Shown here: positions 1-64,000 of the stretch, one piece after another
How the letters are laid out: every line of letters begins with the position of its first letter
Position numbering within the stretch: the stretch's first letter is position 1
Source of the DNA: Flavivirga amylovorans
Lineage (GTDB): Bacteria; Bacteroidota; Bacteroidia; Flavobacteriales; Flavobacteriaceae
Assembly: GCF_030540875.1 (NCBI RefSeq)
Contig: NZ_JAUOEM010000001.1
Coordinates: 1-64,000 of the forward strand
Length of the DNA stretch: 64,000 nucleotides
Direction of reading: 5' to 3'
Program-made: the position numbers and the translations under genes
Notes under the pieces: generated by a model
What the model saw: only the letters and a program-made list of their open reading frames with translations
What the model was told of the DNA's origin: nothing
The model's database searches: none

Positions 1-43
1 TGAAAATGGAAATTAGGAACCTTGCAATTGCAATAATTATAAC

Positions 44-919
44 TCATACTGGAGGTGATCCCAATATGATTTTTAAAAAAGAAACATAAAAAAAGTGGTC
101 AGAATTTCTTCCGACCACTACTAGTAACCAAGGTAGCTTTCCTAATGCGTTTACACGAGCCATTAAACCATCAAAATTATTAATGACGGGTTGTGTGGTT
201 ACAATTTTAGATTCATAATTACCTTTAAGTGTCGCAATTTGATTTTCTGCAGCAGTGATTTTTGACTTATTCTCAGCTTTTAACTGTTGTAATTCGGCCA
301 ACAAAGCGTCGTGCTTTTCTCGTTTTTCTTTATAAACAGGGCCTTTACCTAATAGTTTAGTCCCTGCTGTACCTTCAGCTTCGGCAATATAAGTGTCGTA
401 TAAGGCATTTACCTCAGTTTCTTTTGTATCTATTTGTTGTTGTAAAGTAGCAATGTCATTATTTAAACCTTGGATTGCTGGAGTAAATTGCTCGGCAATT
501 TGATTTTTATTTGCTAAGGTTAGTTCATTCTTTTGTTCTAATAATACCTGATTGATTTCTTTTTCAAAAATCTTCAATTCTAATGGCTTAGAAATAACAA
601 TGGCAATAATAACGGCTAGTACTATTCTGGGAGATGCTTGTATGAGTTCATCTATTACATTTCCTGTTTTTTTAATAGTAGAAACAATATATCGGTCTAA
701 ATTAAAGATAAGTAAGCCCCAAATAAAACCAAAGCCAATGGCAATAAATACATTGTCGAAAACAGTGTAAAGGGCATAACTAGCAGCTATAAAGGCCATA
801 ACAGCAGTAAAGAAAACAGTAGCGCCAATACCTGCATATTTGTTTTGTTCACCTTTAGAACATTGCTCTAAAATATCGGTATCCGAACCCGAGCAGATAA
901 TAAAAAATTGCTTTAACAT
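44..919 (-). CDS. DUF4407 family membrane protein, C-terminus disrupted
   Basis: The protein resembles DUF4407 proteins of Bacteroidota: an N-terminal soluble stretch, three hydrophobic segments at about residues 30-51, 56-74 and 97-111, then a long charged coiled-coil region (about 120-245) rich in Q, E and K. The family normally returns to the membrane after the coiled coil and is usually longer than these 291 residues. Here the segment after the Leu-Pro-Trp near residue 260 is replaced by sequence translated from a terminator-like hairpin (94-119), and the frame stops soon after. Hydrophobic codons continue beyond the stop towards the window edge. This may be a recently damaged gene or a divergent short form. 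Function of the family is unknown; an inner-membrane role is inferred from topology. Confidence 0.7.
   Translation of the reverse strand: MLKQFFIICSGSDTDILEQCSKGEQNKYAGIGATVFFTAVMAFIAASYALYTVFDNVFIAIGFGFIWGLLIFNLDRYIVSTIKKTGNVIDELIQASPRIVLAVIIAIVISKPLELKIFEKEINQVLLEQKNELTLANKNQIAEQFTPAIQGLNNDIATLQQQIDTKETEVNALYDTYIAEAEGTAGTKLLGKGPVYKEKREKHDALLAELQQLKAENKSKITAAENQIATLKGNYESKIVTTQPVINNFDGLMARVNALGKLPWLLVVVGRNSDHFFYVSFLKIILGSPPV
88..119 (-). terminator. terminator-like hairpin inside the DUF4407 frame
   Basis: On the minus strand the arms AGTGGTCGGAA and TTCTGACCACT enclose a GAAA loop and are followed by seven T residues. One pair is a G-T wobble. The shape is that of an intrinsic terminator, but it lies within the open frame, 40-75 bases before its stop codon. 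It may therefore be an inserted element. Confidence 0.6.
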
Positions 920-1003
920 AATGTGATTTATTTTGATTGATTGACTATTAGAACGTTTAGGCGATCAATTTGTTACATGATTTCATAAAAAATGGAGTAA
1001 TAC

Positions 1004-1864
1004 TTACCTCTTTTTAGATAAGATGCTTTCGACAATAACTGTAGAAACAATCAAAGTACCACCAATAAAAATGTTTGAATCTGGTATTTCTTTTAAAAAA
1101 ATAAAAGCCAGAATAATAGCGTAAAGCGGCTGTGTGCTAATAATAATGCTTGCTGTACTTGCAGAAAAGTGTTTAAGACTTTTTATAAACAAACTATGTC
1201 CAATGGCAGTAGCTAGTAAGGCTAACATTATTATGTACGGGTACTGTGTTTTGATTTCTGAAATACCCAAAAAGTATAAAACCGGAGAAAGTACAATAGT
1301 AACTATTAAAAGCTGGTACATCATAATCATGGTACCATTGTATTTTTGAGAACTATTTTTTATAATGATGTTTCTTAACGAAAAGAATAAAGCAGAGAAG
1401 ACACCCCAAAGTATACCTTTTACGTCAGAATTCTCAATATTAAATTCTGGTACTAGCATATAAATTCCAATTAAGACCAAAACCCCCATTAACAAATGGA
1501 TTTTATTAACTTTTGTTCTTGTAAACAAAGGTTCTAAAATAGACGTTATAGCTGGAAATGTAAATAATGAAAGTATACCAATGGAAACATTTGATAATTT
1601 TATAGAATAGAAATAAGTAAGCCAATGAGCTCCTAAAAATAATGCACTTAAAAAGAATGTTGATTTATCTTTTGTAGAGTATATCTTTAGACTAATTTTT
1701 TTAATTCTACAAAAAACATACAATATAATTAAAGCCAGCGAAGCTCTCCACCAAATAATTAGAGGAGTAGGCATATCTATATATTTTCCTAAAACGGCAG
1801 ACGAACTTACTATTAACGTTGCAAAACTAAGCTCTAGAACGTTTTTTATATGTTGGTTATTCAT
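1004..1864 (-). CDS. EamA/DMT family transporter
   Basis: This is a ten-helix drug/metabolite exporter made of two EamA repeats. Hydrophobic helices begin at the chosen start (Met-Asn-Asn-Gln) and run to the C-terminal Lys-Arg tail, giving 286 residues, the usual family length. The frame is open for 30 more codons upstream, but that stretch is charged and unlike the family, so I prefer the internal ATG at 1864. The second repeat (about residues 145-280) shows the typical Gly/Ser-rich helices and the Pro-Leu-Tyr motif of EamA proteins. Substrate cannot be deduced; such proteins usually export amino acids or metabolites. It is transcribed away from a palindromic repeat at about 1927-1994. Confidence 0.85.
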   Translation of the reverse strand: MNNQHIKNVLELSFATLIVSSSAVLGKYIDMPTPLIIWWRASLALIILYVFCRIKKISLKIYSTKDKSTFFLSALFLGAHWLTYFYSIKLSNVSIGILSLFTFPAITSILEPLFTRTKVNKIHLLMGVLVLIGIYMLVPEFNIENSDVKGILWGVFSALFFSLRNIIIKNSSQKYNGTMIMMYQLLIVTIVLSPVLYFLGISEIKTQYPYIIMLALLATAIGHSLFIKSLKHFSASTASIIISTQPLYAIILAFIFLKEIPDSNIFIGGTLIVSTVIVESILSKKR

Positions 1865-1926
1865 AATTGTGTTAGCGATTGCAATGGAAATCCTTTTTAA
1901 GAGGCACGAGTAAAAAGATTGTAACC

Positions 1927-1994
1927 TTTCGACTATGCTCAAGATAAATTCCAAGAGCTATCGTTTGCTTTGAGCTTAGTCAAAGCAAACGGTA
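1927..1994. repeat. palindromic intergenic repeat
   Basis: TTTCGACTATGCTCAAGA is followed after about 23 bases by a near-inverse copy that itself forms a perfect hairpin, with arms CGTTTGCTTTGA (1962-1973) and TCAAAGCAAACG (1980-1991). The TTCGACTxxGCTCA core is the consensus of the dispersed palindromic repeats common between genes in flavobacteria. It lies just downstream of the M20 peptidase stop codon when read leftward and may also act as a terminator. Confidence 0.65.
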
Positions 1995-2003
1995 ACATCT
2001 AGA

Positions 2004-3392
2004 TTATTTTGATAGTTCGGTGAAATATTTATAGAATAAAGGAATGGTTTCGATACCTTTTAAATAATTGAAAATCCCAAAATGCTCGTTCGGTGAGTGA
2101 ATGGCATCACTATCTAAACCAAAGCCCATAAGTATGGTTTTACTTTTTAGCTCTTGCTCAAAAAGAGATACAATGGGAATGCTACCACCACTACGTTGTG
2201 GGATAGGCGTTTTGCCAAAAGTATCTTGGTAAGCTTTACTGGCAGCTTTATAACCAATACTGTTTATAGGAGTTACATAACCTTGACCTCCATGATGCGG
2301 TGTTACTTTTACAGTAACCCCTTCTGGAGCAATACTTTCAAAATGATTTTTAAATAACTGAGTAATGTCCTCCCAATCTTGATGAGGTACTAAACGCATA
2401 GAAATTTTAGCATAGGCTTTGCTTGCTATAACCGTTTTTGCTCCTTCACCAATATAACCTCCCCAAATACCATTAACATCTAAAGTAGGTCGAATGGAGT
2501 TACGCTCATTAGTAGTATATCCAGTTTCTCCATATACAGCTTGTATATCTAAAGCTTTTTTATAAGCATCTAAACTAAATGGTGCTTTAGCCATTTCTGC
2601 ACGTTCTTCTTTAGAGAGTTCTTCCACCTTATCATAAAAACCTGGAATAGTAATATGATTATTTTCGTCATGAAGTGACGCAATCATTTTTGTTAAAATA
2701 TTTATTGGGTTTGCCACGGCACCTCCATACAGTCCAGAATGTAAATCACGATTAGGCCCAGTAACTTCAACCTCTACATAGCTTAGTCCACGTAAGCCAG
2801 TTGTAATAGAAGGAACATCTTGAGCAATCATTCCCGTATCAGAAATAAGAATAACATCATTTTTTAGTTTTTCCTGATTGTTTTTTACAAAAACAGCAAG
2901 GTTAGAGCTGCCTACCTCTTCTTCACCTTCAATCATAAATTTTACATTACAAGGTAGTTGGTCTGTAGAAGTCATAAACTCCAAAGCCTTTACATGCATA
3001 TACATTTGCCCTTTATCATCACATGCACCACGAGCAAAAATAGCACCTTCAGGATGTAATGCTGTTTTTTTAATCACAGGCTCAAAAGGGGGCGAGTTCC
3101 AAAGATCTAATGGGTCTGGTGGTTGTACATCATAGTGTCCGTAAACCAAAACAGTTGGCAAGTTTTTATCTATGATTTTTTCACCGTAAACAATAGGGTA
3201 TCCATCTGTTTTACAAATTTCAACCATATCGCATCCAGCTTTTACTAAACTAGCCTTGATAATTGCAGCCGTTTTTAAAACATCATTTTTATAAGTCGAA
3301 TCTGCACTTATAGAAGGTATTTTAAGGAGTTCTATTAATTCATTTAGAAATCGGTCTTTATTTTCTTTTATATAAGATTGAATGTTATTCAT
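2004..3392 (-). CDS. M20 family dipeptidase
   Basis: This is a zinc-dependent cytosolic dipeptidase of the M20 (ArgE/DapE/CPG2) family, about 462 residues from the preferred start, typical length for the family. Metal-binding landmarks are all present: Gly-His-Tyr-Asp-Val-Gln-Pro, the Arg-Gly-Ala-Cys-Asp-Asp-Lys-Gly segment with the bridging Asp, the Glu-Glu-Glu-Val-Gly-Ser catalytic loop, Ser-Asp-Thr and a C-terminal Asp-Ala-Ile-His-Ser-Pro. The lid/dimerisation domain interrupts the catalytic domain between about residues 205 and 365. An ATG eight codons further upstream (3416) also exists, but family N-termini usually begin with Met-Asn-Asn-Ile. It probably hydrolyses dipeptides in general peptide turnover. 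Confidence 0.92.
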   Translation of the reverse strand: MNNIQSYIKENKDRFLNELIELLKIPSISADSTYKNDVLKTAAIIKASLVKAGCDMVEICKTDGYPIVYGEKIIDKNLPTVLVYGHYDVQPPDPLDLWNSPPFEPVIKKTALHPEGAIFARGACDDKGQMYMHVKALEFMTSTDQLPCNVKFMIEGEEEVGSSNLAVFVKNNQEKLKNDVILISDTGMIAQDVPSITTGLRGLSYVEVEVTGPNRDLHSGLYGGAVANPINILTKMIASLHDENNHITIPGFYDKVEELSKEERAEMAKAPFSLDAYKKALDIQAVYGETGYTTNERNSIRPTLDVNGIWGGYIGEGAKTVIASKAYAKISMRLVPHQDWEDITQLFKNHFESIAPEGVTVKVTPHHGGQGYVTPINSIGYKAASKAYQDTFGKTPIPQRSGGSIPIVSLFEQELKSKTILMGFGLDSDAIHSPNEHFGIFNYLKGIETIPLFYKYFTELSK

Positions 3393-3553
3393 GAAGTAAT
3401 TGTATAGTTCGTTCAAAAGTATAAAAAAAGAATGTTTTAAATGGTTAATACTAATTTGATTATGAAATGAACGATTTCAGATAAATTTATTTTAATTAAA
3501 TTACGCTATTGAGTTTGGAATTTAAAAATCTTGTTTATATTTGCAGTCCTTTT

Positions 3554-3635
3554 GCGGGCGTGGTGGAATTGGTAGACACGCTAGACTTAGGATCTAGTGC
3601 CGCGAGGTGTGGGAGTTCGAGTCTCCCCGCCCGCA
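3554..3635 (+). tRNA. tRNA-Leu (anticodon UAG)
   Basis: The acceptor stem GCGGGCG pairs with CGCCCGC (3628-3634) and is followed by discriminator A3635. The anticodon arm CTAGA/TCTAG carries the loop CTTAGGA, so the anticodon is TAG, which reads CUA (Leu). A long class II variable arm and a GGGAG/CTCCC T-stem with TTCGAGT loop are present. CCA is not encoded. The 3' half is the integration site of the downstream island. Confidence 0.97.
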
Positions 3636-3636
3636 C
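3578..3636 (+). repeat. attL: 59-bp direct repeat in the tRNA-Leu 3' half
   Basis: These 59 bases, from just before the anticodon stem to one base past the discriminator, are identical to 23610-23668 in the same orientation. The flanks differ completely. Integration into tRNA 3' ends by tyrosine recombinases produces exactly this pattern. The left copy sits in a complete tRNA; the right copy lacks the 5' half. Confidence 0.93.
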
Positions 3637-3668
3637 AAAAAGTCGGAGAGTAATTTTCGACTTTTTTC
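3637..3668 (+). terminator. intrinsic terminator after tRNA-Leu
   Basis: Arms AAAAAGTCG (3637-3645) and CGACTTTTT (3658-3666) surround a 12-base loop, with the A-rich and T-rich flanks of a bidirectional terminator. It begins immediately after the att repeat, so it was probably brought in by the island. Confidence 0.75.
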
Positions 3669-3696
3669 TTTTAAAATAACCCTCATTTTTTACTCA

Positions 3697-3716
3697 GGTA
3701 CAACATAGGTACAACA
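3697..3716 (+). repeat. island-end motif, left copy (candidate integrase arm sites)
   Basis: GGTACAACATAGGTACAACA occurs here and again at 23494-23513 in the same orientation. It consists of two GGTACAACA units separated by TA. It lies 60 bases inside attL, as its partner lies about 97 bases inside attR. A tandem repeat of TGTACTTGCG at 3846-3865 lies nearby. Paired short repeats inside both ends fit arm-type binding sites for the recombinase; that role is inferred. Confidence 0.55.
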
Positions 3717-3845
3717 TTTTGTACTTTTTCATTGTGTAATTCAATTTGATGTTGTTTGGATTTATTTGGTATTAAATAAAAAGGTAATAAGAGCTAACTA
3801 ATCGTAGTTTGATAAAGTTCAGTTCCCTCCAGTAGTTTGCTGTTT

Positions 3846-3865
3846 TGTACTTGCGTGTACTTGCG
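3846..3865 (+). repeat. tandem TGTACTTGCG repeat
   Basis: Two perfect, abutting copies of the 10-base unit TGTACTTGCG lie between attL and the decayed recombinase. The unit shares the GTAC core of the island-end motif. It may be another recombinase or accessory-factor site. There is no direct evidence of function. Confidence 0.4.
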
Positions 3866-4264
3866 TACATCTCTATCCACACTAGCTAACCTATTTAAAC
3901 TTTAAAATGTACTTCTTTATACTTTTGCAATTGAGTATTCGAGAGCATATAATAGAGCTATCTATTGTTTCGTGAAATCTTAACAAAGCACTCTATTTTT
4001 TAACTAAGATTATCAGCATTTGGGTAATCTAAACCATTGTTTACGGATAATGACACGAAAATTATCCAATAAAGCATATAAGCATTCCACGATTAAGATT
4101 TTTATAGTTCTTAAAAAAATGAAGATTCTACTAAATTTAAATAATAACTTTTTAAATCTATATTTTGGGTAAATATTGCAATTTAGGTCTAACAAATGCG
4201 TATATAAACACTTAAAAAAGTGATTTTTACAAAATGGTACAGTTAATACAAGCATTTAAAAACT

Positions 4265-4983
4265 ATCTATACTTTACGTGTATTCCAAAATAATTAGCTA
4301 TTTTCTTTAAACATTTGTTTGTTTTTTAGTTTGGGCTTATCGTTAAACTTTTTTGTCCTTGTCAGCTTTTGTTACTTACTTTAGTCGTTTATAATTTCCC
4401 AAGCTTATAGCAATAAAGGCGTATTTATAATTTCATTAGTTTTCTCTCTCGTTTGTTGCATATCCAATAGTTATTATCTATTCCAACAGTTATTTAGTCA
4501 ATGTTAGTTCTTTTAAGGTCTTTTTATTTTTGTCCTCTCTCAAATACCGAGATTTAATAGCGTTATCTGATATTACCTTATACTCCTCTATTAATTCTTT
4601 ATGATTATCAAGTATTCTGTTATAAACTTAATCAAGATAAGAGTTCAATACTCGTATCCTTTCCAAGTTACCCTTAACCCCTTATTTTTTTGTAGAGTCC
4701 CATTCTTTTTCCCGAAAATTTAGTTTAACGCTTATCTCAGAATATTTGCCGTTTACGATGACTAACATAGATGGAAAGTTGGTTGGTCTTTCGCAGTGGT
4801 TTTTAGTAAAGTATGAACATCAAATTCATTAATCAAAGTCGCTCTAATTCGTTCTTCCGATTTTTTCCTTTCATGTACTATTCGAAGGTAGAGCGGGCAT
4901 CGGTTGTCTATTGTACTTTTTTCGCCCTTGTGAATAAAAAACTTTATTGTCGTCCCCGTAGTTTTCTAATTTTGCCGAAACAT
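4265..4983 (-). pseudogene. decayed tyrosine recombinase (island integrase remnant)
   Basis: Reading minus-strand frames with several stops and frameshifts recovers consecutive pieces of a Bacteroidota tyrosine recombinase. From ATG at 4983 come Ile-Lys-Phe-Phe-Ile-His-Lys and Cys-Pro-Leu-Tyr-Leu-Arg-Ile-Val (arm-binding N-terminus). Next come Glu-Ile-Ser-Val-Lys-Leu then Glu-Trp-Asp, then a SAM-like core-binding stretch ending Lys-Thr-Leu-Lys-Glu-Leu (about 4510-4700). Last comes Lys-Thr-Asn-Lys-Cys-Leu-Lys-Lys-Ile-Ala-Asn near 4290, which normally precedes the catalytic HxxR box. I could not find the HxxR box or the catalytic Tyr, so it is not functional. Its position beside attL in tRNA-Leu is where such an integrase is expected. 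The remaining sequence at 3720-4264 and 4984-5312 shows no recognisable gene; an 80-codon frame at 4013-4255 has no supporting features. Confidence 0.7.
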
Positions 4984-5312
4984 TGGTAGAACAAAAATGA
5001 CATTAAACGAATTGTTTCAAAATCAACTAAAAACAAACCCCCCGCAGTTCCTATAAACTGAGGGCAATGAATTAAACTGTATTTTACGTAATAATGTTAT
5101 AACAGGATTCGAAATTTTTCTAAAAACCCTGCATTTATACTGTATTTTTACACTTTAATAATAAGACGAAACAATGGTGAAACGTCAATTTTTCACACCT
5201 AACCAAATATACATAAAACTATTTATCATAGTTTAATAAATAAAATACTAGGCTTTTTATTATAAAAATACCGATAGGCAGTACATTAGTAAATTGCTAT
5301 CATAAAAAACGA

Positions 5313-5360
5313 TGCCAAGTACAATAAAAGTTGATTCCTTGACTTTTATTGTACTTGGCA
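5313..5360 (-). terminator. intrinsic terminator of the TonB receptor gene
   Basis: A perfect 19-base stem (arm TGCCAAGTACAATAAAAGT at 5313-5331, its complement at 5342-5360) has a 10-base loop. Read on the minus strand it is followed by CGTTTTTTATG. It starts 55 bases past the receptor stop codon. Confidence 0.8.
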
Positions 5361-5414
5361 CCTTTACAGACAATATCAGTTCTTAGCCGAACTGTATTAT
5401 CAATAGAATTTATA

Positions 5415-8393
5415 TTAAAACTTAAAAATTAAAGACGTACTAATTACAGTACCTGGAAGTGCTTGGGCAAGTGCGTACTTACCACCTACTAACACATCTA
5501 CAGGACCATTACCATCATTAGGATTACCTTGCGTATAAGCTAATACATTTGTTAGGTTTGTAGCTTGTAAAGACAACATTAGATTATCAGTAAAGTCATA
5601 GTTAACACCTGCATCAAAAGATGTATACGGGTCGAACTCTAAAGAATTAGCACCATCTGCAAATCGGTTACCTACATACTGTGCACTAACATAAGCTTTT
5701 CCTTTATTAAAATTAAATGTTGGAACAAATCGTAATTGTGTATTAGGAATCCTTGCAGGTCTTTTTCCAACGATAAGGTCGTTTGAAGCTGTTTTCTCTA
5801 TTTTAGAACTTTGGATAACACCACTAAATTCAAAAGAAAGCTCGGTAATAGGCTTCCACGTACTTGAGAATTCAATACCTGAAGTCTTATTATCTGCTGC
5901 TGTAAAATCTAATGCTGCTGTTTCTGGGTCTATAGACCTAACTGGGAAGCCCAAGTTTTCCGAGAAGAATGCCGTCGCCCAAAAGGCTAAAGTCTTACTT
6001 TGATAACGTAGCCCTATTTCTCCAAAATTAAGTTTTGCTGGGTCATTAACCAATCCAAGGTTTGGTGTTCCAGCGTTAAAATAACTAAATTCATTACTAG
6101 CTGCAAAGTCATGAGCCTTGGTATATCTACCATAAACTGCAAAATTATCGCTAAACTTAAAATTAGCTCCTACCGTCCAAGTAGTTTCGGAAGCACTAAT
6201 AGTCCCGTTATACAATTGACCGTTCCTAGCAAACCAACCATATGCTCTATTGGCCAAAATATTAGAGCTAGGGTCTAAAGGTGCGGAACCATCAGCACCT
6301 TCTCCTGTTGCGTTAAACCTCACGGTTTCATGTCTAATACCAGCATCTAACCATAAACCTTCTATAGGCTGAACCTGAATATTAAGATATGGATTGGTAG
6401 ACCTTGTATCTAATGAACCATGATTATCCAATAAACTATGGGTAACAACACCAGCATCGGTTAAATGACCAACAGCATCGCCATTTGCATCCAAAGCTTC
6501 AATGTCATAACGTTCAGACTGGTGTTTAGCATCCGTTAAAAAATGCCCTGAAACATAGCTTGATTTCGTAGCCATATCCCAATACTGCAATCCTGCAGTA
6601 GCGATAAAATTATCTTTTTCATAAGTCAACTGGAAGTCATTAATAAAATTCCTGTGCTCTTTTTGATACGAAAGCATCTCTTGAAGTAAGAGCAGACCAT
6701 TTCCATTCAATGTAGAAGGGTTATTAACCACCTGACCATCATTTACCCTTACCAATTGAGTACTAACAGCACTAGGGAAGGCATCTAGTAAAACTGTGGT
6801 TTGGTCTGCAACATAATCTGAAGCTACCAACATAGAATTAAACCAACGCGTGCGTAAATCTACGCCATTTGTATTTATGTTAGAAATACGGGCATGCTCC
6901 TTTACACGAAACCCACTACCCAAATCGTAATTAAACTTAACAGAAAATTGGTCGGTAATAGATTCTTGACCAGTATCTAAATCAATGATTTGGGTACCAT
7001 TCCTTGTTTTTAAGTGCATGGTTTTAACGTCTGGCCCCATGAGGCTTTCATTTCTTGGGTCTAATCCAGGAATAGCCTTAGGGTTTCCGTCTCCACTGGC
7101 ATCGGTTGGTACTGCCCAGTAAAAAATAGAATGGTCTCGAATACCCTTATAGCTAAAGGTAACGTCTCCGTTTTCAAAAACTTTTTTAAGGTTTGCTCTT
7201 ATTTGCCCACCATGGTCTCCTGTAAAACCAACATCTCTAACGCCATCACCTCTTCTATAATATCCCCCAATAGTAGCATACCAACCATTATCGTTAATTG
7301 GTCCACCGTAAAAAAGGTCTGTACGAATACGTCCGTAATCTGTAACGGCAAGACGCACTTCGCCTCTAACACTTTTTGGAATACGGCTGATAAAATTCAC
7401 AGATGCGGCTGCTCCTTGAGCCGTAAATATTCCCGAAGGCCCGCCTAATACTGTTTCAATTCTATCATAAGTAGCATCCGGACGAATTTCATATTCTGTT
7501 AAAAATGGGGTATACAATACGGGCAATCCGTCTTCCTGAAGACTTATAAACGAATTAAACCCTCCCGTAGTACCACGGGCCGTTAAAAGTGTATTAACAT
7601 CTCCACCTGAAGGCTCTCCATATAAACCAGGAACAGCATCTATTAAATCTACAACCCCAACAGGCATCTCTCTATCCATAACAGCTGGCCCTAAAATAGC
7701 TACGCCATACGAGGTCTCTAAGGCCGTTTGTGTCTTTCTGGCTGTTCCTGTAATAATCACATTACTTAAAGCTAGTGAATCTTCTTCAAGAACTACGTTT
7801 ACTGTGTCCTTTTCACCAACTATTATTTCAACAGTCTTCATTCCTACATAGGAAAACCGTAGTACATCGCCTTTGTTGGCATTGATTATATAATTTCCGT
7901 CAAAATCTGAAGTAGTACCATTGGTTGTCCCAACAATAATAATACTTACTCCAGATAAGGGGTCTCCTTGACTGCTTGTAACACTACCCTTTATTTCTCT
8001 TTGTACAGGCTTAACATCTTTAATAACAGGCTTTTTCTTAATTAATATGGTATTGCGCTCAGTAAATTCAAAACTAAGATTGATACTCAATAAGCTCTGA
8101 TTTAATAATTCTGACACACTTATCTTTCCTTTCTTTAATGAGACTTTAGGTTTATTTAAGAATAGTTTTTTAGGGTATACAAAACTATAATCGGTTTGTT
8201 TTTTTATGATTTTAAATACTTCATCAATGACAACCGATTCATTTTTCTCAATGACAACCTCAACCTGAGAAAATGAGTTGTCTGTCGTTAGACAGAAAAC
8301 GGTTGTACACATAAAAAAAATCATCACTCTCATAATTACGATTAGGCACTTCTTTCCTGCTGGAAAGTGGCTTTTAATTAATTTAATTTCCAT
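5415..8393 (-). CDS. TonB-dependent receptor with STN domain (FecA-type, no SusD partner)
   Basis: This is an outer-membrane active transporter of 992 residues. In order it has a signal peptide (about 1-43), an STN signalling domain (about 45-115) that talks to FecR, a carboxypeptidase-like beta-sandwich (about 133-205), a plug (about 225-340) and a 22-strand barrel ending in the aromatic C-terminus Leu-Ile-Phe-Lys-Phe. The plug lacks the SusC hallmark sequences and no SusD gene is adjacent, so it resembles siderophore/small-ligand receptors rather than glycan importers. Upstream in the same direction lie FecR and an ECF sigma factor, the usual cell-surface signalling trio. Its presence in the same island as the catabolic operon at 12-22 kb suggests it imports that operon's substrate, but this is inference. 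Confidence 0.92.
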   Translation of the reverse strand: MEIKLIKSHFPAGKKCLIVIMRVMIFFMCTTVFCLTTDNSFSQVEVVIEKNESVVIDEVFKIIKKQTDYSFVYPKKLFLNKPKVSLKKGKISVSELLNQSLLSINLSFEFTERNTILIKKKPVIKDVKPVQREIKGSVTSSQGDPLSGVSIIIVGTTNGTTSDFDGNYIINANKGDVLRFSYVGMKTVEIIVGEKDTVNVVLEEDSLALSNVIITGTARKTQTALETSYGVAILGPAVMDREMPVGVVDLIDAVPGLYGEPSGGDVNTLLTARGTTGGFNSFISLQEDGLPVLYTPFLTEYEIRPDATYDRIETVLGGPSGIFTAQGAAASVNFISRIPKSVRGEVRLAVTDYGRIRTDLFYGGPINDNGWYATIGGYYRRGDGVRDVGFTGDHGGQIRANLKKVFENGDVTFSYKGIRDHSIFYWAVPTDASGDGNPKAIPGLDPRNESLMGPDVKTMHLKTRNGTQIIDLDTGQESITDQFSVKFNYDLGSGFRVKEHARISNINTNGVDLRTRWFNSMLVASDYVADQTTVLLDAFPSAVSTQLVRVNDGQVVNNPSTLNGNGLLLLQEMLSYQKEHRNFINDFQLTYEKDNFIATAGLQYWDMATKSSYVSGHFLTDAKHQSERYDIEALDANGDAVGHLTDAGVVTHSLLDNHGSLDTRSTNPYLNIQVQPIEGLWLDAGIRHETVRFNATGEGADGSAPLDPSSNILANRAYGWFARNGQLYNGTISASETTWTVGANFKFSDNFAVYGRYTKAHDFAASNEFSYFNAGTPNLGLVNDPAKLNFGEIGLRYQSKTLAFWATAFFSENLGFPVRSIDPETAALDFTAADNKTSGIEFSSTWKPITELSFEFSGVIQSSKIEKTASNDLIVGKRPARIPNTQLRFVPTFNFNKGKAYVSAQYVGNRFADGANSLEFDPYTSFDAGVNYDFTDNLMLSLQATNLTNVLAYTQGNPNDGNGPVDVLVGGKYALAQALPGTVISTSLIFKF

Positions 8394-8438
8394 AAATTTA
8401 CATAGTTTAGTTAGACTTCTGTTTAATTAAATGAACTC

Positions 8439-8487
8439 GGGGGATGTGAAGTCTTTGACACCGCTAAATGTTTGACCTTCAGTCCCC
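8439..8487 (-). promoter_or_regulatory. intercistronic hairpin between fecR and the TonB receptor
   Basis: GGGGGATGTGAAGTC and GACCTTCAGTCCCC form an imperfect GC-rich hairpin in the 101-base gap between FecR and the receptor. Similar GGGGACT-containing hairpins lie at the equivalent junctions near 47.5 and 61.9 kb. It may stabilise the receptor mRNA or attenuate read-through. Confidence 0.45.
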
Positions 8488-8494
8488 TTTTCTT

Positions 8495-9637
8495 TTATTC
8501 TAATATTACTTTTTTATCATCTATTTCGAAATTTTTAATAACGCCGAAGTTTTTAATACTTCTAAGAATATCCTCTAAATTTTCGTTTTTTCTTAGGATT
8601 CCTACAAACTCTTCGTTTTCAATTGTTTTATTTTTAAATACTATATCCATATCGTACCATCTGGAAAGTACCTTCATCATTTCTTTAAGTGATTTAGAAT
8701 TAAAACTAAACACACCTTCCTTCCAGGATACTTCATTATATACATCTACCTCTAAAACGGAAGATACACCCGTATTCACATCTAGATTTAGCTGTTGATT
8801 GGGGGTTAAGACCTGATTTCCATTTTCAGTATTCACATCAACTTTGCCTTCTACCAGAGTGGTATAAACATTCGTTTCGTCTTTATAAGCCTTTATATTA
8901 AATTCTGTTCCAAGTACATATACATCTTGTTCATTACAACTTACCCTAAAGCCATCACCATGATTTTTTTCACTTGTGGACACATCAAAATAAGCTTCTC
9001 CATAAACTAATTCAACTTGCCTAACCTCTCCTTCTTTAAAGTGAACCGGGTACTTTAATTGAGATTCTGAATTCAACCATACTTGTGTTCCATCCGAAAG
9101 TTTAACAGAGAATTGCCCTCCTCTTGGTATGGTGAGATGATTATATACCGTCTTTGTGTGCGTTTTTGCCCCAGTTTCATACACAATTTCCTCTCCATTA
9201 CTATTCGCATTATTAGTTTGAAAAGACATCCCACTTTCTAAAACTACTTGAGAACCATCTTCTAATGTTAATGTTGCCTTATCAACACCTGGCGCAACAC
9301 TCGTATTTACAGTAACTGGGGCAATAGGTTGTTGTTCGTTTTTTTCATTAAAAAATAGGGTAAGCCCAAAAATAAGTAGTACCGATGCAGCAGCTATGTA
9401 CTTTAGGTAACCGCCAAATAAATTTTTCACTTTTTTATCCTTATTATTAACGTAAGGCTCTATTTTTGTCCATGATTTCTTTTTAAACGTTTCTTCGCTA
9501 TCAATTTTGAATTTTGGCCAAACATGCTCTTTATCTTGATAAGAATCTAAAAACGCATCCAATAATTCTTGTTCTTCTTTAGAACACTCATTATTAATAT
9601 ATTTTGTGAAAAGCTTTTTCACCTCTTTTTCATTCAT
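8495..9637 (-). CDS. FecR family anti-sigma factor
   Basis: This is an inner-membrane regulator of the partner ECF sigma factor, 380 residues. A short cytoplasmic N-terminal region (1-77) with a zinc-less anti-sigma fold is followed by one membrane helix at about 78-96, a periplasmic FecR domain (about 150-245, with the typical Pro-Arg-Gly-Gly-Gln and Leu-Asn-Ser-Glu-Ser motifs) and a C-terminal DUF4974 domain that receives the signal from the receptor STN domain. It lies between the sigma gene and the TonB receptor on the minus strand, so it is the middle component of a cell-surface signalling system. It is strikingly similar to the FecR at 60755. Confidence 0.93.
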   Translation of the reverse strand: MNEKEVKKLFTKYINNECSKEEQELLDAFLDSYQDKEHVWPKFKIDSEETFKKKSWTKIEPYVNNKDKKVKNLFGGYLKYIAAASVLLIFGLTLFFNEKNEQQPIAPVTVNTSVAPGVDKATLTLEDGSQVVLESGMSFQTNNANSNGEEIVYETGAKTHTKTVYNHLTIPRGGQFSVKLSDGTQVWLNSESQLKYPVHFKEGEVRQVELVYGEAYFDVSTSEKNHGDGFRVSCNEQDVYVLGTEFNIKAYKDETNVYTTLVEGKVDVNTENGNQVLTPNQQLNLDVNTGVSSVLEVDVYNEVSWKEGVFSFNSKSLKEMMKVLSRWYDMDIVFKNKTIENEEFVGILRKNENLEDILRSIKNFGVIKNFEIDDKKVILE

Positions 9638-9924
9638 GTTTTATGCATTAATCCACCTTTTAAGTGTTGGGGTTTTATAATAGGTAACAAAATAAACGTC
9701 TTGGTACATGTCTAAAGTCATTTTTTTTTTAATTTTTTTATTTAGGAAGTAAAATTCTAGTCTATATATAATAGATTTAAGACCAATTTTTCCAATTATA
9801 GTGCGCTTTAGGAGCTGTAATATTATTGTTTGATTTATAGCCACACTCCCGTTCCTACTAAAAACAAAAAAATATTAGAATGAATAAAATTGGTCTAAGA
9901 ATAAAACTCGTTTTAGAGCTGGTT

Positions 9925-9949
9925 TGTCATTTCGAACGCTACTGAAATC
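9925..9949. repeat. degenerate intergenic repeat half-site
   Basis: TGTCATTTCGAACGCTACTGAAATC matches the general TGTCATTTCGAxCGxAxxGAGAAATC form of dispersed repeats in flavobacterial intergenic DNA. Only one copy is present here, in the 680-base gap between sigma factor and FecR. Confidence 0.45.
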
Positions 9950-9960
9950 AAAATATATTT

Positions 9961-10218
9961 TTATTGATAAGTATATTGCGTAGCATTCATGGATTAAATC
10001 AAATTGGATTTAATGGAAGCATCGGTATGTCTAATTGCGGAAACTTATCATTTCAATTATTTGGTATAGATGATAAGTCAGATGAATTTTGCAAATAGTA
10101 TTTGGGTCTGTTAGATGTATTTTGCAGAGGTATTGATTTGTCTGATGGAGCAACCTTATCTAAACAAGCGTTCGATTTTTATGTCCATTTATTAATCGAG
10201 AAAAAAAGCCTTAGATAA
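9961..10218 (+). pseudogene. possible gene remnant, unrecognised
   Basis: One plus-strand frame reads as protein-like sequence for about 85 codons with a single internal TAG, ending at TAA 10216-10218. It contains Gly-Leu-Asn-Gln-Ile-Gly-Phe-Asn-Gly and Asp-Leu-Ser-Asp-Gly-Ala. I do not recognise the family. The composition is less AT-biased and more protein-like than the surrounding gap. It lies antisense to the sigma-FecR transcript. It could be the debris of an older island gene or chance. Apart from it and the repeat at 9925, the 9638-10315 gap shows no gene. Confidence 0.25.
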
Positions 10219-10315
10219 AGGAGGCAACTTTATGGGCTACGACGATGCTCCATAAATAGCTAATAACTCTATTAATCTATCAAGCAAGGCGCTTTATTGA
10301 TAAGTTTCTGTGCTT

Positions 10316-10852
10316 TTAATTCTGAAGTTCTTTTCTTAAAAATACCAAAGCTTTCGAAATTTGATTTTTAACTGCTTGAATTGAAATTTCTAATTCTTCC
10401 GAAATTTCTTTGTGAGATTTATGTTGAAACCTACTCAACTCGAATATTTCCCTGCATCGTTTAGACAGCTTCATAACAGAAGCTAATATGGTTTCCTCCA
10501 GTTCTAGGTATTCCATTTTTCTTGAAGCATTGGGAGACATCTCCAATATATTAAGCCGGGTAATATCTTCTTTTGTAATTTTCTTATCCCTAAAATAATT
10601 GAAAACCTGATATTTTACAGCCACAAACAAGTAAGACTTAACATTAGTTATCTTCATGTCTTTACGTTTCAGCCAAAAGTCAACAAAAATATTCTGTACA
10701 ATATCTTCACAAGATTCTTTATGATTTAAGATATTAAAAGCATAAAGAAACATGTCTCTTGCATACAAATCGTGCAATGCCTTAAACGCTATTGGGTTAT
10801 CAAGAGCGATTTCTTCAAGAAGTTCTTTATCACTATAAAACATTGACCTCAT
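10316..10852 (-). CDS. ECF RNA polymerase sigma-70 factor (FecI-like)
   Basis: This is an extracytoplasmic-function sigma factor of 178 residues. Region 2 (about residues 22-88) contains the Asp-Ile-Val-Gln-Asn-Ile-Phe helix that contacts core polymerase and the -10 element. Region 4 (about 118-170) has the Leu-Ser-Lys-Arg-Cys-Arg-Glu-Ile-Phe start and a helix-turn-helix around Ser-His-Lys-Glu-Ile. It belongs to the Bacteroidota sigma family that pairs with FecR. It is separated from fecR by about 680 bases, much more than usual, so the two may have separate promoters. The target is expected to be the FecR/receptor promoter. Confidence 0.92.
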   Translation of the reverse strand: MRSMFYSDKELLEEIALDNPIAFKALHDLYARDMFLYAFNILNHKESCEDIVQNIFVDFWLKRKDMKITNVKSYLFVAVKYQVFNYFRDKKITKEDITRLNILEMSPNASRKMEYLELEETILASVMKLSKRCREIFELSRFQHKSHKEISEELEISIQAVKNQISKALVFLRKELQN

Positions 10853-10967
10853 TCTAGAAAACAGAAAGGATTAGTTAAAATATATCTTAAATTAAAAAAT
10901 TTCTTGAAACGAACTATCCTCGAGGCAGAGCCATAGGAGTATTTCGCTTGTCTTATTTTGGCTTTAG

Positions 10968-11035
10968 ATTCCCATTTTATTCATAAATTCTTATTTCACA
11001 TTTTTGAATTCATGAATCTTCGATTTAATGGGAAT
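10968..11035. repeat. degenerate inverted intergenic repeat
   Basis: ATTCCCATTTTATTCATAAATTC (written here as arm one, 10968-10990) opposes 11006-11035, which ends AATGGGAAT. The ATTCCC...GGGAAT ends and the nearby CCTCGAGGCAGAGCC stretch (about 10918) resemble eroded copies of dispersed flavobacterial palindromes. It sits between the sigma and IclR genes. Confidence 0.4.
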
Positions 11036-11083
11036 AACAATTCCAAGGAAACCCAACGCAAAGCGTCGAGAAATTCTTTTCGA

Positions 11084-11851
11084 TTAAAGCCCAATCAAAC
11101 TATTGATTTTCTTTTGGGTGTCCTTCAAAGCATTAATGATATCTTCAAGGTTTTTCTTTTTTTCAAGGTTAGATGAGAACACAGAGACTCCCAATACACT
11201 GCTCACTTCAGAACCTTTTGACCCTATTGGAATTGCAATATCGGTCACGCCTCCCGTCAATTCACTCTCGGCAAATAAATACCCTTTTTCCTTAGCTTCA
11301 TTTATCTCCTTATTTATGACTTCTTTCTGGGCTTTGCTCCATTTCTTATAATGCATATCTCTTGCCAAAATGTTTTTTATTGTTTCCGAAGAAAAACAAG
11401 ATAGCAGCACTTTTCCTGAAATAGTCATTGATAGTGGAAAGTGCCTCCCCTCTTCAATTGATAAGGACACGGGATTAGGGCTTGATGCTTGCGAAATAAC
11501 CAAAAGCTGATTCTTATGCATAATACTCAAGTGACAAGATTCCCTGACCTTTTCTGCTAATAATTGCATCGGGTAATGCGCCGCTCGTTTTAGCTCATAA
11601 AAAGGTGTATGCCTATGGGATAGCTCATACATCTTTAACGACAGTCTATATTTCCCTGCGTTTGAGCCTCTTATAATATATCCTCTCTCTTCCAGGCGCA
11701 TTAACATTCTATATATCTCGCTAGACTTCTTATTAATCCCCTGGGCTATTTCCAACTGTGTTAAAGGAACCCCTTCTAGAGATAAATACTCAAGAATATC
11801 TAACCCCCTATCCAGAGCTGGCGCAGCATAACTTGTTGTTTTTGCAGTCAT
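11084..11851 (-). CDS. IclR family transcriptional regulator
   Basis: This is a 255-residue DNA-binding regulator with an N-terminal winged helix-turn-helix (about 17-70, with Leu-Thr-Gln-Leu-Glu-Ile-Ala recognition region) and a C-terminal ligand-binding GAF-like IclR domain (about 90-250). IclR proteins sense small carboxylates or sugar acids and usually repress an adjacent catabolic operon. Here the gene is divergent from the RhaT-to-RraA operon, with a 148-base shared promoter region that holds a perfect palindrome. It is therefore the likely local regulator, responding to the operon substrate or an intermediate. Confidence 0.93.
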   Translation of the reverse strand: MTAKTTSYAAPALDRGLDILEYLSLEGVPLTQLEIAQGINKKSSEIYRMLMRLEERGYIIRGSNAGKYRLSLKMYELSHRHTPFYELKRAAHYPMQLLAEKVRESCHLSIMHKNQLLVISQASSPNPVSLSIEEGRHFPLSMTISGKVLLSCFSSETIKNILARDMHYKKWSKAQKEVINKEINEAKEKGYLFAESELTGGVTDIAIPIGSKGSEVSSVLGVSVFSSNLEKKKNLEDIINALKDTQKKINSLIGL

Positions 11852-11910
11852 TTTATTAAGTCATTATAAAACAATATTAATAAAACTATTTAAATATTAA
11901 AATTTTCATA

Positions 11911-11960
11911 TATAAAAATAATTTTTATATTTGTATTTTCATATTTGAAATCTATTTTTG
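11911..11960 (+). promoter_or_regulatory. operator palindrome and Bacteroidota-type promoter for the catabolic operon
   Basis: TATAAAAATAATTTTTATA (11911-11929) is a perfect 9+1+9 palindrome. It abuts a TTTG -33 element (11930-11933), which is followed after 19 bases by TATTTTTG (11953-11960), matching the TAnnTTTG -7 consensus. The start codon is at 12000. The palindrome is well placed for IclR binding to both divergent promoters. In AT-rich DNA a palindrome can also arise by chance. Confidence 0.55.
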
Positions 11961-11999
11961 TATATAGAAATAAATTTCTTTAAAAAGACCAATAATATT

Positions 12000-13070
12000 A
12001 TGTCAAATCCAGTTTTAGGCACCATAATACATGCTATTGGAGGCGTAGCCGCGTCAACCTGTTACGTTCCCTTTCAAAAAGTAAAAAAATGGTCTTGGGA
12101 TTCTTATTGGATTGTACAAGCGTCTTTCGCTTGGTTTATCTTTCCGTTTTTAATAGGATTTTTAACCGTTCCAAACTTAATGAGTGTCTTTACTGATGCT
12201 TCTTCTACAGTATTATTTAATGCCACTTTACTAGGAGCTATTTATGGTTTTGGAGGGATGTGTTTTGGCTTTGCCATTCGCCATATAGGTTACTCATTAA
12301 CCTATACCATTTCCATTGGTATATCAGCCATTTTAGGAACTATCGTCCCTTTAATTATGCACGGAACTTTTATGGAGAAGTTTAACGGCCCTGGGGGCTA
12401 TACTATTTTCTTCGGCATGTTTTTAGCACTTATAGGTATTATTATTTGTGGTATTGCAGGATATAGAAAGGAAAAAGATTTAAAAAGCAACAAGGCCAAT
12501 AGTGGAGAACCTTTAACGTTTAACATGAAAAAAGGGTTAACACTTACCATTATAGCAGGGGTGTTATCTGCTGTTTTTGGAATTTCTTTAGAAGTTGGAG
12601 CCCCTGTAGCTGAAATTGCAGGAAATTACGGTGCCGGAAATTTTGAAGGTAATGCAAATTTAATCCTATCTACAGGCGGCGCCTTTATCACCAATTTTGT
12701 TTGGTTTACCGTAGTTGGGCTTAAAAACAATACATTAAAGGAGCTCGTGGATATAAAAGGAGTAGGCAAACAAAATTACTATCTAAATTTAGGCATGTCT
12801 GTTTTAAGTGGGGCTTTATGGTACGGACAGTTTTTCTTCTATGGCATTGGTCATGTACAAATGGGAGCATATAAATTTGCCAGTTGGGTATTGCACATGT
12901 CCATGCTTATATTCTTCAGTTATATAGTAGGTATTGTATTAAAAGAATGGAAACAGGTAACCAAACGCACCTATTTCACACTGATTATTGCCTTGGTGGT
13001 TTTGGTAGTATCATTCATCATCATTGCCTACGGAAGTAAACTGGGCAGTGATGTAACTAATGGCCATTAA
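12000..13070 (+). CDS. RhaT-like L-rhamnose/proton symporter family permease
   Basis: This is a ten-helix inner-membrane permease of 356 residues in the RhaT branch of the DMT superfamily. The start is placed at the ATG at 12000, where the family motif Pro-Val-Leu-Gly-Thr-Ile-Ile-His-Ala-Ile-Gly-Gly begins, rather than 14 codons upstream inside the promoter leader. Gly-Ala-Ile-Tyr-Gly-Phe-Gly-Gly-Met and Gly-Ile-Ser-Ala-Ile-Leu-Gly-Thr fit the family. In Bacteroidota, RhaT homologues occur in several sugar and sugar-acid operons, so rhamnose is not implied. No rhamnose isomerase or kinase is present. It is the first gene of the operon and the only obvious inner-membrane transporter in the island. 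Confidence 0.88.
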   Translation: MSNPVLGTIIHAIGGVAASTCYVPFQKVKKWSWDSYWIVQASFAWFIFPFLIGFLTVPNLMSVFTDASSTVLFNATLLGAIYGFGGMCFGFAIRHIGYSLTYTISIGISAILGTIVPLIMHGTFMEKFNGPGGYTIFFGMFLALIGIIICGIAGYRKEKDLKSNKANSGEPLTFNMKKGLTLTIIAGVLSAVFGISLEVGAPVAEIAGNYGAGNFEGNANLILSTGGAFITNFVWFTVVGLKNNTLKELVDIKGVGKQNYYLNLGMSVLSGALWYGQFFFYGIGHVQMGAYKFASWVLHMSMLIFFSYIVGIVLKEWKQVTKRTYFTLIIALVVLVVSFIIIAYGSKLGSDVTNGH

Positions 13071-13143
13071 AAATGAAACCAATATACCTTAAAAATAAAT
13101 AGGTCAGATTTTGAATAAAATTCGATGAAAACAAAAAATAGAA

Positions 13144-13210
13144 GACAGAAGACGGAGGACTGAACTTCCTGTTAGTATCTACTTAGGTCAGTAGTCATCC
13201 GCCATCTGTC
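13144..13210. repeat. imperfect inverted repeat between permease and SBP gene
   Basis: GACAGAAGACGGAGGACTGA (13144-13163) pairs imperfectly with 13188-13210, which ends CCGCCATCTGTC. Purine-rich GACGGAxGACxGA strings are a common flavobacterial intergenic repeat type. It could form an RNA hairpin that separates permease from downstream expression within the 225-base gap. Confidence 0.45.
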
Positions 13211-13295
13211 CAAAAATAATTTCATCTATCGAAACTAAAACAGGTTCAATAAATTACAAGTTTTTAACCTATAACCAGATAATAAAAAACATAAA

Positions 13296-14447
13296 ATGAG
13301 TACTGAACGTATACAACTAAAAGGAATTACATGGAATCATAGTAGGGGATTTACATCTGTAGTAGCAACAGCACAACGTTTCTGTGAACTAAATCCTAAC
13401 GTAGATATTGTGTGGGAGAAACGTTCACTTCAAGCCTTTGCAGACGAGCCCATAGACCAATTAGCAAAACGATACGATTTGTTAATAATTGACCATCCCT
13501 GGGCAGGATTTGCAGGTAAAAACAATGTGATTTTGCCCTTAGATGAGTACCTCCCTAAAGCATTCATGAAAGACCTTGAAGAAAATACAGTTGGTCGTTC
13601 CCATGAGAGTTATTCGTCAAACGGACATCAATGGGCTTTGGCCGTAGATGCCGCTACACCGGTAGCTGCCAGTCGCCCCGATATTTTTGAAAAAAAAGGT
13701 TTAGATTTACCTAAAACTTATGATGATTTATTAGCGCTTGCAAAACAAGGATTGGTTATCATGCCTGGGATTCCACAAGATACCCTGATGAATTTTTACA
13801 TGATGTGCTGCAATTTGGGCGAAGAAGTTTGTTCCTCTCCAGATTATGTGGTTAGTGAAGCCATTGGAATAAAAGCATTACAAATGTTAAGGGAACTGGC
13901 CATAGAAATGGACCCACAGATTTTTGATTGGAACCCCATTCAAATCTTCGAGGCCATGACTCAAACCGACAAATATGCTTATTGTCCGTGGGCTTATGGC
14001 TATACCAATTATAGCAGAAAAGGTTATGCCCGCAAACAGTTGCACTTCCATGATATGATAGAGATTAATGGTGTTGGTGCTATTTCCACTCTAGGGGGTA
14101 CTGGATTAGCCGTTTCTGCCCAAACAAATGACATTGAAACCGTTATGAAATATGTAGAGTATACAGGGTCGGAAGCCTGTCAAAAAACTGTATTTTTTGA
14201 CAACGGCGGACAACCTGGTCATAGAAAAGCCTGGATCGACGCACATACTAACGAAGTGTCGGCAAATTTCTTTAAAAATACTTTACCAGCATTAGATAGA
14301 GCATTCTTAAGACCAAGATATAACGGGCATATTTATTTTCAAGATAGGGCGGGTGCACCAATATCAGATTATATGATGAACGGAGGTGATGAAAAAGCCC
14401 TACTCTCTCAACTAAATAAATTGTATAAAAAATCATTGGAAATCTAA
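13296..14447 (+). CDS. solute-binding-protein homologue without signal peptide (SBP-1)
   Basis: This 383-residue protein has the two-lobe fold signature of family 1 extracellular solute-binding proteins. The N-terminus Gly-Ile-Thr-Trp-Asn-His-Ser-Arg-Gly, then Glu-Lys-Arg-Ser-Leu-Gln and Asp-Leu-Leu-Ile-Ile-Asp-His-Pro-Trp, is typical of a subgroup that I recall near CaiB-type CoA-transferases in other phyla. Unusually for an ABC binding protein, it has no signal peptide or lipobox; the mature-like sequence begins right at the start codon. No ABC permease or ATPase is encoded in the window. It ends 4 bases before the first CoA-transferase gene. It may therefore work in the cytosol, binding the substrate for the CoA-transferases; that function is inferred. 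Confidence 0.75.
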   Translation: MSTERIQLKGITWNHSRGFTSVVATAQRFCELNPNVDIVWEKRSLQAFADEPIDQLAKRYDLLIIDHPWAGFAGKNNVILPLDEYLPKAFMKDLEENTVGRSHESYSSNGHQWALAVDAATPVAASRPDIFEKKGLDLPKTYDDLLALAKQGLVIMPGIPQDTLMNFYMMCCNLGEEVCSSPDYVVSEAIGIKALQMLRELAIEMDPQIFDWNPIQIFEAMTQTDKYAYCPWAYGYTNYSRKGYARKQLHFHDMIEINGVGAISTLGGTGLAVSAQTNDIETVMKYVEYTGSEACQKTVFFDNGGQPGHRKAWIDAHTNEVSANFFKNTLPALDRAFLRPRYNGHIYFQDRAGAPISDYMMNGGDEKALLSQLNKLYKKSLEI

Positions 14448-14451
14448 ATAG

Positions 14452-15594
14452 ATGAAACTATTAGAAGGTATAACAATTCTGGAATTCTCCCAATTCATGG
14501 CAGGGCCTTCGGCTGGTTTAAAGTTAGCCGACCTTGGAGCACGTGTTATAAAAATTGAACGCCCTGTTCAAGGTGAAGGCTGTAGACAAATTGCTTTAAA
14601 GAATTTATTCTTAGACGGTAGCAGCCTAGTATTCCATACTGTTAATCGAGATAAAGAGTCTTATGCTGCAAACCTTAAAGACCCAGAAGATTTAGAACGC
14701 ATAAAAAAATTGATTGCGCGAGCAGATGTGATGACCCACAATTTTCGTCCAGGAGTGATGGAAAAAATCGGGTTGGATTATAATACGGTTCAACAAATAA
14801 ACGCAAAATTGATTTATGCTACAGTAACCGGATATGGTACTACTGGGCCATGGGCTAAAAAACCCGGGCAAGATTTGTTGATTCAATGCATGTCTGGCCT
14901 TGCAAATTTAACTGGAAATAAAGATGACAACCCGATACCCGTAGGAGTTGCCGTCTCCGATTTAATAACCGGAACCCATTTAGTACAAGGCATTATAGCA
15001 AGTTTAATTAGAAAAGAAAAAACCGGAAAAGGCGCCCTTGTTGAAGTAAGCCTGTTAGAATCTACTTTAGATTTTCAATTTGAAGTTATTACCACATATT
15101 TAAATGATGGCAACAAACAGCCTGTTAGAGCCAAACAAGGGGCTGCACACGCTTACCTTGGTACGCCATATGGCATTTACAAAACCAAAGACGGGTATTT
15201 GTCTTTGGCCATGGGAGATTTGTCAAAGCTTGGCCAGGTATTGCAATGTGAGCCACTAGCTGAATACTCAAATCCAGAATCATGGTTTACAGAACGAGAT
15301 GCTATTATGGATATTCTGCGTTCGTTCTTAATAAAAGAAACCACATCACATTGGTTGGAAATATTGGAGCAGAAAGGTATTTGGTGCTCTGATGTTTATG
15401 ATTATAAGACCTTATTAAATCATAACGCATATAAAGTACTCCAATGGGACCAGAAATTATCTTTACTTTCAGGAGAAGAGGTACATACAACCCGTTGTCC
15501 GATTCGCATAAATGACAAACGTATTTTTGCCAGCAAACCCGCTCCAAGAGTAGGACAACATACAGAAGACATCGTTAAAGAATTTAATCTATAA
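14452..15594 (+). CDS. class III CoA-transferase (CaiB/BaiF family), copy 1
   Basis: This family III CoA-transferase of 380 residues moves CoA between carboxylic acids through aspartyl-CoA chemistry. The family landmarks are present: Leu-Ala-Asp-Leu-Gly-Ala-Arg-Val-Ile-Lys-Ile-Glu near residue 25, His-Asn-Phe-Arg-Pro-Gly at about 96-101, and Lys-Pro-Gly-Gln-Asp with the likely catalytic Asp141. Its length is typical. It is plainly paralogous to the next gene, with roughly half of positions identical by eye, suggesting a heteromer or two successive substrates. It lies between an SBP homologue 4 bases upstream and copy 2 six bases downstream. Confidence 0.92.
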   Translation: MKLLEGITILEFSQFMAGPSAGLKLADLGARVIKIERPVQGEGCRQIALKNLFLDGSSLVFHTVNRDKESYAANLKDPEDLERIKKLIARADVMTHNFRPGVMEKIGLDYNTVQQINAKLIYATVTGYGTTGPWAKKPGQDLLIQCMSGLANLTGNKDDNPIPVGVAVSDLITGTHLVQGIIASLIRKEKTGKGALVEVSLLESTLDFQFEVITTYLNDGNKQPVRAKQGAAHAYLGTPYGIYKTKDGYLSLAMGDLSKLGQVLQCEPLAEYSNPESWFTERDAIMDILRSFLIKETTSHWLEILEQKGIWCSDVYDYKTLLNHNAYKVLQWDQKLSLLSGEEVHTTRCPIRINDKRIFASKPAPRVGQHTEDIVKEFNL

Positions 15595-15600
15595 TAGAAA

Positions 15601-16746
15601 ATGAAACCATTACAAGACATATTAATTATAGATTTAAGCCAGTTTTTATCAGCGCCATCGGCAACCTTACGTCTGGCAGACCTTGGTGCCAGAGTTATTA
15701 AAGTTGAACGCCCTGAAATAGGAGATATTTGTAGGCAACTATACGTTTCCAACACTATTTTAAATGGAGAATCATCAGTATTTAGAGCTATCAACAGAAA
15801 CAAAGAAAGTTTTCAGGCAGATTTAAAATACGATGTTGACAAGCAGCGTGTTCTAAAGCTCATAAAAAAAGCAGATGTTTTAGTTCATAATTTCCGCCCA
15901 GGAGTAATAGATAGACTTGGCTTTGATTATGACACTATAAAAAAAATAAATCCGAAAATAGTTTACGGCGAAATTTCGGGATATGGTTCTGAAGGTCCTT
16001 GGACTAAAAAACCAGGGCAAGATTTATTATTACAGTCTTTATCCGGCCTAACCTGGTTAAGTGGGAATGAAGGCAATGGTCCAACACCGGTAGGCTTAGC
16101 TATAGCAGACATTTTATCTGGAGCACATTTGGTTCAAGGTATTTTAGCCGGTTTATTACAACAAACAAAAACAGGAGTGGGCTGTAAAGTTTCGGTGAGT
16201 ATGCTAGAATCTATCTTAGATTTTCAATTTGAATTCATTACCACTTTTTATCACGATGGCGGACAACCAACAATTAGGCCTAAACAACACAGTGCCCATG
16301 CCTACTTAGGTGCTCCTTATGGGGTTTATCCAACTGTTAATGGTTATTTGGCTCTTGCCATGGGTTCCATACCTTTTTTAGGAGAATTATTAGGCAATGA
16401 AAAACTTAAAGAGTTTAAAGAAATTGAAAGCTGGTATAATCAAAGGGACGAAATCAAAGCTCAATTGGCAGGTACCCTTGCACAGAAAACTACCGAGTAT
16501 TGGCTATCTATTTTAGAGCCAGCAGACATTTGGTGCGCCAATGTCATGGATTGGGATGAGTTATTTCAACATGAAGGCTTTAAAGTATTAGATATGATTC
16601 AGAATGTAAGAATGGGAGACGGTTTTGAATACCAGACCACACGCTGCCCTATTAGAATTGATGGTGAAATTTTAAAATCACCTTTAGGCTCCCCTGCATT
16701 GGGCGAGCATACACAGAATATCATAAACGAATTAATTTCTGCATAA
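15601..16746 (+). CDS. class III CoA-transferase (CaiB/BaiF family), copy 2
   Basis: This is a second CaiB/BaiF CoA-transferase, 381 residues, collinear with copy 1 throughout. The same key positions are kept: Leu-Ala-Asp-Leu-Gly-Ala-Arg-Val-Ile-Lys-Val-Glu, His-Asn-Phe-Arg-Pro-Gly and Lys-Pro-Gly-Gln-Asp with Asp141. Both copies therefore look catalytic. The end of the gene overlaps the start of the next SBP homologue by one base (TAATG), indicating translational coupling. A tandem duplication followed by divergence is the simplest origin. Candidate acids include hydroxy- or keto-acids made by the dehydrogenases downstream; the true substrate is unknown. Confidence 0.92.
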   Translation: MKPLQDILIIDLSQFLSAPSATLRLADLGARVIKVERPEIGDICRQLYVSNTILNGESSVFRAINRNKESFQADLKYDVDKQRVLKLIKKADVLVHNFRPGVIDRLGFDYDTIKKINPKIVYGEISGYGSEGPWTKKPGQDLLLQSLSGLTWLSGNEGNGPTPVGLAIADILSGAHLVQGILAGLLQQTKTGVGCKVSVSMLESILDFQFEFITTFYHDGGQPTIRPKQHSAHAYLGAPYGVYPTVNGYLALAMGSIPFLGELLGNEKLKEFKEIESWYNQRDEIKAQLAGTLAQKTTEYWLSILEPADIWCANVMDWDELFQHEGFKVLDMIQNVRMGDGFEYQTTRCPIRIDGEILKSPLGSPALGEHTQNIINELISA

Positions 16747-17978
16747 TGACAACAAAATTTAGTATTGCAGTACGAAAATTTGACGCCTTTGAATCGGCAA
16801 TCGATAAAATATGGAAAAAATATTGCCAAGAAACAGGTTGTGACTTGGAGTTAGAAGCTGTTTCTTTGGATTTACACCCTTTACATGATACTATTTTAAA
16901 AGACGAAGGTTTAAAAAATGGCGATTGGGATGTATCACTCATAAACACCGATTGGATTACCGAGGCTTACACATCTGGCTCTATAGAAGATTTAACCCCA
17001 TTAATTGAAAAAAATCCACCAGAAGATTTCCCATACGGATGGTCTGACTCCTTATTACAAAAACAAGTCTTTGAAGGAAAAACAGTAGCATTACCTTTTC
17101 ATAATGGTCCCGAATGTTTAATTTACAGAAAAGATTTATTTGAATCTGTTGAAGAAGGTGTTAATTTCTATGAAAAACACGGTAAACCACTAGAGATACC
17201 GGAAACTTGGGATGACCTTATGGAAGTGGCAGAGTTTTTTAACAGGCCAGAAGAAGGTTTATACGGAACTACGTTTGCAGCTTATCCTGACGGACACAAT
17301 ACGGTTTTTGATTTCTGCTTGCAACTTTGGACACGAGGTGGAGAGCTTTTTGACGACAATAAGAACATTAAGTTAAACTCACAAGCTGCTATTGAGGGAA
17401 TGACTTTTTATAGAAAAGCCTTAAAGAATGATAAAGCTATGCATCCAGAATCTCGAGACTTCGACTCTGTAAAGTCAGGGATGGCATTTGCAAATGGAAA
17501 TTTGGCCATGATGGTTAATTGGTTCGGATTTGCCTCTATGTGTGAGTTTTTTGAAGGGTCTAAAGTAAAAGGCAAAGTAGATATTGCCAATGTACCTGCT
17601 GGACCAAATGGAGAAGGCAGCTCTTTAAACGCCTATTGGATGTACGTGATTGGTAGTGGCAGTAAACACAAAGATTTGGCATATGACTTCATCAAATTTG
17701 CTATCAATGCCGAAAATGACAAACTACTTACTTTAGAGGGTGCCGGAGGTTGTAGAAAATCTACGTGGCACGATACCGATGTAAACAAAGAAGTTCCCTA
17801 TTATTACAAGTTGGAAACACTCCACCAAAACACCAAGTCGTTGCCCAGAAAATCAAATTGGTCTGAAGTTGCCGATGTTATAGACCAATTGGTTTTAGAC
17901 GTTATAAACACCTCGGAACCTATTGAAAACATCTTGAACCGAGCTCAAGAAAAAATCAATCGTATAGAAAATATTTAA
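16746..17978 (+). CDS. solute-binding-protein homologue without signal peptide (SBP-2)
   Basis: This 410-residue protein resembles family 1 ABC solute-binding proteins: Trp-Asp-Val-Ser-Leu-Ile-Asn-Thr-Asp-Trp, an Ile-Tyr-Arg-Lys-Asp-Leu-Phe segment, Pro-Glu-Thr-Trp-Asp-Asp-Leu and a Gly-Asn-Leu-Ala-Met-Met-Val-Asn-Trp stretch are all family features. Like SBP-1 it begins directly with mature-type sequence (Thr-Thr-Lys-Phe-Ser-Ile-Ala-Val-Arg), has no export signal, and no transporter genes accompany it. It is translationally coupled to CoA-transferase copy 2. It is only distantly related to SBP-1, so the arrangement is SBP, CoAT, CoAT, SBP. A cytosolic substrate-carrier or complex subunit role is possible. 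Confidence 0.75.
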   Translation: MTTKFSIAVRKFDAFESAIDKIWKKYCQETGCDLELEAVSLDLHPLHDTILKDEGLKNGDWDVSLINTDWITEAYTSGSIEDLTPLIEKNPPEDFPYGWSDSLLQKQVFEGKTVALPFHNGPECLIYRKDLFESVEEGVNFYEKHGKPLEIPETWDDLMEVAEFFNRPEEGLYGTTFAAYPDGHNTVFDFCLQLWTRGGELFDDNKNIKLNSQAAIEGMTFYRKALKNDKAMHPESRDFDSVKSGMAFANGNLAMMVNWFGFASMCEFFEGSKVKGKVDIANVPAGPNGEGSSLNAYWMYVIGSGSKHKDLAYDFIKFAINAENDKLLTLEGAGGCRKSTWHDTDVNKEVPYYYKLETLHQNTKSLPRKSNWSEVADVIDQLVLDVINTSEPIENILNRAQEKINRIENI

Positions 17979-17980
17979 TT

Positions 17981-19051
17981 ATGGAACTCATTTATAAGCC
18001 AGAATTACCAAAAGAAAAAAGGCCCATTTATATTATTGGTGCAGGTGGTATTGTTCGTGACGCACATTTACCCGCCTATAAAAAAGTAGGTTTTAATGTA
18101 ACCGGAATCACTAATAGGACCAAACAACGTGCATTGGATTTAGCAGAAACATTCAACATTCCTAATGTTTATGATTCTGTTGAAGATATGGTAGCAGATG
18201 CTCCAGAAAATGCGGTATTCGACTTAACATTAATGCCTAGCCAATTTGTAGCAGTCCTCGAATTATTACCCGATGAAGCCGCAGTGTTGATTCAAAAGCC
18301 TATGGGGGATAATTATGAGCAAACCTTAGAAATTTTGAGCGTTTGCCGCAGAAAAAAGTTAAAAGCAGCTATTAACTGTCAAATGCGTTTTGCACCTTAC
18401 ATAATGGCCGCTAAATATTTAATAGAAAACGGGTTTATTGGAGAACTATATGACTTTGAAGTTAGGTTGTCCACGTATACACCATGGGAATACTTCCCTA
18501 ATGTGATGCATCACCCGCGTTTGGAAATCCAACAACACAGTATTCACTATATAGATTTAATTCGTTCGTTCTTAGGAAACCCTAAAAAAGTTTATTCAAA
18601 AACGCTTAAAAATCCTGCCAAAACCATGTCGTCTACCAGAACTACTACTATAATGGATTATAGTAATGCCATGCGAGCTATTATCAATACCAATCACGAC
18701 CACAATTTTGGTGAAAAGAATCAGGAGAGTTTTGTAAAATGGGAAGGTACCAAAGGCGCCATTAAAGCCAGAATTGGCCTCTTACTAGATTACCCAAACG
18801 GAAAACCAGACCTTTTTCAATACTGCATTTTAAAAGAAGGCGAAGCACCTCAATGGGTCGAAGTAAACCTGGAAGGTTCTTGGTTCCCGGATGCTTTTAT
18901 TGGCACCATGGCATCTTTGATGCGATATGTAGAGGGTTCATCCAACATGCTTCATACCAATGTTGAAGATGTGGTGCATTCCATGGCCATAGTAGAAGCC
19001 GCTTACAAATCCAACAATGATGGTGGCGTTTCACCCTATTACAATATATAA
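17981..19051 (+). CDS. Gfo/Idh/MocA family oxidoreductase
   Basis: This NAD(P)-dependent dehydrogenase has 356 residues. The N-terminal Rossmann domain shows Gly-Ala-Gly-Gly-Ile-Val at residues 20-25, and the motif usually written Glu-Lys-Pro appears as Gln-Lys-Pro-Met-Gly near 105. The C-terminal alpha/beta domain carries Gln-Gln-His-Ser-Ile-His-Tyr-Ile-Asp, whose His and Asp are the usual catalytic/substrate contacts. Such enzymes oxidise sugars, inositols or their acids. It starts two bases after SBP-2, so it is in the same operon. The Gln in place of Glu is a mild deviation seen in some subfamilies. Confidence 0.9.
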   Translation: MELIYKPELPKEKRPIYIIGAGGIVRDAHLPAYKKVGFNVTGITNRTKQRALDLAETFNIPNVYDSVEDMVADAPENAVFDLTLMPSQFVAVLELLPDEAAVLIQKPMGDNYEQTLEILSVCRRKKLKAAINCQMRFAPYIMAAKYLIENGFIGELYDFEVRLSTYTPWEYFPNVMHHPRLEIQQHSIHYIDLIRSFLGNPKKVYSKTLKNPAKTMSSTRTTTIMDYSNAMRAIINTNHDHNFGEKNQESFVKWEGTKGAIKARIGLLLDYPNGKPDLFQYCILKEGEAPQWVEVNLEGSWFPDAFIGTMASLMRYVEGSSNMLHTNVEDVVHSMAIVEAAYKSNNDGGVSPYYNI

Positions 19052-19063
19052 AACTGAACCCAA

Positions 19064-20080
19064 ATGATAGCAACGCAATACAAAGGGAATAAGACATTTT
19101 CGGTTATAGAAAAAGAAATCGAAGCTCCGGCAGAAGGTGACGTAAGAATCAAAGTAGCCTACTCAGGAGTTTGTGGCACAGATGTTCATATCTATCATGG
19201 TATGATGGATAAAAGGGTGGCCATGCCCCAAACCATAGGTCATGAAATGTCAGGCGTTATCGATGCCGTAGGGAGTGGTGTGAAAGGGTTTAAAAAGGGA
19301 GATAAAGTTGTAGTACGCCCCTTAGACGACAGGAAAGCCAAACCTTCAGACAAAGGATTCAACCACATTTGTGAAGAATTGAATTTTATAGGGATTGATA
19401 GTCCCGGTTCCATGCAGCAATATTGGAATGTACCAGCATTCACTTTACATAAATTAAAAGAGAACACAGATTTAAAGTTGGCGGCTTTAATCGAACCCTT
19501 ATCGGTAGCCACCCATGATGTTAGATTGAGCGGGTTGCAAGCTGGCGAAACCGCTATAGTGCTTGGCGGTGGCCCTATCGGACTTTTAGTGGCTATGGTA
19601 GCTAAAGAAGTAGGAGCTCAGGTAATTATTTCCGAGGTGAACCCAACAAGGATTGAAAAAGCCAAATCCATGGGGCTAGAAGCAGTAAGTCCAATCGATG
19701 TGGACCTGGTAGAATATGTGCATTCTAAAACCGAGGGAAGACTGGCCGATGTCGTTTTTGAGGTAGCAGGCGTACAACCAACATTAAATATTATGACCGA
19801 AGTGGCCGGTATCAGAGGCCGTATCGTCATGGTGGCCATTCATGGGCAGCCAAAACCTGTGAACTTATTCAAGTTCTTTTGGAAGGAATTAAAGTTAATA
19901 GGCGCACGAGTTTATGAAAAAGAAGATTATGAAAAATCCATTGCGCTGATTACTGCCAATGAATCGCCCTTTGAGGATATGATAACTGATGTACAACCAT
20001 TATCAAACATTCAACAAGTATTCGAAAACATTGATGAAAATCCTGACGGCATGAAAGTCTTAATGGACTGCCAACTTTAA
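19064..20080 (+). CDS. zinc-type alcohol dehydrogenase (MDR), structural zinc site missing
   Basis: This medium-chain dehydrogenase/reductase has 338 residues. The catalytic zinc ligands are recognisable: Cys37 in Val-Cys-Gly-Thr-Asp and His60-Glu61 in Gly-His-Glu-Met-Ser-Gly. An NAD-binding Gly-Gly-Gly-Pro-Ile-Gly lies near residue 170. The loop that normally holds four Cys for the structural zinc (around 86-105) reads Pro-Leu-Asp-Asp-Arg-Lys-Ala-Lys and keeps only Cys103, so that zinc is probably absent. The family includes sorbitol, threonine and galactitol dehydrogenases. It probably oxidises a secondary hydroxyl of the pathway substrate. It lies 12 bases after the Gfo gene. Confidence 0.9.
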   Translation: MIATQYKGNKTFSVIEKEIEAPAEGDVRIKVAYSGVCGTDVHIYHGMMDKRVAMPQTIGHEMSGVIDAVGSGVKGFKKGDKVVVRPLDDRKAKPSDKGFNHICEELNFIGIDSPGSMQQYWNVPAFTLHKLKENTDLKLAALIEPLSVATHDVRLSGLQAGETAIVLGGGPIGLLVAMVAKEVGAQVIISEVNPTRIEKAKSMGLEAVSPIDVDLVEYVHSKTEGRLADVVFEVAGVQPTLNIMTEVAGIRGRIVMVAIHGQPKPVNLFKFFWKELKLIGARVYEKEDYEKSIALITANESPFEDMITDVQPLSNIQQVFENIDENPDGMKVLMDCQL

Positions 20081-20087
20081 AAATAAA

Positions 20088-20116
20088 TGTCACGCTGAGC
20101 GCAGTAGAAGCATCTT
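20088..20116. repeat. dispersed intergenic repeat half-site
   Basis: TGTCACGCTGAGCGCAGT, continuing AGAAGCATCTT, is a close match to the widespread TGTCACGCTGAGCGxAGTCGAAG repeat core of Bacteroidota intergenic regions. It is embedded in the 70-base gap between the alcohol dehydrogenase and SDR genes. Confidence 0.6.
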
Positions 20117-20150
20117 CACAAAATCTTTAAATAAAACAAAAACATTAAAA

Positions 20151-20921
20151 ATGAGTATCCTAAATAAATTCAGTTTAGAAGGAAAAACAGCTTTGGTAAC
20201 CGGTTGTAAACGAGGCATTGGTAAAGCCATGGCCATTGGTTTGGCAGAAGCAGGAGCCAATATTATTGGCGTATCGGCTTCATTGGAACCGGAAGGAAGT
20301 GAAGTTTCTAAAGCAGTAGAAGCAAAAGGGAAAAGCTTTAGCGCATACCAATGTGATTTTTCAGATAGAAAATCATTATATGCTTTTATCGAGGCGGTTA
20401 AAGCAGACCACCCACAAATCGATATTTTGGTAAATAATGCGGGAACCATCTTAAGAACTCCTGCCGCTGAGCACCCGGATGATATGTGGGACAAGGTGAT
20501 TGAAGTCAATCAAAATGCACAATTTATTCTGACTAGGGAAATTGGTAAAGAAATGGTAGCAAGAGAATACGGTAAAATTATTTTCACAGCTTCATTATTG
20601 ACTTTCCAAGGCGGTATTACGGTGCCAGGATATGCAGCAAGTAAAGGAGCTGTAGGCCAGTTAACCATGGCATTTGCAAATGAATGGGCAGGAAAAGGTG
20701 TTAATGTTAACGCTATTGCGCCAGGATATATTTCAACAGATAACACAGAAGCTTTGCGCAACGACCCTGTAAGAGCCGAATCCATTTTATCAAGAATACC
20801 AGCAGGGCGCTGGGGAGAGCCTCAAGATTTTGCTGGACCGACCGTATTTCTAGCTTCAGATTCGGCAGCTTATATGAACGGGGCTATTGTTCTTGTTGAC
20901 GGGGGCTGGATGGGCAGATAA
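20151..20921 (+). CDS. SDR oxidoreductase, KduD-like
   Basis: This is a classical short-chain dehydrogenase of 256 residues. The cofactor motif Thr17-Gly-Cys-Lys-Arg-Gly-Ile-Gly24, the Asn-Asn-Ala-Gly at 95-98 and the catalytic Ser148, Tyr161 and Lys165 (Tyr-Ala-Ala-Ser-Lys) are all intact. The overall sequence, including the Trp-Gly-Glu-Pro-Gln-Asp-Phe segment and the Asp-Gly-Gly-Trp end, resembles 2-deoxy-D-gluconate 3-dehydrogenase/KduD, which oxidises 3-deoxy-sugar acids. No KDG kinase or aldolase accompanies it, so KduD activity itself is not assured. It is in the same operon as the Gfo and MDR dehydrogenases, giving three oxidoreductases in a row. Confidence 0.9.
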   Translation: MSILNKFSLEGKTALVTGCKRGIGKAMAIGLAEAGANIIGVSASLEPEGSEVSKAVEAKGKSFSAYQCDFSDRKSLYAFIEAVKADHPQIDILVNNAGTILRTPAAEHPDDMWDKVIEVNQNAQFILTREIGKEMVAREYGKIIFTASLLTFQGGITVPGYAASKGAVGQLTMAFANEWAGKGVNVNAIAPGYISTDNTEALRNDPVRAESILSRIPAGRWGEPQDFAGPTVFLASDSAAYMNGAIVLVDGGWMGR

Positions 20922-20942
20922 TAAGATTTAAAAACTAAAATA

Positions 20943-21395
20943 ATGCATATAAAATCACAGTTTTACGAAGATTATGAATTAGGTCATAAAAGAGAAACTT
21001 TAGGGCGTACTATTACTGAAACGGACTTTGTGGTTCACGCAGGACATACCGGTGATTTTTTTCCACATCATATGGATTCAGAATGGTGCAAAACCCAACC
21101 CTTTAAACAACGTATCGCTCATGGCACCCTAACTTTTTCAGTTGGTATTGGTATGACCGCTACCGAAATAAATCCAGAAGCATTCTCAAAAGGCTATGAC
21201 CGCCTGCGCTTTATAAAACCAGTACATATTGGAGATACCATTAAGGTGGTGGTAACCATAAGCGAAAAAAAGGATTCCAAACATGCACATTTAGGGCATG
21301 TAACAGAACACGTAGAAATCTTCAATCAACATGGTGAACTAGTGTTGGTTTGCGACCATATTTTACTAGCAAAAAGAAAACACCACAACAAGTAG
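20943..21395 (+). CDS. MaoC-like (R)-specific hydratase/dehydratase
   Basis: This is a single hot-dog-fold protein of 150 residues. The hydratase signature is recognisable in Thr-Gly-Asp38-Phe-Phe-Pro-His-His43, with the Asp and His expected to act on a beta-hydroxyacyl-CoA or enoyl-CoA. The Arg-Ile-Ala-His-Gly-Thr-Leu motif at about 57-63 is also family-typical. In this operon its substrate is probably the CoA thioester formed by the CaiB-type transferases, linking the two activities. It starts 21 bases after the SDR gene. Confidence 0.9.
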
Positions 21396-21451
21396 TTACA
21401 TATCATTAAAAAAACCAGTAATAAAAACAGATTGACCATAAAACAAAAATT

Positions 21452-22108
21452 ATGAATAAAAGTATTGAATTATCAAACAGATTGGAAAAATGCTACTCAG
21501 GAGCCGTATACGATGTACTTAGAGCCATGGGCTACCCTAACCAAACATTACCCAATAATATTCGCCCTTTGGACATTGATAAAAAATTAGCAGGAACTGT
21601 TTTCACCGTAAGCGGACGTTATGACGATACTTTAGACCCTCATGAAACGCTACTGCAATGGACCGCTTTGCTCTCCAAAGCACCTAAAGGAAGTGTCATA
21701 ATTTGTCAACCTAACGACGATAAGCTTTCGCATATGGGAGAATTATCTTCTGAAACACTCCAATTAAAGGGTGTTAGAGGGTATATTGTAGACGGCGGAT
21801 GTAGAGATTCTGATTTTATAAATAAAATCGGCTTTAAAGTATTTTGTAAATATTACACGCCTGTAGATATTGTTGGCAGGTGGGTTGCAGATAGCTTTGA
21901 GGAACCTATTAAAATTGGAGACGTTAATATCAATACAGGGGATTATGTTATGGCCGACAGAGATGGCATTGTTGTAATACCTCAAAATATATCGGAAGAA
22001 GTCATCGAAAAAGTAGAAGAAGTTTTAAGAACCGAAAGCTTAGTTAGAAAGGCAATTATGAATGGGGTCGACCCTCAAGAAGCTTATCTAAAATATGGGA
22101 AGTTTTAA
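21452..22108 (+). CDS. RraA-like family protein, probable class II aldolase
   Basis: This 218-residue protein belongs to the RraA/HMG aldolase superfamily. The metal-binding Asp114-Gly-Gly-Cys-Arg118-Asp119 motif and the preceding Gly-Glu-Leu segment near 96-98 are conserved, as is Asp-Arg-Asp-Gly-Ile-Val-Val-Ile-Pro. These residues are required for aldolase/decarboxylase activity on 4-hydroxy-2-oxo acids, yielding pyruvate plus a second carbonyl compound. True RraA RNase E inhibitors are not expected beside catabolic genes, so the enzymatic reading is preferred. It is the last intact gene of the operon and would deliver central metabolites. Confidence 0.85.
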   Translation: MNKSIELSNRLEKCYSGAVYDVLRAMGYPNQTLPNNIRPLDIDKKLAGTVFTVSGRYDDTLDPHETLLQWTALLSKAPKGSVIICQPNDDKLSHMGELSSETLQLKGVRGYIVDGGCRDSDFINKIGFKVFCKYYTPVDIVGRWVADSFEEPIKIGDVNINTGDYVMADRDGIVVIPQNISEEVIEKVEEVLRTESLVRKAIMNGVDPQEAYLKYGKF

Positions 22109-22140
22109 GGTCTCTTTTACTTCAAACTAATACACGCACT

Positions 22141-23136
22141 CAACTTATAATTCGTCTAATTACAACATTATTTTTAACCCTTTTATTAAACGCACAAACA
22201 AAGAGAGACCTACTAAAAGAGATTAGAGCATTCAAAGCTAATTTGGTTAGCAATGCCTCTTTTGATAAAGATTTCGATGAAGTCTGGGACGCCATGTATG
22301 TCATAGCCACAGATCCTGATTGCGATCGATTAGGTGTTGCTATTCGTAACTACAAAAATGAACTACAGTTATTGAACGGTAACCAGACTATGCTTTTGAT
22401 GACTGATTTTTTATTAAAACAATGGGAATCTCAAGGTAAGATTACTGGTAAGGAGTTCATTGCATCAACTATAGTTTCCACCCCAATGCTAGGCAAAATG
22501 GCATTACACTATGGAGTTGAAAGTAAAACGGTACTAACAGGTTTCAAGTGGATTGCCAAATTGATTAAAGACAATCCTGAATTAAGTTTTATTGGTGGTG
22601 GAGAGGAAAGCTTTGGCTATATGGTAGGTGATTTTGTTCGTGATAAGGATGCAGTAACATCTACCTTATTGGCAGTAGAAATTGTGGCACAAGCCAAACA
22701 AAGAGATATTTTAGCCTATCAGCAGTTAATAAAACTGTATGTAAAACATGGTTTATATAAGGAACATCTTGTTTCATTGACAAAGAAAGGCATGGACGGT
22801 GCAGAGGAGATTAGCCAAATGATGAAGAATGCCAGAAAATTTCCTTTAACGGATATTAACGGGATCAAGGTAGTAAGGGTAGATGATTACAAGCTCTCTG
22901 ATTCTAAAAACCTAGTTTCAGGATCAGAAAGTCCAATAGATTTACCAAAATCTAACGTATTAGTTTATCATACTGAAGATGGAAGTCAGATAGCCCTAAG
23001 GCCAAGTGGGACGGAACCGAAGATTAAATTTTATATGAGCGTAAATTGTCCATTACCATCTGCATCTAAATTTGAAGAAATAAGTGAGCAGCTGGACAAG
23101 AAAATTATTAATATCGTTGAAGATTTGAAATTGTAA
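22141..23136 (+). pseudogene. truncated phosphohexomutase fused to a foreign N-terminal fragment
   Basis: From about 22295 the frame encodes the C-terminal half of a phosphoglucomutase/phosphomannomutase: the metal loop Thr-Asp-Pro-Asp-Cys-Asp-Arg, the Gly-Gly-Gly-Glu-Glu-Ser sugar-specificity loop, and the phosphate-binding Arg-Pro-Ser-Gly-Thr-Glu-Pro. The N-terminal half with the phosphoserine loop is gone. In its place the same frame reads a hydrophobic signal-like segment (Leu-Phe-Leu-Thr-Leu-Leu-Leu-Asn-Ala-Gln) and an acidic stretch of an unrelated exported protein. No ATG begins this fusion; the first start-like codon is TTG at 22243. A productive enzyme is very unlikely. It marks an illegitimate recombination joint at the island's right side. 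Confidence 0.8.
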
Positions 23137-23493
23137 AAACACTTTAAAGATTCATTGATTTGGTTTATGCAAAACTAAAATTTGAATAAAGATTTCTAAG
23201 AAAAATGATTCCGTATATAGATTGATAGTTGACCATATTTAAGAGCACTAGTATAAATGATTGATTACTTTATTCCGTATTTAGGCTAGCTGTCGTGAAA
23301 AAAATGAGGTTCTAATAGGAACTCTTGATACTGAGAATAATAGTAAATATGAGAATTTAGTAAATATTTGTACTCTAATAAATATTTTAGATTAACCATC
23401 TAGCGTGTTTTAGAATTTTAAAATCACAGGTTTATAAGATTTACTTGCCCTTGTATGGGATTAGGGGATAGTATTAAAAGGTTTCGTCTTTCG

Positions 23494-23513
23494 GGTACAA
23501 CATAGGTACAACA
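23494..23513 (+). repeat. island-end motif, right copy
   Basis: This is identical over 20 bases to 3697-3716 and in the same orientation. It lies 97 bases before attR. The rest of 23137-23609 shows no convincing gene, only short AT-rich frames. Confidence 0.55.
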
Positions 23514-23609
23514 AATGCTCATTTTGGATGATTTTAATAGGCTTCGAATGGAATTAAACAAAATGTAATTCATTGGAAATCATATTATTTCTATTCAAAA
23601 CAGATTAAA

Positions 23610-23668
23610 ACGCTAGACTTAGGATCTAGTGCCGCGAGGTGTGGGAGTTCGAGTCTCCCCGCCCGCAC
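23610..23668 (+). repeat. attR: 59-bp copy of the tRNA-Leu 3' half
   Basis: This is an exact copy of 3578-3636, covering the anticodon arm, variable arm, T arm and 3' acceptor strand. The upstream sequence has no D arm or 5' acceptor strand, so it is not a tRNA gene. It defines the right boundary of a 20.0 kb island. Confidence 0.93.
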
Positions 23669-23695
23669 TTTTTTAAACTACAAATAAGTAGCCAA

Positions 23696-23724
23696 AAGCC
23701 TCTCAGAAATGAGAAGCTTTTTTT
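23696..23724 (+). terminator. intrinsic terminator downstream of attR
   Basis: AAGCCTCTCA and TGAGAAGCTT form a hairpin with a GAAA loop and one bulged C, followed by a run of T. It lies 28 bases past attR and is probably the original terminator of the tRNA-Leu gene before integration. Confidence 0.75.
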
Positions 23725-23915
23725 GTTTAGGACAACATTTTGTTATTTTCGATTGCTCAATTTTAATTATAACTAAATGGACTGTTTGTAAAGATAAGCT
23801 TCAAAATAAATTTATTGTGATTTTACTTACAACGACTAAATATTTATCCTGAAAGACTTACATGCGCTTGTTGATTACTAACTTATAATATTATTAATCG
23901 TAATCAATTATAACC

Positions 23916-26510
23916 ATGAAGTTTTACAAAAGTATCTATCAAAATCTTTTCCCCTTATTTTTTATGCTTTTTGCAATCAGTTGGCATGTAAAGGCTCAAA
24001 ACGAGGGTAATTTTTATACAGACAAAATCAATCTTGTAAACCAGACAGTAGATCTTGTTGCAGATTACGGGGCAAATGGCAATGATGCAGTAGATGATTC
24101 AGCAGCTTTGAAAAGTGCAATTGCTGACATGACAGCATTAACTAATGGAGGGAAAATTACCATTCCTGCAGGGACTTTTTATATTAGTAAAGTACAATTG
24201 GCTAATAATATACACATTGTGGTAGATAAGGACGCCATTTTAAAACCTGTAATAGGCAAGGGAGCTCCTATGCTAAAGATTGGAGCCATTAAAAACAATG
24301 TACCTGAGTTATTAGATGTGATTCAGAATGTAAGTATTAGATGTGCTCAACCAGGACAAAAATTTACAGTTGATATTTCTGATGCTAATTGGGCAGGAAA
24401 AAATCAAAATTTTTTCAATAGCCAAACTGGAGATAATTTTATGGTGTCAGATTTTCATGTATTAGATAATTATAGTAGGATTTCTTGTGTTACTGTAAAT
24501 CATGCTGTTTATAATGGCGTAGGGCAAATGAGTAAAAATGGATTGGTGAAAAACATTTCTGGAGAAAAGATGGCTTATGGATATGGTATTATGCAAATGA
24601 AAGCAGGCACCAATATTTTCTTTAAAAATTTAAGTGGCGAGGGAGGTGCGACTCTAAGATTAGAATCTGGAGGTAGTATTTGGACAGCACCAACAAACTT
24701 ACTAATAGACCAGGTTTTTGCAAGGGATATTTCATGTATTAATGGTAAAACAGCAGCCATGGTTTCTCCTCATACTAGAGATAATGGTTCAGCTACTATT
24801 GTAAATGTAACGGCTACCAATTGTAGTTTTGCTGCAGAAGCTTCTAATGGTTTTGTTGCAGCAGATGAAACTGGAACTCCTGGTAGCTTTGCATCTGTAA
24901 CTTTTACCAATGTACATGGTATATATGGATCTACAGCCCAGGTAAAAAGTAAGCATTTTAAATATGTCCCTTGTGCGATCAAAGGACTTATTTCAAGTGG
25001 TTTAGGGCCAGATAACGAAAGTCATATTGGACCATCGATCTCCGCTGTATTATATGATGCAGATACAAATGATTCTGGAGGAAATGAAGCAGGAGATTAT
25101 GTGGCAAGTTTTAACAATGTTACAGACGAAGGTTTCTTACATCGTTTTGAATTATTCACAAATCATGATGATAACTTTAAAAATTGTAATGCTAATCCTG
25201 TAAATGGTATTTCTATTAACCTGTCTTCTGCAGATTTAGAAATAGGTGAAACAGTTCAACTATCGGAAACAATTAGTCCATCTAATGCAACTGATCCATC
25301 TGTAACTTGGTCTACAAGCGACGCTTCTGTGGCGACTGTAAATTCTAATGGTTTGGTAACCGCCCAGGGAAATGGTACGGTTACTATAACGGTAACGGCC
25401 ACAGATGGAGGGTACCCTGCTACCTGTACTGTCAATGTAGGAAGTATTACAAATGTTACAGGGGTTTCTGTGTCTCCAACAAGCGCTAGTTTACTAGTTG
25501 GGCAAACTATAGGCCTAACCGAAACAGTAAATCCAAATAATGCGAATGATAAAACTGTTGTTTGGAGTTCCAATAATACTTCTGTAGCTACAGTAAACTC
25601 TAATGGACTGGTAACTGCAATTGGCGATGGTAGTGCTACAATTACCGTAACCACTAACGATGGAGGTTTCACTGCCACGAGCACTATCACAGTTACTTCT
25701 TCTGGTGGCGGAGGTTTTACAGAAATATTATACGATGATTTTGAATCAGGCTTCGGAAATTGGAATGATGGAGGTAGTGATGCTTTATTATACACTGGTG
25801 GTACTTTTGCTCACCAAGGAAATAATGCTGCTAATATTCAAGATAATACAAGTACTTCTGTAATCACCACTAATAATCTTGCCTTATCAGGAAGTAATGA
25901 AATAAAAGTAGAGTTTTGGTATAGACCAGAGAGTATGGATAATAGTAATGAAGATTTTTGGTTGCAAATATCTACCAATGGAGGGGCAAGCTATACCACT
26001 GTTCAAACATGGGCAAGAAATATAGACTTCCAAAATGGTCAATTCTATTCAGAATCGGTAACCATTAGTGGGTTTACACTAACAAACCAAACTCGTTTAC
26101 GTTTTAGATGTGACGCAAGTGGCAATAAAGATGATGTTTATATTGATGAAATAAGGGTTTCTGTTTCAGGAAGTGGTTCCACATCTAAGAATACTAGTAG
26201 TAAAGAAGATACTAATGTGGCTTTAGTAGAAGATAATATTAAAACAGAGGCGAGCTTTAAAATTTATCCAAATCCTATTGATGATAATTTCAATGTAGCT
26301 ATTAAGATGTATGAAAAGAGTAATCTTGATATAAATATCTATACTATTAACGGAGTTTTAGTTAAGTCTAAAAAGTTTGGAGATTATCGTTCAGGAACTC
26401 ACAAGATTAACCTAAGTAAGTTTGATCTAAACATGGCAAATTCAGGCATATATATATTAGAATTAAGAGCTAATAATTTAGTAAAACATATGCGAGTTAT
26501 AGTTAAGTAA
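23916..26510 (+). CDS. secreted beta-helix protein with Ig-like domains and T9SS sorting tail
   Basis: This is an 864-residue exported protein. A signal peptide (about 1-28, ending Val-Lys-Ala) is followed by a right-handed beta-helix of the pectate-lyase-3 type (about 45-430, beginning with Asp-Tyr-Gly-Ala-Asn-Gly-Asn-Asp). Next come two bacterial Ig-like group 2 domains (about 428-510 and 515-592, each with Trp-Ser-(Thr/Ser)...Val-Ala-Thr-Val-Asn-Ser-Asn-Gly), a jelly-roll module (about 600-745) and a type A T9SS sorting domain (about 790-864, with Tyr-Pro-Asn-Pro). The helix probably binds or cleaves an acidic polysaccharide. From memory it recalls iota-carrageenase-like (GH82) beta-helices of marine Bacteroidota, but I could not confirm catalytic residues. 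Confidence 0.8.
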   Translation: MKFYKSIYQNLFPLFFMLFAISWHVKAQNEGNFYTDKINLVNQTVDLVADYGANGNDAVDDSAALKSAIADMTALTNGGKITIPAGTFYISKVQLANNIHIVVDKDAILKPVIGKGAPMLKIGAIKNNVPELLDVIQNVSIRCAQPGQKFTVDISDANWAGKNQNFFNSQTGDNFMVSDFHVLDNYSRISCVTVNHAVYNGVGQMSKNGLVKNISGEKMAYGYGIMQMKAGTNIFFKNLSGEGGATLRLESGGSIWTAPTNLLIDQVFARDISCINGKTAAMVSPHTRDNGSATIVNVTATNCSFAAEASNGFVAADETGTPGSFASVTFTNVHGIYGSTAQVKSKHFKYVPCAIKGLISSGLGPDNESHIGPSISAVLYDADTNDSGGNEAGDYVASFNNVTDEGFLHRFELFTNHDDNFKNCNANPVNGISINLSSADLEIGETVQLSETISPSNATDPSVTWSTSDASVATVNSNGLVTAQGNGTVTITVTATDGGYPATCTVNVGSITNVTGVSVSPTSASLLVGQTIGLTETVNPNNANDKTVVWSSNNTSVATVNSNGLVTAIGDGSATITVTTNDGGFTATSTITVTSSGGGGFTEILYDDFESGFGNWNDGGSDALLYTGGTFAHQGNNAANIQDNTSTSVITTNNLALSGSNEIKVEFWYRPESMDNSNEDFWLQISTNGGASYTTVQTWARNIDFQNGQFYSESVTISGFTLTNQTRLRFRCDASGNKDDVYIDEIRVSVSGSGSTSKNTSSKEDTNVALVEDNIKTEASFKIYPNPIDDNFNVAIKMYEKSNLDINIYTINGVLVKSKKFGDYRSGTHKINLSKFDLNMANSGIYILELRANNLVKHMRVIVK

Positions 26511-26600
26511 GATCTTAAAGGATATAAAACACCATTAGTCACAGAACTAGTTTAGATAAATTATACTCATGACTAATTTGTGGTTATTCCACTAAAAAAA

Positions 26601-26631
26601 AGCAAGAATAAATGTATTCTTGCTTTTTTTA
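26601..26631. terminator. bidirectional intrinsic terminator
   Basis: AGCAAGAATA and TATTCTTGCT form a perfect 10-base stem with an AATG loop, flanked by A and T runs. It lies 91 bases past the beta-helix gene. The remaining 26632-26954 gap is AT-rich with no visible gene and should contain the promoter of the next gene. Confidence 0.85.
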
Positions 26632-26954
26632 ATTGTCTTGTTATCAAATAATTACAATAACTACTAAAAGAACTACAAGATATTTCAATTTAACAGAGTC
26701 AATTATAGCTTCAATCTAAATTTAATTTATAGAAATCAGGTTTTAAGTAATTTTTAAATTTTGAAAACGGACACAAGTATAAATGTCATAAAACTAAAGG
26801 TATGGCTTTTATTAGATGACGATATGAAACTATAATGCCAGTTTTTCAAAAGAGAAAATACAATTAATACATTAAAAGTGTCACTTCACACATTTTAAAT
26901 AAAGATTAGAGGATTTATACCCTAATTTGAGAGAGAATTAAAAAAATAAAACCA

Positions 26955-29195
26955 ATGAAAACAATTTTACTCTCTCTCTTATTTGTTACTTCTTTACCAA
27001 TTACCAGTAATGCTATAAATGGTAATGTTGAAAATAAGTACAATAGTGATTTCATTTCAACCCTCACAGCATTTACAGGGGGCGATGGTTGTACTAGTGC
27101 AACTATAATCGGTTGTGGAGGTTTCGAAACTGGTGATACTAGTGGATTTACAGATACTGGAGGTGCTAATTCATTTCCAGATGAATGGTATGTTTTTGAA
27201 GCAAATGGCAATCGTGAACAAGTGTTTGTAGATTTAACTTCAGGTAACGAATCTGTGCTTACTGTATATGAAGGTTCATGTGGCGGTTTAACATTAGTAG
27301 ATTCGCAAGTAACAAATTTTGGTTATGCAGGTATTAGTTTTGAATCTAATGGTACATCAGACTACTATTGGGTGGTGGAAGGTAATACCGCTTCAGGTTC
27401 GGGGGTTTATAATCTTTCTTCATTTTGTCAAGAAATTCCAGGCGACTCGTGTTCAGCTCCAAAAAACCTTTTTTGTGACAGTGTATCTACAGGTAATACA
27501 ATGAACAATACAGACACTGGTGGGGAAAATGCTTCTCCTGAAGAGTGGTTTGTATATTTTGGATCTAGTCGACTTAAGATAATTACGGTATCACTTTGTG
27601 GTGTAGATACGGATTTTGATTCACTATTAACGGTTTATGCTAGTAATGATTGTTCTGGCTTCACAACAGTAGCAACAAGCGATAATGATTGCGGTGATGA
27701 TGGTGAAATCACCTTTACGACAGAACCAAATCAAACCTATTATGTTGTAGTAGAAGGGGCAACAGCAACTGATGTTGGAAATTATTCCTTATCTGTATCT
27801 TGTGAAGATACAGGAGGAGAAGATTGTAACAGTGCTGTTCCATTAATTTGCGGAATACCAGTTAATGCCAATACATTGAGTAGTACAGATAATGGTGGCT
27901 TAACAAGTGCTCCAGACCAATGGTTTCAATATAGGAGCTTTGATAATCCAGAATTGGTTACTTTATCACTTTGTAATAACACAGATTTTGATTCTTCAAT
28001 AGCGGTATACGTAGGGTTTTGTGGCGGGCCACTTTTAGTCTCAAATGACAATACTTGTGGAGATGATGCTGAGGTAGTATTTGCAACAATTCCTAATGGA
28101 GTATATTATATTGTAGTTGAAGGTGCTACAAGCACAGATGTAGGGAATTATTCTTTGTCTGCAAGTTGTGTTAATACTGGTGCCGATAGTTGTGGCTCTG
28201 CAGTGAGTACATTTTGTGGTGCTACAATAGAAGGAAATACAACAATTGGTACAGATACTGGAGGGCAAAATGCATCGCCAGATAATTGGATTGGTTATTT
28301 TCCGCGTTCAGAGGAACAATCACAAATAATTACACTATCGCTTTGTGGTGGTACAGATTTCGATTCTTTGTTGAGTGTTTATGAGGGCTCATGTGGTAGT
28401 CTAAATTTAATAGCATCTAGTGATAATGATTGTGGTGATGATGGTGAATTAACATTTACTGCATTGGGAGGAGATGTTGCAGATTATTATTTTGTAGTAG
28501 AAGGAGCTACAGCTTCAGATGCTGGATACTATACGTTGTCAATTACTGGTTGTACACCAATTCCTGGCGATTTCTGTAGAACAGCATTACCAGTTTTTAC
28601 AGGGAGTGTAATTTCTGCAGAGACCTCTACTAGTACAGACCAAGGAGGAGAAAGTGCTGCACCAGACAACTGGTTTGTATATTATTCTTCTGGTGTAGCT
28701 GAAAATTTAAAATTTTCGCTTTGTGATCCTGCTACCGATTTTGATTCCTCTATAGCAATTTATGAAGGTGTTTTTTGCTTTAATCCTCTCAATTTAGTAG
28801 CTTCTAATGATAGTTTTTGTGGAAACAATGCAGAAATAACATTTACTACGGGAACTAATTTTGAAACGTATTTTATAGTTGTTGAAGGAGCAACAAATTC
28901 AGATTTTGGTAATTATACATTATCGGTTTCAAATGCAACATTAAGCACAGATGCTTTTGAACTAGAAAACGCTATTGAATTTTATCCAAATCCTGCAAAT
29001 ACTATAGTTAATATAAAATCACAGGGATTAATTACAGGAATAGACATATTTAACATGATAGGGCAAAAAGTAATATCAAGAAAAATTAATAGTAATATCA
29101 TTGAATTAAATGTGGACACTTTGGTTAGCGGTACTTATTTTATGAAAGTTAGTAGTAGAGATTCATCTTCTATTCATAAGATACTTATAAATTAG
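26955..29195 (+). CDS. secreted five-repeat protein with T9SS sorting tail
   Basis: This 746-residue protein has a signal peptide (about 1-21) and five tandem beta-sandwich repeats of roughly 115-125 residues, each opening with a Cys-x3-Ala/Lys pattern. Each repeat contains Asp-Thr/Asn-Gly-Gly, Ala-Pro-Asp/Glu-x-Trp, Phe-Asp-Ser and Val-Glu-Gly-Ala-Thr motifs and ends with a Cys. The C-terminus (about 675-746) is a type A T9SS sorting domain with Tyr-Pro-Asn-Pro. The repeats resemble PPC-like (pre-peptidase C-terminal) modules and probably carry disulfides and bound calcium. No catalytic domain is present, so a surface adhesin or binding role is likely. A paralogue with seven repeats lies at 32170, beyond the two-component system. 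Confidence 0.85.
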   Translation: MKTILLSLLFVTSLPITSNAINGNVENKYNSDFISTLTAFTGGDGCTSATIIGCGGFETGDTSGFTDTGGANSFPDEWYVFEANGNREQVFVDLTSGNESVLTVYEGSCGGLTLVDSQVTNFGYAGISFESNGTSDYYWVVEGNTASGSGVYNLSSFCQEIPGDSCSAPKNLFCDSVSTGNTMNNTDTGGENASPEEWFVYFGSSRLKIITVSLCGVDTDFDSLLTVYASNDCSGFTTVATSDNDCGDDGEITFTTEPNQTYYVVVEGATATDVGNYSLSVSCEDTGGEDCNSAVPLICGIPVNANTLSSTDNGGLTSAPDQWFQYRSFDNPELVTLSLCNNTDFDSSIAVYVGFCGGPLLVSNDNTCGDDAEVVFATIPNGVYYIVVEGATSTDVGNYSLSASCVNTGADSCGSAVSTFCGATIEGNTTIGTDTGGQNASPDNWIGYFPRSEEQSQIITLSLCGGTDFDSLLSVYEGSCGSLNLIASSDNDCGDDGELTFTALGGDVADYYFVVEGATASDAGYYTLSITGCTPIPGDFCRTALPVFTGSVISAETSTSTDQGGESAAPDNWFVYYSSGVAENLKFSLCDPATDFDSSIAIYEGVFCFNPLNLVASNDSFCGNNAEITFTTGTNFETYFIVVEGATNSDFGNYTLSVSNATLSTDAFELENAIEFYPNPANTIVNIKSQGLITGIDIFNMIGQKVISRKINSNIIELNVDTLVSGTYFMKVSSRDSSSIHKILIN

Positions 29196-29217
29196 ATTAT
29201 TAGTATTAAATTAACGA

Positions 29218-29245
29218 AGCAGGAATCTTTTATAAGATTTCTGCT
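29218..29245 (+). terminator. probable terminator
   Basis: AGCAGGAATCTT (29218-29229) and AAGATTTCTGCT (29234-29245) form a stem with one G-T pair and a short loop, followed by a T-rich stretch. It lies between the five-repeat gene and the sensor kinase. Confidence 0.65.
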
Positions 29246-29322
29246 TTGTATTTATTTTGTTTTACCAACCAATCCTAATGCTTTGCTTTAGGATATATTA
29301 TATTTAAGACTTTAAATTTTAT

Positions 29323-31257
29323 ATGCGTTATAAACTGTTTACATACATTCTTTTCAGTTTTTTATTAAGCAGCATCAACTGTGGTGCGCTAAAATTGGCG
29401 AGACATTTTAATCAAGGCAAATTTTTAAAAGCGAGTTCGCTTTCACAGAATGCTATAAAAGATAGTACTGATGTAGAAGTAGAGAAGGCGCTCCTTAAGG
29501 CTCTTGATAAAGCAAACAGATCAAATGATATTAATGCTATTGTAACCACTAACCTTAATTTAATAAGATATTACAGACAACAGGATATTGATGAAACGGA
29601 GATGTTAAATCTATTCGATGCCTTCAATAAAAGTTGTGAAAAATTTCAAGACACTACATGTTTTACCCAATATAAGCTGAGTTTAGGAGAATTTTACTTT
29701 AAAAAAACCAGTTATACAGATGCTATAGATGAGTTAAATCAAGCATTAGAATATGCCAAAATCATTGAGGACAAAAGCTTAATTTTAGCTGTAAAAAATA
29801 CTAAAGGAAGACTATTTACTACCATAGGTGAACAGGAAAAAGGGAGAAAAGAGTTTAGGGGTATGATTAAATATTTAGATGTAGAGGAAAAAGATTATGA
29901 AATTTGGTTTAATGCTGCCTATATGAATATTGCATATACCTATAAAAATCCCGACTCTTTAATTTTTTATTCATCAATAGTAGCCGATAAGTGTAAATCT
30001 GGAGAAATGGAAGTAGGATGTGATGACCTTTACAATAATATAGCATACGCTTACCTACGAAAAAACATGCCTGAAAAAGCATTACACACTATCCAAAATA
30101 ATATTGATTTGGATAACCTTAGATATAGTAGTGATGATGATAATTTTTATACAAGTTTAACGCATACACTTGGAACCACTTATTTTAAATTAGAGCAATA
30201 TGAGGCGTCTATTAAGTACTATAAAAAAAGTTTGTATTATTCTGAAATAGAGAATAATCTGCCAGATATTATTGAAACCAAAGAGGACCTGGCATTGAGT
30301 TATGAAAGAATAGGAGATAAAACCACAGCGTTACGATTATTAAGGGAAACTAGAATTTTAATTGAACAATACAATAACCAAAGGCTTAAAGAAGAAATAG
30401 CTAATGTAAAGTCTAAGTATGAGTTGCAAGAAAAAGAGCAAGAGATAATAAGTTTAGAAAAGGAAAATGAAGAATTTAAATTTGCTACAAGTAAGGCTAA
30501 GTCTATAAGCTACATACTTTTTGTGTCTTTAATAGTAATACTGCTTGCCCTTTATTATTACAAGCAAAAAAATAAATTAAAATTTTATAAATTAAATGAA
30601 GAATTAACGATTAACAGGTTAAAATCATTACGATCTGTAATGAATCCTCATTTCTTATTTAATTCGTTTAGTACATTACAAAACTATATTTTAAAAAAGG
30701 AGAGTATCAAAGCCAATGATTATATGACTGATATTTCAAACCTAATACGTGAGGTATTGGCAGGTTCAGATAATATTTACACAAAGTTTAATGACGAATT
30801 GGCATTAATAAAATCGTATTTAAAAATTGAGCAAGGGCGTTTTGATCCAGAGTTTAAAGTAATTTACAATATAGATTCAGAATTAATTAATACAAACCCC
30901 ATTATACCGTCTATGATTATTCAGCCTCATATTGAAAATGCAATACTTCATGGCATATCTAATAATCTAGAAGATGCTGTTATAAAAGTATCTTTAAATA
31001 AAAAAGGGAAACTTGTTATATGTATCATAGAAGATAACGGTGTTGGTAGGGAAAAAGCGGGGTTTATTAAAGACCATAATAATACACCCATTCATTTATC
31101 TATAGCTTCAAAAAATATTCAAGAACGTCTCAGAATATTATCAAAAATAGGATTCAAAAATACATCAATAAATGTTATAGATATTTATGATGATGAAGGG
31201 ATGCCTAGTGGCACCAAAGTAGTGATAACATTACCTACTCAAAAAAAACTTAATTAG
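29323..31257 (+). CDS. LytS-family sensor histidine kinase with periplasmic TPR domain
   Basis: This is a 644-residue sensor. A signal sequence (about 1-24) is followed by a periplasmic helical region with tetratricopeptide repeats (about 30-345), a short coiled coil, one membrane helix at about 394-413 and a cytoplasmic His_kinase/HATPase pair. The phospho-acceptor His lies in Asn-Pro-His-Phe-Leu-Phe-Asn near residue 443. The ATP-binding N box (Pro-His-Ile-Glu-Asn-Ala) and the Asp-Asn-Gly-Val-Gly G box follow. It belongs to the YehU/LytS class that pairs with LytTR regulators. The regulator gene begins one base after its stop codon. Its flanks are two related repeat-adhesin genes, the probable targets. 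Confidence 0.92.
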   Translation: MRYKLFTYILFSFLLSSINCGALKLARHFNQGKFLKASSLSQNAIKDSTDVEVEKALLKALDKANRSNDINAIVTTNLNLIRYYRQQDIDETEMLNLFDAFNKSCEKFQDTTCFTQYKLSLGEFYFKKTSYTDAIDELNQALEYAKIIEDKSLILAVKNTKGRLFTTIGEQEKGRKEFRGMIKYLDVEEKDYEIWFNAAYMNIAYTYKNPDSLIFYSSIVADKCKSGEMEVGCDDLYNNIAYAYLRKNMPEKALHTIQNNIDLDNLRYSSDDDNFYTSLTHTLGTTYFKLEQYEASIKYYKKSLYYSEIENNLPDIIETKEDLALSYERIGDKTTALRLLRETRILIEQYNNQRLKEEIANVKSKYELQEKEQEIISLEKENEEFKFATSKAKSISYILFVSLIVILLALYYYKQKNKLKFYKLNEELTINRLKSLRSVMNPHFLFNSFSTLQNYILKKESIKANDYMTDISNLIREVLAGSDNIYTKFNDELALIKSYLKIEQGRFDPEFKVIYNIDSELINTNPIIPSMIIQPHIENAILHGISNNLEDAVIKVSLNKKGKLVICIIEDNGVGREKAGFIKDHNNTPIHLSIASKNIQERLRILSKIGFKNTSINVIDIYDDEGMPSGTKVVITLPTQKKLN

Positions 31258-31258
31258 T

Positions 31259-32020
31259 TTGGAGAATAAGCTTACTTGCATAATAATAGATGACGAAAAA
31301 AAAGATAGGGAAAACCTAAGACTCTTGCTAAATTCGTATTGTCCAGAAATTACAGTTTTAGATGAAGCCCATAATAAAAGAACAATTTTAAGTGTTTTAG
31401 AAAAGCATTCACCAGATATTGTTTTTTTCGATATCCAACTTGGGAATATATCTATTTTCGATATACTCAATGAGTTAAAAAACATTTACTTTAATATCGT
31501 TTTTGTTTCAGCTTACGATAAGTATGCTATAAAAGGCTATCAATATAATGCCATAGATTATTTACTAAAACCCGTAAAGTCTGATCGTTTAAAAGACGTT
31601 ATTAAAAAAATTAACATTATAAAAAATACTTTAGATAGAGAAGATACATTTAAATCTGATTATAAAAAATTACAATCAAGATACAATCAGTCTTCAAAAA
31701 TATCGGTAACAGACTCTAGGGGTATTCATTTACTATCTCCCAAAGAGATATTGTATTGCATGAGCGATGGTAACTATACCACGTTATATTTAATTAATGA
31801 CAAGAAAATGGTAATTTCAAAGAACCTTAAACATTTTGAAAACCTTTTACTTGATTTTAACTTCTTTAGAATTTATCGTTCTTATTTAATCAATTTACAT
31901 GCTATAGACTTTGTGCTTAAAGAAGACGGGGGAAGCGTTGTAATGAAAAATGGAAATGCATTACCAATATCAAGAACTGTTAAAAAAGAATTCTTCAATA
32001 AATTAAGGCAAGTTATTTAA
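31259..32020 (+). CDS. LytTR family response regulator
   Basis: This 253-residue regulator has a CheY-like receiver (about 5-118) with the acidic Asp-Asp-Glu pocket at 11-13, phospho-acceptor Asp58 (Phe-Phe-Asp-Ile-Gln), and Lys in Leu-Leu-Lys-Pro. A LytTR DNA-binding domain follows (about 145-250, with Phe-Phe-Arg-Ile-Tyr-Arg-Ser-Tyr-Leu-Ile-Asn). The start is a TTG immediately after the kinase stop codon; the protein begins Met-Glu-Asn-Lys-Leu and no nearer ATG precedes the receiver. The tight spacing predicts coupled translation with the kinase. LytTR proteins bind paired direct repeats; I could not pick out a clear pair before the neighbouring adhesin or SusC genes. Confidence 0.92.
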   Translation: MENKLTCIIIDDEKKDRENLRLLLNSYCPEITVLDEAHNKRTILSVLEKHSPDIVFFDIQLGNISIFDILNELKNIYFNIVFVSAYDKYAIKGYQYNAIDYLLKPVKSDRLKDVIKKINIIKNTLDREDTFKSDYKKLQSRYNQSSKISVTDSRGIHLLSPKEILYCMSDGNYTTLYLINDKKMVISKNLKHFENLLLDFNFFRIYRSYLINLHAIDFVLKEDGGSVVMKNGNALPISRTVKKEFFNKLRQVI

Positions 32021-32169
32021 GATTTTAAAAAAAACACCTATTAATACAACCAAACTTTCAGTTTATACAATGAAGTAGATTGGTAAGGTGAATTTATTCT
32101 AAATTGCTGTAGACTTTATGTATATGTATTATATACTCTCAAAAAAATGTTCATTTAATTCAAAAATAT

Positions 32170-35100
32170 ATGAAGAATATTCTACACTTTTTTTTATTAA
32201 TCATTACAATTAATTATAGCAATGCATCAGGTTTTGATGAAGCTAATCTTGCTGCTAATACGAACACTGCCCTGTTTGTGAGTAACGATTGTGCAAATGC
32301 AATACCTGTTACTTGTGGAGAAACGGTAGTTGGTAGTACCACCGATAATACAAGTACTGGTGGTTTTACTTTAGCTCCAGATGAATGGTACAAGTACGAG
32401 GCAACAGGTTCTCCACAAACAGTAACCTTTTCTTTATGCTCAGGAACTGATTATGATTCTTCTATAGCGCTTTATAAAGGTAATTGTGTTAATTTAATAG
32501 CAGGTTTTAATGATAGTAGTTGTGGAGACGATCCAGAGATAACTATTAATACTGATGGTGTTTCAGATTATTATATAGCTATTGAGGGGCCATTGGATAC
32601 CTCTGTAGGTAACTTTACTTTAACCGTATCTTGTGTACCGATAACATTGGCTAGTAATAATACATGTGCTACTGCTACACCCATGAATTGTAATGATTCT
32701 ATAACAGGTTCAACCACCGAAAATACTGATGAGGGTGGAGATAGTCTAGCGCCAGATGCATGGTTTACGTATACAGGTAGTGGTAGTGCAGAACGTTTAA
32801 CATTTTCATTGTGTAACAGTACAAATTTTGATACTGTATTGACCATTTATGATGCTTGTGATGGCAATATTGTAGCGATAGATGATGATGGTATTTGTGC
32901 ACCTGCCTCGGAAGTTATAATAGATACAGATGGTAGAAGTACGTATTATATTGCTATAGAAGGTTTCGGTATTACTGATGTGGGAGATTATACGCTAACT
33001 TTAAGTTGTCAATCAATTGCATCTACAGGAGGAAATGATACGTGCGAAGGCGCTACGCCCTTAACTTGTGGCACTCCTGTTATAGGTACTTTATTAGACA
33101 ATACAGACCAAAAAGGGTTTTCAGACGCTCCAGATGAATGGTATGTGTATGAGGCTAATGGTACTCCGGAAACAGTAACCCTTTCACTTTGTAATGGCAC
33201 TGATTATAACTCTGCATTGGTACTTTTAAAAGGAGATTGTTCTAATAATGAATTCCTAGCGTTATCTGATGATTTTTGTGGAGAAGACGCGCAAATTATT
33301 TTTAATACTGATGGTTTTTCAGATTATTATGTAGCCGTAACGGCGGCTTTTGGAGATGCCATCGGCGGTAATTTCACATTAAATGTATCATGTGTACCAA
33401 TACCTCTTGTTAGTAACAACGACTGCGCTAATGCTATGGCTGTTTCTTGTGGCGATACAATATTTGGTAGTACAGGCGACAGTTCAGATACAGGAGGTAT
33501 CAATGATTCTGCAGACGTATGGTATAAGTACACAGGTACAGGCAGTTCAGAATTAGTAACTTTCTCTTTATGTAATACTACAGATTTTGCTACTGGATTA
33601 GTAGTTTATGATGCGTGTGGAGGAGAGATTATGGACTATAACAATGAATTTTGCAGTAATTTCCAGTCAGAGATAACTTTAGCAATAAGTGGTACAGAAA
33701 CGTATTATATAGCTATAGAAGGAGCGTTTAGTGCGTCACAATATGGAGATTACACTTTAGATATAAGTTGCCAACCGCCTATTGGAGGTAATGACCTTTG
33801 TGAAGATGCAACCCCCATAGCATGCGGAGAAGTTGTATCTGGTGATACAACAGAGAATACAGATTCAGATAGTTATAATGAACAACTTGGGCTTGGTCAG
33901 CGTAGATCCAGAGACGAATGGTTTACATTTACAACACCACCTAGTGATGAGCCTCAAATAATATATTTGCGAACGTTTAATTCTGAATTTGAAGTATTCT
34001 TAACAGTATATGATACATGTGGAGGTAACGTAGTGGCAAAAAATGATGGTTTGGGAGTTCCGGCCCCTGAAACTGATGCAACTTTTGTAGCAGAAAGTGA
34101 AACAACATATCTTATTAAAGTAGAGGCCTTTTTTAATAATAGTTATGGTAAATTTAATCTGACTTTGTTTTGTACGCCTTCCATTGGGGGAAATGATACT
34201 TGTATTGGAGCTACCGAAATAACCTGCGGCGATATTATTAATGGCGATACATCTAATAATACAAATACAGGAGGTCTTAATGAAAGTAAAGATCAATGGT
34301 TCAAATATGTAGGTACTGGTACTCCAGAGAATGTAATCATTAGTACATGTGGAACTAGTTATGATTCTGTTTTAACCGTCTTTAGTAGTTGTGATGACTC
34401 TTCTACTATAATACATACTAATGATGATTTTTGTGGAACCGGTCAATCGGCATTAAGTTTTGTGTCTGATGGGGTTTCAGAATATTGGATTGCTCTAGAA
34501 GGTTTTTCAAATTTAAACGCAGGGGCTTATACCCTAGAAGTGACATGTACAGATATTATCACAGGGAATGATGCTTGTTCTGGAGCTATTCCATTACAGT
34601 GTAATGAGATAAAAATAGGAGATACTTCTCAAAATACTACTGATACTGGTGGAGAAACAGCAGCACCAGACCATTGGTATAGCTATACAGGAAATGGTAC
34701 GGCAGAGACCATTACGGTTTCCACTTGCCTTGGAACACAGTTAGCAGGAGTAGTAGGTTTTGATACATTTCTTACGGTATATGATGCCTGCGATGGTTCT
34801 GTAATTACAAGTAACGATTTTGGAATTTGTGGAGGTCAATCTCAGTCCGCTAGAGTAGAGTTTCAATCTAATGGCACTTCTACATATATAATAAGTGTTG
34901 AAGGCTCTAAACCAAACGATGTTGGTATCTATTGGTTAGATGTAAGCTGTGAGAATAGTTCATTATCTGTAAACGAGGTTGAAACTGTTGACATTAGTGT
35001 TTATCCAAACCCAGCAAATGATATTGTGAATATAAATTCTAAAGAAATAATTAATAGTGTTACTATATACAGCATACTCGGTGAAAAAGTGATGACAGCC

Positions 35101-35217
35101 AATATAGATGCTTCTTCTGCAACTATAGATATAACACCACTCCAGAACAAAGGTGTATACTTTTTGAATTTTAATACAGATACAGGTGTAGCTGTTAAAA
35201 AAATAGTAATTAAATAG
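32170..35217 (+). CDS. secreted seven-repeat protein with T9SS sorting tail
   Basis: This 1015-residue protein is a longer paralogue of the protein at 26955. After a signal peptide (about 1-20) there are seven Cys-bounded beta-sandwich repeats, each starting near Asn-Asp-x-Cys-x-x-Ala and carrying Cys-Gly, Asp-Thr-Gly-Gly, Asp-Glu/Ala/His-Trp and Ile-Glu-Gly motifs. The type A sorting domain occupies about 940-1015 (Val-Tyr-Pro-Asn-Pro-Ala). Repeat number differs (five versus seven), consistent with expansion by unequal recombination. It lies downstream of the LytS/LytTR pair and upstream of a SusCD locus, and is probably a surface-attached or secreted binding protein. Confidence 0.85.
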   Translation: MKNILHFFLLIITINYSNASGFDEANLAANTNTALFVSNDCANAIPVTCGETVVGSTTDNTSTGGFTLAPDEWYKYEATGSPQTVTFSLCSGTDYDSSIALYKGNCVNLIAGFNDSSCGDDPEITINTDGVSDYYIAIEGPLDTSVGNFTLTVSCVPITLASNNTCATATPMNCNDSITGSTTENTDEGGDSLAPDAWFTYTGSGSAERLTFSLCNSTNFDTVLTIYDACDGNIVAIDDDGICAPASEVIIDTDGRSTYYIAIEGFGITDVGDYTLTLSCQSIASTGGNDTCEGATPLTCGTPVIGTLLDNTDQKGFSDAPDEWYVYEANGTPETVTLSLCNGTDYNSALVLLKGDCSNNEFLALSDDFCGEDAQIIFNTDGFSDYYVAVTAAFGDAIGGNFTLNVSCVPIPLVSNNDCANAMAVSCGDTIFGSTGDSSDTGGINDSADVWYKYTGTGSSELVTFSLCNTTDFATGLVVYDACGGEIMDYNNEFCSNFQSEITLAISGTETYYIAIEGAFSASQYGDYTLDISCQPPIGGNDLCEDATPIACGEVVSGDTTENTDSDSYNEQLGLGQRRSRDEWFTFTTPPSDEPQIIYLRTFNSEFEVFLTVYDTCGGNVVAKNDGLGVPAPETDATFVAESETTYLIKVEAFFNNSYGKFNLTLFCTPSIGGNDTCIGATEITCGDIINGDTSNNTNTGGLNESKDQWFKYVGTGTPENVIISTCGTSYDSVLTVFSSCDDSSTIIHTNDDFCGTGQSALSFVSDGVSEYWIALEGFSNLNAGAYTLEVTCTDIITGNDACSGAIPLQCNEIKIGDTSQNTTDTGGETAAPDHWYSYTGNGTAETITVSTCLGTQLAGVVGFDTFLTVYDACDGSVITSNDFGICGGQSQSARVEFQSNGTSTYIISVEGSKPNDVGIYWLDVSCENSSLSVNEVETVDISVYPNPANDIVNINSKEIINSVTIYSILGEKVMTANIDASSATIDITPLQNKGVYFLNFNTDTGVAVKKIVIK

Positions 35218-35469
35218 ACTAAAATTTAATTATTGAATTAGTCAGTGAGAGATATAGGCAGAATTATTAACCAATAATTCTGTTTAATCTTAAAAATCTT
35301 AAAACTCTAAATTTATGATTATAGTATATCTTGTTTTAATAGAAGTAACTTTTATTGGTATATATCTGCGATTTTCCAAGAGTGATTCATAAGGTTCATT
35401 TTATAATCACATATCAGCACTAAGTATGTATTAGGTTGATACAAATTAACTAACTAAATATTTATTTAT

Positions 35470-38400
35470 ATGAAATTAAAATTGATTTGGATGATACTCT
35501 TATTTGTATTATCAGTCCAATTATCTAATGCTCAACAACCAAAAGTAACTGGTAATGTAAAAGATGAGGCAAATGTTCCGTTGGGTGGTGTTACAATAAT
35601 TGTAGATAGTGCAAATAAGGGGGTGGTTACCGATTTTGATGGGAATTTTTCAATTTCAGCAAAATCCGGTGATGTGTTAAGGTTCAGTTTCGTTGGTATG
35701 AAAACCGAGATAGTTACAGTTGGTGAAGACTTAATTGTGAATCTGGTAATGGTTGAAGACATAGAGAGTTTAGATGCTGTTGTTGTTACGGGGTATCAAA
35801 ATGTAGATAGGGAATTATTTACAGGCGCATCTCAAAGCCTAAAAGCGGTAGATATTAAACTAGATGCAGTGCCAGATGTAACCAGAAGTTTAGAAGGCAG
35901 AGTTGCTGGTGTAAGTGTGCAAAATGTAACAGGAACCTTTGGTGCCGCTCCAAGAATTACCATAAGGGGCTCATCTTCTATTTTAGGAGATACAAAGCCT
36001 ATTTGGGTAATTGATGGAGCAATACAAGAGGAAATTGTAGATATATCATTTCAGGATTTGGTAGCTGGAGATATTAATAGCTTGTTAAGTTCTGCATTAG
36101 CTGGGTTAAATGCAAATGATATAGAGAGTTTTGAAATACTAAGAGATGCTTCTGCAAGTGCCCAATATGGTGCAAGAGCACTTAATGGTGTTGTGGTAAT
36201 AACTACAAAGTCTGGTAAAAGAAATCAAAAGCCTACGTTTAACTATTCTTCAGAATATGCGGTTAGAGCTATTCCTCGCTATAGTGAATATAATCTTTTG
36301 AATTCTCAAGAAACAATTTCAATTTATAGACAATTGGCAAGTCTTCAGGTAGGTCAGATAACCAATACAGATGTTATTAATGGCAGAAATGGAGGGGTTT
36401 ACAATTTAATGTATAATGCTATAGATACTTATAATGAAACATCAGGGCAGTTTGGGTTAGAAAACACTCCTGAAGCTAGAGCACGTTTTTTACAACAGTA
36501 CGAATTGGCAAATACTGATTGGTTTAAAGCATTATTTAGGTCTACACCTACCCAAACACACACATTAAGTTTTTCTAGCGGAGGTGAAAAAAGTACAACT
36601 TATGCGTCTCTGGGGTATTTTACTGATCCTGGATGGACTATAGCAGATAGAACTAGAAGGTTGACTGGTAATTTGCGAAATACATTTTATTTAGGTGATG
36701 ACGATAGATTTAAAATAACAACACAACTAAATGCCTCTATAAGAAATCAATTTGCACCAGGAACCCTAAGTCGGGAAGCAGATCAATTTTCTGGATCGTT
36801 TAATAGAGAATTTGATACAAACCCTTTTAACTATGCGCTTAATACAAGTAGAGCAATTCGACCAAGGGATAATAATGGTAATTTGGAATTTGTTCGTAAT
36901 AACTGGGCACCTTTTAATATCTTAAATGAGATAGATAATAATCATGTTGAATTAAATGTTAATGATATTCGTTTTCAAGCACAATTAGATTATGATATTA
37001 ATGATAACCTTCAATATTCTTTCTTAGGGACAGCGCGTTACGCAAATTCAAATAGTGATCATTCTACAACAGAATTTTCAAATGCAGCCGCTGCCTATAG
37101 GGCAAACGATAATACATTAGTAAGAGATGCCAATACATTTTTATTTCAAGACCCCGAACTTCCAAACTCAAGCCCTAGGGTAGTATTACCTGTAGGTGGT
37201 ATTTTGAGAAATAATAGAAATACCATTACAACATATACCTTTAGAAATACTTTAGAGTATAAGAAAAGGTTTAAAGGTGATTTACATGGATTAACACTTT
37301 ATGGAGGTCAAGAGTACAGACATACGGATCGCTCTGCTGGATTTAGTACGGGTTATGGATATCAATTTTCGAGAGGCGGTAGTGTTTTTACAGACCCTGA
37401 TATTCTAAGAAAAGCTATTTTAGAAGGTAACGATTATTTTGGTTACCAAGAAACCAGAAATAGGGAAATTACGTTTTTTGCCAATGCAACTTACGATTAT
37501 GACAAAAAATATGTTTTGAATCTTTCAGGCAATTATGAAGGTTCCAATAGAGCAGGAAAAGCTGAAGGCACAAGGTGGTTGCCAACCTATACAATTTCTG
37601 GAAGATGGAATGTTCATAGTGAAGACTTTATCAATAATTCTGGTACTTTAAATAATTTAGTATTGAGAGGTTCTTATGGTTTGTCAGCATTAATTGCTAA
37701 TACAGCATCCAATAATGAAGCTATATTTAGAAATCAAGTTACAGACAGAGGTCTTATATCTGATAGAGAAAATGCGATAGATATAGCAGATTTAAAAAAT
37801 TCTGAGCTAACATGGGAAAAACAAATAGAGTATAACTTAGGACTGGATATAGGTTTATTTGGCAATAGAATTGCAATGAATATAGATGCCTATTTTAGGG
37901 ATGGAACGGACTTAATAGATTTTATTAGAACCTCAGGTATTGGAGGGCAATCTATAAAATTAGGAAATTTCTCTTCTTTAGAAACCAAAGGTATAGAATT
38001 TCAGCTTAATACTGTAAATGTATCAAATGATGATTTTCAATGGAATTCAGGTTTTAATATATCATTGCTTGACCAAAAAATAACAGAATTACAACAAGAG
38101 CCCAATGTATTCGATTTGGTAACTGGAGGGCAGTTTGGTAATGCAGTAGGCTTTGCGCCCAATTCGCTATTTTCTTTCAATTTTGAAGGTTTAGATGATA
38201 ATGGATACCCAACATTTACCTTGCCGGAAGATGGAATAATAGATTTTCAATCAACAGACGAACCGTTATCTTATCTAAAGCATGAAGGTCCAACATTACC
38301 AACTGCCACTGGTGGATTGGCTAATAATTTCAAATATAAAAATTGGGATTTTAGTTTTTTCATTTCTTTTTCTGCAGGAAATAAAATAAGATTAGACCCA

Positions 38401-38820
38401 GCATATTCATCAAACTATTCAGATTTATCTGTTTTTCCAACTGAGTTTATCAACAGATGGTTAACTTCTGGAGATGAAAGTTTTACTGATATACCAGTAA
38501 TCCCCTCAACACAGCTTATACAGAGGCGTGGCGTTACAAATTCTATAAGAGATTTCAATGCATATAATTTTTCTACGGCGCGTATAGCCGATGGAGATTT
38601 TATAAGAATGAAAAATATCACCCTTGGTTATTCATTGAATAAAAATATTACTGAAAAATTAGGGATGACACGTTTTAGGTTAAGCTTACAAACAACGAAC
38701 CCATTTTTAATTTATTCCGATAAAAAATTAGCAGGACAAGACCCAGAGTTTATTAGGTCTGGTGGTGTTGCGTTTCCAATAACCAGATTATATACGTTTA
38801 CTGTAAATGTTGGATTTTAA
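35470..38820 (+). CDS. SusC/RagA family TonB-linked outer membrane protein
   Basis: This outer-membrane importer has 1116 residues. A signal peptide (1-21) is followed directly by a carboxypeptidase-like beta-sandwich (about 25-97), a TonB box region (Leu-Asp-Ala-Val-Val-Val-Thr-Gly-Tyr), a SusC-type plug (about 110-230, with Ile-Arg-Gly-Ser-Ser-Ser-Ile and Val-Ile-Asp-Gly) and the barrel. There is no STN domain, so it is not controlled through FecR; none is adjacent. SusD begins nine bases downstream, and two further lipoproteins follow in the same operon. Its cargo is probably peptides or small protein fragments given the metallohydrolase partner, by analogy with similar loci. Confidence 0.95.
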   Translation: MKLKLIWMILLFVLSVQLSNAQQPKVTGNVKDEANVPLGGVTIIVDSANKGVVTDFDGNFSISAKSGDVLRFSFVGMKTEIVTVGEDLIVNLVMVEDIESLDAVVVTGYQNVDRELFTGASQSLKAVDIKLDAVPDVTRSLEGRVAGVSVQNVTGTFGAAPRITIRGSSSILGDTKPIWVIDGAIQEEIVDISFQDLVAGDINSLLSSALAGLNANDIESFEILRDASASAQYGARALNGVVVITTKSGKRNQKPTFNYSSEYAVRAIPRYSEYNLLNSQETISIYRQLASLQVGQITNTDVINGRNGGVYNLMYNAIDTYNETSGQFGLENTPEARARFLQQYELANTDWFKALFRSTPTQTHTLSFSSGGEKSTTYASLGYFTDPGWTIADRTRRLTGNLRNTFYLGDDDRFKITTQLNASIRNQFAPGTLSREADQFSGSFNREFDTNPFNYALNTSRAIRPRDNNGNLEFVRNNWAPFNILNEIDNNHVELNVNDIRFQAQLDYDINDNLQYSFLGTARYANSNSDHSTTEFSNAAAAYRANDNTLVRDANTFLFQDPELPNSSPRVVLPVGGILRNNRNTITTYTFRNTLEYKKRFKGDLHGLTLYGGQEYRHTDRSAGFSTGYGYQFSRGGSVFTDPDILRKAILEGNDYFGYQETRNREITFFANATYDYDKKYVLNLSGNYEGSNRAGKAEGTRWLPTYTISGRWNVHSEDFINNSGTLNNLVLRGSYGLSALIANTASNNEAIFRNQVTDRGLISDRENAIDIADLKNSELTWEKQIEYNLGLDIGLFGNRIAMNIDAYFRDGTDLIDFIRTSGIGGQSIKLGNFSSLETKGIEFQLNTVNVSNDDFQWNSGFNISLLDQKITELQQEPNVFDLVTGGQFGNAVGFAPNSLFSFNFEGLDDNGYPTFTLPEDGIIDFQSTDEPLSYLKHEGPTLPTATGGLANNFKYKNWDFSFFISFSAGNKIRLDPAYSSNYSDLSVFPTEFINRWLTSGDESFTDIPVIPSTQLIQRRGVTNSIRDFNAYNFSTARIADGDFIRMKNITLGYSLNKNITEKLGMTRFRLSLQTTNPFLIYSDKKLAGQDPEFIRSGGVAFPITRLYTFTVNVGF

Positions 38821-38829
38821 TAAAAAACT

Positions 38830-40329
38830 ATGAAAAAATATAATTTAATAAAGCAAACCATTTTAGCAGTGTTTTTAGTTTTTACGTCATGTGATGATAT
38901 ATTAGACGAGTCTCCAGATAACAGAACTGAAATCGATTCATTAGAGAAGATAAGTGAACTTTTGGTTAATGCATACCCTCAAGCCATTTATGCCTCTTTC
39001 TTAGAGCCATTAACAGATAATGCTGACGATAAAAGTTTATCTGCAACTCAAACACAATTAAATGATTTCATGTACGAATGGAGTGATTTTTTTGTTGATG
39101 AAAATGATACACCTACAAATTACTGGAATGAAGCATATGAAGCAATATCTCAAGCAAATCAAGCTCTAGCTTCGTTAGATGAACTTGGTTTTACAGATGT
39201 AAATCAAAGAGGAGAAGCACTATTATGCAGAGCGTATGCACATTTTATGTTGGTAAATATTTTTGCAAAAGCTTATAACCCATCAACAGCTTCATCAGAT
39301 TTAGGAATTATATATGTAACAGAATCAGAGACCATATTGTTACCAGAATATAAGAGAAGCACAGTACAAGAGATTTACGACAGTATTGAAGCAGATTTGG
39401 TTGAAGGTTTAAAGTACATAGGGAACGATTTAAATTACAGCGAACCAAAATTTCACTTTACGTTAAGGGCGGCCCAAGCATTTGCATCACGGTTCTACTT
39501 GGTTAAAGGTGAGTGGCAAAAGGTTGTAGATTATAGTAACGCTGTTTTAGGAAATGGATCAGGAGTGGCAGATATACGCGATTATAGAAATGACTACAGA
39601 GGAGCTGGGTTAAGCTATAGTGCAATATCGCTTAGGTTTTCTTCTGCCATAGAACCAGCTAATCTATTACTAGCTGGAGGACCTTCTATATATGCAAGGG
39701 AGCATTTTTTACTGCGCTTTCAACTAAGTGGTGATTTAGCGGCAGAACTTTTTTTCCGTGGTAATGCAGCTGGACTTGAGTGGTCTGAGCAGGTATTTGG
39801 TCAGGACTTATTTCTTAACGTCCCTAAATATGATGAGTATTTTAAAATTACAAATCAGGCAGCTGGAGTTGGAGAGGCGTTTGTACAAGTGCCAATTTTA
39901 ACAACAGATGAAACCATGTTTAATAGGGCAGAAGCATACGTAATGTTAGGAGAGTTCCAATTGGCCGCAGACGATTTAAATACATTGCTATCTGTAAAAT
40001 CTCAAAGATATTCAAATGCTGCAGTGTTATCTCTCAATGATATTACGACCAATTTTGGAGTAGACTCAAATACTTATACGCCATTTTATCAAATACCAGT
40101 AGCTGCTTTGCCTTTTATAAATGTAATTTTAAGAACAAAGCGATCTGTATTCTATAACGAAGGGCTACGTTGGTTTGATATTAAAAGACATGATATAATT
40201 GTAGAGCATGAAAGAGATATCACACCTAGAGTTTCAGAAACACTAGTCTTACCTAAAGGAGATAATAGACGGGCATTACAAATACCTACTGAAGCTCAGT
40301 CTAGAGGTATTTTACCAAATCCAAGATAA
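38830..40329 (+). CDS. SusD/RagB family nutrient-binding lipoprotein
   Basis: This is the substrate-binding lid of the SusC channel, 499 residues. It starts with a lipoprotein signal ending Val-Phe-Thr-Ser-Cys (lipid Cys near residue 21), then Asp-Asp-Ile-Leu-Asp, a conserved SusD start. The TPR-like helical fold is supported by Tyr-Trp-Asn-Glu-Ala-Tyr-Glu-Ala-Ile and Arg-Ala-Tyr-Ala-His-Phe-Met-Leu, and the C-terminal Asn-Glu-Gly-Leu-Arg-Trp-Phe-Asp-Ile-Lys-Arg is a family hallmark. It is nine bases after SusC, so the two are co-translated. Confidence 0.95.
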   Translation: MKKYNLIKQTILAVFLVFTSCDDILDESPDNRTEIDSLEKISELLVNAYPQAIYASFLEPLTDNADDKSLSATQTQLNDFMYEWSDFFVDENDTPTNYWNEAYEAISQANQALASLDELGFTDVNQRGEALLCRAYAHFMLVNIFAKAYNPSTASSDLGIIYVTESETILLPEYKRSTVQEIYDSIEADLVEGLKYIGNDLNYSEPKFHFTLRAAQAFASRFYLVKGEWQKVVDYSNAVLGNGSGVADIRDYRNDYRGAGLSYSAISLRFSSAIEPANLLLAGGPSIYAREHFLLRFQLSGDLAAELFFRGNAAGLEWSEQVFGQDLFLNVPKYDEYFKITNQAAGVGEAFVQVPILTTDETMFNRAEAYVMLGEFQLAADDLNTLLSVKSQRYSNAAVLSLNDITTNFGVDSNTYTPFYQIPVAALPFINVILRTKRSVFYNEGLRWFDIKRHDIIVEHERDITPRVSETLVLPKGDNRRALQIPTEAQSRGILPNPR

Positions 40330-40344
40330 TTAAAACAATTAAAG

Positions 40345-41226
40345 ATGAAACATATTAAAAAAATACGATTAGCAGGTTTTCTATTTGTTGCCTTGTTGTT
40401 AAATTCATGTAATAATTCTTCCGATACAATAGGAGAGAGCCAAATTGATGCGAGTACTCCAGTCTTATCAGATTTAGATTTATGGTTAAGAGCTAATTTT
40501 GTTGCACCATACAATATAGATATCTCTTATTTATGGGGAGCAAGTAATACAGATATTGCTAGGTTCCTATATCCTATGCAAGAAGAAGGTGTAAAACGTT
40601 GGTCAGAAACAATAAAGAAAACCTGGATTGATCCTTATAATGAATTAGGAGGTGATGACTTTATTTCAAAAATTACTCCGCGCCAAATGGTGTATTCAGG
40701 CGGGTTTAATTTTAACCCTAACAGTCCAACCATAACATTGGGTCTTGCAGAGGCTGGTACCAGAATTACATTTTTTAATTTAGACTTTTTAGATTATTCT
40801 AATGTTAATAGTATAAGGGAACCATTAAAAACCTTGCACCATGAATATGGGCATATTTTAAATCAAAAAATACCTTTTACTGATGATTTTGGTCTAATAA
40901 CCCCTGGAAATTATACAGCACAATGGTTTAATTTAGGCTTTGATGATTTTGGAAACCCTGACCCCAGAACGTATTTAAATTTAGGATTTATTACGCCGTA
41001 TGCTGCTAGTCAAGACAGTGAAGATTTTGTTGAGATTTTATCAATGATGCTAACTTACAGTAAGGGTGAATTTGATACTATAGTAAGTTCTGGCAACTCT
41101 ACAGGTCAAGCGCAAATAAGAGAAAAACAGAAAATAGTTGTGGACTATTTTCAGGATAACTTTGGAATAGATCTTTTTGAACTTCAAAAATTAACAAATC
41201 AAGCGCTTTTAGATAGTTTGGATTAA
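40345..41226 (+). CDS. substrate import-associated zinc metallohydrolase lipoprotein
   Basis: This 293-residue lipoprotein (lipid Cys near residue 22 in Leu-Leu-Asn-Ser-Cys) carries a zinc-peptidase motif His-Glu-Tyr-Gly-His at about 166-170 and a later Asp-Phe-Val-Glu that may supply the third ligand. It matches the family of HExxH lipoproteins consistently encoded beside SusC/SusD and DUF4302 genes in Bacteroidota (putative zinc-binding metallopeptidase, Peptidase_Mx1-like). It is 15 bases after SusD and 11 bases before the DUF4302 gene. It probably cleaves peptides at the cell surface or periplasm before or after import. Confidence 0.88.
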   Translation: MKHIKKIRLAGFLFVALLLNSCNNSSDTIGESQIDASTPVLSDLDLWLRANFVAPYNIDISYLWGASNTDIARFLYPMQEEGVKRWSETIKKTWIDPYNELGGDDFISKITPRQMVYSGGFNFNPNSPTITLGLAEAGTRITFFNLDFLDYSNVNSIREPLKTLHHEYGHILNQKIPFTDDFGLITPGNYTAQWFNLGFDDFGNPDPRTYLNLGFITPYAASQDSEDFVEILSMMLTYSKGEFDTIVSSGNSTGQAQIREKQKIVVDYFQDNFGIDLFELQKLTNQALLDSLD

Positions 41227-41237
41227 AAACATAACAC

Positions 41238-42581
41238 ATGAAAAAAATAATTTATACCACATTCAATTTATTTATACTTACTCTAGTTTTAAACTCTTGT
41301 GAAGTTGATGCTGTTGATCCTGTTTTTGACGAACCGCCAGCTTTAAGAATACGAAAAGACATTCAAGAGCTAAAAACAATACTGTTATCAGAACCACAAG
41401 GGTTTTCGGGGATTTATTTTCCTAATAATTCAGTAGTGGGAGGCATAAATTTCCATATGCAATTTACAGAAGATTTAAGGGTTAAAATGACATCAGATTT
41501 TAAAGAGGATACCGCTCTTACTGATAGTAGATACGATATAATTGCAGGTACTAATGCTGCAGAGTTAATATTCACTACTGGTTCAAGGCATATTACTGAT
41601 TTGGTTCAAGATGGTGCCCAATTCTTTAATACTTTTTTTGGTGCTAATTCTTTTCAATATGTAGGTGAGGAAAATGGAGTAATCACCTTTAAAGAAATTC
41701 GAAGTGATGGTATTTTTAAAATGTCTCCTTCAGGTTTTACAGATTTCGATACTGAAAGTGTCGCTAGTGCTAATACTACTTATGCTAACAGACAAGAGTT
41801 TATAAGTACACCTTTAGCAACGGCCTTTCCTTTTCTCTCAATGGAAAAAGATGGAGAAATACAAGGTTATGACTTGAATTATAACCAGTTTAATATATAT
41901 GCATTGCCATCTGGTTTTGATAGCAATGATTCGCCAGTAGAAGAAAAATTTGGAGTGGCATTTACAGAAACAGGAATCATTATTAGTCCTGCTGTAGAAT
42001 TTAATGGTATTCAATTTGAAGAGTTTACTTTAGATACAAGTTCGGGCTTTGAATACATTTCTCAAGTAGAAGGCGCAACAGCAAAAATTGGTTATAGTAA
42101 TTCACCACCAACCCCTTTGGATATATATGGATACGATAGTGAAAATGAAGCAGCCGTATTAAATATGGATGAACCGTATAAACATAGTGGACCGTATAAT
42201 ACTTTTTTTGAGAGTTTTTCGAATGATATATTTTTTAATTCATCATTACCAGGTCTCCAAATAACAAATGTTATTTTTTGGGAGTTAAATACGGGAGGTA
42301 TTTCATTCATAGATATTAGAACAACTTATGGTAATGTTTTTTATGATATTAGTTTTGATTTTGATGAGACTACGGGAATTGTAAAGTTTGAGCTTACAGG
42401 AGTTACCAATGCACCATCTTTCTTTACGGATGCTATTCAACCACTTTTAGATATATTAATTGGCTCCGAAGCTGGTTATTATACTGTAAATTCAGGAAAT
42501 TACTTTAATTTTCCCAACAAAACATTTGGATTAATAAATATTGATGATCCAAGGATGAAAATAGATTTTTGGACGTTTTAA
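41238..42581 (+). CDS. DUF4302 family lipoprotein
   Basis: This 447-residue lipoprotein has a signal ending Val-Leu-Asn-Ser-Cys (lipid Cys near 21). The family DUF4302 is indicated by the Arg-Ile-Arg-Lys-Asp-Ile-Gln-Glu-Leu-Lys start after the anchor and the Gly-Phe-Ser-Gly-Ile-Tyr-Phe segment followed by Phe-His-Met-Gln-Phe. Function is unknown; the gene nearly always accompanies the SusC-SusD-metallohydrolase set, so an accessory surface-binding role is likely. It is the last gene of this operon; a hairpin follows at 42600-42635. Confidence 0.82.
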   Translation: MKKIIYTTFNLFILTLVLNSCEVDAVDPVFDEPPALRIRKDIQELKTILLSEPQGFSGIYFPNNSVVGGINFHMQFTEDLRVKMTSDFKEDTALTDSRYDIIAGTNAAELIFTTGSRHITDLVQDGAQFFNTFFGANSFQYVGEENGVITFKEIRSDGIFKMSPSGFTDFDTESVASANTTYANRQEFISTPLATAFPFLSMEKDGEIQGYDLNYNQFNIYALPSGFDSNDSPVEEKFGVAFTETGIIISPAVEFNGIQFEEFTLDTSSGFEYISQVEGATAKIGYSNSPPTPLDIYGYDSENEAAVLNMDEPYKHSGPYNTFFESFSNDIFFNSSLPGLQITNVIFWELNTGGISFIDIRTTYGNVFYDISFDFDETTGIVKFELTGVTNAPSFFTDAIQPLLDILIGSEAGYYTVNSGNYFNFPNKTFGLINIDDPRMKIDFWTF

Positions 42582-42599
42582 TCAGAAATTATTTATGTA

Positions 42600-42635
42600 T
42601 CTCTCTTAAGATTTAATATTAAACCTTAAGAGAGA
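42600..42635. terminator. hairpin between convergent genes
   Basis: TCTCTCTTAAG and CTTAAGAGAGA form a perfect 11-base stem around an AT-rich loop. It lies 19 bases after the DUF4302 stop and faces the end of the convergent asparaginase gene. There is no long T tract, so it is a weak terminator or an mRNA-stabilising end. Confidence 0.6.
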
Positions 42636-42781
42636 TATGATATGGATCCAATATTTTTACTCTGGAAGGTTCAAAATCATATACATAATTAGAACTTTTC
42701 CTAACACCTTTGTACCACTTATATGAAAATGGTTAGAATAGTGTTGCCATAACTATATTATGGAATTAATAATCTGTTTCA

Positions 42782-43852
42782 TTATTCAAAAATTTTAATA
42801 CTAAGTATACCTTTGTCATTCATAGTAGCTCTGTACATTCCTGAAGTGTTGAACTCTGTTACCATATTACCATTTTTATCAACAGCTATTATGCCACCAT
42901 GGCCACCAAGGTCTTTTAACTTATGTTGAATAATTTCTTGCGCCGCATCTTTTAAACTTAAGCCTTTATATTCCATTAATGCGGATATGTTATGTGCAAC
43001 TACAGTACGAATAAAAAACTCACCCCATCCTGTGCAAGAAACAGCACAAGTGTTGTTATTTGCATAAGTACCAGCACCTATAATTGGGGAATCTCCTATG
43101 CGCCCCCAACGTTTATTGGTCATGCCTCCCGTAGAAGTGCCAGCAGCTAGATTACCATTTTTGTCAAGAGCAACACAGCCTACAGTTCCAAATTTTGAGT
43201 TTTTGATATCTTCATCGTAGAAGTTGATAGATATTTTATCATCATGGTCTAGTTTTATGGCTTCAGCTTTTTTAGCTTTTTGTAAAGACCTAAAACGCCT
43301 TTCTGTAAAAAAGTAATCTGGAGAAACAATTTGCAGGCCTTGTTCCTTAGCAAAAGCATCTGCACCTTTGCCAGAAAGCATAACATGAGGAGAATTAGTC
43401 ATAATTGCCTTTGCTAAATTAATAGGGTTTTTAACGACCGTAGTTCCAGCTGAAGCTCCAGCATTTAAAGTTTTACCATCCATTATTGAGGCATCGTGTT
43501 CATTGGTGGCAGTATTGGTAAGTACCGCGCCTTTTCCAGCGTTAAACAATGGAGAGTCTTCTAAAACATTAATAGTTTTAGTTACAGCATCAATGCTACT
43601 GCCTCCATTTTTTAAAATAGTATGGCCAGTTCTAATAGCTTCTTCTAATGTTTTATGATAAGCAGCTTCTTTTTCTGGTGACATATTCTTTTTTAAAATA
43701 GAGCCTGCTCCTCCATGAATAACAATTGCAAAGTCTGCTTTTTTAGATTGTTCTGATGATATAGGTTTGGTATGTATATCTTGCTTTTTATGTTCCTCTT
43801 TACAGTTTAAAAATAGCATTACAATTATGGTTAATAAGATACTTTTTTTCAT
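42782..43852 (-). CDS. isoaspartyl peptidase/L-asparaginase (plant-type, Ntn hydrolase)
   Basis: This autocleaving N-terminal nucleophile hydrolase has 356 residues. The catalytic Thr lies in Lys-Phe-Gly-Thr-Val-Gly-Cys-Val-Ala near the middle, with the substrate-binding Thr-Ser-Thr-Gly-Gly-Met and Gly-Arg-Ile-Gly-Asp-Ser-Pro motifs after it. A lipoprotein signal ends Leu-Phe-Leu-Asn-Cys (lipid Cys about 17), so it is exported. It hydrolyses isoaspartyl dipeptides and asparagine. The gene is alone on the minus strand and converges on the SusCD-metallohydrolase operon, a plausible partnership in peptide use. Confidence 0.93.
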   Translation of the reverse strand: MKKSILLTIIVMLFLNCKEEHKKQDIHTKPISSEQSKKADFAIVIHGGAGSILKKNMSPEKEAAYHKTLEEAIRTGHTILKNGGSSIDAVTKTINVLEDSPLFNAGKGAVLTNTATNEHDASIMDGKTLNAGASAGTTVVKNPINLAKAIMTNSPHVMLSGKGADAFAKEQGLQIVSPDYFFTERRFRSLQKAKKAEAIKLDHDDKISINFYDEDIKNSKFGTVGCVALDKNGNLAAGTSTGGMTNKRWGRIGDSPIIGAGTYANNNTCAVSCTGWGEFFIRTVVAHNISALMEYKGLSLKDAAQEIIQHKLKDLGGHGGIIAVDKNGNMVTEFNTSGMYRATMNDKGILSIKIFE

Positions 43853-43934
43853 AATAGGAATTTTAGGATATAAGAATACTTCAATATTTCGAGGTATTTC
43901 ATTAAATAAAATAGCATGTAATTATTAATAGTTA

Positions 43935-45422
43935 TTATTTTACAACTATTTTTTTAATTATAGTATTTTTTGCTTGAGTAAGTTTGACCATATAAACCCC
44001 CTTGTTTAAATCATTAATGTTTAGAACATTAACTGAATTACTCAATTTAGCACTAAGAACATTTTTTCCAGTCACATCATATAAGTCAACATCTAATATC
44101 TCTCTACTTAGTACAGAATTTATATATAACATATTATCTGTAACAGGGTTAGGGTATAAATTAATCTCACTTAACTTATTTGATTTATTGCTTAAGGTAC
44201 TTCCTGCCACCACTTCTATATTGTCTATTTCATAATCTTCTGATGAATTATTATTTCTAGCTACTATTCTTAAAACAAGTTCAGATGCAGCTAGCCCATT
44301 CAACGTTTCAGAAAACTGCACATTTTTTGTTGATGGAGTATTATAATTTGCAGTTATATTAAGGCCACCAAAGGTGTTACCACTCCCATCATCTTGAACT
44401 AATGTATAAGTAGCACCACCATTAGTAGAATAAAATACATCTACATAATCTCCAGATTCATAGGTGGTCTCACCAAAAGTAATATCGAACCCAAAAGTTA
44501 CTTGTGATTCTCCACTAATACTAATAGCTTGGCTTTGAAAAGTTATAGCTTCATTCACATCGTTGAGTTTATATACTTTAGTACCATTTTCAGATGCACT
44601 GGTTACAAAAGCATAATCTTCAGAGCCTTCCAATTGATTGTTGCTAAAAGTACTTAAAGTCCATTTTGTAACCCCTGATGGGTAATCCCCAGAGTTTTGA
44701 AAGTCCTCTGATCCTGTTCCTATAACTCCAGAGGGATCAGTATATGAAGCAAAATCATCACTCCAAAGTGATACTGCATTTCTGGAAATATCCAGATCAT
44801 CAATTTCAAACTCTTCGTTAGCGCCGGTATTAAAAGCTTTTATTTGAAGTATTATAGACGTTGCTGCACCTGGCATAATGGTTTCTGTAAAAGAGGTGTT
44901 AAAGTCGCTCCCGGTAGCTAAACTCGCCGGTGTAATAAACGTATGCTCTATACTACCTTGCCCCATATGATCTGCAAAAAGTGTATATGTAACACCATTA
45001 TCTAATGAATATAAAATATCTATATAGGCATTTGTATCCCAATCAGAAGTAGAAGATCTCATATTAAAATCTACACGTCCAAAAGTAATTGTGAGGTCAC
45101 CCGTTTGGCTTGAAATATCTACAGGATTAAAAGTTACTATAGCTTCTCCATCTAAATCTCTAAGTAAAAACTCCCCGGTTGATGCTATGATATAATCATT
45201 AGCGCTATCGTTAAAGCTTGTATCTGTTGCGTCTATAGTAAATGGGGTGCTTAAAGGATAATCTCCCACACTATTACCGTCTATTCCTGTTATTCCTGTA
45301 TTAACAGCGTAACTCTCAAAATTTTCTTCCCAAAGTATTTGAGCATAACTCGACATACCAATAAAAAATAGTACAATTAGATTAAGTAATTTTTTTTCCA
45401 TCATTTTAAATTTAAATTTCAC
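43935..45422 (-). CDS. secreted protein with two jelly-roll repeats and T9SS sorting tail
   Basis: This 495-residue protein starts with a signal peptide (about 1-27, ending Ser-Tyr-Ala-Gln). Two homologous beta-sandwich modules follow (about 30-215 and 216-410). Each opens with Trp-(Glu/Ser)-(Glu/Asp)-(Asn/Asp)-Phe, contains Gly-Asp-Tyr-Pro and an Asn-Gly-(Val/Gly)-(Thr/Ala)-Tyr-Thr-Leu motif, and ends with a Phe/Tyr-Glu-Ile-Asp-(Asp/Asn) strand. The C-terminus (about 420-495) is a T9SS type A sorting domain (Leu-Tyr-Pro-Asn-Pro-Val). No catalytic motif is recognised. Its upstream region (45483-45506) contains the same 24-base motif that precedes fecR at 46312, predicting control by the ECF sigma factor encoded between them. 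Confidence 0.82.
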   Translation of the reverse strand: MKFKFKMMEKKLLNLIVLFFIGMSSYAQILWEENFESYAVNTGITGIDGNSVGDYPLSTPFTIDATDTSFNDSANDYIIASTGEFLLRDLDGEAIVTFNPVDISSQTGDLTITFGRVDFNMRSSTSDWDTNAYIDILYSLDNGVTYTLFADHMGQGSIEHTFITPASLATGSDFNTSFTETIMPGAATSIILQIKAFNTGANEEFEIDDLDISRNAVSLWSDDFASYTDPSGVIGTGSEDFQNSGDYPSGVTKWTLSTFSNNQLEGSEDYAFVTSASENGTKVYKLNDVNEAITFQSQAISISGESQVTFGFDITFGETTYESGDYVDVFYSTNGGATYTLVQDDGSGNTFGGLNITANYNTPSTKNVQFSETLNGLAASELVLRIVARNNNSSEDYEIDNIEVVAGSTLSNKSNKLSEINLYPNPVTDNMLYINSVLSREILDVDLYDVTGKNVLSAKLSNSVNVLNINDLNKGVYMVKLTQAKNTIIKKIVVK

Positions 45423-45482
45423 ATCTTTTATTTAAGTACTTTTTGCGTACTTAATGTTTATTCTTATTTAAGATTGACAGAG

Positions 45483-45506
45483 CCATTTTGTATTACCCTA
45501 ACTTTT
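45483..45506 (-). promoter_or_regulatory. 24-base motif upstream of the T9SS gene (candidate ECF promoter)
   Basis: Read on the minus strand these 24 bases begin AAAAGTTAGGGTAATAC and end AAAATGG. The identical 24 bases occur on the plus strand at 46260-46283. The motif ends 60 bases before the T9SS gene start at 45422. The same relative orientation before two genes flanking an ECF sigma gene is what a shared sigma-dependent promoter would look like. Confidence 0.65.
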
Positions 45507-45603
45507 CAATAAACTATTTTATTGGTTTTCATCTCATTAGAATTATAATCATGAAAATCTTTTAAAGGAAAGAAATAATTAAGAGGTGTTTGGGTATATT
45601 TTT

Positions 45604-46188
45604 TTATGCCTTCGAAGGATATCCCAAAAGCAAGAACAAAAAGGTATCTAATTTATCTCCTAATTTTTTTCTAAGTACAGAAAACGCTTTTGTTATGTGT
45701 GCTTCAACCGTTTTTGTAGATATATTTAAATGATCGGATATTTCTATATTAGTAAGTCCCTCTCTTCTGCTTAACATAAATACTTCCCTGCATTTTGGCG
45801 GTAGAGCTTGTATCTCGATAGTAATTCTATCTAATGCCTTTTTAAATGAGTTTTCATCATAATTAGCAGTAGTTCTTTCAAGAGACTGAAAGTATTTTTG
45901 CTCTAAAAGCATCGTAGATTTATGCTTTCTATAAAGGTTTAGAAATTCATTATAAACACTTTTGTACAGATAGTTTTGCACTGAAGTATTAATAGTAATA
46001 GTTTTTCTTTTTTCCCAAATTCGAAGAAATACATTTTGAATAATATCCTGCGCCATTATTTTATTGTTAGAAAGACTTAGCGCATACCCATATAATCTTT
46101 TATTATAAGTATTAATCAAATATATAAAGGCACGTTCTTCACCTTTTTTAAGTTCCTTTATTAGTTTGGTTTGATTGCTATAATCCAT
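45604..46188 (-). CDS. ECF RNA polymerase sigma-70 factor
   Basis: This 194-residue extracytoplasmic-function sigma factor has region 2 at about 25-95 (Asp-Ile-Ile-Gln-Asn-Val-Phe-Leu-Arg-Ile-Trp) and region 4 at about 125-180 (Leu-Pro-Pro-Lys-Cys-Arg-Glu-Val-Phe-Met-Leu, then an HTH with Thr-Asn-Ile-Glu-Ile and Thr-Val-Glu-Ala-His). It is transcribed away from its FecR partner at 46312, which is unusual; most such sigma genes precede fecR in the same direction. Exact 24-base copies of one motif lie beyond both of its ends, facing outward. It should direct transcription of fecR-susCD and of the T9SS gene at 43935. Confidence 0.92.
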   Translation of the reverse strand: MDYSNQTKLIKELKKGEERAFIYLINTYNKRLYGYALSLSNNKIMAQDIIQNVFLRIWEKRKTITINTSVQNYLYKSVYNEFLNLYRKHKSTMLLEQKYFQSLERTTANYDENSFKKALDRITIEIQALPPKCREVFMLSRREGLTNIEISDHLNISTKTVEAHITKAFSVLRKKLGDKLDTFLFLLLGYPSKA

Positions 46189-46259
46189 TGAGAGTTATAT
46201 AAATAATTACAAATATGAAAAAAAAATCATATTTTAAAAATATTAAAAAAAAGTTACCA

Positions 46260-46283
46260 AAAAGTTAGGGTAATACAAAATGG
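46260..46283 (+). promoter_or_regulatory. 24-base motif upstream of fecR (candidate ECF promoter)
   Basis: This is the plus-strand partner of 45483-45506 and identical over 24 bases. It ends 28 bases before the fecR ATG. A loosely similar TTAGGGGATAC string (60690-60700) precedes the fecR gene of the third locus by about 54 bases. The flanking DNA is A/T-rich and different between copies, so the conservation is confined to the motif. Confidence 0.65.
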
Positions 46284-46311
46284 TTCCATCAATAATATAA
46301 AAACAGATAAT

Positions 46312-47442
46312 ATGAATGCTCCAAAAGTTGAAAAAGCCTTGGCAAAGTACCTCATAAATGAGGCAAGTGCTGAAGATCTAGATTTTTTGTCTGAATGGAT
46401 CAAAGATCCGGAAAACGAAAAAATCTTTGACACGTATGTTAAAATACATTATGAAACAATTGTAGTAATGAATCAGCCGGATGTAGATAGTATTAAAGAA
46501 AAACTTTTGAAAAAAATTAAAAGAGATAAAAACCTTTTTTATAGTAAGAAGTTTGTTAGAGTATTTAAATATGCTGCAATACTTATAGTCTCTTTAAGTC
46601 TGGGGTATATATATATAAATACTCAAAAGGAAGAAATAATCCCTAAGGAAGATTTTATTACTATTGAGTTGGATAATGGGCTTTTAGAAACTATAGATAC
46701 TGAAGGAAACATAGAATTAAAAGATACAAATGGAAATATAATAGGCAAGCAAAACAAAACAAAACTTACTTATCATAATGATACTAATATTGAAAAGCTT
46801 GTGTATAATACTTTAAATGTGCCTTATGGAAAACAATTTGATCTTGTTTTATCTGATGGTACTCATGTGTATTTAAATGCAGGAACATCATTAAGATACC
46901 CAGTAAAATTCTTACAAGGTCAAAAAAGAGAAGTGTTTTTAAAAGGAGAAGCTTTTTTTGATGTAACAGCAGACAAAGCACATCCGTTCATTGTTAATGC
47001 AAATAGTTTAGATGTTGAGGTTTTAGGAACTCAGTTTGTGGTTTCATTATATGAAGAAGATAAAGTAACATCGGTAGTATTAGTAGAAGGTTCTGTAGAC
47101 TTACATAAAGAAAATACATCAAATACTACAAGGTTAATTCCTGGAACCAGAGGCGTTTTAGATGGTCAAACAGGGGCAATTGAGAAAACAAAAGTTAATA
47201 CAAATTTATATACAGCTTGGATGGATGGTGTTCTAATTTTTAGAAATCAAACCTTTGAGAATATTTCAAAAAAGTTAGAACGTATTTATAATGTATCTAT
47301 AGTAAGTAGGAACACAGATTTTAGTAAAGAGGTGTTTAACGCAAGTTTTGACAATGAAACCATAGCAGATATACTAAGCTATTTTAAAGATAGTTATCAC
47401 ATGAATTATACCATTGAAAATAATATAATCTATATAAACTAA
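46312..47442 (+). CDS. FecR family anti-sigma factor
   Basis: This inner-membrane anti-sigma regulator has 376 residues. The cytoplasmic domain (1-85) is followed by one membrane helix (about 86-103), the periplasmic FecR domain (about 165-260, with Val-Pro-Tyr-Gly-Lys-Gln and Leu-Asn-Ala-Gly-Thr-Ser motifs) and a DUF4974 domain at the end (about 305-376). It should hold the divergent ECF factor inactive until the STN domain of the SusC encoded next signals ligand. It is the first gene of a plus-strand operon with SusC and SusD and lies directly behind the 24-base candidate promoter. Confidence 0.93.
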   Translation: MNAPKVEKALAKYLINEASAEDLDFLSEWIKDPENEKIFDTYVKIHYETIVVMNQPDVDSIKEKLLKKIKRDKNLFYSKKFVRVFKYAAILIVSLSLGYIYINTQKEEIIPKEDFITIELDNGLLETIDTEGNIELKDTNGNIIGKQNKTKLTYHNDTNIEKLVYNTLNVPYGKQFDLVLSDGTHVYLNAGTSLRYPVKFLQGQKREVFLKGEAFFDVTADKAHPFIVNANSLDVEVLGTQFVVSLYEEDKVTSVVLVEGSVDLHKENTSNTTRLIPGTRGVLDGQTGAIEKTKVNTNLYTAWMDGVLIFRNQTFENISKKLERIYNVSIVSRNTDFSKEVFNASFDNETIADILSYFKDSYHMNYTIENNIIYIN

Positions 47443-47511
47443 AGCCTATGATAAAAACTAATTAACTCAAAAAACAAAGACTATTTAAGTAAAACATAGG
47501 GAATAATAACA

Positions 47512-47541
47512 AACCGGAAAATGTAGCAGCATTTCCCGGTT
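47512..47541 (+). promoter_or_regulatory. intercistronic hairpin between fecR and susC
   Basis: AACCGGAAAATG (47512-47523) and CATTTCCCGGTT (47530-47541) form a 12-base stem with one mismatch. It lies in the 154-base gap before SusC, with no T run, suggesting mRNA processing/stability or mild attenuation rather than full termination. Confidence 0.5.
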
Positions 47542-47596
47542 AAAGTCAAATGATTATTCCGTATGAGAAATAACCAATAATTAACAGACTAAAAGT

Positions 47597-50500
47597 ATGA
47601 AAAAAAATCCATTGGAAAGACGGCTTTATTTGCCAAATTTTAAATTTGATTTAAAAATGAAATTAACCACATTCTTCCTCATTACTATGGTGTTTTGTAT
47701 GAACGCCAATGAGAGTTATTCACAGAAAACGAGAATAACCTTAAATGTTGCGGATGTTACTATAGCACAGATTTTAGATGAAATAGAGAATACTACTGAA
47801 TTTAAGTTTATTTATAGTATTAAGAATGTAGATTTAAAACGCAGGGTATCCATTAATGTTGAGCAACTGCGTATCAAACAAATACTTCGTAACCTGTTTA
47901 ATCAAACACAAACAGCCTATAAAGTAAGGGGGAAACAGGTTATTCTTAGCAAAACAGGACTAGAGGAGATTGAAGTAACCGTACCTCCTAAAGAAGCCAC
48001 TATACAACAAAAAATAACAGTAAAAGGGCAGGTTTTAGACCATTTAAGTCTACCTCTTGCTGGTGTTTCTATCATAGAAAAAGGCACTAGCAATGGTGCA
48101 TTTACAGATTTTGACGGGAACTTTGAAATTGAAGTTGCGCCAGAAGCAATTCTAGTATTTACCTATATCGGTTTTAATCCTCAGGAATTAATAGCGAGTA
48201 CATCTTTCCTGAGTGTTTCTATGAAGGAAAATGTGAGTGAATTGGATGAGGTAATAGTAGTAGCGCAAGGTATTTCTAAATCCAGAAAAGCATTGGGGTA
48301 TGCCATTTCACAAGTAGATACTAAAGAAACCGAAAACAGAGCGGAATCTGATATTGCAAGAACATTGGTAGGAAAGATTTCTGGTGTACGAATTGATGAA
48401 GCTTCAGGGAGCAGTGGTAGTGCACTAGGTATTACCATAAGAGGTAATTTATCTCTAACAGGAGATAATCAGGCTCTAATAGTAATAGATAATGTACCCT
48501 CCAGCGCAGGGCTTATAAATGTAGACCCCAACGATATTAAAAATATCACGGTTCTAAAAGGGTTAAACGCGGCGGTATTATATGGAAATCTAGGTAGAAA
48601 TGGTGTTATTTTAATAGAGACAAAAAGTGGAAATCCGGAATTGGGTAAGAAGCGCTTTGATGTATCCATGTCTCAGGTTTTATACACTAATACGGCAGCG
48701 AGCTTACCAGACTTTCAGAATAAGTATGGTGTAGGAAATAATTTTGTGACAGATGCCTCCAGTTATGAAAATGTTGGTAGTCATGGGGCTGCATTTGAAG
48801 ATTTAGATTTTATACCGCACCCACTTTTTCGTGATCAAAGATTCCCAGAGTTTGCCAATGCTTTGGTGCCTTATGAGGCGGCCAAGGACAATGTTAATGA
48901 TTTTTTCAAGACAGGCATAGGTCAAGTAACATCTTTAAATATAAGAAGTACTGGCGAAAATGCCTCTTTTAATTTTGCCACTAATTATACTAGTGAAGAT
49001 GGCATCATAGGGACAAACAATTTTAAAAGATTCAATATTAGCATTGGTGGTACAGCCAGGATAAGTAATAAGTTCAGGATATCTTCTTCGTTATCTTATA
49101 TCACCAGGCACAGGAACAGACAAACGTCTAGTATTTTTGATGCACTTTACCTCATGCCAAGAAGTTTAGATATTCATAGTTTTCCTTTTCAAGATTCAGA
49201 GGGAAGAAACGTATATTACAATAGGAATACAGAAAACCCTCTTTGGACTATTAATAATACTGGAGACGATTTAATAACCAACAGGTTGGTAGGTGTAGTA
49301 AACTTAGATTATGCTATTAATAAAAACCATAACATAAAATACAGGGGAGGACTACAAACTAATAATTTTAGTGAATTTAGTTTTAGAAATAAAGGTGGTA
49401 TTGGAGATACAGCTCAGTTTGGTTCTCTAGACTTAACAAGTAATGAAACTTTTACAATAGATAATTCGATAGTACTAAGTAGTAATTATAAATTATCAAA
49501 AACGATTGGTTTAGACTCTCAGTTTGGTATTAATTCCAGGTTCAGAAGAACAACATCTCTAGATTCAGAATATACAGATCAAATCGTATATAATTATTTT
49601 AGGCCTAACAATTTTAGAACTGTAGGTCAAGGAGATTACGATACAACTAGAAGTAATTTAGTTGGCATTTTTGGTCAACTTGATTTTGATTATAAAAACT
49701 ATTTGTTTTTAAACGTATCTGGTAGATATGATGTATCATCTGTTGTAGAAAAAGAAAACCAAACATTATTTTATCCAGGCGTATCTGTATCATTTGTACC
49801 TACATCTGCATTCAAAAACTTTAAGAGTAAATATATTAATTATTTAAAACTAAGAGGTGCTTTTGCTACTTCGTCTGGGTTTCCAGACCTTTATGATACA
49901 AGAACAGCTTTATCTTCTAACCCCAGAGAATTTGACGACCCAGAAGCAGGTTTGTTGGTGACGAACTCTTTGTTTTCAAATTTAGCCAATCCCAATTTAA
50001 AACCTGAGTTGCATCGGGAATTTGAATTAGGTTTGGAAGGCAAATTCTTTAATAACACCATTACATTAGAGGCTTCTGTATTTTCACGTATTTCCAGAAA
50101 TCAGATTTTTAATACTCAAATATCTCCGGATACTGGATTTGATTCTACTGTAATCAATGCTGGTAGATTAGATAGTCAAGGTATAGAAATAGACCTTGGT
50201 TTTGACCTATTTAAAAATTCAGAATTTAACTGGAATATGAGGAATACATTCACCTCATTTAAAACCGATGTTGTAGAATTAGCTAATGGCATTCAGCAAC
50301 TCATTGGTAGGCATCTAAAAGTAGGTGAAGAGTTGGGGGTGTTTTTTGGAGATTACGTTGTAAGGGATTCTGAAGGAAATGCTCTGGTAAACCCAATAAT
50401 TGGAGAGATTTTAGAAAGTAGCGATATTGGTCTAAATGATAGAATTATTGGGAATACACAACCGGACTTTAGATTAAGTAATATCCAAACATTAAACTAT

Positions 50501-50992
50501 AAAAACTTTTCATTATCTGCACAATTTGAGTATACCCATGGCGGGCAGGTGCTATCAACATTTGCAGAAAGATTGATAGAAAGAGGGTTAACTACAGATA
50601 CTGAGAATAGGGAAGGTAGTTTTATTATTCCTGGTGTTTTAGGAGATCCGGTAACAGGGGAGCCTATTTTAGATGATAACGGAAATACCATACCAAATAC
50701 GATTCAGGTTACAGCAAATAGGTTTGCTTTAGGTAACTATTTTAACCCAAATGAGCACTTTACCTATGATGCTTCTGTTTTTAGGATAAGGGAAATAGCC
50801 CTTGGTTATACATTAGATAAAACAAACTTTAAAAAATTACCCTTTGAAAGTTTAGTCATGACCTTAAGTGGTAGAAATATTTTTTACCACGCACCAGATA
50901 TACCCAGTGGTACTAATGTAGACCCAGAAGTGCCTAGTAGAACGGTGCCCACTACAAAAAGATATTCTTTTTCTATAGCTGTTAACTTTTAA
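47597..50992 (+). CDS. SusC/RagA family TonB-linked receptor with STN domain
   Basis: This outer-membrane importer of 1131 residues begins with an N-terminal extension and signal peptide (about 1-43). An STN signalling domain follows (about 48-118), then a carboxypeptidase-like sandwich (about 142-215), a SusC-type plug (about 232-345, Leu-Asn-Ala-Ala-Val-Leu-Tyr-Gly near its end) and a barrel finishing Ala-Val-Asn-Phe. The STN domain explains the adjacent FecR/sigma pair. SusD begins 13 bases later. The substrate cannot be named; two hydrolases and three surface lipoproteins in the same transcript direction suggest an ester-bearing polymer. Confidence 0.95.
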   Translation: MKKNPLERRLYLPNFKFDLKMKLTTFFLITMVFCMNANESYSQKTRITLNVADVTIAQILDEIENTTEFKFIYSIKNVDLKRRVSINVEQLRIKQILRNLFNQTQTAYKVRGKQVILSKTGLEEIEVTVPPKEATIQQKITVKGQVLDHLSLPLAGVSIIEKGTSNGAFTDFDGNFEIEVAPEAILVFTYIGFNPQELIASTSFLSVSMKENVSELDEVIVVAQGISKSRKALGYAISQVDTKETENRAESDIARTLVGKISGVRIDEASGSSGSALGITIRGNLSLTGDNQALIVIDNVPSSAGLINVDPNDIKNITVLKGLNAAVLYGNLGRNGVILIETKSGNPELGKKRFDVSMSQVLYTNTAASLPDFQNKYGVGNNFVTDASSYENVGSHGAAFEDLDFIPHPLFRDQRFPEFANALVPYEAAKDNVNDFFKTGIGQVTSLNIRSTGENASFNFATNYTSEDGIIGTNNFKRFNISIGGTARISNKFRISSSLSYITRHRNRQTSSIFDALYLMPRSLDIHSFPFQDSEGRNVYYNRNTENPLWTINNTGDDLITNRLVGVVNLDYAINKNHNIKYRGGLQTNNFSEFSFRNKGGIGDTAQFGSLDLTSNETFTIDNSIVLSSNYKLSKTIGLDSQFGINSRFRRTTSLDSEYTDQIVYNYFRPNNFRTVGQGDYDTTRSNLVGIFGQLDFDYKNYLFLNVSGRYDVSSVVEKENQTLFYPGVSVSFVPTSAFKNFKSKYINYLKLRGAFATSSGFPDLYDTRTALSSNPREFDDPEAGLLVTNSLFSNLANPNLKPELHREFELGLEGKFFNNTITLEASVFSRISRNQIFNTQISPDTGFDSTVINAGRLDSQGIEIDLGFDLFKNSEFNWNMRNTFTSFKTDVVELANGIQQLIGRHLKVGEELGVFFGDYVVRDSEGNALVNPIIGEILESSDIGLNDRIIGNTQPDFRLSNIQTLNYKNFSLSAQFEYTHGGQVLSTFAERLIERGLTTDTENREGSFIIPGVLGDPVTGEPILDDNGNTIPNTIQVTANRFALGNYFNPNEHFTYDASVFRIREIALGYTLDKTNFKKLPFESLVMTLSGRNIFYHAPDIPSGTNVDPEVPSRTVPTTKRYSFSIAVNF

Positions 50993-51004
50993 AATTTAAT
51001 TACC

Positions 51005-52591
51005 ATGAAAAAAATAAAAATCAGTATTACTTTATTATTAGCCATAGTAATTAATTCTTGTGAGATTACAGATTTTGGTGATGAGTTTCAAACCAGTCCT
51101 AATCTTTTGAGCCCAGAAGGCGCTAATCCAAACTTTATATTGAACAATATCCAAATTGAAGCAGGACAATTTATGCAGAGTTTGAATAGAACCACAGATG
51201 AAGTCATGCGTTATACCAATTTAAATGAGAGCTATGCAGATGTTGCATCACCCAGTTCTCTGGAAGGGGAATATCAAGAAATGTATGCCATTTTTGAAGA
51301 TTATAAGATTATAGAGGCTGCCGCTGAAGAAAATGAAGATTTTCTATTCCACAGAGGGATGGCCAAAATTTTAACAGCCTATATGATGGTAACCATGGTA
51401 GATTATTTAGGAGATATACCATTTACTGAAGCAAACAGTGCTAATGAAGGTATTTTTAATCCTAAGCAAGATGATGACGCGTTTATCTATGAAGAAATGA
51501 TAAAAAGAATAGACGAAGGTATTGCTGATGTTATAGCTGGTCAAAATAGGCCACCATCATCTGATATATATTATGGAGGTGATATTGAAAAATGGGAACG
51601 TTTAGGCAATTCCTTGAAACTGAAAATGTATGTGAATACAGGTGATAGGGATGCCATAAATAGTTTAATAAGCCTAGATAAGTTTATAACGACAGCAGAT
51701 GATTTTCAATTTAATTACAATACTACATCTACGGAGCCAGATAGTCGTCATCCAGATTTTAACACAGGGTATGATGTAACAGGCTTTGGACTGTTTTTGG
51801 GAAATTCATTTTTAAACATATTACTTAATGGGAAACTTTCACAAGACCCTAGAATACGTTATTATGTATATCGTCAATCTGATCAAGATCCTTCAGATAC
51901 TAGTTTAGGATGTGTAGGGATATCTAATTTTAATTTCTGTTACCTAGGAGATTCTTATTATGGTAGAGATCATGGTGATAATAGGTCTAGGGGATCAGAT
52001 GCACAATTTAGGGCAACTTATGGGTTGTACCCAGTAGGAGGTACATTTGACGATAATAATCCCGTTTTTCCTGCTTTTGAATCTAACCATTTAGGAGGGG
52101 CAGGCATTATGCCAATTTTGCTGTCTTCGTATGTTAATTTTTTAAGGGCAGAAGCAGCCTTATCGTTAGGAACTACAGATGATGCCTTAACATTTTTAGA
52201 ATTGGGGATTAGAGAATCAATGTCTAAAGTATTAAACTTCAAGGGAGCAGTTCCAGAAAGTAACCCATTTGCAGCTACAACATCAGATATAGATGATTAC
52301 GTCAATGAAGTTATTGTTAATTACAATGCAGCAGATAATGAACGAAAACTGGATATCATATTAGAAGAGTATTATTTAGCATCGTTTGGAAACTCTACTG
52401 AATCCTATAATGGCTATAGGAGAACGGGCTATCCAAGTAGTTTGAGACCTTCAGTATTTAATATAAATAGCCCTTTTCCAAGAGTTTTCTTTTATCCGGA
52501 TGAAGTGGTGTTTACAAATGAATCTATTAACCAAAGACCCATTACAACGCAAGTTTTTTGGGATAAGAACCCAGCAGGTTTTATAGAATAA
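51005..52591 (+). CDS. SusD-like (SusD/RagB, SusD-like_2 type) lipoprotein
   Basis: This is a surface substrate-binding lipoprotein of 528 residues with a signal ending Ile-Asn-Ser-Cys (lipid Cys about 19). It belongs to the branch in which the start reads Asn-Pro-Asn-Phe-Ile-Leu-Asn and which carries Met-Val-Asp-Tyr-Leu-Gly-Asp-Ile-Pro-(Phe/Tyr) and Trp-Glu-Arg-Leu-Gly-Asn-Ser-Leu-Lys-Leu-(Lys/Arg)-Met, both present here. The C-terminus has a Pro-Gly-Tyr-like Asn-Gly-Tyr-Arg-Arg-Thr-Gly-Tyr-Pro segment. It caps the SusC encoded 13 bases upstream. Confidence 0.93.
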   Translation: MKKIKISITLLLAIVINSCEITDFGDEFQTSPNLLSPEGANPNFILNNIQIEAGQFMQSLNRTTDEVMRYTNLNESYADVASPSSLEGEYQEMYAIFEDYKIIEAAAEENEDFLFHRGMAKILTAYMMVTMVDYLGDIPFTEANSANEGIFNPKQDDDAFIYEEMIKRIDEGIADVIAGQNRPPSSDIYYGGDIEKWERLGNSLKLKMYVNTGDRDAINSLISLDKFITTADDFQFNYNTTSTEPDSRHPDFNTGYDVTGFGLFLGNSFLNILLNGKLSQDPRIRYYVYRQSDQDPSDTSLGCVGISNFNFCYLGDSYYGRDHGDNRSRGSDAQFRATYGLYPVGGTFDDNNPVFPAFESNHLGGAGIMPILLSSYVNFLRAEAALSLGTTDDALTFLELGIRESMSKVLNFKGAVPESNPFAATTSDIDDYVNEVIVNYNAADNERKLDIILEEYYLASFGNSTESYNGYRRTGYPSSLRPSVFNINSPFPRVFFYPDEVVFTNESINQRPITTQVFWDKNPAGFIE

Positions 52592-52601
52592 ATACAAGAT
52601 T

Positions 52602-53759
52602 ATGAGAAAAATATATATAATAATGACCTTGCTAATAGTTTTAGCATGTTCTAATGAACAAACAGACGTATTCGACGAAAATGCCATTAGAGGAGGGTTG
52701 GTAACATTTACTAATGGTTTACCGGATACGAGGATTAATCTATTGAAAATAGATGAGTATGTATTTTCGGAGGATGTAGAAGACCCAAATAAAAACATTA
52801 TTTCTTACGATTTAACATTAACCTATGGTAATATTTCGGTAGATAAATTTATAACCATTACATCTTTTCCTAATACTCTAGAATTCACAGGTCCAGAATT
52901 ATTAGATGCTTTGGGTTTAAGTGAAGACCAATTGGACACGAGTGAAAGCTTGGAGTTTACAGCAATAATAACAACAACTACAGGTGTTTTTAATGGTGCA
53001 TTATCAGATTTTGATGTTGATACTGCTATTCAAAATGGAGGAGACTCCGGAACCCGTCTTTTACTTTCCAATGCTGCATTTAATCAAGCTATAAGCTTTG
53101 GATTTAACTTCTTTATACCACCACCTAAAAAACTGAGAGGGACTTCTTTTGAAGAACCATCTGCAGGTTCAGGTAGATATAGTAGACCAGATGGTGTTGC
53201 TAATGACGCTGAAGGACCGTTATTGAATAACCCAGGAGATTCTAATGTTATGTATGTAGCTCAGGGAACAGGCACTGATGATGAATTAGGTTTCACAGCA
53301 GAGTTTATTGATACAGGAAGAGGTGGATTTGCTAGTGAACTTATGGGAGTAACTTCAAGTTCTGGAGATGTTGGAGCTTTTGTAGATGGTAATCAAGGGT
53401 ATCGCTTACGAGACTCAGATGGTATTATAAGAATAACGTTTGATAGAGTAGTAGTACCTTCAAATATAACATCCTCTGGTGTGCAGATACAATTCTATAT
53501 ACCCAATGTTGGAAATAATATGGAGAGTTCGGACAGCTTGAATGTGTATGCTATCATTGAAAAAAATGGAACCGAGGAAACATTAGAATTACTTAATGAA
53601 GATGGACTCGTGTTAAATTCAATGCGTGATGCCTGGAATTTAATTGATTCAGGACTTTTAGATGATATTGAAGCCTATACCTTAGTTGTAGAACATGATA
53701 CTAATGATAATGATGAAAGAATCTATTTTGATCAGATGCTGGTTTACATACCAGAATAA
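52602..53759 (+). CDS. putative surface-binding lipoprotein of the SusCD locus
   Basis: This 385-residue lipoprotein has a signal ending Val-Leu-Ala-Cys (lipid Cys about 16) and an all-beta composition. An N-terminal module (about 20-135) is followed by a larger domain (about 150-385) rich in Gly, Asp and Ser that resembles carbohydrate-binding jelly rolls in pattern only. I do not recognise a named family. It lies 11 bases after SusD and 20 bases before the IPT protein, the usual place for SusE/SusF-type surface glycan-binding proteins, so that role is inferred. Confidence 0.7.
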   Translation: MRKIYIIMTLLIVLACSNEQTDVFDENAIRGGLVTFTNGLPDTRINLLKIDEYVFSEDVEDPNKNIISYDLTLTYGNISVDKFITITSFPNTLEFTGPELLDALGLSEDQLDTSESLEFTAIITTTTGVFNGALSDFDVDTAIQNGGDSGTRLLLSNAAFNQAISFGFNFFIPPPKKLRGTSFEEPSAGSGRYSRPDGVANDAEGPLLNNPGDSNVMYVAQGTGTDDELGFTAEFIDTGRGGFASELMGVTSSSGDVGAFVDGNQGYRLRDSDGIIRITFDRVVVPSNITSSGVQIQFYIPNVGNNMESSDSLNVYAIIEKNGTEETLELLNEDGLVLNSMRDAWNLIDSGLLDDIEAYTLVVEHDTNDNDERIYFDQMLVYIPE

Positions 53760-53778
53760 TATTTAATAAATAAAGATT

Positions 53779-55215
53779 ATGTGTAAAAAATATAAATTTT
53801 TAATAATAACCCTGGTAGCTATATTATCTGCTACAATATTCTATTCTTGCGAAGATGAGGACTATAAGGTTATACCACCTTCTCAATTAGAAAACCCGCA
53901 CTCAATAATTAGCATTGTTCCTGATTTTGTTGATGTAGGAACAGAAGTGACATTACATGGAGCCAATTTTAGTCTATTAGAAAAGAACAATCAAGTACGT
54001 TTTAACGGAATCTTAGGAGACGTTCAAGAAGCAACTGATACGACCTTAGTAGTTATAGTTCCTGATGATGCAACAACAGGGGTAGTATCTGTCTCTATTG
54101 CCAAAGTTTTAGTTGAAGGGCCGGTTTTTAGTGTGGTACCAGCACCAAAGATTACTGATTTAAGTGTGACAGGAGCTGCCATAGGAGAAACTATAACTAT
54201 TACTGGTGAAAATTTTAGAGAAACACCTTCTGAGAACATAGTAATGTTTAATGGTATTATTGCAGAGGTGATTGCAGCCTCTAAAACTGAGCTCACGGTA
54301 ATTGTACCAGATGGTGCTACTACAGGAAGTTTGACTGTAGACGTATTAGGGCAAATTGATACTGCGTTTTTTACCATAGCGCCAACAATAACTTCTTTTA
54401 CACCTGCTACAAGTATTCCAGGAACAGAAGTTATCATAAATGGAACTAATTTTAGCACAGACGCCAACGACAATAACGTTTCGTTTAATGGGACTTCATT
54501 CGCTTTGGTAGTATCAGCTACAACAACCCAGTTGGTTGTAATTGTTCCCAGTGACGCTACTACAGGACCTATTTCTGTTGAAATAGAGAGTCTATTAGCG
54601 GTAAGTTCTACACCATTTACTATAGATTCAACAACATTGGTTTATACAATTAATAGTGTTGAAGACGATGTTGAAGAAGCTGTAGACGGCAGGATGACAT
54701 TAGATAGTGCGGATCTTGAATTGGGAGAGTTCGATACATTTGGAACACCAGATGTTGGATTACAGAAGATAGGACTACGATTTAATGGCGTAATGTTGCC
54801 ATCGAACGCAACCATTTTAAATGCCAGTATTCAATTTGTAGCAGACCAAACACCAGGAAGCAACCCTACTGAAATGACAATATATGGAGAAGCTATAGGT
54901 GACGCATTACCTTACACCGATGTTATTAATAATTTGTCTGACAGAACCTTGACAACGTCTAGTGCTATTTGGAGCATTCCGCCGTGGAACGGAACGGAGG
55001 CTGGTCCTAATCAGCAAACAGTTGATATTTCCAATATTATCAGAGAGATTAGAGATCTTGGTGATTGGGCCTCTGGAAATAGTATGAATTTTATATTCGA
55101 AGCCACTGGAGTTTCAGCTGGGGCAACAGCTAATAATGTTGGACGTGAAGCTGAAACATATGATGATGCAAATCCACAAGAAGGGGCTCGTTTAATAATA
55201 ACCATTAGTAATTAG
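53779..55215 (+). CDS. lipoprotein with three IPT/TIG domains and a C-terminal beta domain
   Basis: This 478-residue lipoprotein (lipid Cys about 24 in Phe-Tyr-Ser-Cys) carries three consecutive IPT/TIG Ig-like domains at about 40-120, 121-202 and 203-285. Each has Gly-x-x-(Val/Ile)-(Thr/Ile)-(Leu/Ile)-x-Gly-x-Asn-Phe and Val-Pro-(Asp/Ser)-(Asp/Gly)-Ala-Thr-Thr-Gly motifs. A C-terminal domain (about 290-478) resembles the DNRLRE-type carbohydrate-binding fold. IPT-domain lipoproteins downstream of SusD are typically surface glycan-binding proteins that present substrate to SusD. Confidence 0.85.
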   Translation: MCKKYKFLIITLVAILSATIFYSCEDEDYKVIPPSQLENPHSIISIVPDFVDVGTEVTLHGANFSLLEKNNQVRFNGILGDVQEATDTTLVVIVPDDATTGVVSVSIAKVLVEGPVFSVVPAPKITDLSVTGAAIGETITITGENFRETPSENIVMFNGIIAEVIAASKTELTVIVPDGATTGSLTVDVLGQIDTAFFTIAPTITSFTPATSIPGTEVIINGTNFSTDANDNNVSFNGTSFALVVSATTTQLVVIVPSDATTGPISVEIESLLAVSSTPFTIDSTTLVYTINSVEDDVEEAVDGRMTLDSADLELGEFDTFGTPDVGLQKIGLRFNGVMLPSNATILNASIQFVADQTPGSNPTEMTIYGEAIGDALPYTDVINNLSDRTLTTSSAIWSIPPWNGTEAGPNQQTVDISNIIREIRDLGDWASGNSMNFIFEATGVSAGATANNVGREAETYDDANPQEGARLIITISN

Positions 55216-55234
55216 AATACGGTTGATTAATAAC

Positions 55235-55271
55235 GAAGGCCTAACGATCTGTTGGTTAAAGTTAGGCCTTC
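55235..55271 (+). terminator. hairpin after the IPT lipoprotein gene
   Basis: GAAGGCCTAAC (55235-55245) and GTTAGGCCTTC (55261-55271) form a perfect 11-base GC-containing stem with a 15-base loop. There is no long T tract. It probably ends or partly ends the SusCD transcript before the hydrolase genes. Confidence 0.65.
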
Positions 55272-55310
55272 AATATCTCTAAATAAGAATAAGAGTAATC
55301 TTGAAAAATC

Positions 55311-56789
55311 ATGAAACAACAAATAAAACCCATATACAGAATAATTGCATTTTTACTATTGCTAACATTTAGCTGTAATGAAAATGATGATGCAAACATA
55401 TCAACTCCTCCAGAGGGACGTGTTTATTTTACGGTACAAGACATAGAAGTTAGTAATTCAAATGTACAATCTGTAATCGTAGAACTAAGGTATGAAGGTG
55501 TTAAGACTAATGAAAATGTAAACATACCATTTACAATTACTTTTCCAAATAATAATCGTGCCGTAGAAGGAGAAGATTTTATTCTGCCTAAATCAGATGC
55601 CTTTATGATCCGAAAAGGAGAAGCAATTACTAAAGTTGTACTATTACAACGCGTCATAAATAATGAGAGTGCTACTCAAAATAGATCTATAATATTTGAA
55701 TTACAAGAAACAGAAGGTATTCGTATAGGTAATACATCTAATGCAGGTAATTCTATTACAGTAACAATTGTGCCAGAACCAGTAGTGGTTATAGATCCTA
55801 ATGATCCTAATGATTTTATTGGAGATAAAAAATTTGCTTTCACTACTACGGGGGGATCTTCATTTAAAATACCTTACTTTTCTAATAGACAAGACATTCG
55901 AAACACTAACAATAGTGCTATTACAAGAGTCGTAATTGTACTACAAGGAGCTAATAGAAATGCCAGGAGTTATTATCAGAGCATGTTGGAAGCAGCCAAG
56001 ATGGAATCTAATAATTTAGATTCATTGCTTATAGTATCTCCCCAATTTTTAGAAGAAGAAGATATTATAAGTTATGTTCTAGATGAAGAACATTTATATT
56101 GGAGTAGTGGATGGCGTTTGGGAAATACATCACGAGATGAACCAGCAAACCCAAGACCGGAACAAGTCTCTTCTTATACAATTATGGATTCTTTAATGGT
56201 AAAACTGTCGGAGTATCCTAACCTAAAGAAAATAGTGTTCACAGGGCATTCAGCAGGAGGGCAATTTGTTAATAGATATTCTGCCAGTTCACCAATACCG
56301 GATTTATTGGACACAAAGGGAGTTGATATATGTTTTATGGTAAATAACCCTTCGTCTTACGTGTATTTAGATGGTAAACGTAAGGTTCTTGGCACTCAAA
56401 ATACTTATACAGTACCCCAAGCTTCTTCAATTGCTAATTGCCCAGAATATAATGAATATAGATATGGCTTGGAAGATTTGCCTTTTTATCTAAGAGAGGT
56501 AGGAGGAGTAGGTATCATAAGGGAAAGACTAGAGAAAAGGCACGTTATTTATTTAGTTGGTCAAAATGACAACAACCCCAATGGTAATTTATTTGACGTA
56601 TCATGCGAAGCACAGTTTCAAGGTAGGGATAGGTTTGAAAGAGCACATAATTATTTTGATTATTTGATAGATTTCTATGGAGAGTCCATTAAGAACAATC
56701 AAAAATTGCATGTGGTGCCTGGAGTAGGACATAATAGTGCAGGAATGTTCCAATCTGAAGCAGGGCGTAAATATGCATTTAGAGAATAA
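55311..56789 (+). CDS. lipoprotein alpha/beta hydrolase with N-terminal Calx-beta-like domain
   Basis: This 492-residue lipoprotein (lipid Cys about 22, Leu-Thr-Phe-Ser-Cys) has an N-terminal beta domain (about 35-165; Val-Glu-Gly-Glu-Asp-Phe recalls Calx-beta) and a C-terminal alpha/beta hydrolase (about 180-492). The nucleophile is Ser313 in Gly-His-Ser-Ala-Gly-Gly-Gln. A probable acid Asp follows Gly-Gln-Asn, and the catalytic His is in Pro-Gly-Val-Gly-His-Asn near residue 475. It may be an esterase acting on substituents of the substrate imported by the SusCD pair. The next gene encodes a shorter paralogue, and a remnant of a third copy lies at 59670-59799. Confidence 0.82.
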   Translation: MKQQIKPIYRIIAFLLLLTFSCNENDDANISTPPEGRVYFTVQDIEVSNSNVQSVIVELRYEGVKTNENVNIPFTITFPNNNRAVEGEDFILPKSDAFMIRKGEAITKVVLLQRVINNESATQNRSIIFELQETEGIRIGNTSNAGNSITVTIVPEPVVVIDPNDPNDFIGDKKFAFTTTGGSSFKIPYFSNRQDIRNTNNSAITRVVIVLQGANRNARSYYQSMLEAAKMESNNLDSLLIVSPQFLEEEDIISYVLDEEHLYWSSGWRLGNTSRDEPANPRPEQVSSYTIMDSLMVKLSEYPNLKKIVFTGHSAGGQFVNRYSASSPIPDLLDTKGVDICFMVNNPSSYVYLDGKRKVLGTQNTYTVPQASSIANCPEYNEYRYGLEDLPFYLREVGGVGIIRERLEKRHVIYLVGQNDNNPNGNLFDVSCEAQFQGRDRFERAHNYFDYLIDFYGESIKNNQKLHVVPGVGHNSAGMFQSEAGRKYAFRE

Positions 56790-56846
56790 GTGTTTAAAAT
56801 TATGATGTATGCTACATCTATACAAAACACGAAAAATATCAATTTA

Positions 56847-56868
56847 AATCCCGCTGAAAAGCGGGATT
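56847..56868 (+). terminator. GC-rich hairpin between the two hydrolase genes
   Basis: AATCCCGCT and AGCGGGATT form a 9-base stem with a GAAA loop. It lies 58 bases past the first hydrolase gene. No T tract follows, so complete termination is uncertain. Confidence 0.6.
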
Positions 56869-56949
56869 GCCTTGGTAATTACTTAAAAAAACTTACAATT
56901 TAGAGTATGCCTTGCGGACTCTTCAAAATTGAAATTTATAGATAATCAC

Positions 56950-58020
56950 ATGAACGTAAAACATATATTTTTGATCTTCTTCTTAGGGGGATTTTTTTTG
57001 GCATGTAAATCATGGAATAATACTCAAATTAATGATGGTATTCGAGTTTTGTCACAATCAAAAAGTAATTCCCTGATGATGGTAAGTAATGGTAGTACAT
57101 TGAAGGTGCCTTACTTTTCTAATTATGATTTTGAATCACCAAAAACATCAAATAATGCCATAGAACATGTGGTAGTTGTGGTTCATGGTAATAAAAGAAA
57201 CGCAGATGTTTATTATAATAACATGGTGAAATCTGCTGAAGTTGGTGGTAAAAAACTTGATAATACTGTAATTGTTGCGCCTAATTTTTTAACTGAAGCA
57301 GATATCGTTTCAAAACAGTTGGATGATACTCATATATACTGGTCTAGTGGCGGTTGGAAATCGGGATCAAAATCCAAAAGCGAACTCGCACACCCAAGAC
57401 CAGAGAATATATCATCCTACGCTGTTTTTGATACATTGCTTACTAGATTGTCATTGCATCTTCCTAAGTTAAAATCCATTGTATGTACAGGACATTCAGC
57501 TGGCGGTCAATTTATTACTAGATACGCAGGAAGTACGCCTATTATAGAGCGATTAGAACGCATGCATCAAATAGACATTAAGTTTATTGTGGCCAATCCG
57601 AGTTCTTATTTTTATTTGAATGATTTGCGCCCCAAAAGAGGTAGTACAGATGTTTTTGAGGTGCCAACTATTGATTGTTCCAAATATAATGACTGGAAGT
57701 ATGGTTTGAATGATGTTTACGAATATCAAAGAAATGTTGGTGTGGATTCTATGGTTAGCATGTATGCAAAACGAGATGTTTTATACCTATTGGGTGCTAA
57801 GGATAACGACCCAGGTTCTTCCTCTTTAGATAAATCCTGTGAGGCGATGCTACAGGGATCCAATAGATTAGAAAGAGGACTGGCTTACTATAACTATTTA
57901 AAAGTGTTTTATGGGGATTCTATTACAAAAACCCATAAGTTGGAAATAGTGCCTAATGCAGGTCACAGTAATTTTCAAATGTATTCATCAAAAATAGGTG
58001 TTAAGCATCTCTTTATGTAA
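56950..58020 (+). CDS. alpha/beta hydrolase lipoprotein, paralogue
   Basis: This 356-residue hydrolase starts at the ATG at 56950, which begins a lipoprotein signal (lipid Cys about 19, Phe-Leu-Ala-Cys); a TTG seven codons upstream is less likely. It aligns to the hydrolase part of the previous protein from Val-Pro-Tyr-Phe-Ser-Asn to the end. The nucleophile is Ser183 in Gly-His-Ser-Ala-Gly-Gly-Gln, and the C-terminal His lies in Asn-Ala-Gly-His-Ser. It lacks the N-terminal Calx-beta-like domain. Tandem duplication is obvious. The pair may act on different ester linkages of one substrate. Confidence 0.83.
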   Translation: MNVKHIFLIFFLGGFFLACKSWNNTQINDGIRVLSQSKSNSLMMVSNGSTLKVPYFSNYDFESPKTSNNAIEHVVVVVHGNKRNADVYYNNMVKSAEVGGKKLDNTVIVAPNFLTEADIVSKQLDDTHIYWSSGGWKSGSKSKSELAHPRPENISSYAVFDTLLTRLSLHLPKLKSIVCTGHSAGGQFITRYAGSTPIIERLERMHQIDIKFIVANPSSYFYLNDLRPKRGSTDVFEVPTIDCSKYNDWKYGLNDVYEYQRNVGVDSMVSMYAKRDVLYLLGAKDNDPGSSSLDKSCEAMLQGSNRLERGLAYYNYLKVFYGDSITKTHKLEIVPNAGHSNFQMYSSKIGVKHLFM

Positions 58021-58079
58021 TTGGTAGTATAACAGCAATCATAAAATAATCATTTTAATAAATTTATAACCATAGAACA

Positions 58080-59480
58080 ATGAACAAAATAATCACAGTA
58101 CTTATTCTTAGTTGTGTTATATTATCTTGTAAGAATGACACAAAACGAACAATAGACTATGCAATACTTTCAGGGAACATAAGTAATGCTAAGTTAAAAG
58201 CGGATAAAAAACCTTACTTAAAAATTAGTTCTTTATCTGGGTTTTCAAAAAAAATAATAATTGCTGAAGACGGTACTTTTAATGACACATTGCATTTAGA
58301 TGGTGGCATATATTACACAAGGTATGCTAGAACTAAATCTAAACTTTACATGACGCCCAATACTAAGATTAAACTAACTGCTGATAGTGAAAACTATTTG
58401 AATACACTGAATTATGAAGGAGATCATGCAGATATGAACAACTATTTAGTTGAAGTAGCACCTATATTTGAGGCGTATAAATATACCAATAAAGAGAAAT
58501 ATATTTTAGAACCAGATATATTTTTAAAGAAGTTAGATGAAGCTAAAAGCCATGCAGAATCAGTATTGGCTCAAGTGAAAAAAATTCCAGATAGCTTAAG
58601 GCAATTAGAAAAAAAAGATATTTACTATAATTACTTGGAGGTAAAAAGTAATTATTCTGATTTACATGCATATTACATAGACAGTTTAGATTATATAGCC
58701 CCCGAAGAATTCGAAATGGCTTATAATGAAGTTTCTTTTAATAGCCCTAAAGATTTCTTTTATTCTAAGATTTACAGGGAATTGGTTGAGCTTAAAATAT
58801 CAAAAAAAGCTTACGATTTAAGAGATGAAACAGGATTAGATATTAAATTTGCTACTCTTAATGTAATAGCTTCAGAAATAGAAGATGAAACCATAAGAAA
58901 CCTAATGCTTATAGAACAAGTAACCTCCAACTTATCAAGGGCTAATGATGAAGAGAAATATTACAATGAGTTTTTGAAATTTTCTACAAATGTTGAAGAT
59001 AAAAAAACTATTGAGAAGCTTTACAAGAGTCTGTCTTATTTATTGCCAGGTAACTCTTCTCCAAAATTTAGTGCTTACGAGAATCATGCTGGAGGCACAA
59101 AATCATTAGACGATTTTAAGGGAAAGTATGTCTATATTGATGTTTGGGCTACGTGGTGTACACCTTGTATTAAAGAACTACCATATTTAAAAGAAGTAGA
59201 AAAGGATTATCACGATAGGAATATAGCGTTTGTAAGTATTTCGGTAGACCGAAAATCTGATTATGAAAAATGGAGAACCATGGTAACCGAAGAGAATTTT
59301 GGAGGTATACAATTGTTTGCAGACAATGGTTTTAAGTCTGATTTTATGAAGGACTACAAGATTAATTCCATTCCTAGGTTTATTTTGATAGACCCAGATG
59401 GAAATATTGTCAAAGCCAATGCGCCAAGACCGTCTGATAAAAAAAGGTTAACGAATCTATTAAGTGAATTAAACCTGTAG
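58080..59480 (+). CDS. TlpA-like thioredoxin-domain lipoprotein
   Basis: This 466-residue lipoprotein (lipid Cys about 17, Val-Ile-Leu-Ser-Cys) has a long N-terminal helical/beta region (about 20-325; its first part resembles DUF4369-type domains) and a C-terminal TlpA/AhpC-type thioredoxin fold (about 330-466). The redox centre is Trp-Cys-Thr-Pro-Cys at about 358-362, and the cis-Pro lies in Ser-Ile-Pro-Arg-Phe. Such proteins are frequent last genes of flavobacterial SusCD loci and may keep periplasmic or surface cysteines reduced. The link to the uptake system is positional only. Confidence 0.88.
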   Translation: MNKIITVLILSCVILSCKNDTKRTIDYAILSGNISNAKLKADKKPYLKISSLSGFSKKIIIAEDGTFNDTLHLDGGIYYTRYARTKSKLYMTPNTKIKLTADSENYLNTLNYEGDHADMNNYLVEVAPIFEAYKYTNKEKYILEPDIFLKKLDEAKSHAESVLAQVKKIPDSLRQLEKKDIYYNYLEVKSNYSDLHAYYIDSLDYIAPEEFEMAYNEVSFNSPKDFFYSKIYRELVELKISKKAYDLRDETGLDIKFATLNVIASEIEDETIRNLMLIEQVTSNLSRANDEEKYYNEFLKFSTNVEDKKTIEKLYKSLSYLLPGNSSPKFSAYENHAGGTKSLDDFKGKYVYIDVWATWCTPCIKELPYLKEVEKDYHDRNIAFVSISVDRKSDYEKWRTMVTEENFGGIQLFADNGFKSDFMKDYKINSIPRFILIDPDGNIVKANAPRPSDKKRLTNLLSELNL

Positions 59481-59537
59481 TGATTTCCATTTATTTTAAA
59501 CTATAGTCTACAATAGATTGCCATAGCTTTGTCTTGG

Positions 59538-59578
59538 AGCATTTTGAGTATGTGTTCTGTTTGCAACTCTAAAATGCT
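59538..59578. terminator. hairpin after the TlpA-like gene
   Basis: AGCATTTTGAGT (59538-59549) and ACTCTAAAATGCT (59566-59578) form a stem with one bulge. It lies 58 bases past the TlpA-like stop codon, the first candidate terminator there. Confidence 0.5.
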
Positions 59579-59625
59579 AAAACTTACTATACTCCGTTTT
59601 TTTGGTAACTCGAGTTAGTTAATAG

Positions 59626-59667
59626 AAAACCCATAACAATTTAAATTATTAGAAAGTTATGGGTTTT
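59626..59667. terminator. perfect 12-base hairpin
   Basis: AAAACCCATAAC (59626-59637) and GTTATGGGTTTT (59656-59667) enclose an 18-base AT-rich loop. The T-rich right arm makes it a candidate bidirectional terminator. It directly precedes the hydrolase remnant. Confidence 0.6.
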
Positions 59668-59669
59668 GT

Positions 59670-59799
59670 CATGGGGTGAAAGGATTCGAAGCTCTGACCA
59701 TTCCGATGAGAAATCGAGTTCAAAACCCGAAAATGAACAATCACACTCTAGACCAGAACGTATTTCGTCTTATGCAGTTTTAGGTACTTTAACATAGGA
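59670..59799 (+). pseudogene. remnant of a third alpha/beta hydrolase copy
   Basis: A frame here reads Ser-His-Ser-Arg-Pro-Glu-Arg-Ile-Ser-Ser-Tyr-Ala-Val-Leu-Gly-Thr-Leu followed by a stop. The intact neighbours have His-Pro-Arg-Pro-Glu-Asn-Ile-Ser-Ser-Tyr-Ala-Val-Phe-Asp-Thr-Leu (57.4 kb) and Asn-Pro-Arg-Pro-Glu-Gln-Val-Ser-Ser-Tyr (56.15 kb). Only about 40 codons survive, without the Ser nucleophile. It shows that the hydrolase array was once longer. The rest of 59800-60054 holds no gene and should contain the promoter of the following sigma gene. Confidence 0.72.
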
Positions 59800-60054
59800 A
59801 CTCAGGTTAATTTAACAAACTATAAGTGTCGTTTTTTTGATACTTTTTTTATGGAAAAAGAGTTGGCCACTTTGTGAAATAGCGTTTTTAAGATTGAAAA
59901 ATTGTAGTATTTAAAATAGAAGTCACTCTATTTTTTTATATGTGAAATAATAAAAGCAATTTAATCTTTTACTTTTTTTACACGGTGAAATTGTTAATAA
60001 TTTAATTATATTGTCAATTCATTTTACTTTAATATCCTTTCTCTCTCTCACTAG

Positions 60055-60609
60055 ATGACCAATGCTGATAAAAAAATATTAAAACGTCTTAAAAAGGAAG
60101 ATAAAAAAGCGCTCACAGAGCTTTACGACTCCTATTGGGAAATACTGTTCTTATCATCTTATAATATTTTAAAAGAAAGGGAAGTTTGCGAAGAAATTAT
60201 TCAAGATGTTTTTATCGATCTATGGCACAACCGTGCTAAGCTTCAAATTAAAATTTCTTTAAAAGCGTATTTATATGCTTGTACGAGATACAAGGTTTTT
60301 GCTCAAATTAGAAAACAAAAAGCAATCAAGGTTGAGCTGTTTGACGATTTAAAAAAACGGTTTCAGTACACAAATCCTGAAACAAAAATGATGGATAAGG
60401 AATTAGTATATCAAATCGAAAAAACAATTAGCACATTACCAAAAAAATGTAGGATTGTTTACAAATTAAGCAGGAATAGGCAAATGTCCCATAAGGAAAT
60501 AGCCGAAAAACTAAGTATTTCTACAAAAACGGTAGAAAACCACATTGGCAATGCCCTTAGAGTTTTGAAAAAGTCATTGGGCTATACATTCAGTATACTT
60601 TTTTTATAA
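60055..60609 (+). CDS. ECF RNA polymerase sigma-70 factor
   Basis: This 184-residue ECF sigma factor has region 2 at about 20-90 (Glu-Ile-Ile-Gln-Asp-Val-Phe-Ile-Asp-Leu-Trp) and region 4 at about 120-175 (Leu-Pro-Lys-Lys-Cys-Arg-Ile-Val-Tyr, then the HTH Ser-His-Lys-Glu-Ile-Ala and Thr-Val-Glu-Asn-His-Ile). FecR follows in the same direction after 145 bases, and SusC after that, the standard order for Bacteroidota surface-signalling loci. This contrasts with the divergent sigma at 45604. A TTAGGGGATAC string before fecR is a candidate target promoter. Confidence 0.92.
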   Translation: MTNADKKILKRLKKEDKKALTELYDSYWEILFLSSYNILKEREVCEEIIQDVFIDLWHNRAKLQIKISLKAYLYACTRYKVFAQIRKQKAIKVELFDDLKKRFQYTNPETKMMDKELVYQIEKTISTLPKKCRIVYKLSRNRQMSHKEIAEKLSISTKTVENHIGNALRVLKKSLGYTFSILFL

Positions 60610-60754
60610 TTGTGGTTTTATTAAAACAATAACATTTCACTTAAAATCTTGCTTTTTTTCAACTAAAAAATATTTTTTTTAATTTTTTTTTAGGGGATAC
60701 TCTTAAAATAGTACACTTAACATATATAGCTCCAATTATCTAAACTAAATATTG

Positions 60755-61915
60755 ATGAAACAAAAAGAAATAAATAATAAGGATTTTCAGATATTAATTG
60801 AAAAGTATTTAGATGGAAAAATTGCTTTAGATGAAATAAAGCTACTCATTAATTATTATGAAAGTTTTCAAAAAAGCCATGAATGGGTTGAAGCTTTGGG
60901 GTCTAAAAATAAGATAAAACAAAGAGTATTGATAAACATCTTAGAAGCACTTCAAGAGGAAGATTCCAAAGTAGTTCCGTTGTACAAAACAATACTATTT
61001 AAATATGCAGTTGCATCGATAATTGTATTGCTTGTAGCTTTATCTTTTACATTCAATAGAAAAGATAGTTCTTTTACTAAAACACCAACTTTGGCAGCAG
61101 AGCAAAATAACATACAAGTTGGTACAAATAAAGCCGTTTTAACTTTAAATGACGGTAGTAATATTGCTTTAGAAAAAGGTCTAAACTTCACAAACAATAA
61201 CAGTAGTAGTAATGGAGAATCTATTGTTTATAATGGTGTGAAAGAAGCAAAAATCGAAACAACTTACAACTACTTAACCGTTCCTAGAGGTGGTGAATAT
61301 ATGGTTAAACTATCAGATGGGACACAGGTATGGTTAAATTCCGAGTCCCGATTAAAATACCCTGTACATTTTATAAAGGGAGCTACCAGAAAAGTAGAAT
61401 TATTATATGGTGAGGCCTATTTTAACGTATCTTCAAGTGAAAACCATAATGGCAGTTCATTTAAAGTGATCATGAACACTCAAGAAGTTGAGGTTTTAGG
61501 TACAGAGTTTAACATTAAGGCCTATAAAGATGAAAATTTGGTTGAAACAACTTTAATTGAAGGTAGTATTACTGTAGACAACCATAGTATGGTACAAAAA
61601 CTTGAACCGAATTACCAAACTGTTTTAAATAAAACTAATAATACGTTAGTCGTATCTATAGCAGATGTAAATTTTGTAACATCGTGGAAAAGAGGGATGT
61701 TTAGTTTCAAAAAGAAGCCCCTTAAAGATATCATGAAGGTAATATCACGTTGGTACGATGTTGATATCGTTTTTCAGGACAAATCACTTGAAAATTTAGA
61801 GTTTAAAGGCGCTTTAAGCAAACATCAAAGCATAGAGGAAATATTAAATCAAATAAAACTAACCAAAAATATTAATGCCTATGATATAGAAAACAATACC
61901 ATAATACTTAAATAA
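60755..61915 (+). CDS. FecR family anti-sigma factor
   Basis: This 386-residue anti-sigma factor starts at the ATG at 60755 (a TTG lies one codon upstream). The cytoplasmic domain (1-80) is followed by a membrane helix (about 82-100), the FecR domain (about 155-250, with Val-Pro-Arg-Gly-Gly-Glu and Leu-Asn-Ser-Glu-Ser) and DUF4974 (about 315-386). Long blocks match the FecR at 8495, including Gly-Thr-Gln-Val-Trp-Leu-Asn-Ser-Glu-Ser and Lys-Tyr-Pro-Val-His-Phe, much more closely than the FecR at 46312. This suggests that the island signalling genes and this locus are recent relatives. Confidence 0.93.
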   Translation: MKQKEINNKDFQILIEKYLDGKIALDEIKLLINYYESFQKSHEWVEALGSKNKIKQRVLINILEALQEEDSKVVPLYKTILFKYAVASIIVLLVALSFTFNRKDSSFTKTPTLAAEQNNIQVGTNKAVLTLNDGSNIALEKGLNFTNNNSSSNGESIVYNGVKEAKIETTYNYLTVPRGGEYMVKLSDGTQVWLNSESRLKYPVHFIKGATRKVELLYGEAYFNVSSSENHNGSSFKVIMNTQEVEVLGTEFNIKAYKDENLVETTLIEGSITVDNHSMVQKLEPNYQTVLNKTNNTLVVSIADVNFVTSWKRGMFSFKKKPLKDIMKVISRWYDVDIVFQDKSLENLEFKGALSKHQSIEEILNQIKLTKNINAYDIENNTIILK

Positions 61916-61924
61916 CTAAGAAAA

Positions 61925-61969
61925 GGGAACAAAGCTTAGACCGTCCAAAGTATAAGGCTTAGTCCCCCT
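61925..61969 (+). promoter_or_regulatory. intercistronic hairpin between fecR and susC
   Basis: GGGAACAAAGC (61925-61935) pairs imperfectly with GGCTTAGTCCCCC (61956-61968), followed by TGTTTTT. Placement and GGGGACT-like sequence echo the junction at 8439-8487. Confidence 0.45.
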
Positions 61970-62024
61970 GTTTTTAAATTACTAATTAATCAAAATGTTT
62001 AACTAACTAATAACATGCAAATTT

Positions 62025-64000
62025 ATGAAAATTAAACTAACCCGACTTCTATTCTCTCACGGAAAAGAGGTGTTAATTAACATTATGAGATCGTTTATAT
62101 TCTTAATGTGCTTGAGTGCTTTTAGTATCACGCCCAACAATGTACTGTCGCAGGATGCTAAAATAAAAATTGATAAAAATAAAGAGCTAACTGTAGATGA
62201 AGTGTTTGACCTTATTATGAGCCAAACAGACTACACATTTATCTATCAAGTGGATATGTTTAAAGACTATCCAAAAGTAGATGTAAAAAAAGGCACCGTT
62301 AAAGCTAATAGATTATTAGAAAAAAGTCTTGCTAAAGGTCATTTTAATTTTAACATTTCTGCTAACAATACAATTACCATTCGTGAAAGTAAAAGTGTTC
62401 AAGAGCTAGAAGTTTCTGGCACAGTAACAGATATAAATGGAGTACCACTAGCGGGAATTACTGTTTATGTCTCTAGCAGAGAGCCAGCATCAGATAATAT
62501 ATCGAGTGATTTCATGATTAGGGGTACATCAACTGATTTTGATGGTACATTCACTTTAAAAGCCGAAGTAGGTTATTATTTAATTGCTTCAGGTTTAGGC
62601 TATGAATTTTATAAAACACAAATTACGGCAAATCAAACAGTTTACAGCATTTCCTTAAAAGAAAAAGCTAGTACCTTAGACGAAGTAGTGATTGTAGGTT
62701 ATGGTTCTACACTTAGAAAAGACCTTACAGGAGCTGTTGCTTCAATTAAAAATGAAGAAATTTTAGAATACAAGTCTCAAACATTAGATGCTTCTTTAGC
62801 CGGAAAATTAACTGGTGTTCAGGTTTTTAGTACAGGTGCGCGTCCTGGTCAAGCAGGTGTTATTAATATTCGTGGCTTAAGTTCTATTCGTGGAGATAAC
62901 CAACCATTATATGTTATAGATGGCGTACCTTTTACAGCAACACCAAGTCTTAATGGGGATGAAGCGAATACCCCTTTATTTTTAGGAGCTAATGTAGCGA
63001 GCCCTTTAGCAGGTATTAATCCAGATGTTATTGAAAGTATTAGTGTTTTAAAAGATGCTTCTTCAGCAGCTATTTACGGATCTCGTGCTGCTAATGGTGT
63101 TGTTATTATAACAACCAAAAGAGGGAAATACAATCAAAAACCACAATTTCAATATTCAAATAGTTTTTCTATTCAAAATCCTGTAAACACGTTCGACTAT
63201 CTGAATGCTGCAGAATATAAAGCTTTTGTTTCAGAACAAGTTCCAAGATTAGCTGCTTTACCTTTTCCTACTCAGGAAGTATTAGCTTATGAGGCCGATC
63301 CAGATAACTTTTTCGGAAATGCTGATGAGGATTGGAATGATTTGGTTACAAATGATAATGCATTTTGGTCTCAACATAGTTTTACAGTAAGTGGTGGTTC
63401 AGAAAAGGTAAATTACTTTTTAAACGCAGGCATTCAAGGTCAGGAAGGTACGGTTATTAATAATAAGATTAATCGTTATAATTTAAGTGGTAATATTGAC
63501 GCTCAAGTTAATGATAAGTTTAAAGTAGGTGGATCTTTTAATTATAACTATTTAGTAAATAAAATAAGTGGAATAGTAAGTATCGGTTCAAGTAGTGACC
63601 CTTCTGCAACTAAGTCTAGACCAGATTTTCCTGCTTTTAACGAAAATGGAGGTTTTGGAAGTGTTCCTTTTTTTACACCCGATGGTCCAGACTCTGTATT
63701 CAATGCTTTAGGCGATTTGGGGAGTTATAAAAGTAAGAATATTGCTAAGAATCTATTTGGAGCAGTTTATGCTGAATACCAAATTATAAAAAATCTAAAG
63801 TTTAAATCTCAAATTAGTATTGGTGTTAATGATGACGTAGGGACGGTATTTACGCCTTCATTTACAACTAGAATAATAAATAGCTCACTAGACGGTGCTA
63901 CCTTAGTAAAGGGAAGTAATAGTGGCTGGAATTCAGCTTTCGAAAACACCTTAAACTATAATGGCACCATTAACAAAGACCATAAAATAAACGCCATAGC
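62025..64000 (+). CDS. SusC/RagA family TonB-linked receptor with STN domain (partial, runs off the window)
   Basis: The frame is open from ATG 62025 to the window end, 658 codons of a protein normally about 1,050-1,150 residues. It has a signal peptide (about 1-43), an STN domain (about 44-116), a carboxypeptidase-like sandwich (about 128-212, with an insertion), a TonB box (Thr-Leu-Asp-Glu-Val-Val-Ile-Val-Gly-Tyr-Gly) and a SusC plug (about 225-365; Ile-Arg-Gly-Leu-Ser-Ser-Ile, Val-Ile-Asp-Gly-Val-Pro, and Ala-Ser-Ser-Ala-Ala-Ile-Tyr-Gly-Ser-Arg-Ala-Ala-Asn-Gly). The first part of the barrel follows. It is the receptor of the third sigma/FecR system. A SusD gene is expected just beyond the window. 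Confidence 0.95.
   Translation, partial: MKIKLTRLLFSHGKEVLINIMRSFIFLMCLSAFSITPNNVLSQDAKIKIDKNKELTVDEVFDLIMSQTDYTFIYQVDMFKDYPKVDVKKGTVKANRLLEKSLAKGHFNFNISANNTITIRESKSVQELEVSGTVTDINGVPLAGITVYVSSREPASDNISSDFMIRGTSTDFDGTFTLKAEVGYYLIASGLGYEFYKTQITANQTVYSISLKEKASTLDEVVIVGYGSTLRKDLTGAVASIKNEEILEYKSQTLDASLAGKLTGVQVFSTGARPGQAGVINIRGLSSIRGDNQPLYVIDGVPFTATPSLNGDEANTPLFLGANVASPLAGINPDVIESISVLKDASSAAIYGSRAANGVVIITTKRGKYNQKPQFQYSNSFSIQNPVNTFDYLNAAEYKAFVSEQVPRLAALPFPTQEVLAYEADPDNFFGNADEDWNDLVTNDNAFWSQHSFTVSGGSEKVNYFLNAGIQGQEGTVINNKINRYNLSGNIDAQVNDKFKVGGSFNYNYLVNKISGIVSIGSSSDPSATKSRPDFPAFNENGGFGSVPFFTPDGPDSVFNALGDLGSYKSKNIAKNLFGAVYAEYQIIKNLKFKSQISIGVNDDVGTVFTPSFTTRIINSSLDGATLVKGSNSGWNSAFENTLNYNGTINKDHKINAI

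Follow-up and report, generated by a model that had tools for sequence, protein, structure and literature searches.

The closest described relatives of the proteins reported here are the sugar solute-binding proteins (SBPs) of ABC importers (SBP_bac_1 family; TMBP, 1eu8; T. maritima MalE3, 6dtq; SmoF, 7ofy) and the class III CoA-transferases of the CaiB/BaiF type (formyl-CoA, oxalate and succinate-glutarate enzymes). BbsEF is a two-subunit class III CoA-transferase, one subunit of which lacks the catalytic Asp. Periplasmic-binding-protein folds are also found in cytosolic or catalytic proteins, namely, MqnA/MqnD, Thi5/NMT1, thiaminase I, and cyclohexadienyl dehydratase; like the two SBPs described below, these have an SBP fold outside transport, but they belong to different SBP families. 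In Burkholderiales, genes for TctC/Bug binding proteins lie near CaiB/BaiF genes. This adjacency of SBP and CoA-transferase genes resembles the one reported here, but TctC/Bug is another family and, according to the part of the source consulted, a periplasmic one. We know of no SBP-fold enzyme or cytosolic SBP that is paired with a CoA-transferase. In line with the earlier note on this DNA, which knew of no described system of this design, no description of such a pairing was found in the open-access literature, which misses most subscription journals, nor in the parts consulted of PMC9007349, PMC5613140, and PMC5698469. Uses of the SBP fold other than transport are described in PMC7683729.

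The locus lies within the first 64,000 nucleotides of contig NZ_JAUOEM010000001.1 of Flavivirga amylovorans, the whole stretch analyzed and here called the window. Four genes at 13296-17978, all on the + strand, encode in this order SBP1, CoAT1, CoAT2, and SBP2 and are separated by 4, 6, and -1 bases; rereading the window showed that the earlier note had given their coordinates, order, and spacing exactly. The cluster comprises the following features.

11084..11851, - strand, divergent IclR-family regulator (PF01614, 1.3e-26; PF09339, 2.5e-9)
11958..13070, + strand, RhaT-type sugar/proton symporter (PF06379, 3.3e-58), scoring under the NCBIfam cut-offs for RhaT
13296..14447, + strand, SBP1, complete MalE-type binding protein without a signal peptide (PF01547, 9.7e-12)
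14452..15594, + strand, CoAT1, class III CoA-transferase with Asp141 (PF02515, 2.7e-94, full model)
15601..16746, + strand, CoAT2, class III CoA-transferase with Asp141, paralogue of CoAT1 (PF02515, 3.1e-95, full model)
16746..17978, + strand, SBP2, another MalE-type protein without a signal, of separate derivation (PF01547, 6.1e-32)
17981..19051, + strand, Gfo/Idh/MocA oxidoreductase (PF01408, 4.5e-12), homologue fused to SBP2 in locus L058
19064..20080, + strand, zinc-type alcohol/sugar dehydrogenase (PF08240, PF00107)
20151..20921, + strand, KduD-like SDR (PF00106, 2.4e-54; TIGR01832, 320 bits against a cut-off of 339)
20943..21395, + strand, MaoC-like hydratase (PF01575, 2.7e-22)
21452..22108, + strand, RraA/HMG-aldolase-like protein (PF03737, 6.3e-29)

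We are less sure that the last gene belongs to the cluster; its homologue holds the same position in L042, a close relative whose SBP1 is 95% identical to that of the window.

Structure models gave SBP1 and SBP2 a bilobal, MalE-type SBP fold across the entire protein, as in the sugar SBPs of ABC importers. The model of SBP1 aligned from residue 3, and that of SBP2 from residue 2, with residue 2 of mature TMBP; by these models, both proteins begin where mature exported SBPs begin. Since the listed starts are the first ATG, GTG, or TTG past the preceding in-frame stop, no longer N terminus is possible with these codons. Neither protein carries an export signal peptide or lipobox as judged from the sequence and a hydropathy heuristic set against five exported controls. 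The homologous copies counted were those spanning 80% or more of the query. A first count took the start nearest the aligned N terminus; a second one, free of the bias of that choice, took the longest possible frame, and even so only 2 of 122 SBP1 and 0 of 71 SBP2 copies came up to the hydropathy of the five control SBPs. The signal-less, mature-type character proposed in the earlier note was thereby borne out, and both proteins count as cytosolic on the available sequence tests.

The two proteins thus differ from ABC-importer SBPs in lacking a signal peptide and in the linkage of their genes to those of a CoA-transferase or an oxidoreductase, and no sugar-type permease was found in the genome. 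SBP1 and SBP2 are its only two PF01547 genes (a search with PF13416 recovered SBP2 and missed SBP1), and of its three BPD_transp_1 permeases, best matched by oligopeptide/nickel and nitrate permease models with all scores under the NCBIfam cut-offs, none matched a sugar permease model at E<=1e-20. A cognate permease elsewhere, which would have spoken against the earlier note, was accordingly not found, and ABC transport via a distant permease is unsupported in this genome. Export of the SBPs by an unrecognized route, for service in transport, is highly improbable. In fold they most resemble exported sugar SBPs, and the SBP1 copies of L157 and L160 would gain a strongly hydrophobic stretch from an in-frame start located 42 codons further upstream, but these are the only two copies at control level, and extension is impossible in the window. 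The start of the fold at residue 2 or 3, the failure to find a sugar-type ABC permease in the genome, the separate exported SBP encoded in ABC-bearing clusters, and the fusion of SBP2 to Gfo/Idh also argue against export.

At E<=0.001, the Pfam matches of both SBPs were SBP_bac_1/8 (PF01547/PF13416) only, with no match to the TctC/Bug family. Across 21 divergent SBP1s, 34 positions are invariant, including W13, H15, R17, D66, D118, and R339. In a profile alignment, SBP1 has T, V, or A where sugar SBPs have a Trp after the GG motif, a substitution that would be consistent with a negatively charged sugar ligand.

The two CoA-transferases are the only PF02515 genes of the genome and share the full domain with known class III enzymes. 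Asp141, which we take to be the catalytic residue, is intact in both, as the earlier note had stated, and is Asp in 76/76 homologues of each when the four fused CoATs are left out. Unlike known class III CoA-transferases, they are linked to SBP genes and score far under every listed NCBIfam cut-off (best, 234 of 750 bits). Like BbsEF, they are adjacent paralogues, but here both keep the Asp. CoAT1 and CoAT2 are encoded as one open reading frame in four Hymenobacter loci, and they perhaps form a heteromer. In the tree, each falls into a group of its own, and the single CoAT of the proteobacterial loci branches outside both; the topology points to a probable duplication in the window's lineage, the branch joining the two groups being weak (83/73).

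We found relatives in at least 578 stretches. In the nearest 80 of these, the genome-collection loci, among which the window's type is overrepresented, SBP1 directly precedes the CoAT genes in 80/80 loci, and 42 of 76 SBP1-CoAT1 junctions overlap. Of the 17 plasmid loci, from three phyla, that were read among 151 records, 16 have a CoAT next to SBP1. Co-occurrence of SBP1 and CoAT was 28/30 versus 16/367 in 397 family genomes, on the assumption that two draws of 397 comprised identical genomes, and 11/11 versus 34/187 in a 198-genome phylum sample, 5 of the 11 being also present in the 397-genome set. SBP1 keeps its CoAT whether the transporter beside it is RhaT, an FucP-type MFS protein, or an ABC importer with its own SBP, so that the pairing for which the earlier note had suggested a search recurs with and without nearby ABC transporters; recurrence across loci and phyla rules out an oddity of one strain. 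The CoAT that accompanies SBP1 can belong to either of two subfamilies, and the SBP1 and CoAT trees disagree at one deep branch, where branches are long and flagged as unsure by the program; the link may therefore have been remade. No SBP1-CoAT fusion occurred among the loci read, and gene linkage is evidence of a common pathway rather than of physical contact.

That the genes are passengers, inherited as a block without functional linkage, is barely credible. The clusters of relatives do have many genes in common, but the pairing recurs in three phyla, in different surroundings, and with two CoAT subfamilies. Overlapping reading frames and dN/dS values about 0.1 disfavor this explanation further; for the four quartet genes, dN/dS was 0.07 to 0.10 against L042 only, since L043 and L044 were saturated or undefined for several genes.

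From the symmetry of the quartet, the earlier note had proposed that each SBP pairs with one transferase. The loci speak against this: 24 of the 80 genome-collection loci have SBP1 with both CoATs and no SBP2, and the proteobacterial loci read have one CoAT beside SBP1 and no SBP2. SBP2 instead goes with Gfo/Idh, which follows it in 55/56 loci, the remaining one stopping at a contig end, and to which it is fused in one genome (L058). We thus rejected an SBP1-CoAT1/SBP2-CoAT2 pairing, in agreement with the weakly supported CoAT tree, and SBP1 is the core of the system. Among the 24 loci without SBP2, a crotonase homologue lies within 3 kb downstream of CoAT2 in 17 and upstream of SBP1 in L087, L096, and L130; L089 and L135 have an aldehyde dehydrogenase only, and L085 and L107 have neither.

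It is improbable that the two SBPs act in the cytosol to sense or buffer a ligand, reporting, for instance, a sugar to the IclR regulator. The SBP fold changes shape upon binding, and 37 of the 80 loci have an IclR homologue; however, 43 loci showed none, an effector domain (PF01614) is already present in the IclR protein of the window, neither SBP has a DNA-binding domain in Pfam, and the L058 fusion ties SBP2 to an oxidoreductase.

The genes around SBP1-CoAT encode a MaoC or crotonase enzyme plus a sugar dehydrogenase or lactonase and suggest that sugar acids are broken down via CoA thioesters, a route in which SBP1 would be the cytosolic sugar-acid-binding part. With a little less than even confidence, we favor the reading that SBP1 derives from the sugar-binding proteins of ABC importers, has lost the signal for export, and now serves as a cytosolic part of CoA-thioester (deoxy)sugar catabolism. 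A sugar would enter via a symporter or ABC importer and be oxidized by Gfo/Idh, ADH, or SDR enzymes, and its lactone would be opened by a lactonase where present. SBP1 would bind the resulting sugar acid and present it to the class III CoA-transferase, and the acyl-CoA so made would be dehydrated or cleaved by the MaoC or crotonase enzyme. A duplication probably gave the window's lineage its two CoATs, which perhaps form a CoAT1-CoAT2 heteromer, and signal-less SBP2 may have been added as a partner of the Gfo/Idh step. The earlier note's substrate-delivery subunits are a possible role for these sequences; for its other suggestion, CoA-acceptor carriers, the analysis turned up no evidence either way. 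On the doubtful side, yet conceivable, is the fuller version, with former transport SBPs acting as intracellular carriers, SBP1 to CoAT and SBP2 to Gfo/Idh, in a new CoA-thioester pathway for deoxy- or anhydro-sugars in three phyla.

Because the signal-less form comes with a conserved cluster of CoATs and sugar-oxidizing enzymes, the data suggest that SBPs were recruited into an undescribed intracellular pathway of sugar breakdown. If so, the proteins annotated "extracellular solute-binding protein" in the records read would have been given the wrong cellular location and the wrong function; at least 578 stretches encode relatives. Bacteria that degrade algal and plant polysaccharides, as well as rhizobia, would then have a CoA-dependent, beta-oxidation-like route for sugar acids beside the known nonphosphorylating pathways. 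The system would also clearly exemplify how a binding protein for transport can become an enzyme or a subunit in metabolism.

Rather unlikely, in our judgment, is an enzymatic role of SBP1, and perhaps also of SBP2, in which a periplasmic-binding-protein fold would have acquired catalysis toward a sugar acid, a lactone, or its thioester and would act in the same pathway as the CoAT, not as a CoAT subunit. Conservation is strong, with 104 invariant positions in 39 SBP1s and 92 in 31 SBP2s, all fairly close relatives, and H15, R17, D66, and D118 stay invariant even in the 21 divergent SBP1s, but a tight ligand site could be equally conserved. SBP-derived enzymes exist, according to PMC7683729, but neither protein matched a known enzyme family at E<=0.001, nor does either show a known catalytic residue set. 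L062, L071, L064, L070, and L038 keep SBP1 with a lactonase, UxuA-like, or crotonase gene and no nearby CoAT. Together with L072, these make six loci with SBP1 and no nearby CoAT, and in one genome of this kind (G216) no PF02515 gene was found, so that SBP1 can apparently do without a CoAT in some cases; strict dependence is ruled out.

Among the 34 loci L042 to L075, 16 have SBP1, CoAT1, and CoAT2 in one cluster, L057 has SBP1 with CoAT2 only, nine loci of the 34-39% clade have a CoAT in the locus, and L074 has short pieces of both. The other seven (L062, L064, L070, L071, L072, L073, and L075) have no CoAT in the locus, and in L075 no SBP1 open reading frame is visible. The only full CoATs of genomes G248 and G162 sit elsewhere in the genome, and about 19 kb separate the SBP1 of L070 from a CoAT in genome G011.

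The positions and spacing that the earlier note gave for the four-gene set matched the open reading frames exactly:

13296 to 14447, + strand: SBP1, solute-binding-protein fold without signal peptide
14452 to 15594, + strand: CoAT1, class III CoA-transferase
15601 to 16746, + strand: CoAT2, class III CoA-transferase
16746 to 17978, + strand: SBP2, solute-binding-protein fold without signal peptide

In Pfam, SBP1 and SBP2 matched PF01547 and both CoATs matched PF02515 across the whole model; no NCBIfam model matched SBP1 at E ≤ 0.001. The cluster is flanked on its 5' side by a divergent IclR regulator and a RhaT-type symporter and on its 3' side by Gfo/Idh, zinc dehydrogenase, KduD-like SDR, MaoC, and RraA-like genes. 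After the RraA-like gene, a phosphoglucomutase/phosphomannomutase open reading frame (22243 to 23136, + strand) has domains III and IV only and looks like a truncated gene, since its N-terminal half is missing.

The earlier note had asked whether the SBP-CoAT neighborhood recurs elsewhere, and it does. Scanning genome contigs for SBP1 gave at least 578 encoding stretches, and in all of the nearest 80, which we kept, SBP1 was followed by CoAT genes. CoAT1 and CoAT2 were separate in 76 of these loci, with an SBP1-CoAT1 gap of at most 30 bases in 68 of the 76 and an overlap in 42; in the other four, all from Hymenobacter species (L098, L102, L108, and L118), they formed a single CoAT1-then-CoAT2 frame of 792 to 818 residues. 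SBP2 was also present in 56 of the 80, within 30 bases of CoAT2 in 54. In a locus from the 397-genome family sample (L058, 12355 to 14634, genome G159), SBP2 and Gfo/Idh are naturally fused in frame, giving one uninterrupted protein of 759 residues. Among plasmids, 151 records matched SBP1. The 17 that were read come from Alphaproteobacteria, apart from two of Bacteroidota, one of Streptomyces, and one of a Betaproteobacterium that is flagged as unverified. A CoAT gene lay directly beside SBP1 in 16 of the 17, overlapping it by one or four bases in at least 9; in the Microvirga record, a UxuA-like gene took its place. In Sinorhizobium meliloti 1021 pSymB (L031, 6839 to 9131), the CoAT next to SBP1 is broken into two frames, whereas a single frame encodes it in S. 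medicae (L041).

Four cluster layouts recurred:

Layout A (window type): SBP1-CoAT1-CoAT2-SBP2-Gfo-MaoC
Layout B (Zobellia, agar-degrading Gammaproteobacteria, others): SBP1-CoAT1-CoAT2 with crotonase and aldehyde dehydrogenase
Layout C (Proteobacteria, Streptomyces): SBP1 with one CoAT
Subgroup C1 of layout C: typically IclR, Gfo/Idh, and L-rhamnose mutarotase-like genes plus a sugar ABC importer that has a separate SBP
Layout D (Flavobacteriaceae): lactonase, SDR, and UxuA-like genes in the vicinity of SBP1, in most cases together with crotonase and CoAT

The layout B crotonase occurred in 20 of the 24 kept loci lacking SBP2 and, on the same strand, in none of the 56 with SBP2. MaoC or crotonase lay within the stretch in eight of nine annotated CoAT-bearing proteobacterial records, the ninth (L041) showing none, and some C1 loci encode a mandelate-racemase-type dehydratase or a fuconolactonase-like amidohydrolase. 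Whatever the import system, the layouts share sugar oxidation combined with CoA-ester chemistry. Some clusters (L113 and L032) have alpha-L-rhamnosidase, alpha-L-fucosidase, and FucP-type genes as neighbors, a hint of deoxysugars as a candidate substrate class.

Twenty-one divergent SBP1s share 34 invariant positions, including W13, H15, R17, D66, D118, Y236, Y239, Q306, and R339. The exported sugar-binding proteins 1eu8 and SmoF have a tryptophan after the GG motif, whereas SBP1 has T, V, or A there. An anionic sugar would fit as its ligand. Class III CoA-transferases use carboxylic acids, making a sugar acid the natural candidate for a common substrate; for this reason we favor SBP1 as a sugar-acid-binding component that would work with the CoAT.

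Across 397 family genomes, 30 had SBP1 relatives and 44 were PF02515 positive; CoAT occurred in 28 of the 30 SBP1-positive and in 16 of the 367 SBP1-negative genomes (p = 2.3e-29). In a 198-genome phylum sample, all 11 genomes whose SBP1 match was strong (E < 1e-150, against 3.6e-11 for the best of the remaining matches; 5 of the 11 are also in the family sample) had two CoATs, and 34 of the 187 others had any. The two SBP1-positive family genomes without CoAT, in which a direct PF02515 search found no match, were G216, where SBP1 is intact, and G270, where it is a short remnant. Loci with SBP1 but no nearby CoAT, above all that of G216, speak for the main rival explanation, that SBP1 is itself an enzyme of the same pathway. 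Short SBP1 remnants occur in G240 (L074), which also has a shortened CoAT, and G270 (L075), a pattern that joint decay of SBP1 and CoAT may explain.

Solute-binding folds with roles other than transport are known, as are class III CoA-transferases and paralogous CoATs encoded side by side. The literature searched gave no description of a conserved cytosolic SBP from the sugar-importer family that is linked to CoA-transferases, or of such a set in which another SBP is linked to an oxidoreductase. On the genomic evidence, the combination looks new as a system; should SBP1 turn out to be an enzyme, it would be fairer to class it as a variant of SBP-fold enzymes.

In a tree of 46 SBPs, the 35 SBP1s grouped together (100/99), apart from the clade of SBP2 (99/96). 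Provided that the ancestors were exported, this means two or more losses of export. In the 397 family genomes, the orthologues of SBP2, 14 copies spread over 13 genomes, were confined to SBP1-positive genomes and to this cluster. In the CoAT tree, CoAT1 and CoAT2 were split (87/96, 100% of bootstrap trees), with the single C1 CoAT outside both, although the branch uniting the two is weak (83/73). This pattern suggests that the gene was duplicated within the window's lineage. CoATs of layout D, Streptomyces, and non-C1 proteobacterial loci belong to a distant subfamily. The SBP1 tree joins C1 with C2 (98/98) and the CoAT tree joins it with A and B (100/99), a conflict that may reflect an exchange of partners, with the linkage formed anew; some of the branches are long, however, and joins of that kind may be false according to a warning from the program.

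A second copy in G006 (L057, 6432 to 9982) has SBP1, CoAT2, SBP2, and Gfo without CoAT1. A frame in L073 (8516 to 9763), with no Pfam match, joins an unrelated N terminus bearing a signal-like stretch to an SBP1-like C-terminal half and is probably a remnant. A second flavobacterial SBP1 clade, 34 to 39% identical (L059, L060, L064, L070, and L071), lies among varying sets of lactonase, SDR, UxuA-like, MFS, and RraA-like genes and possibly represents another sugar-acid pathway.
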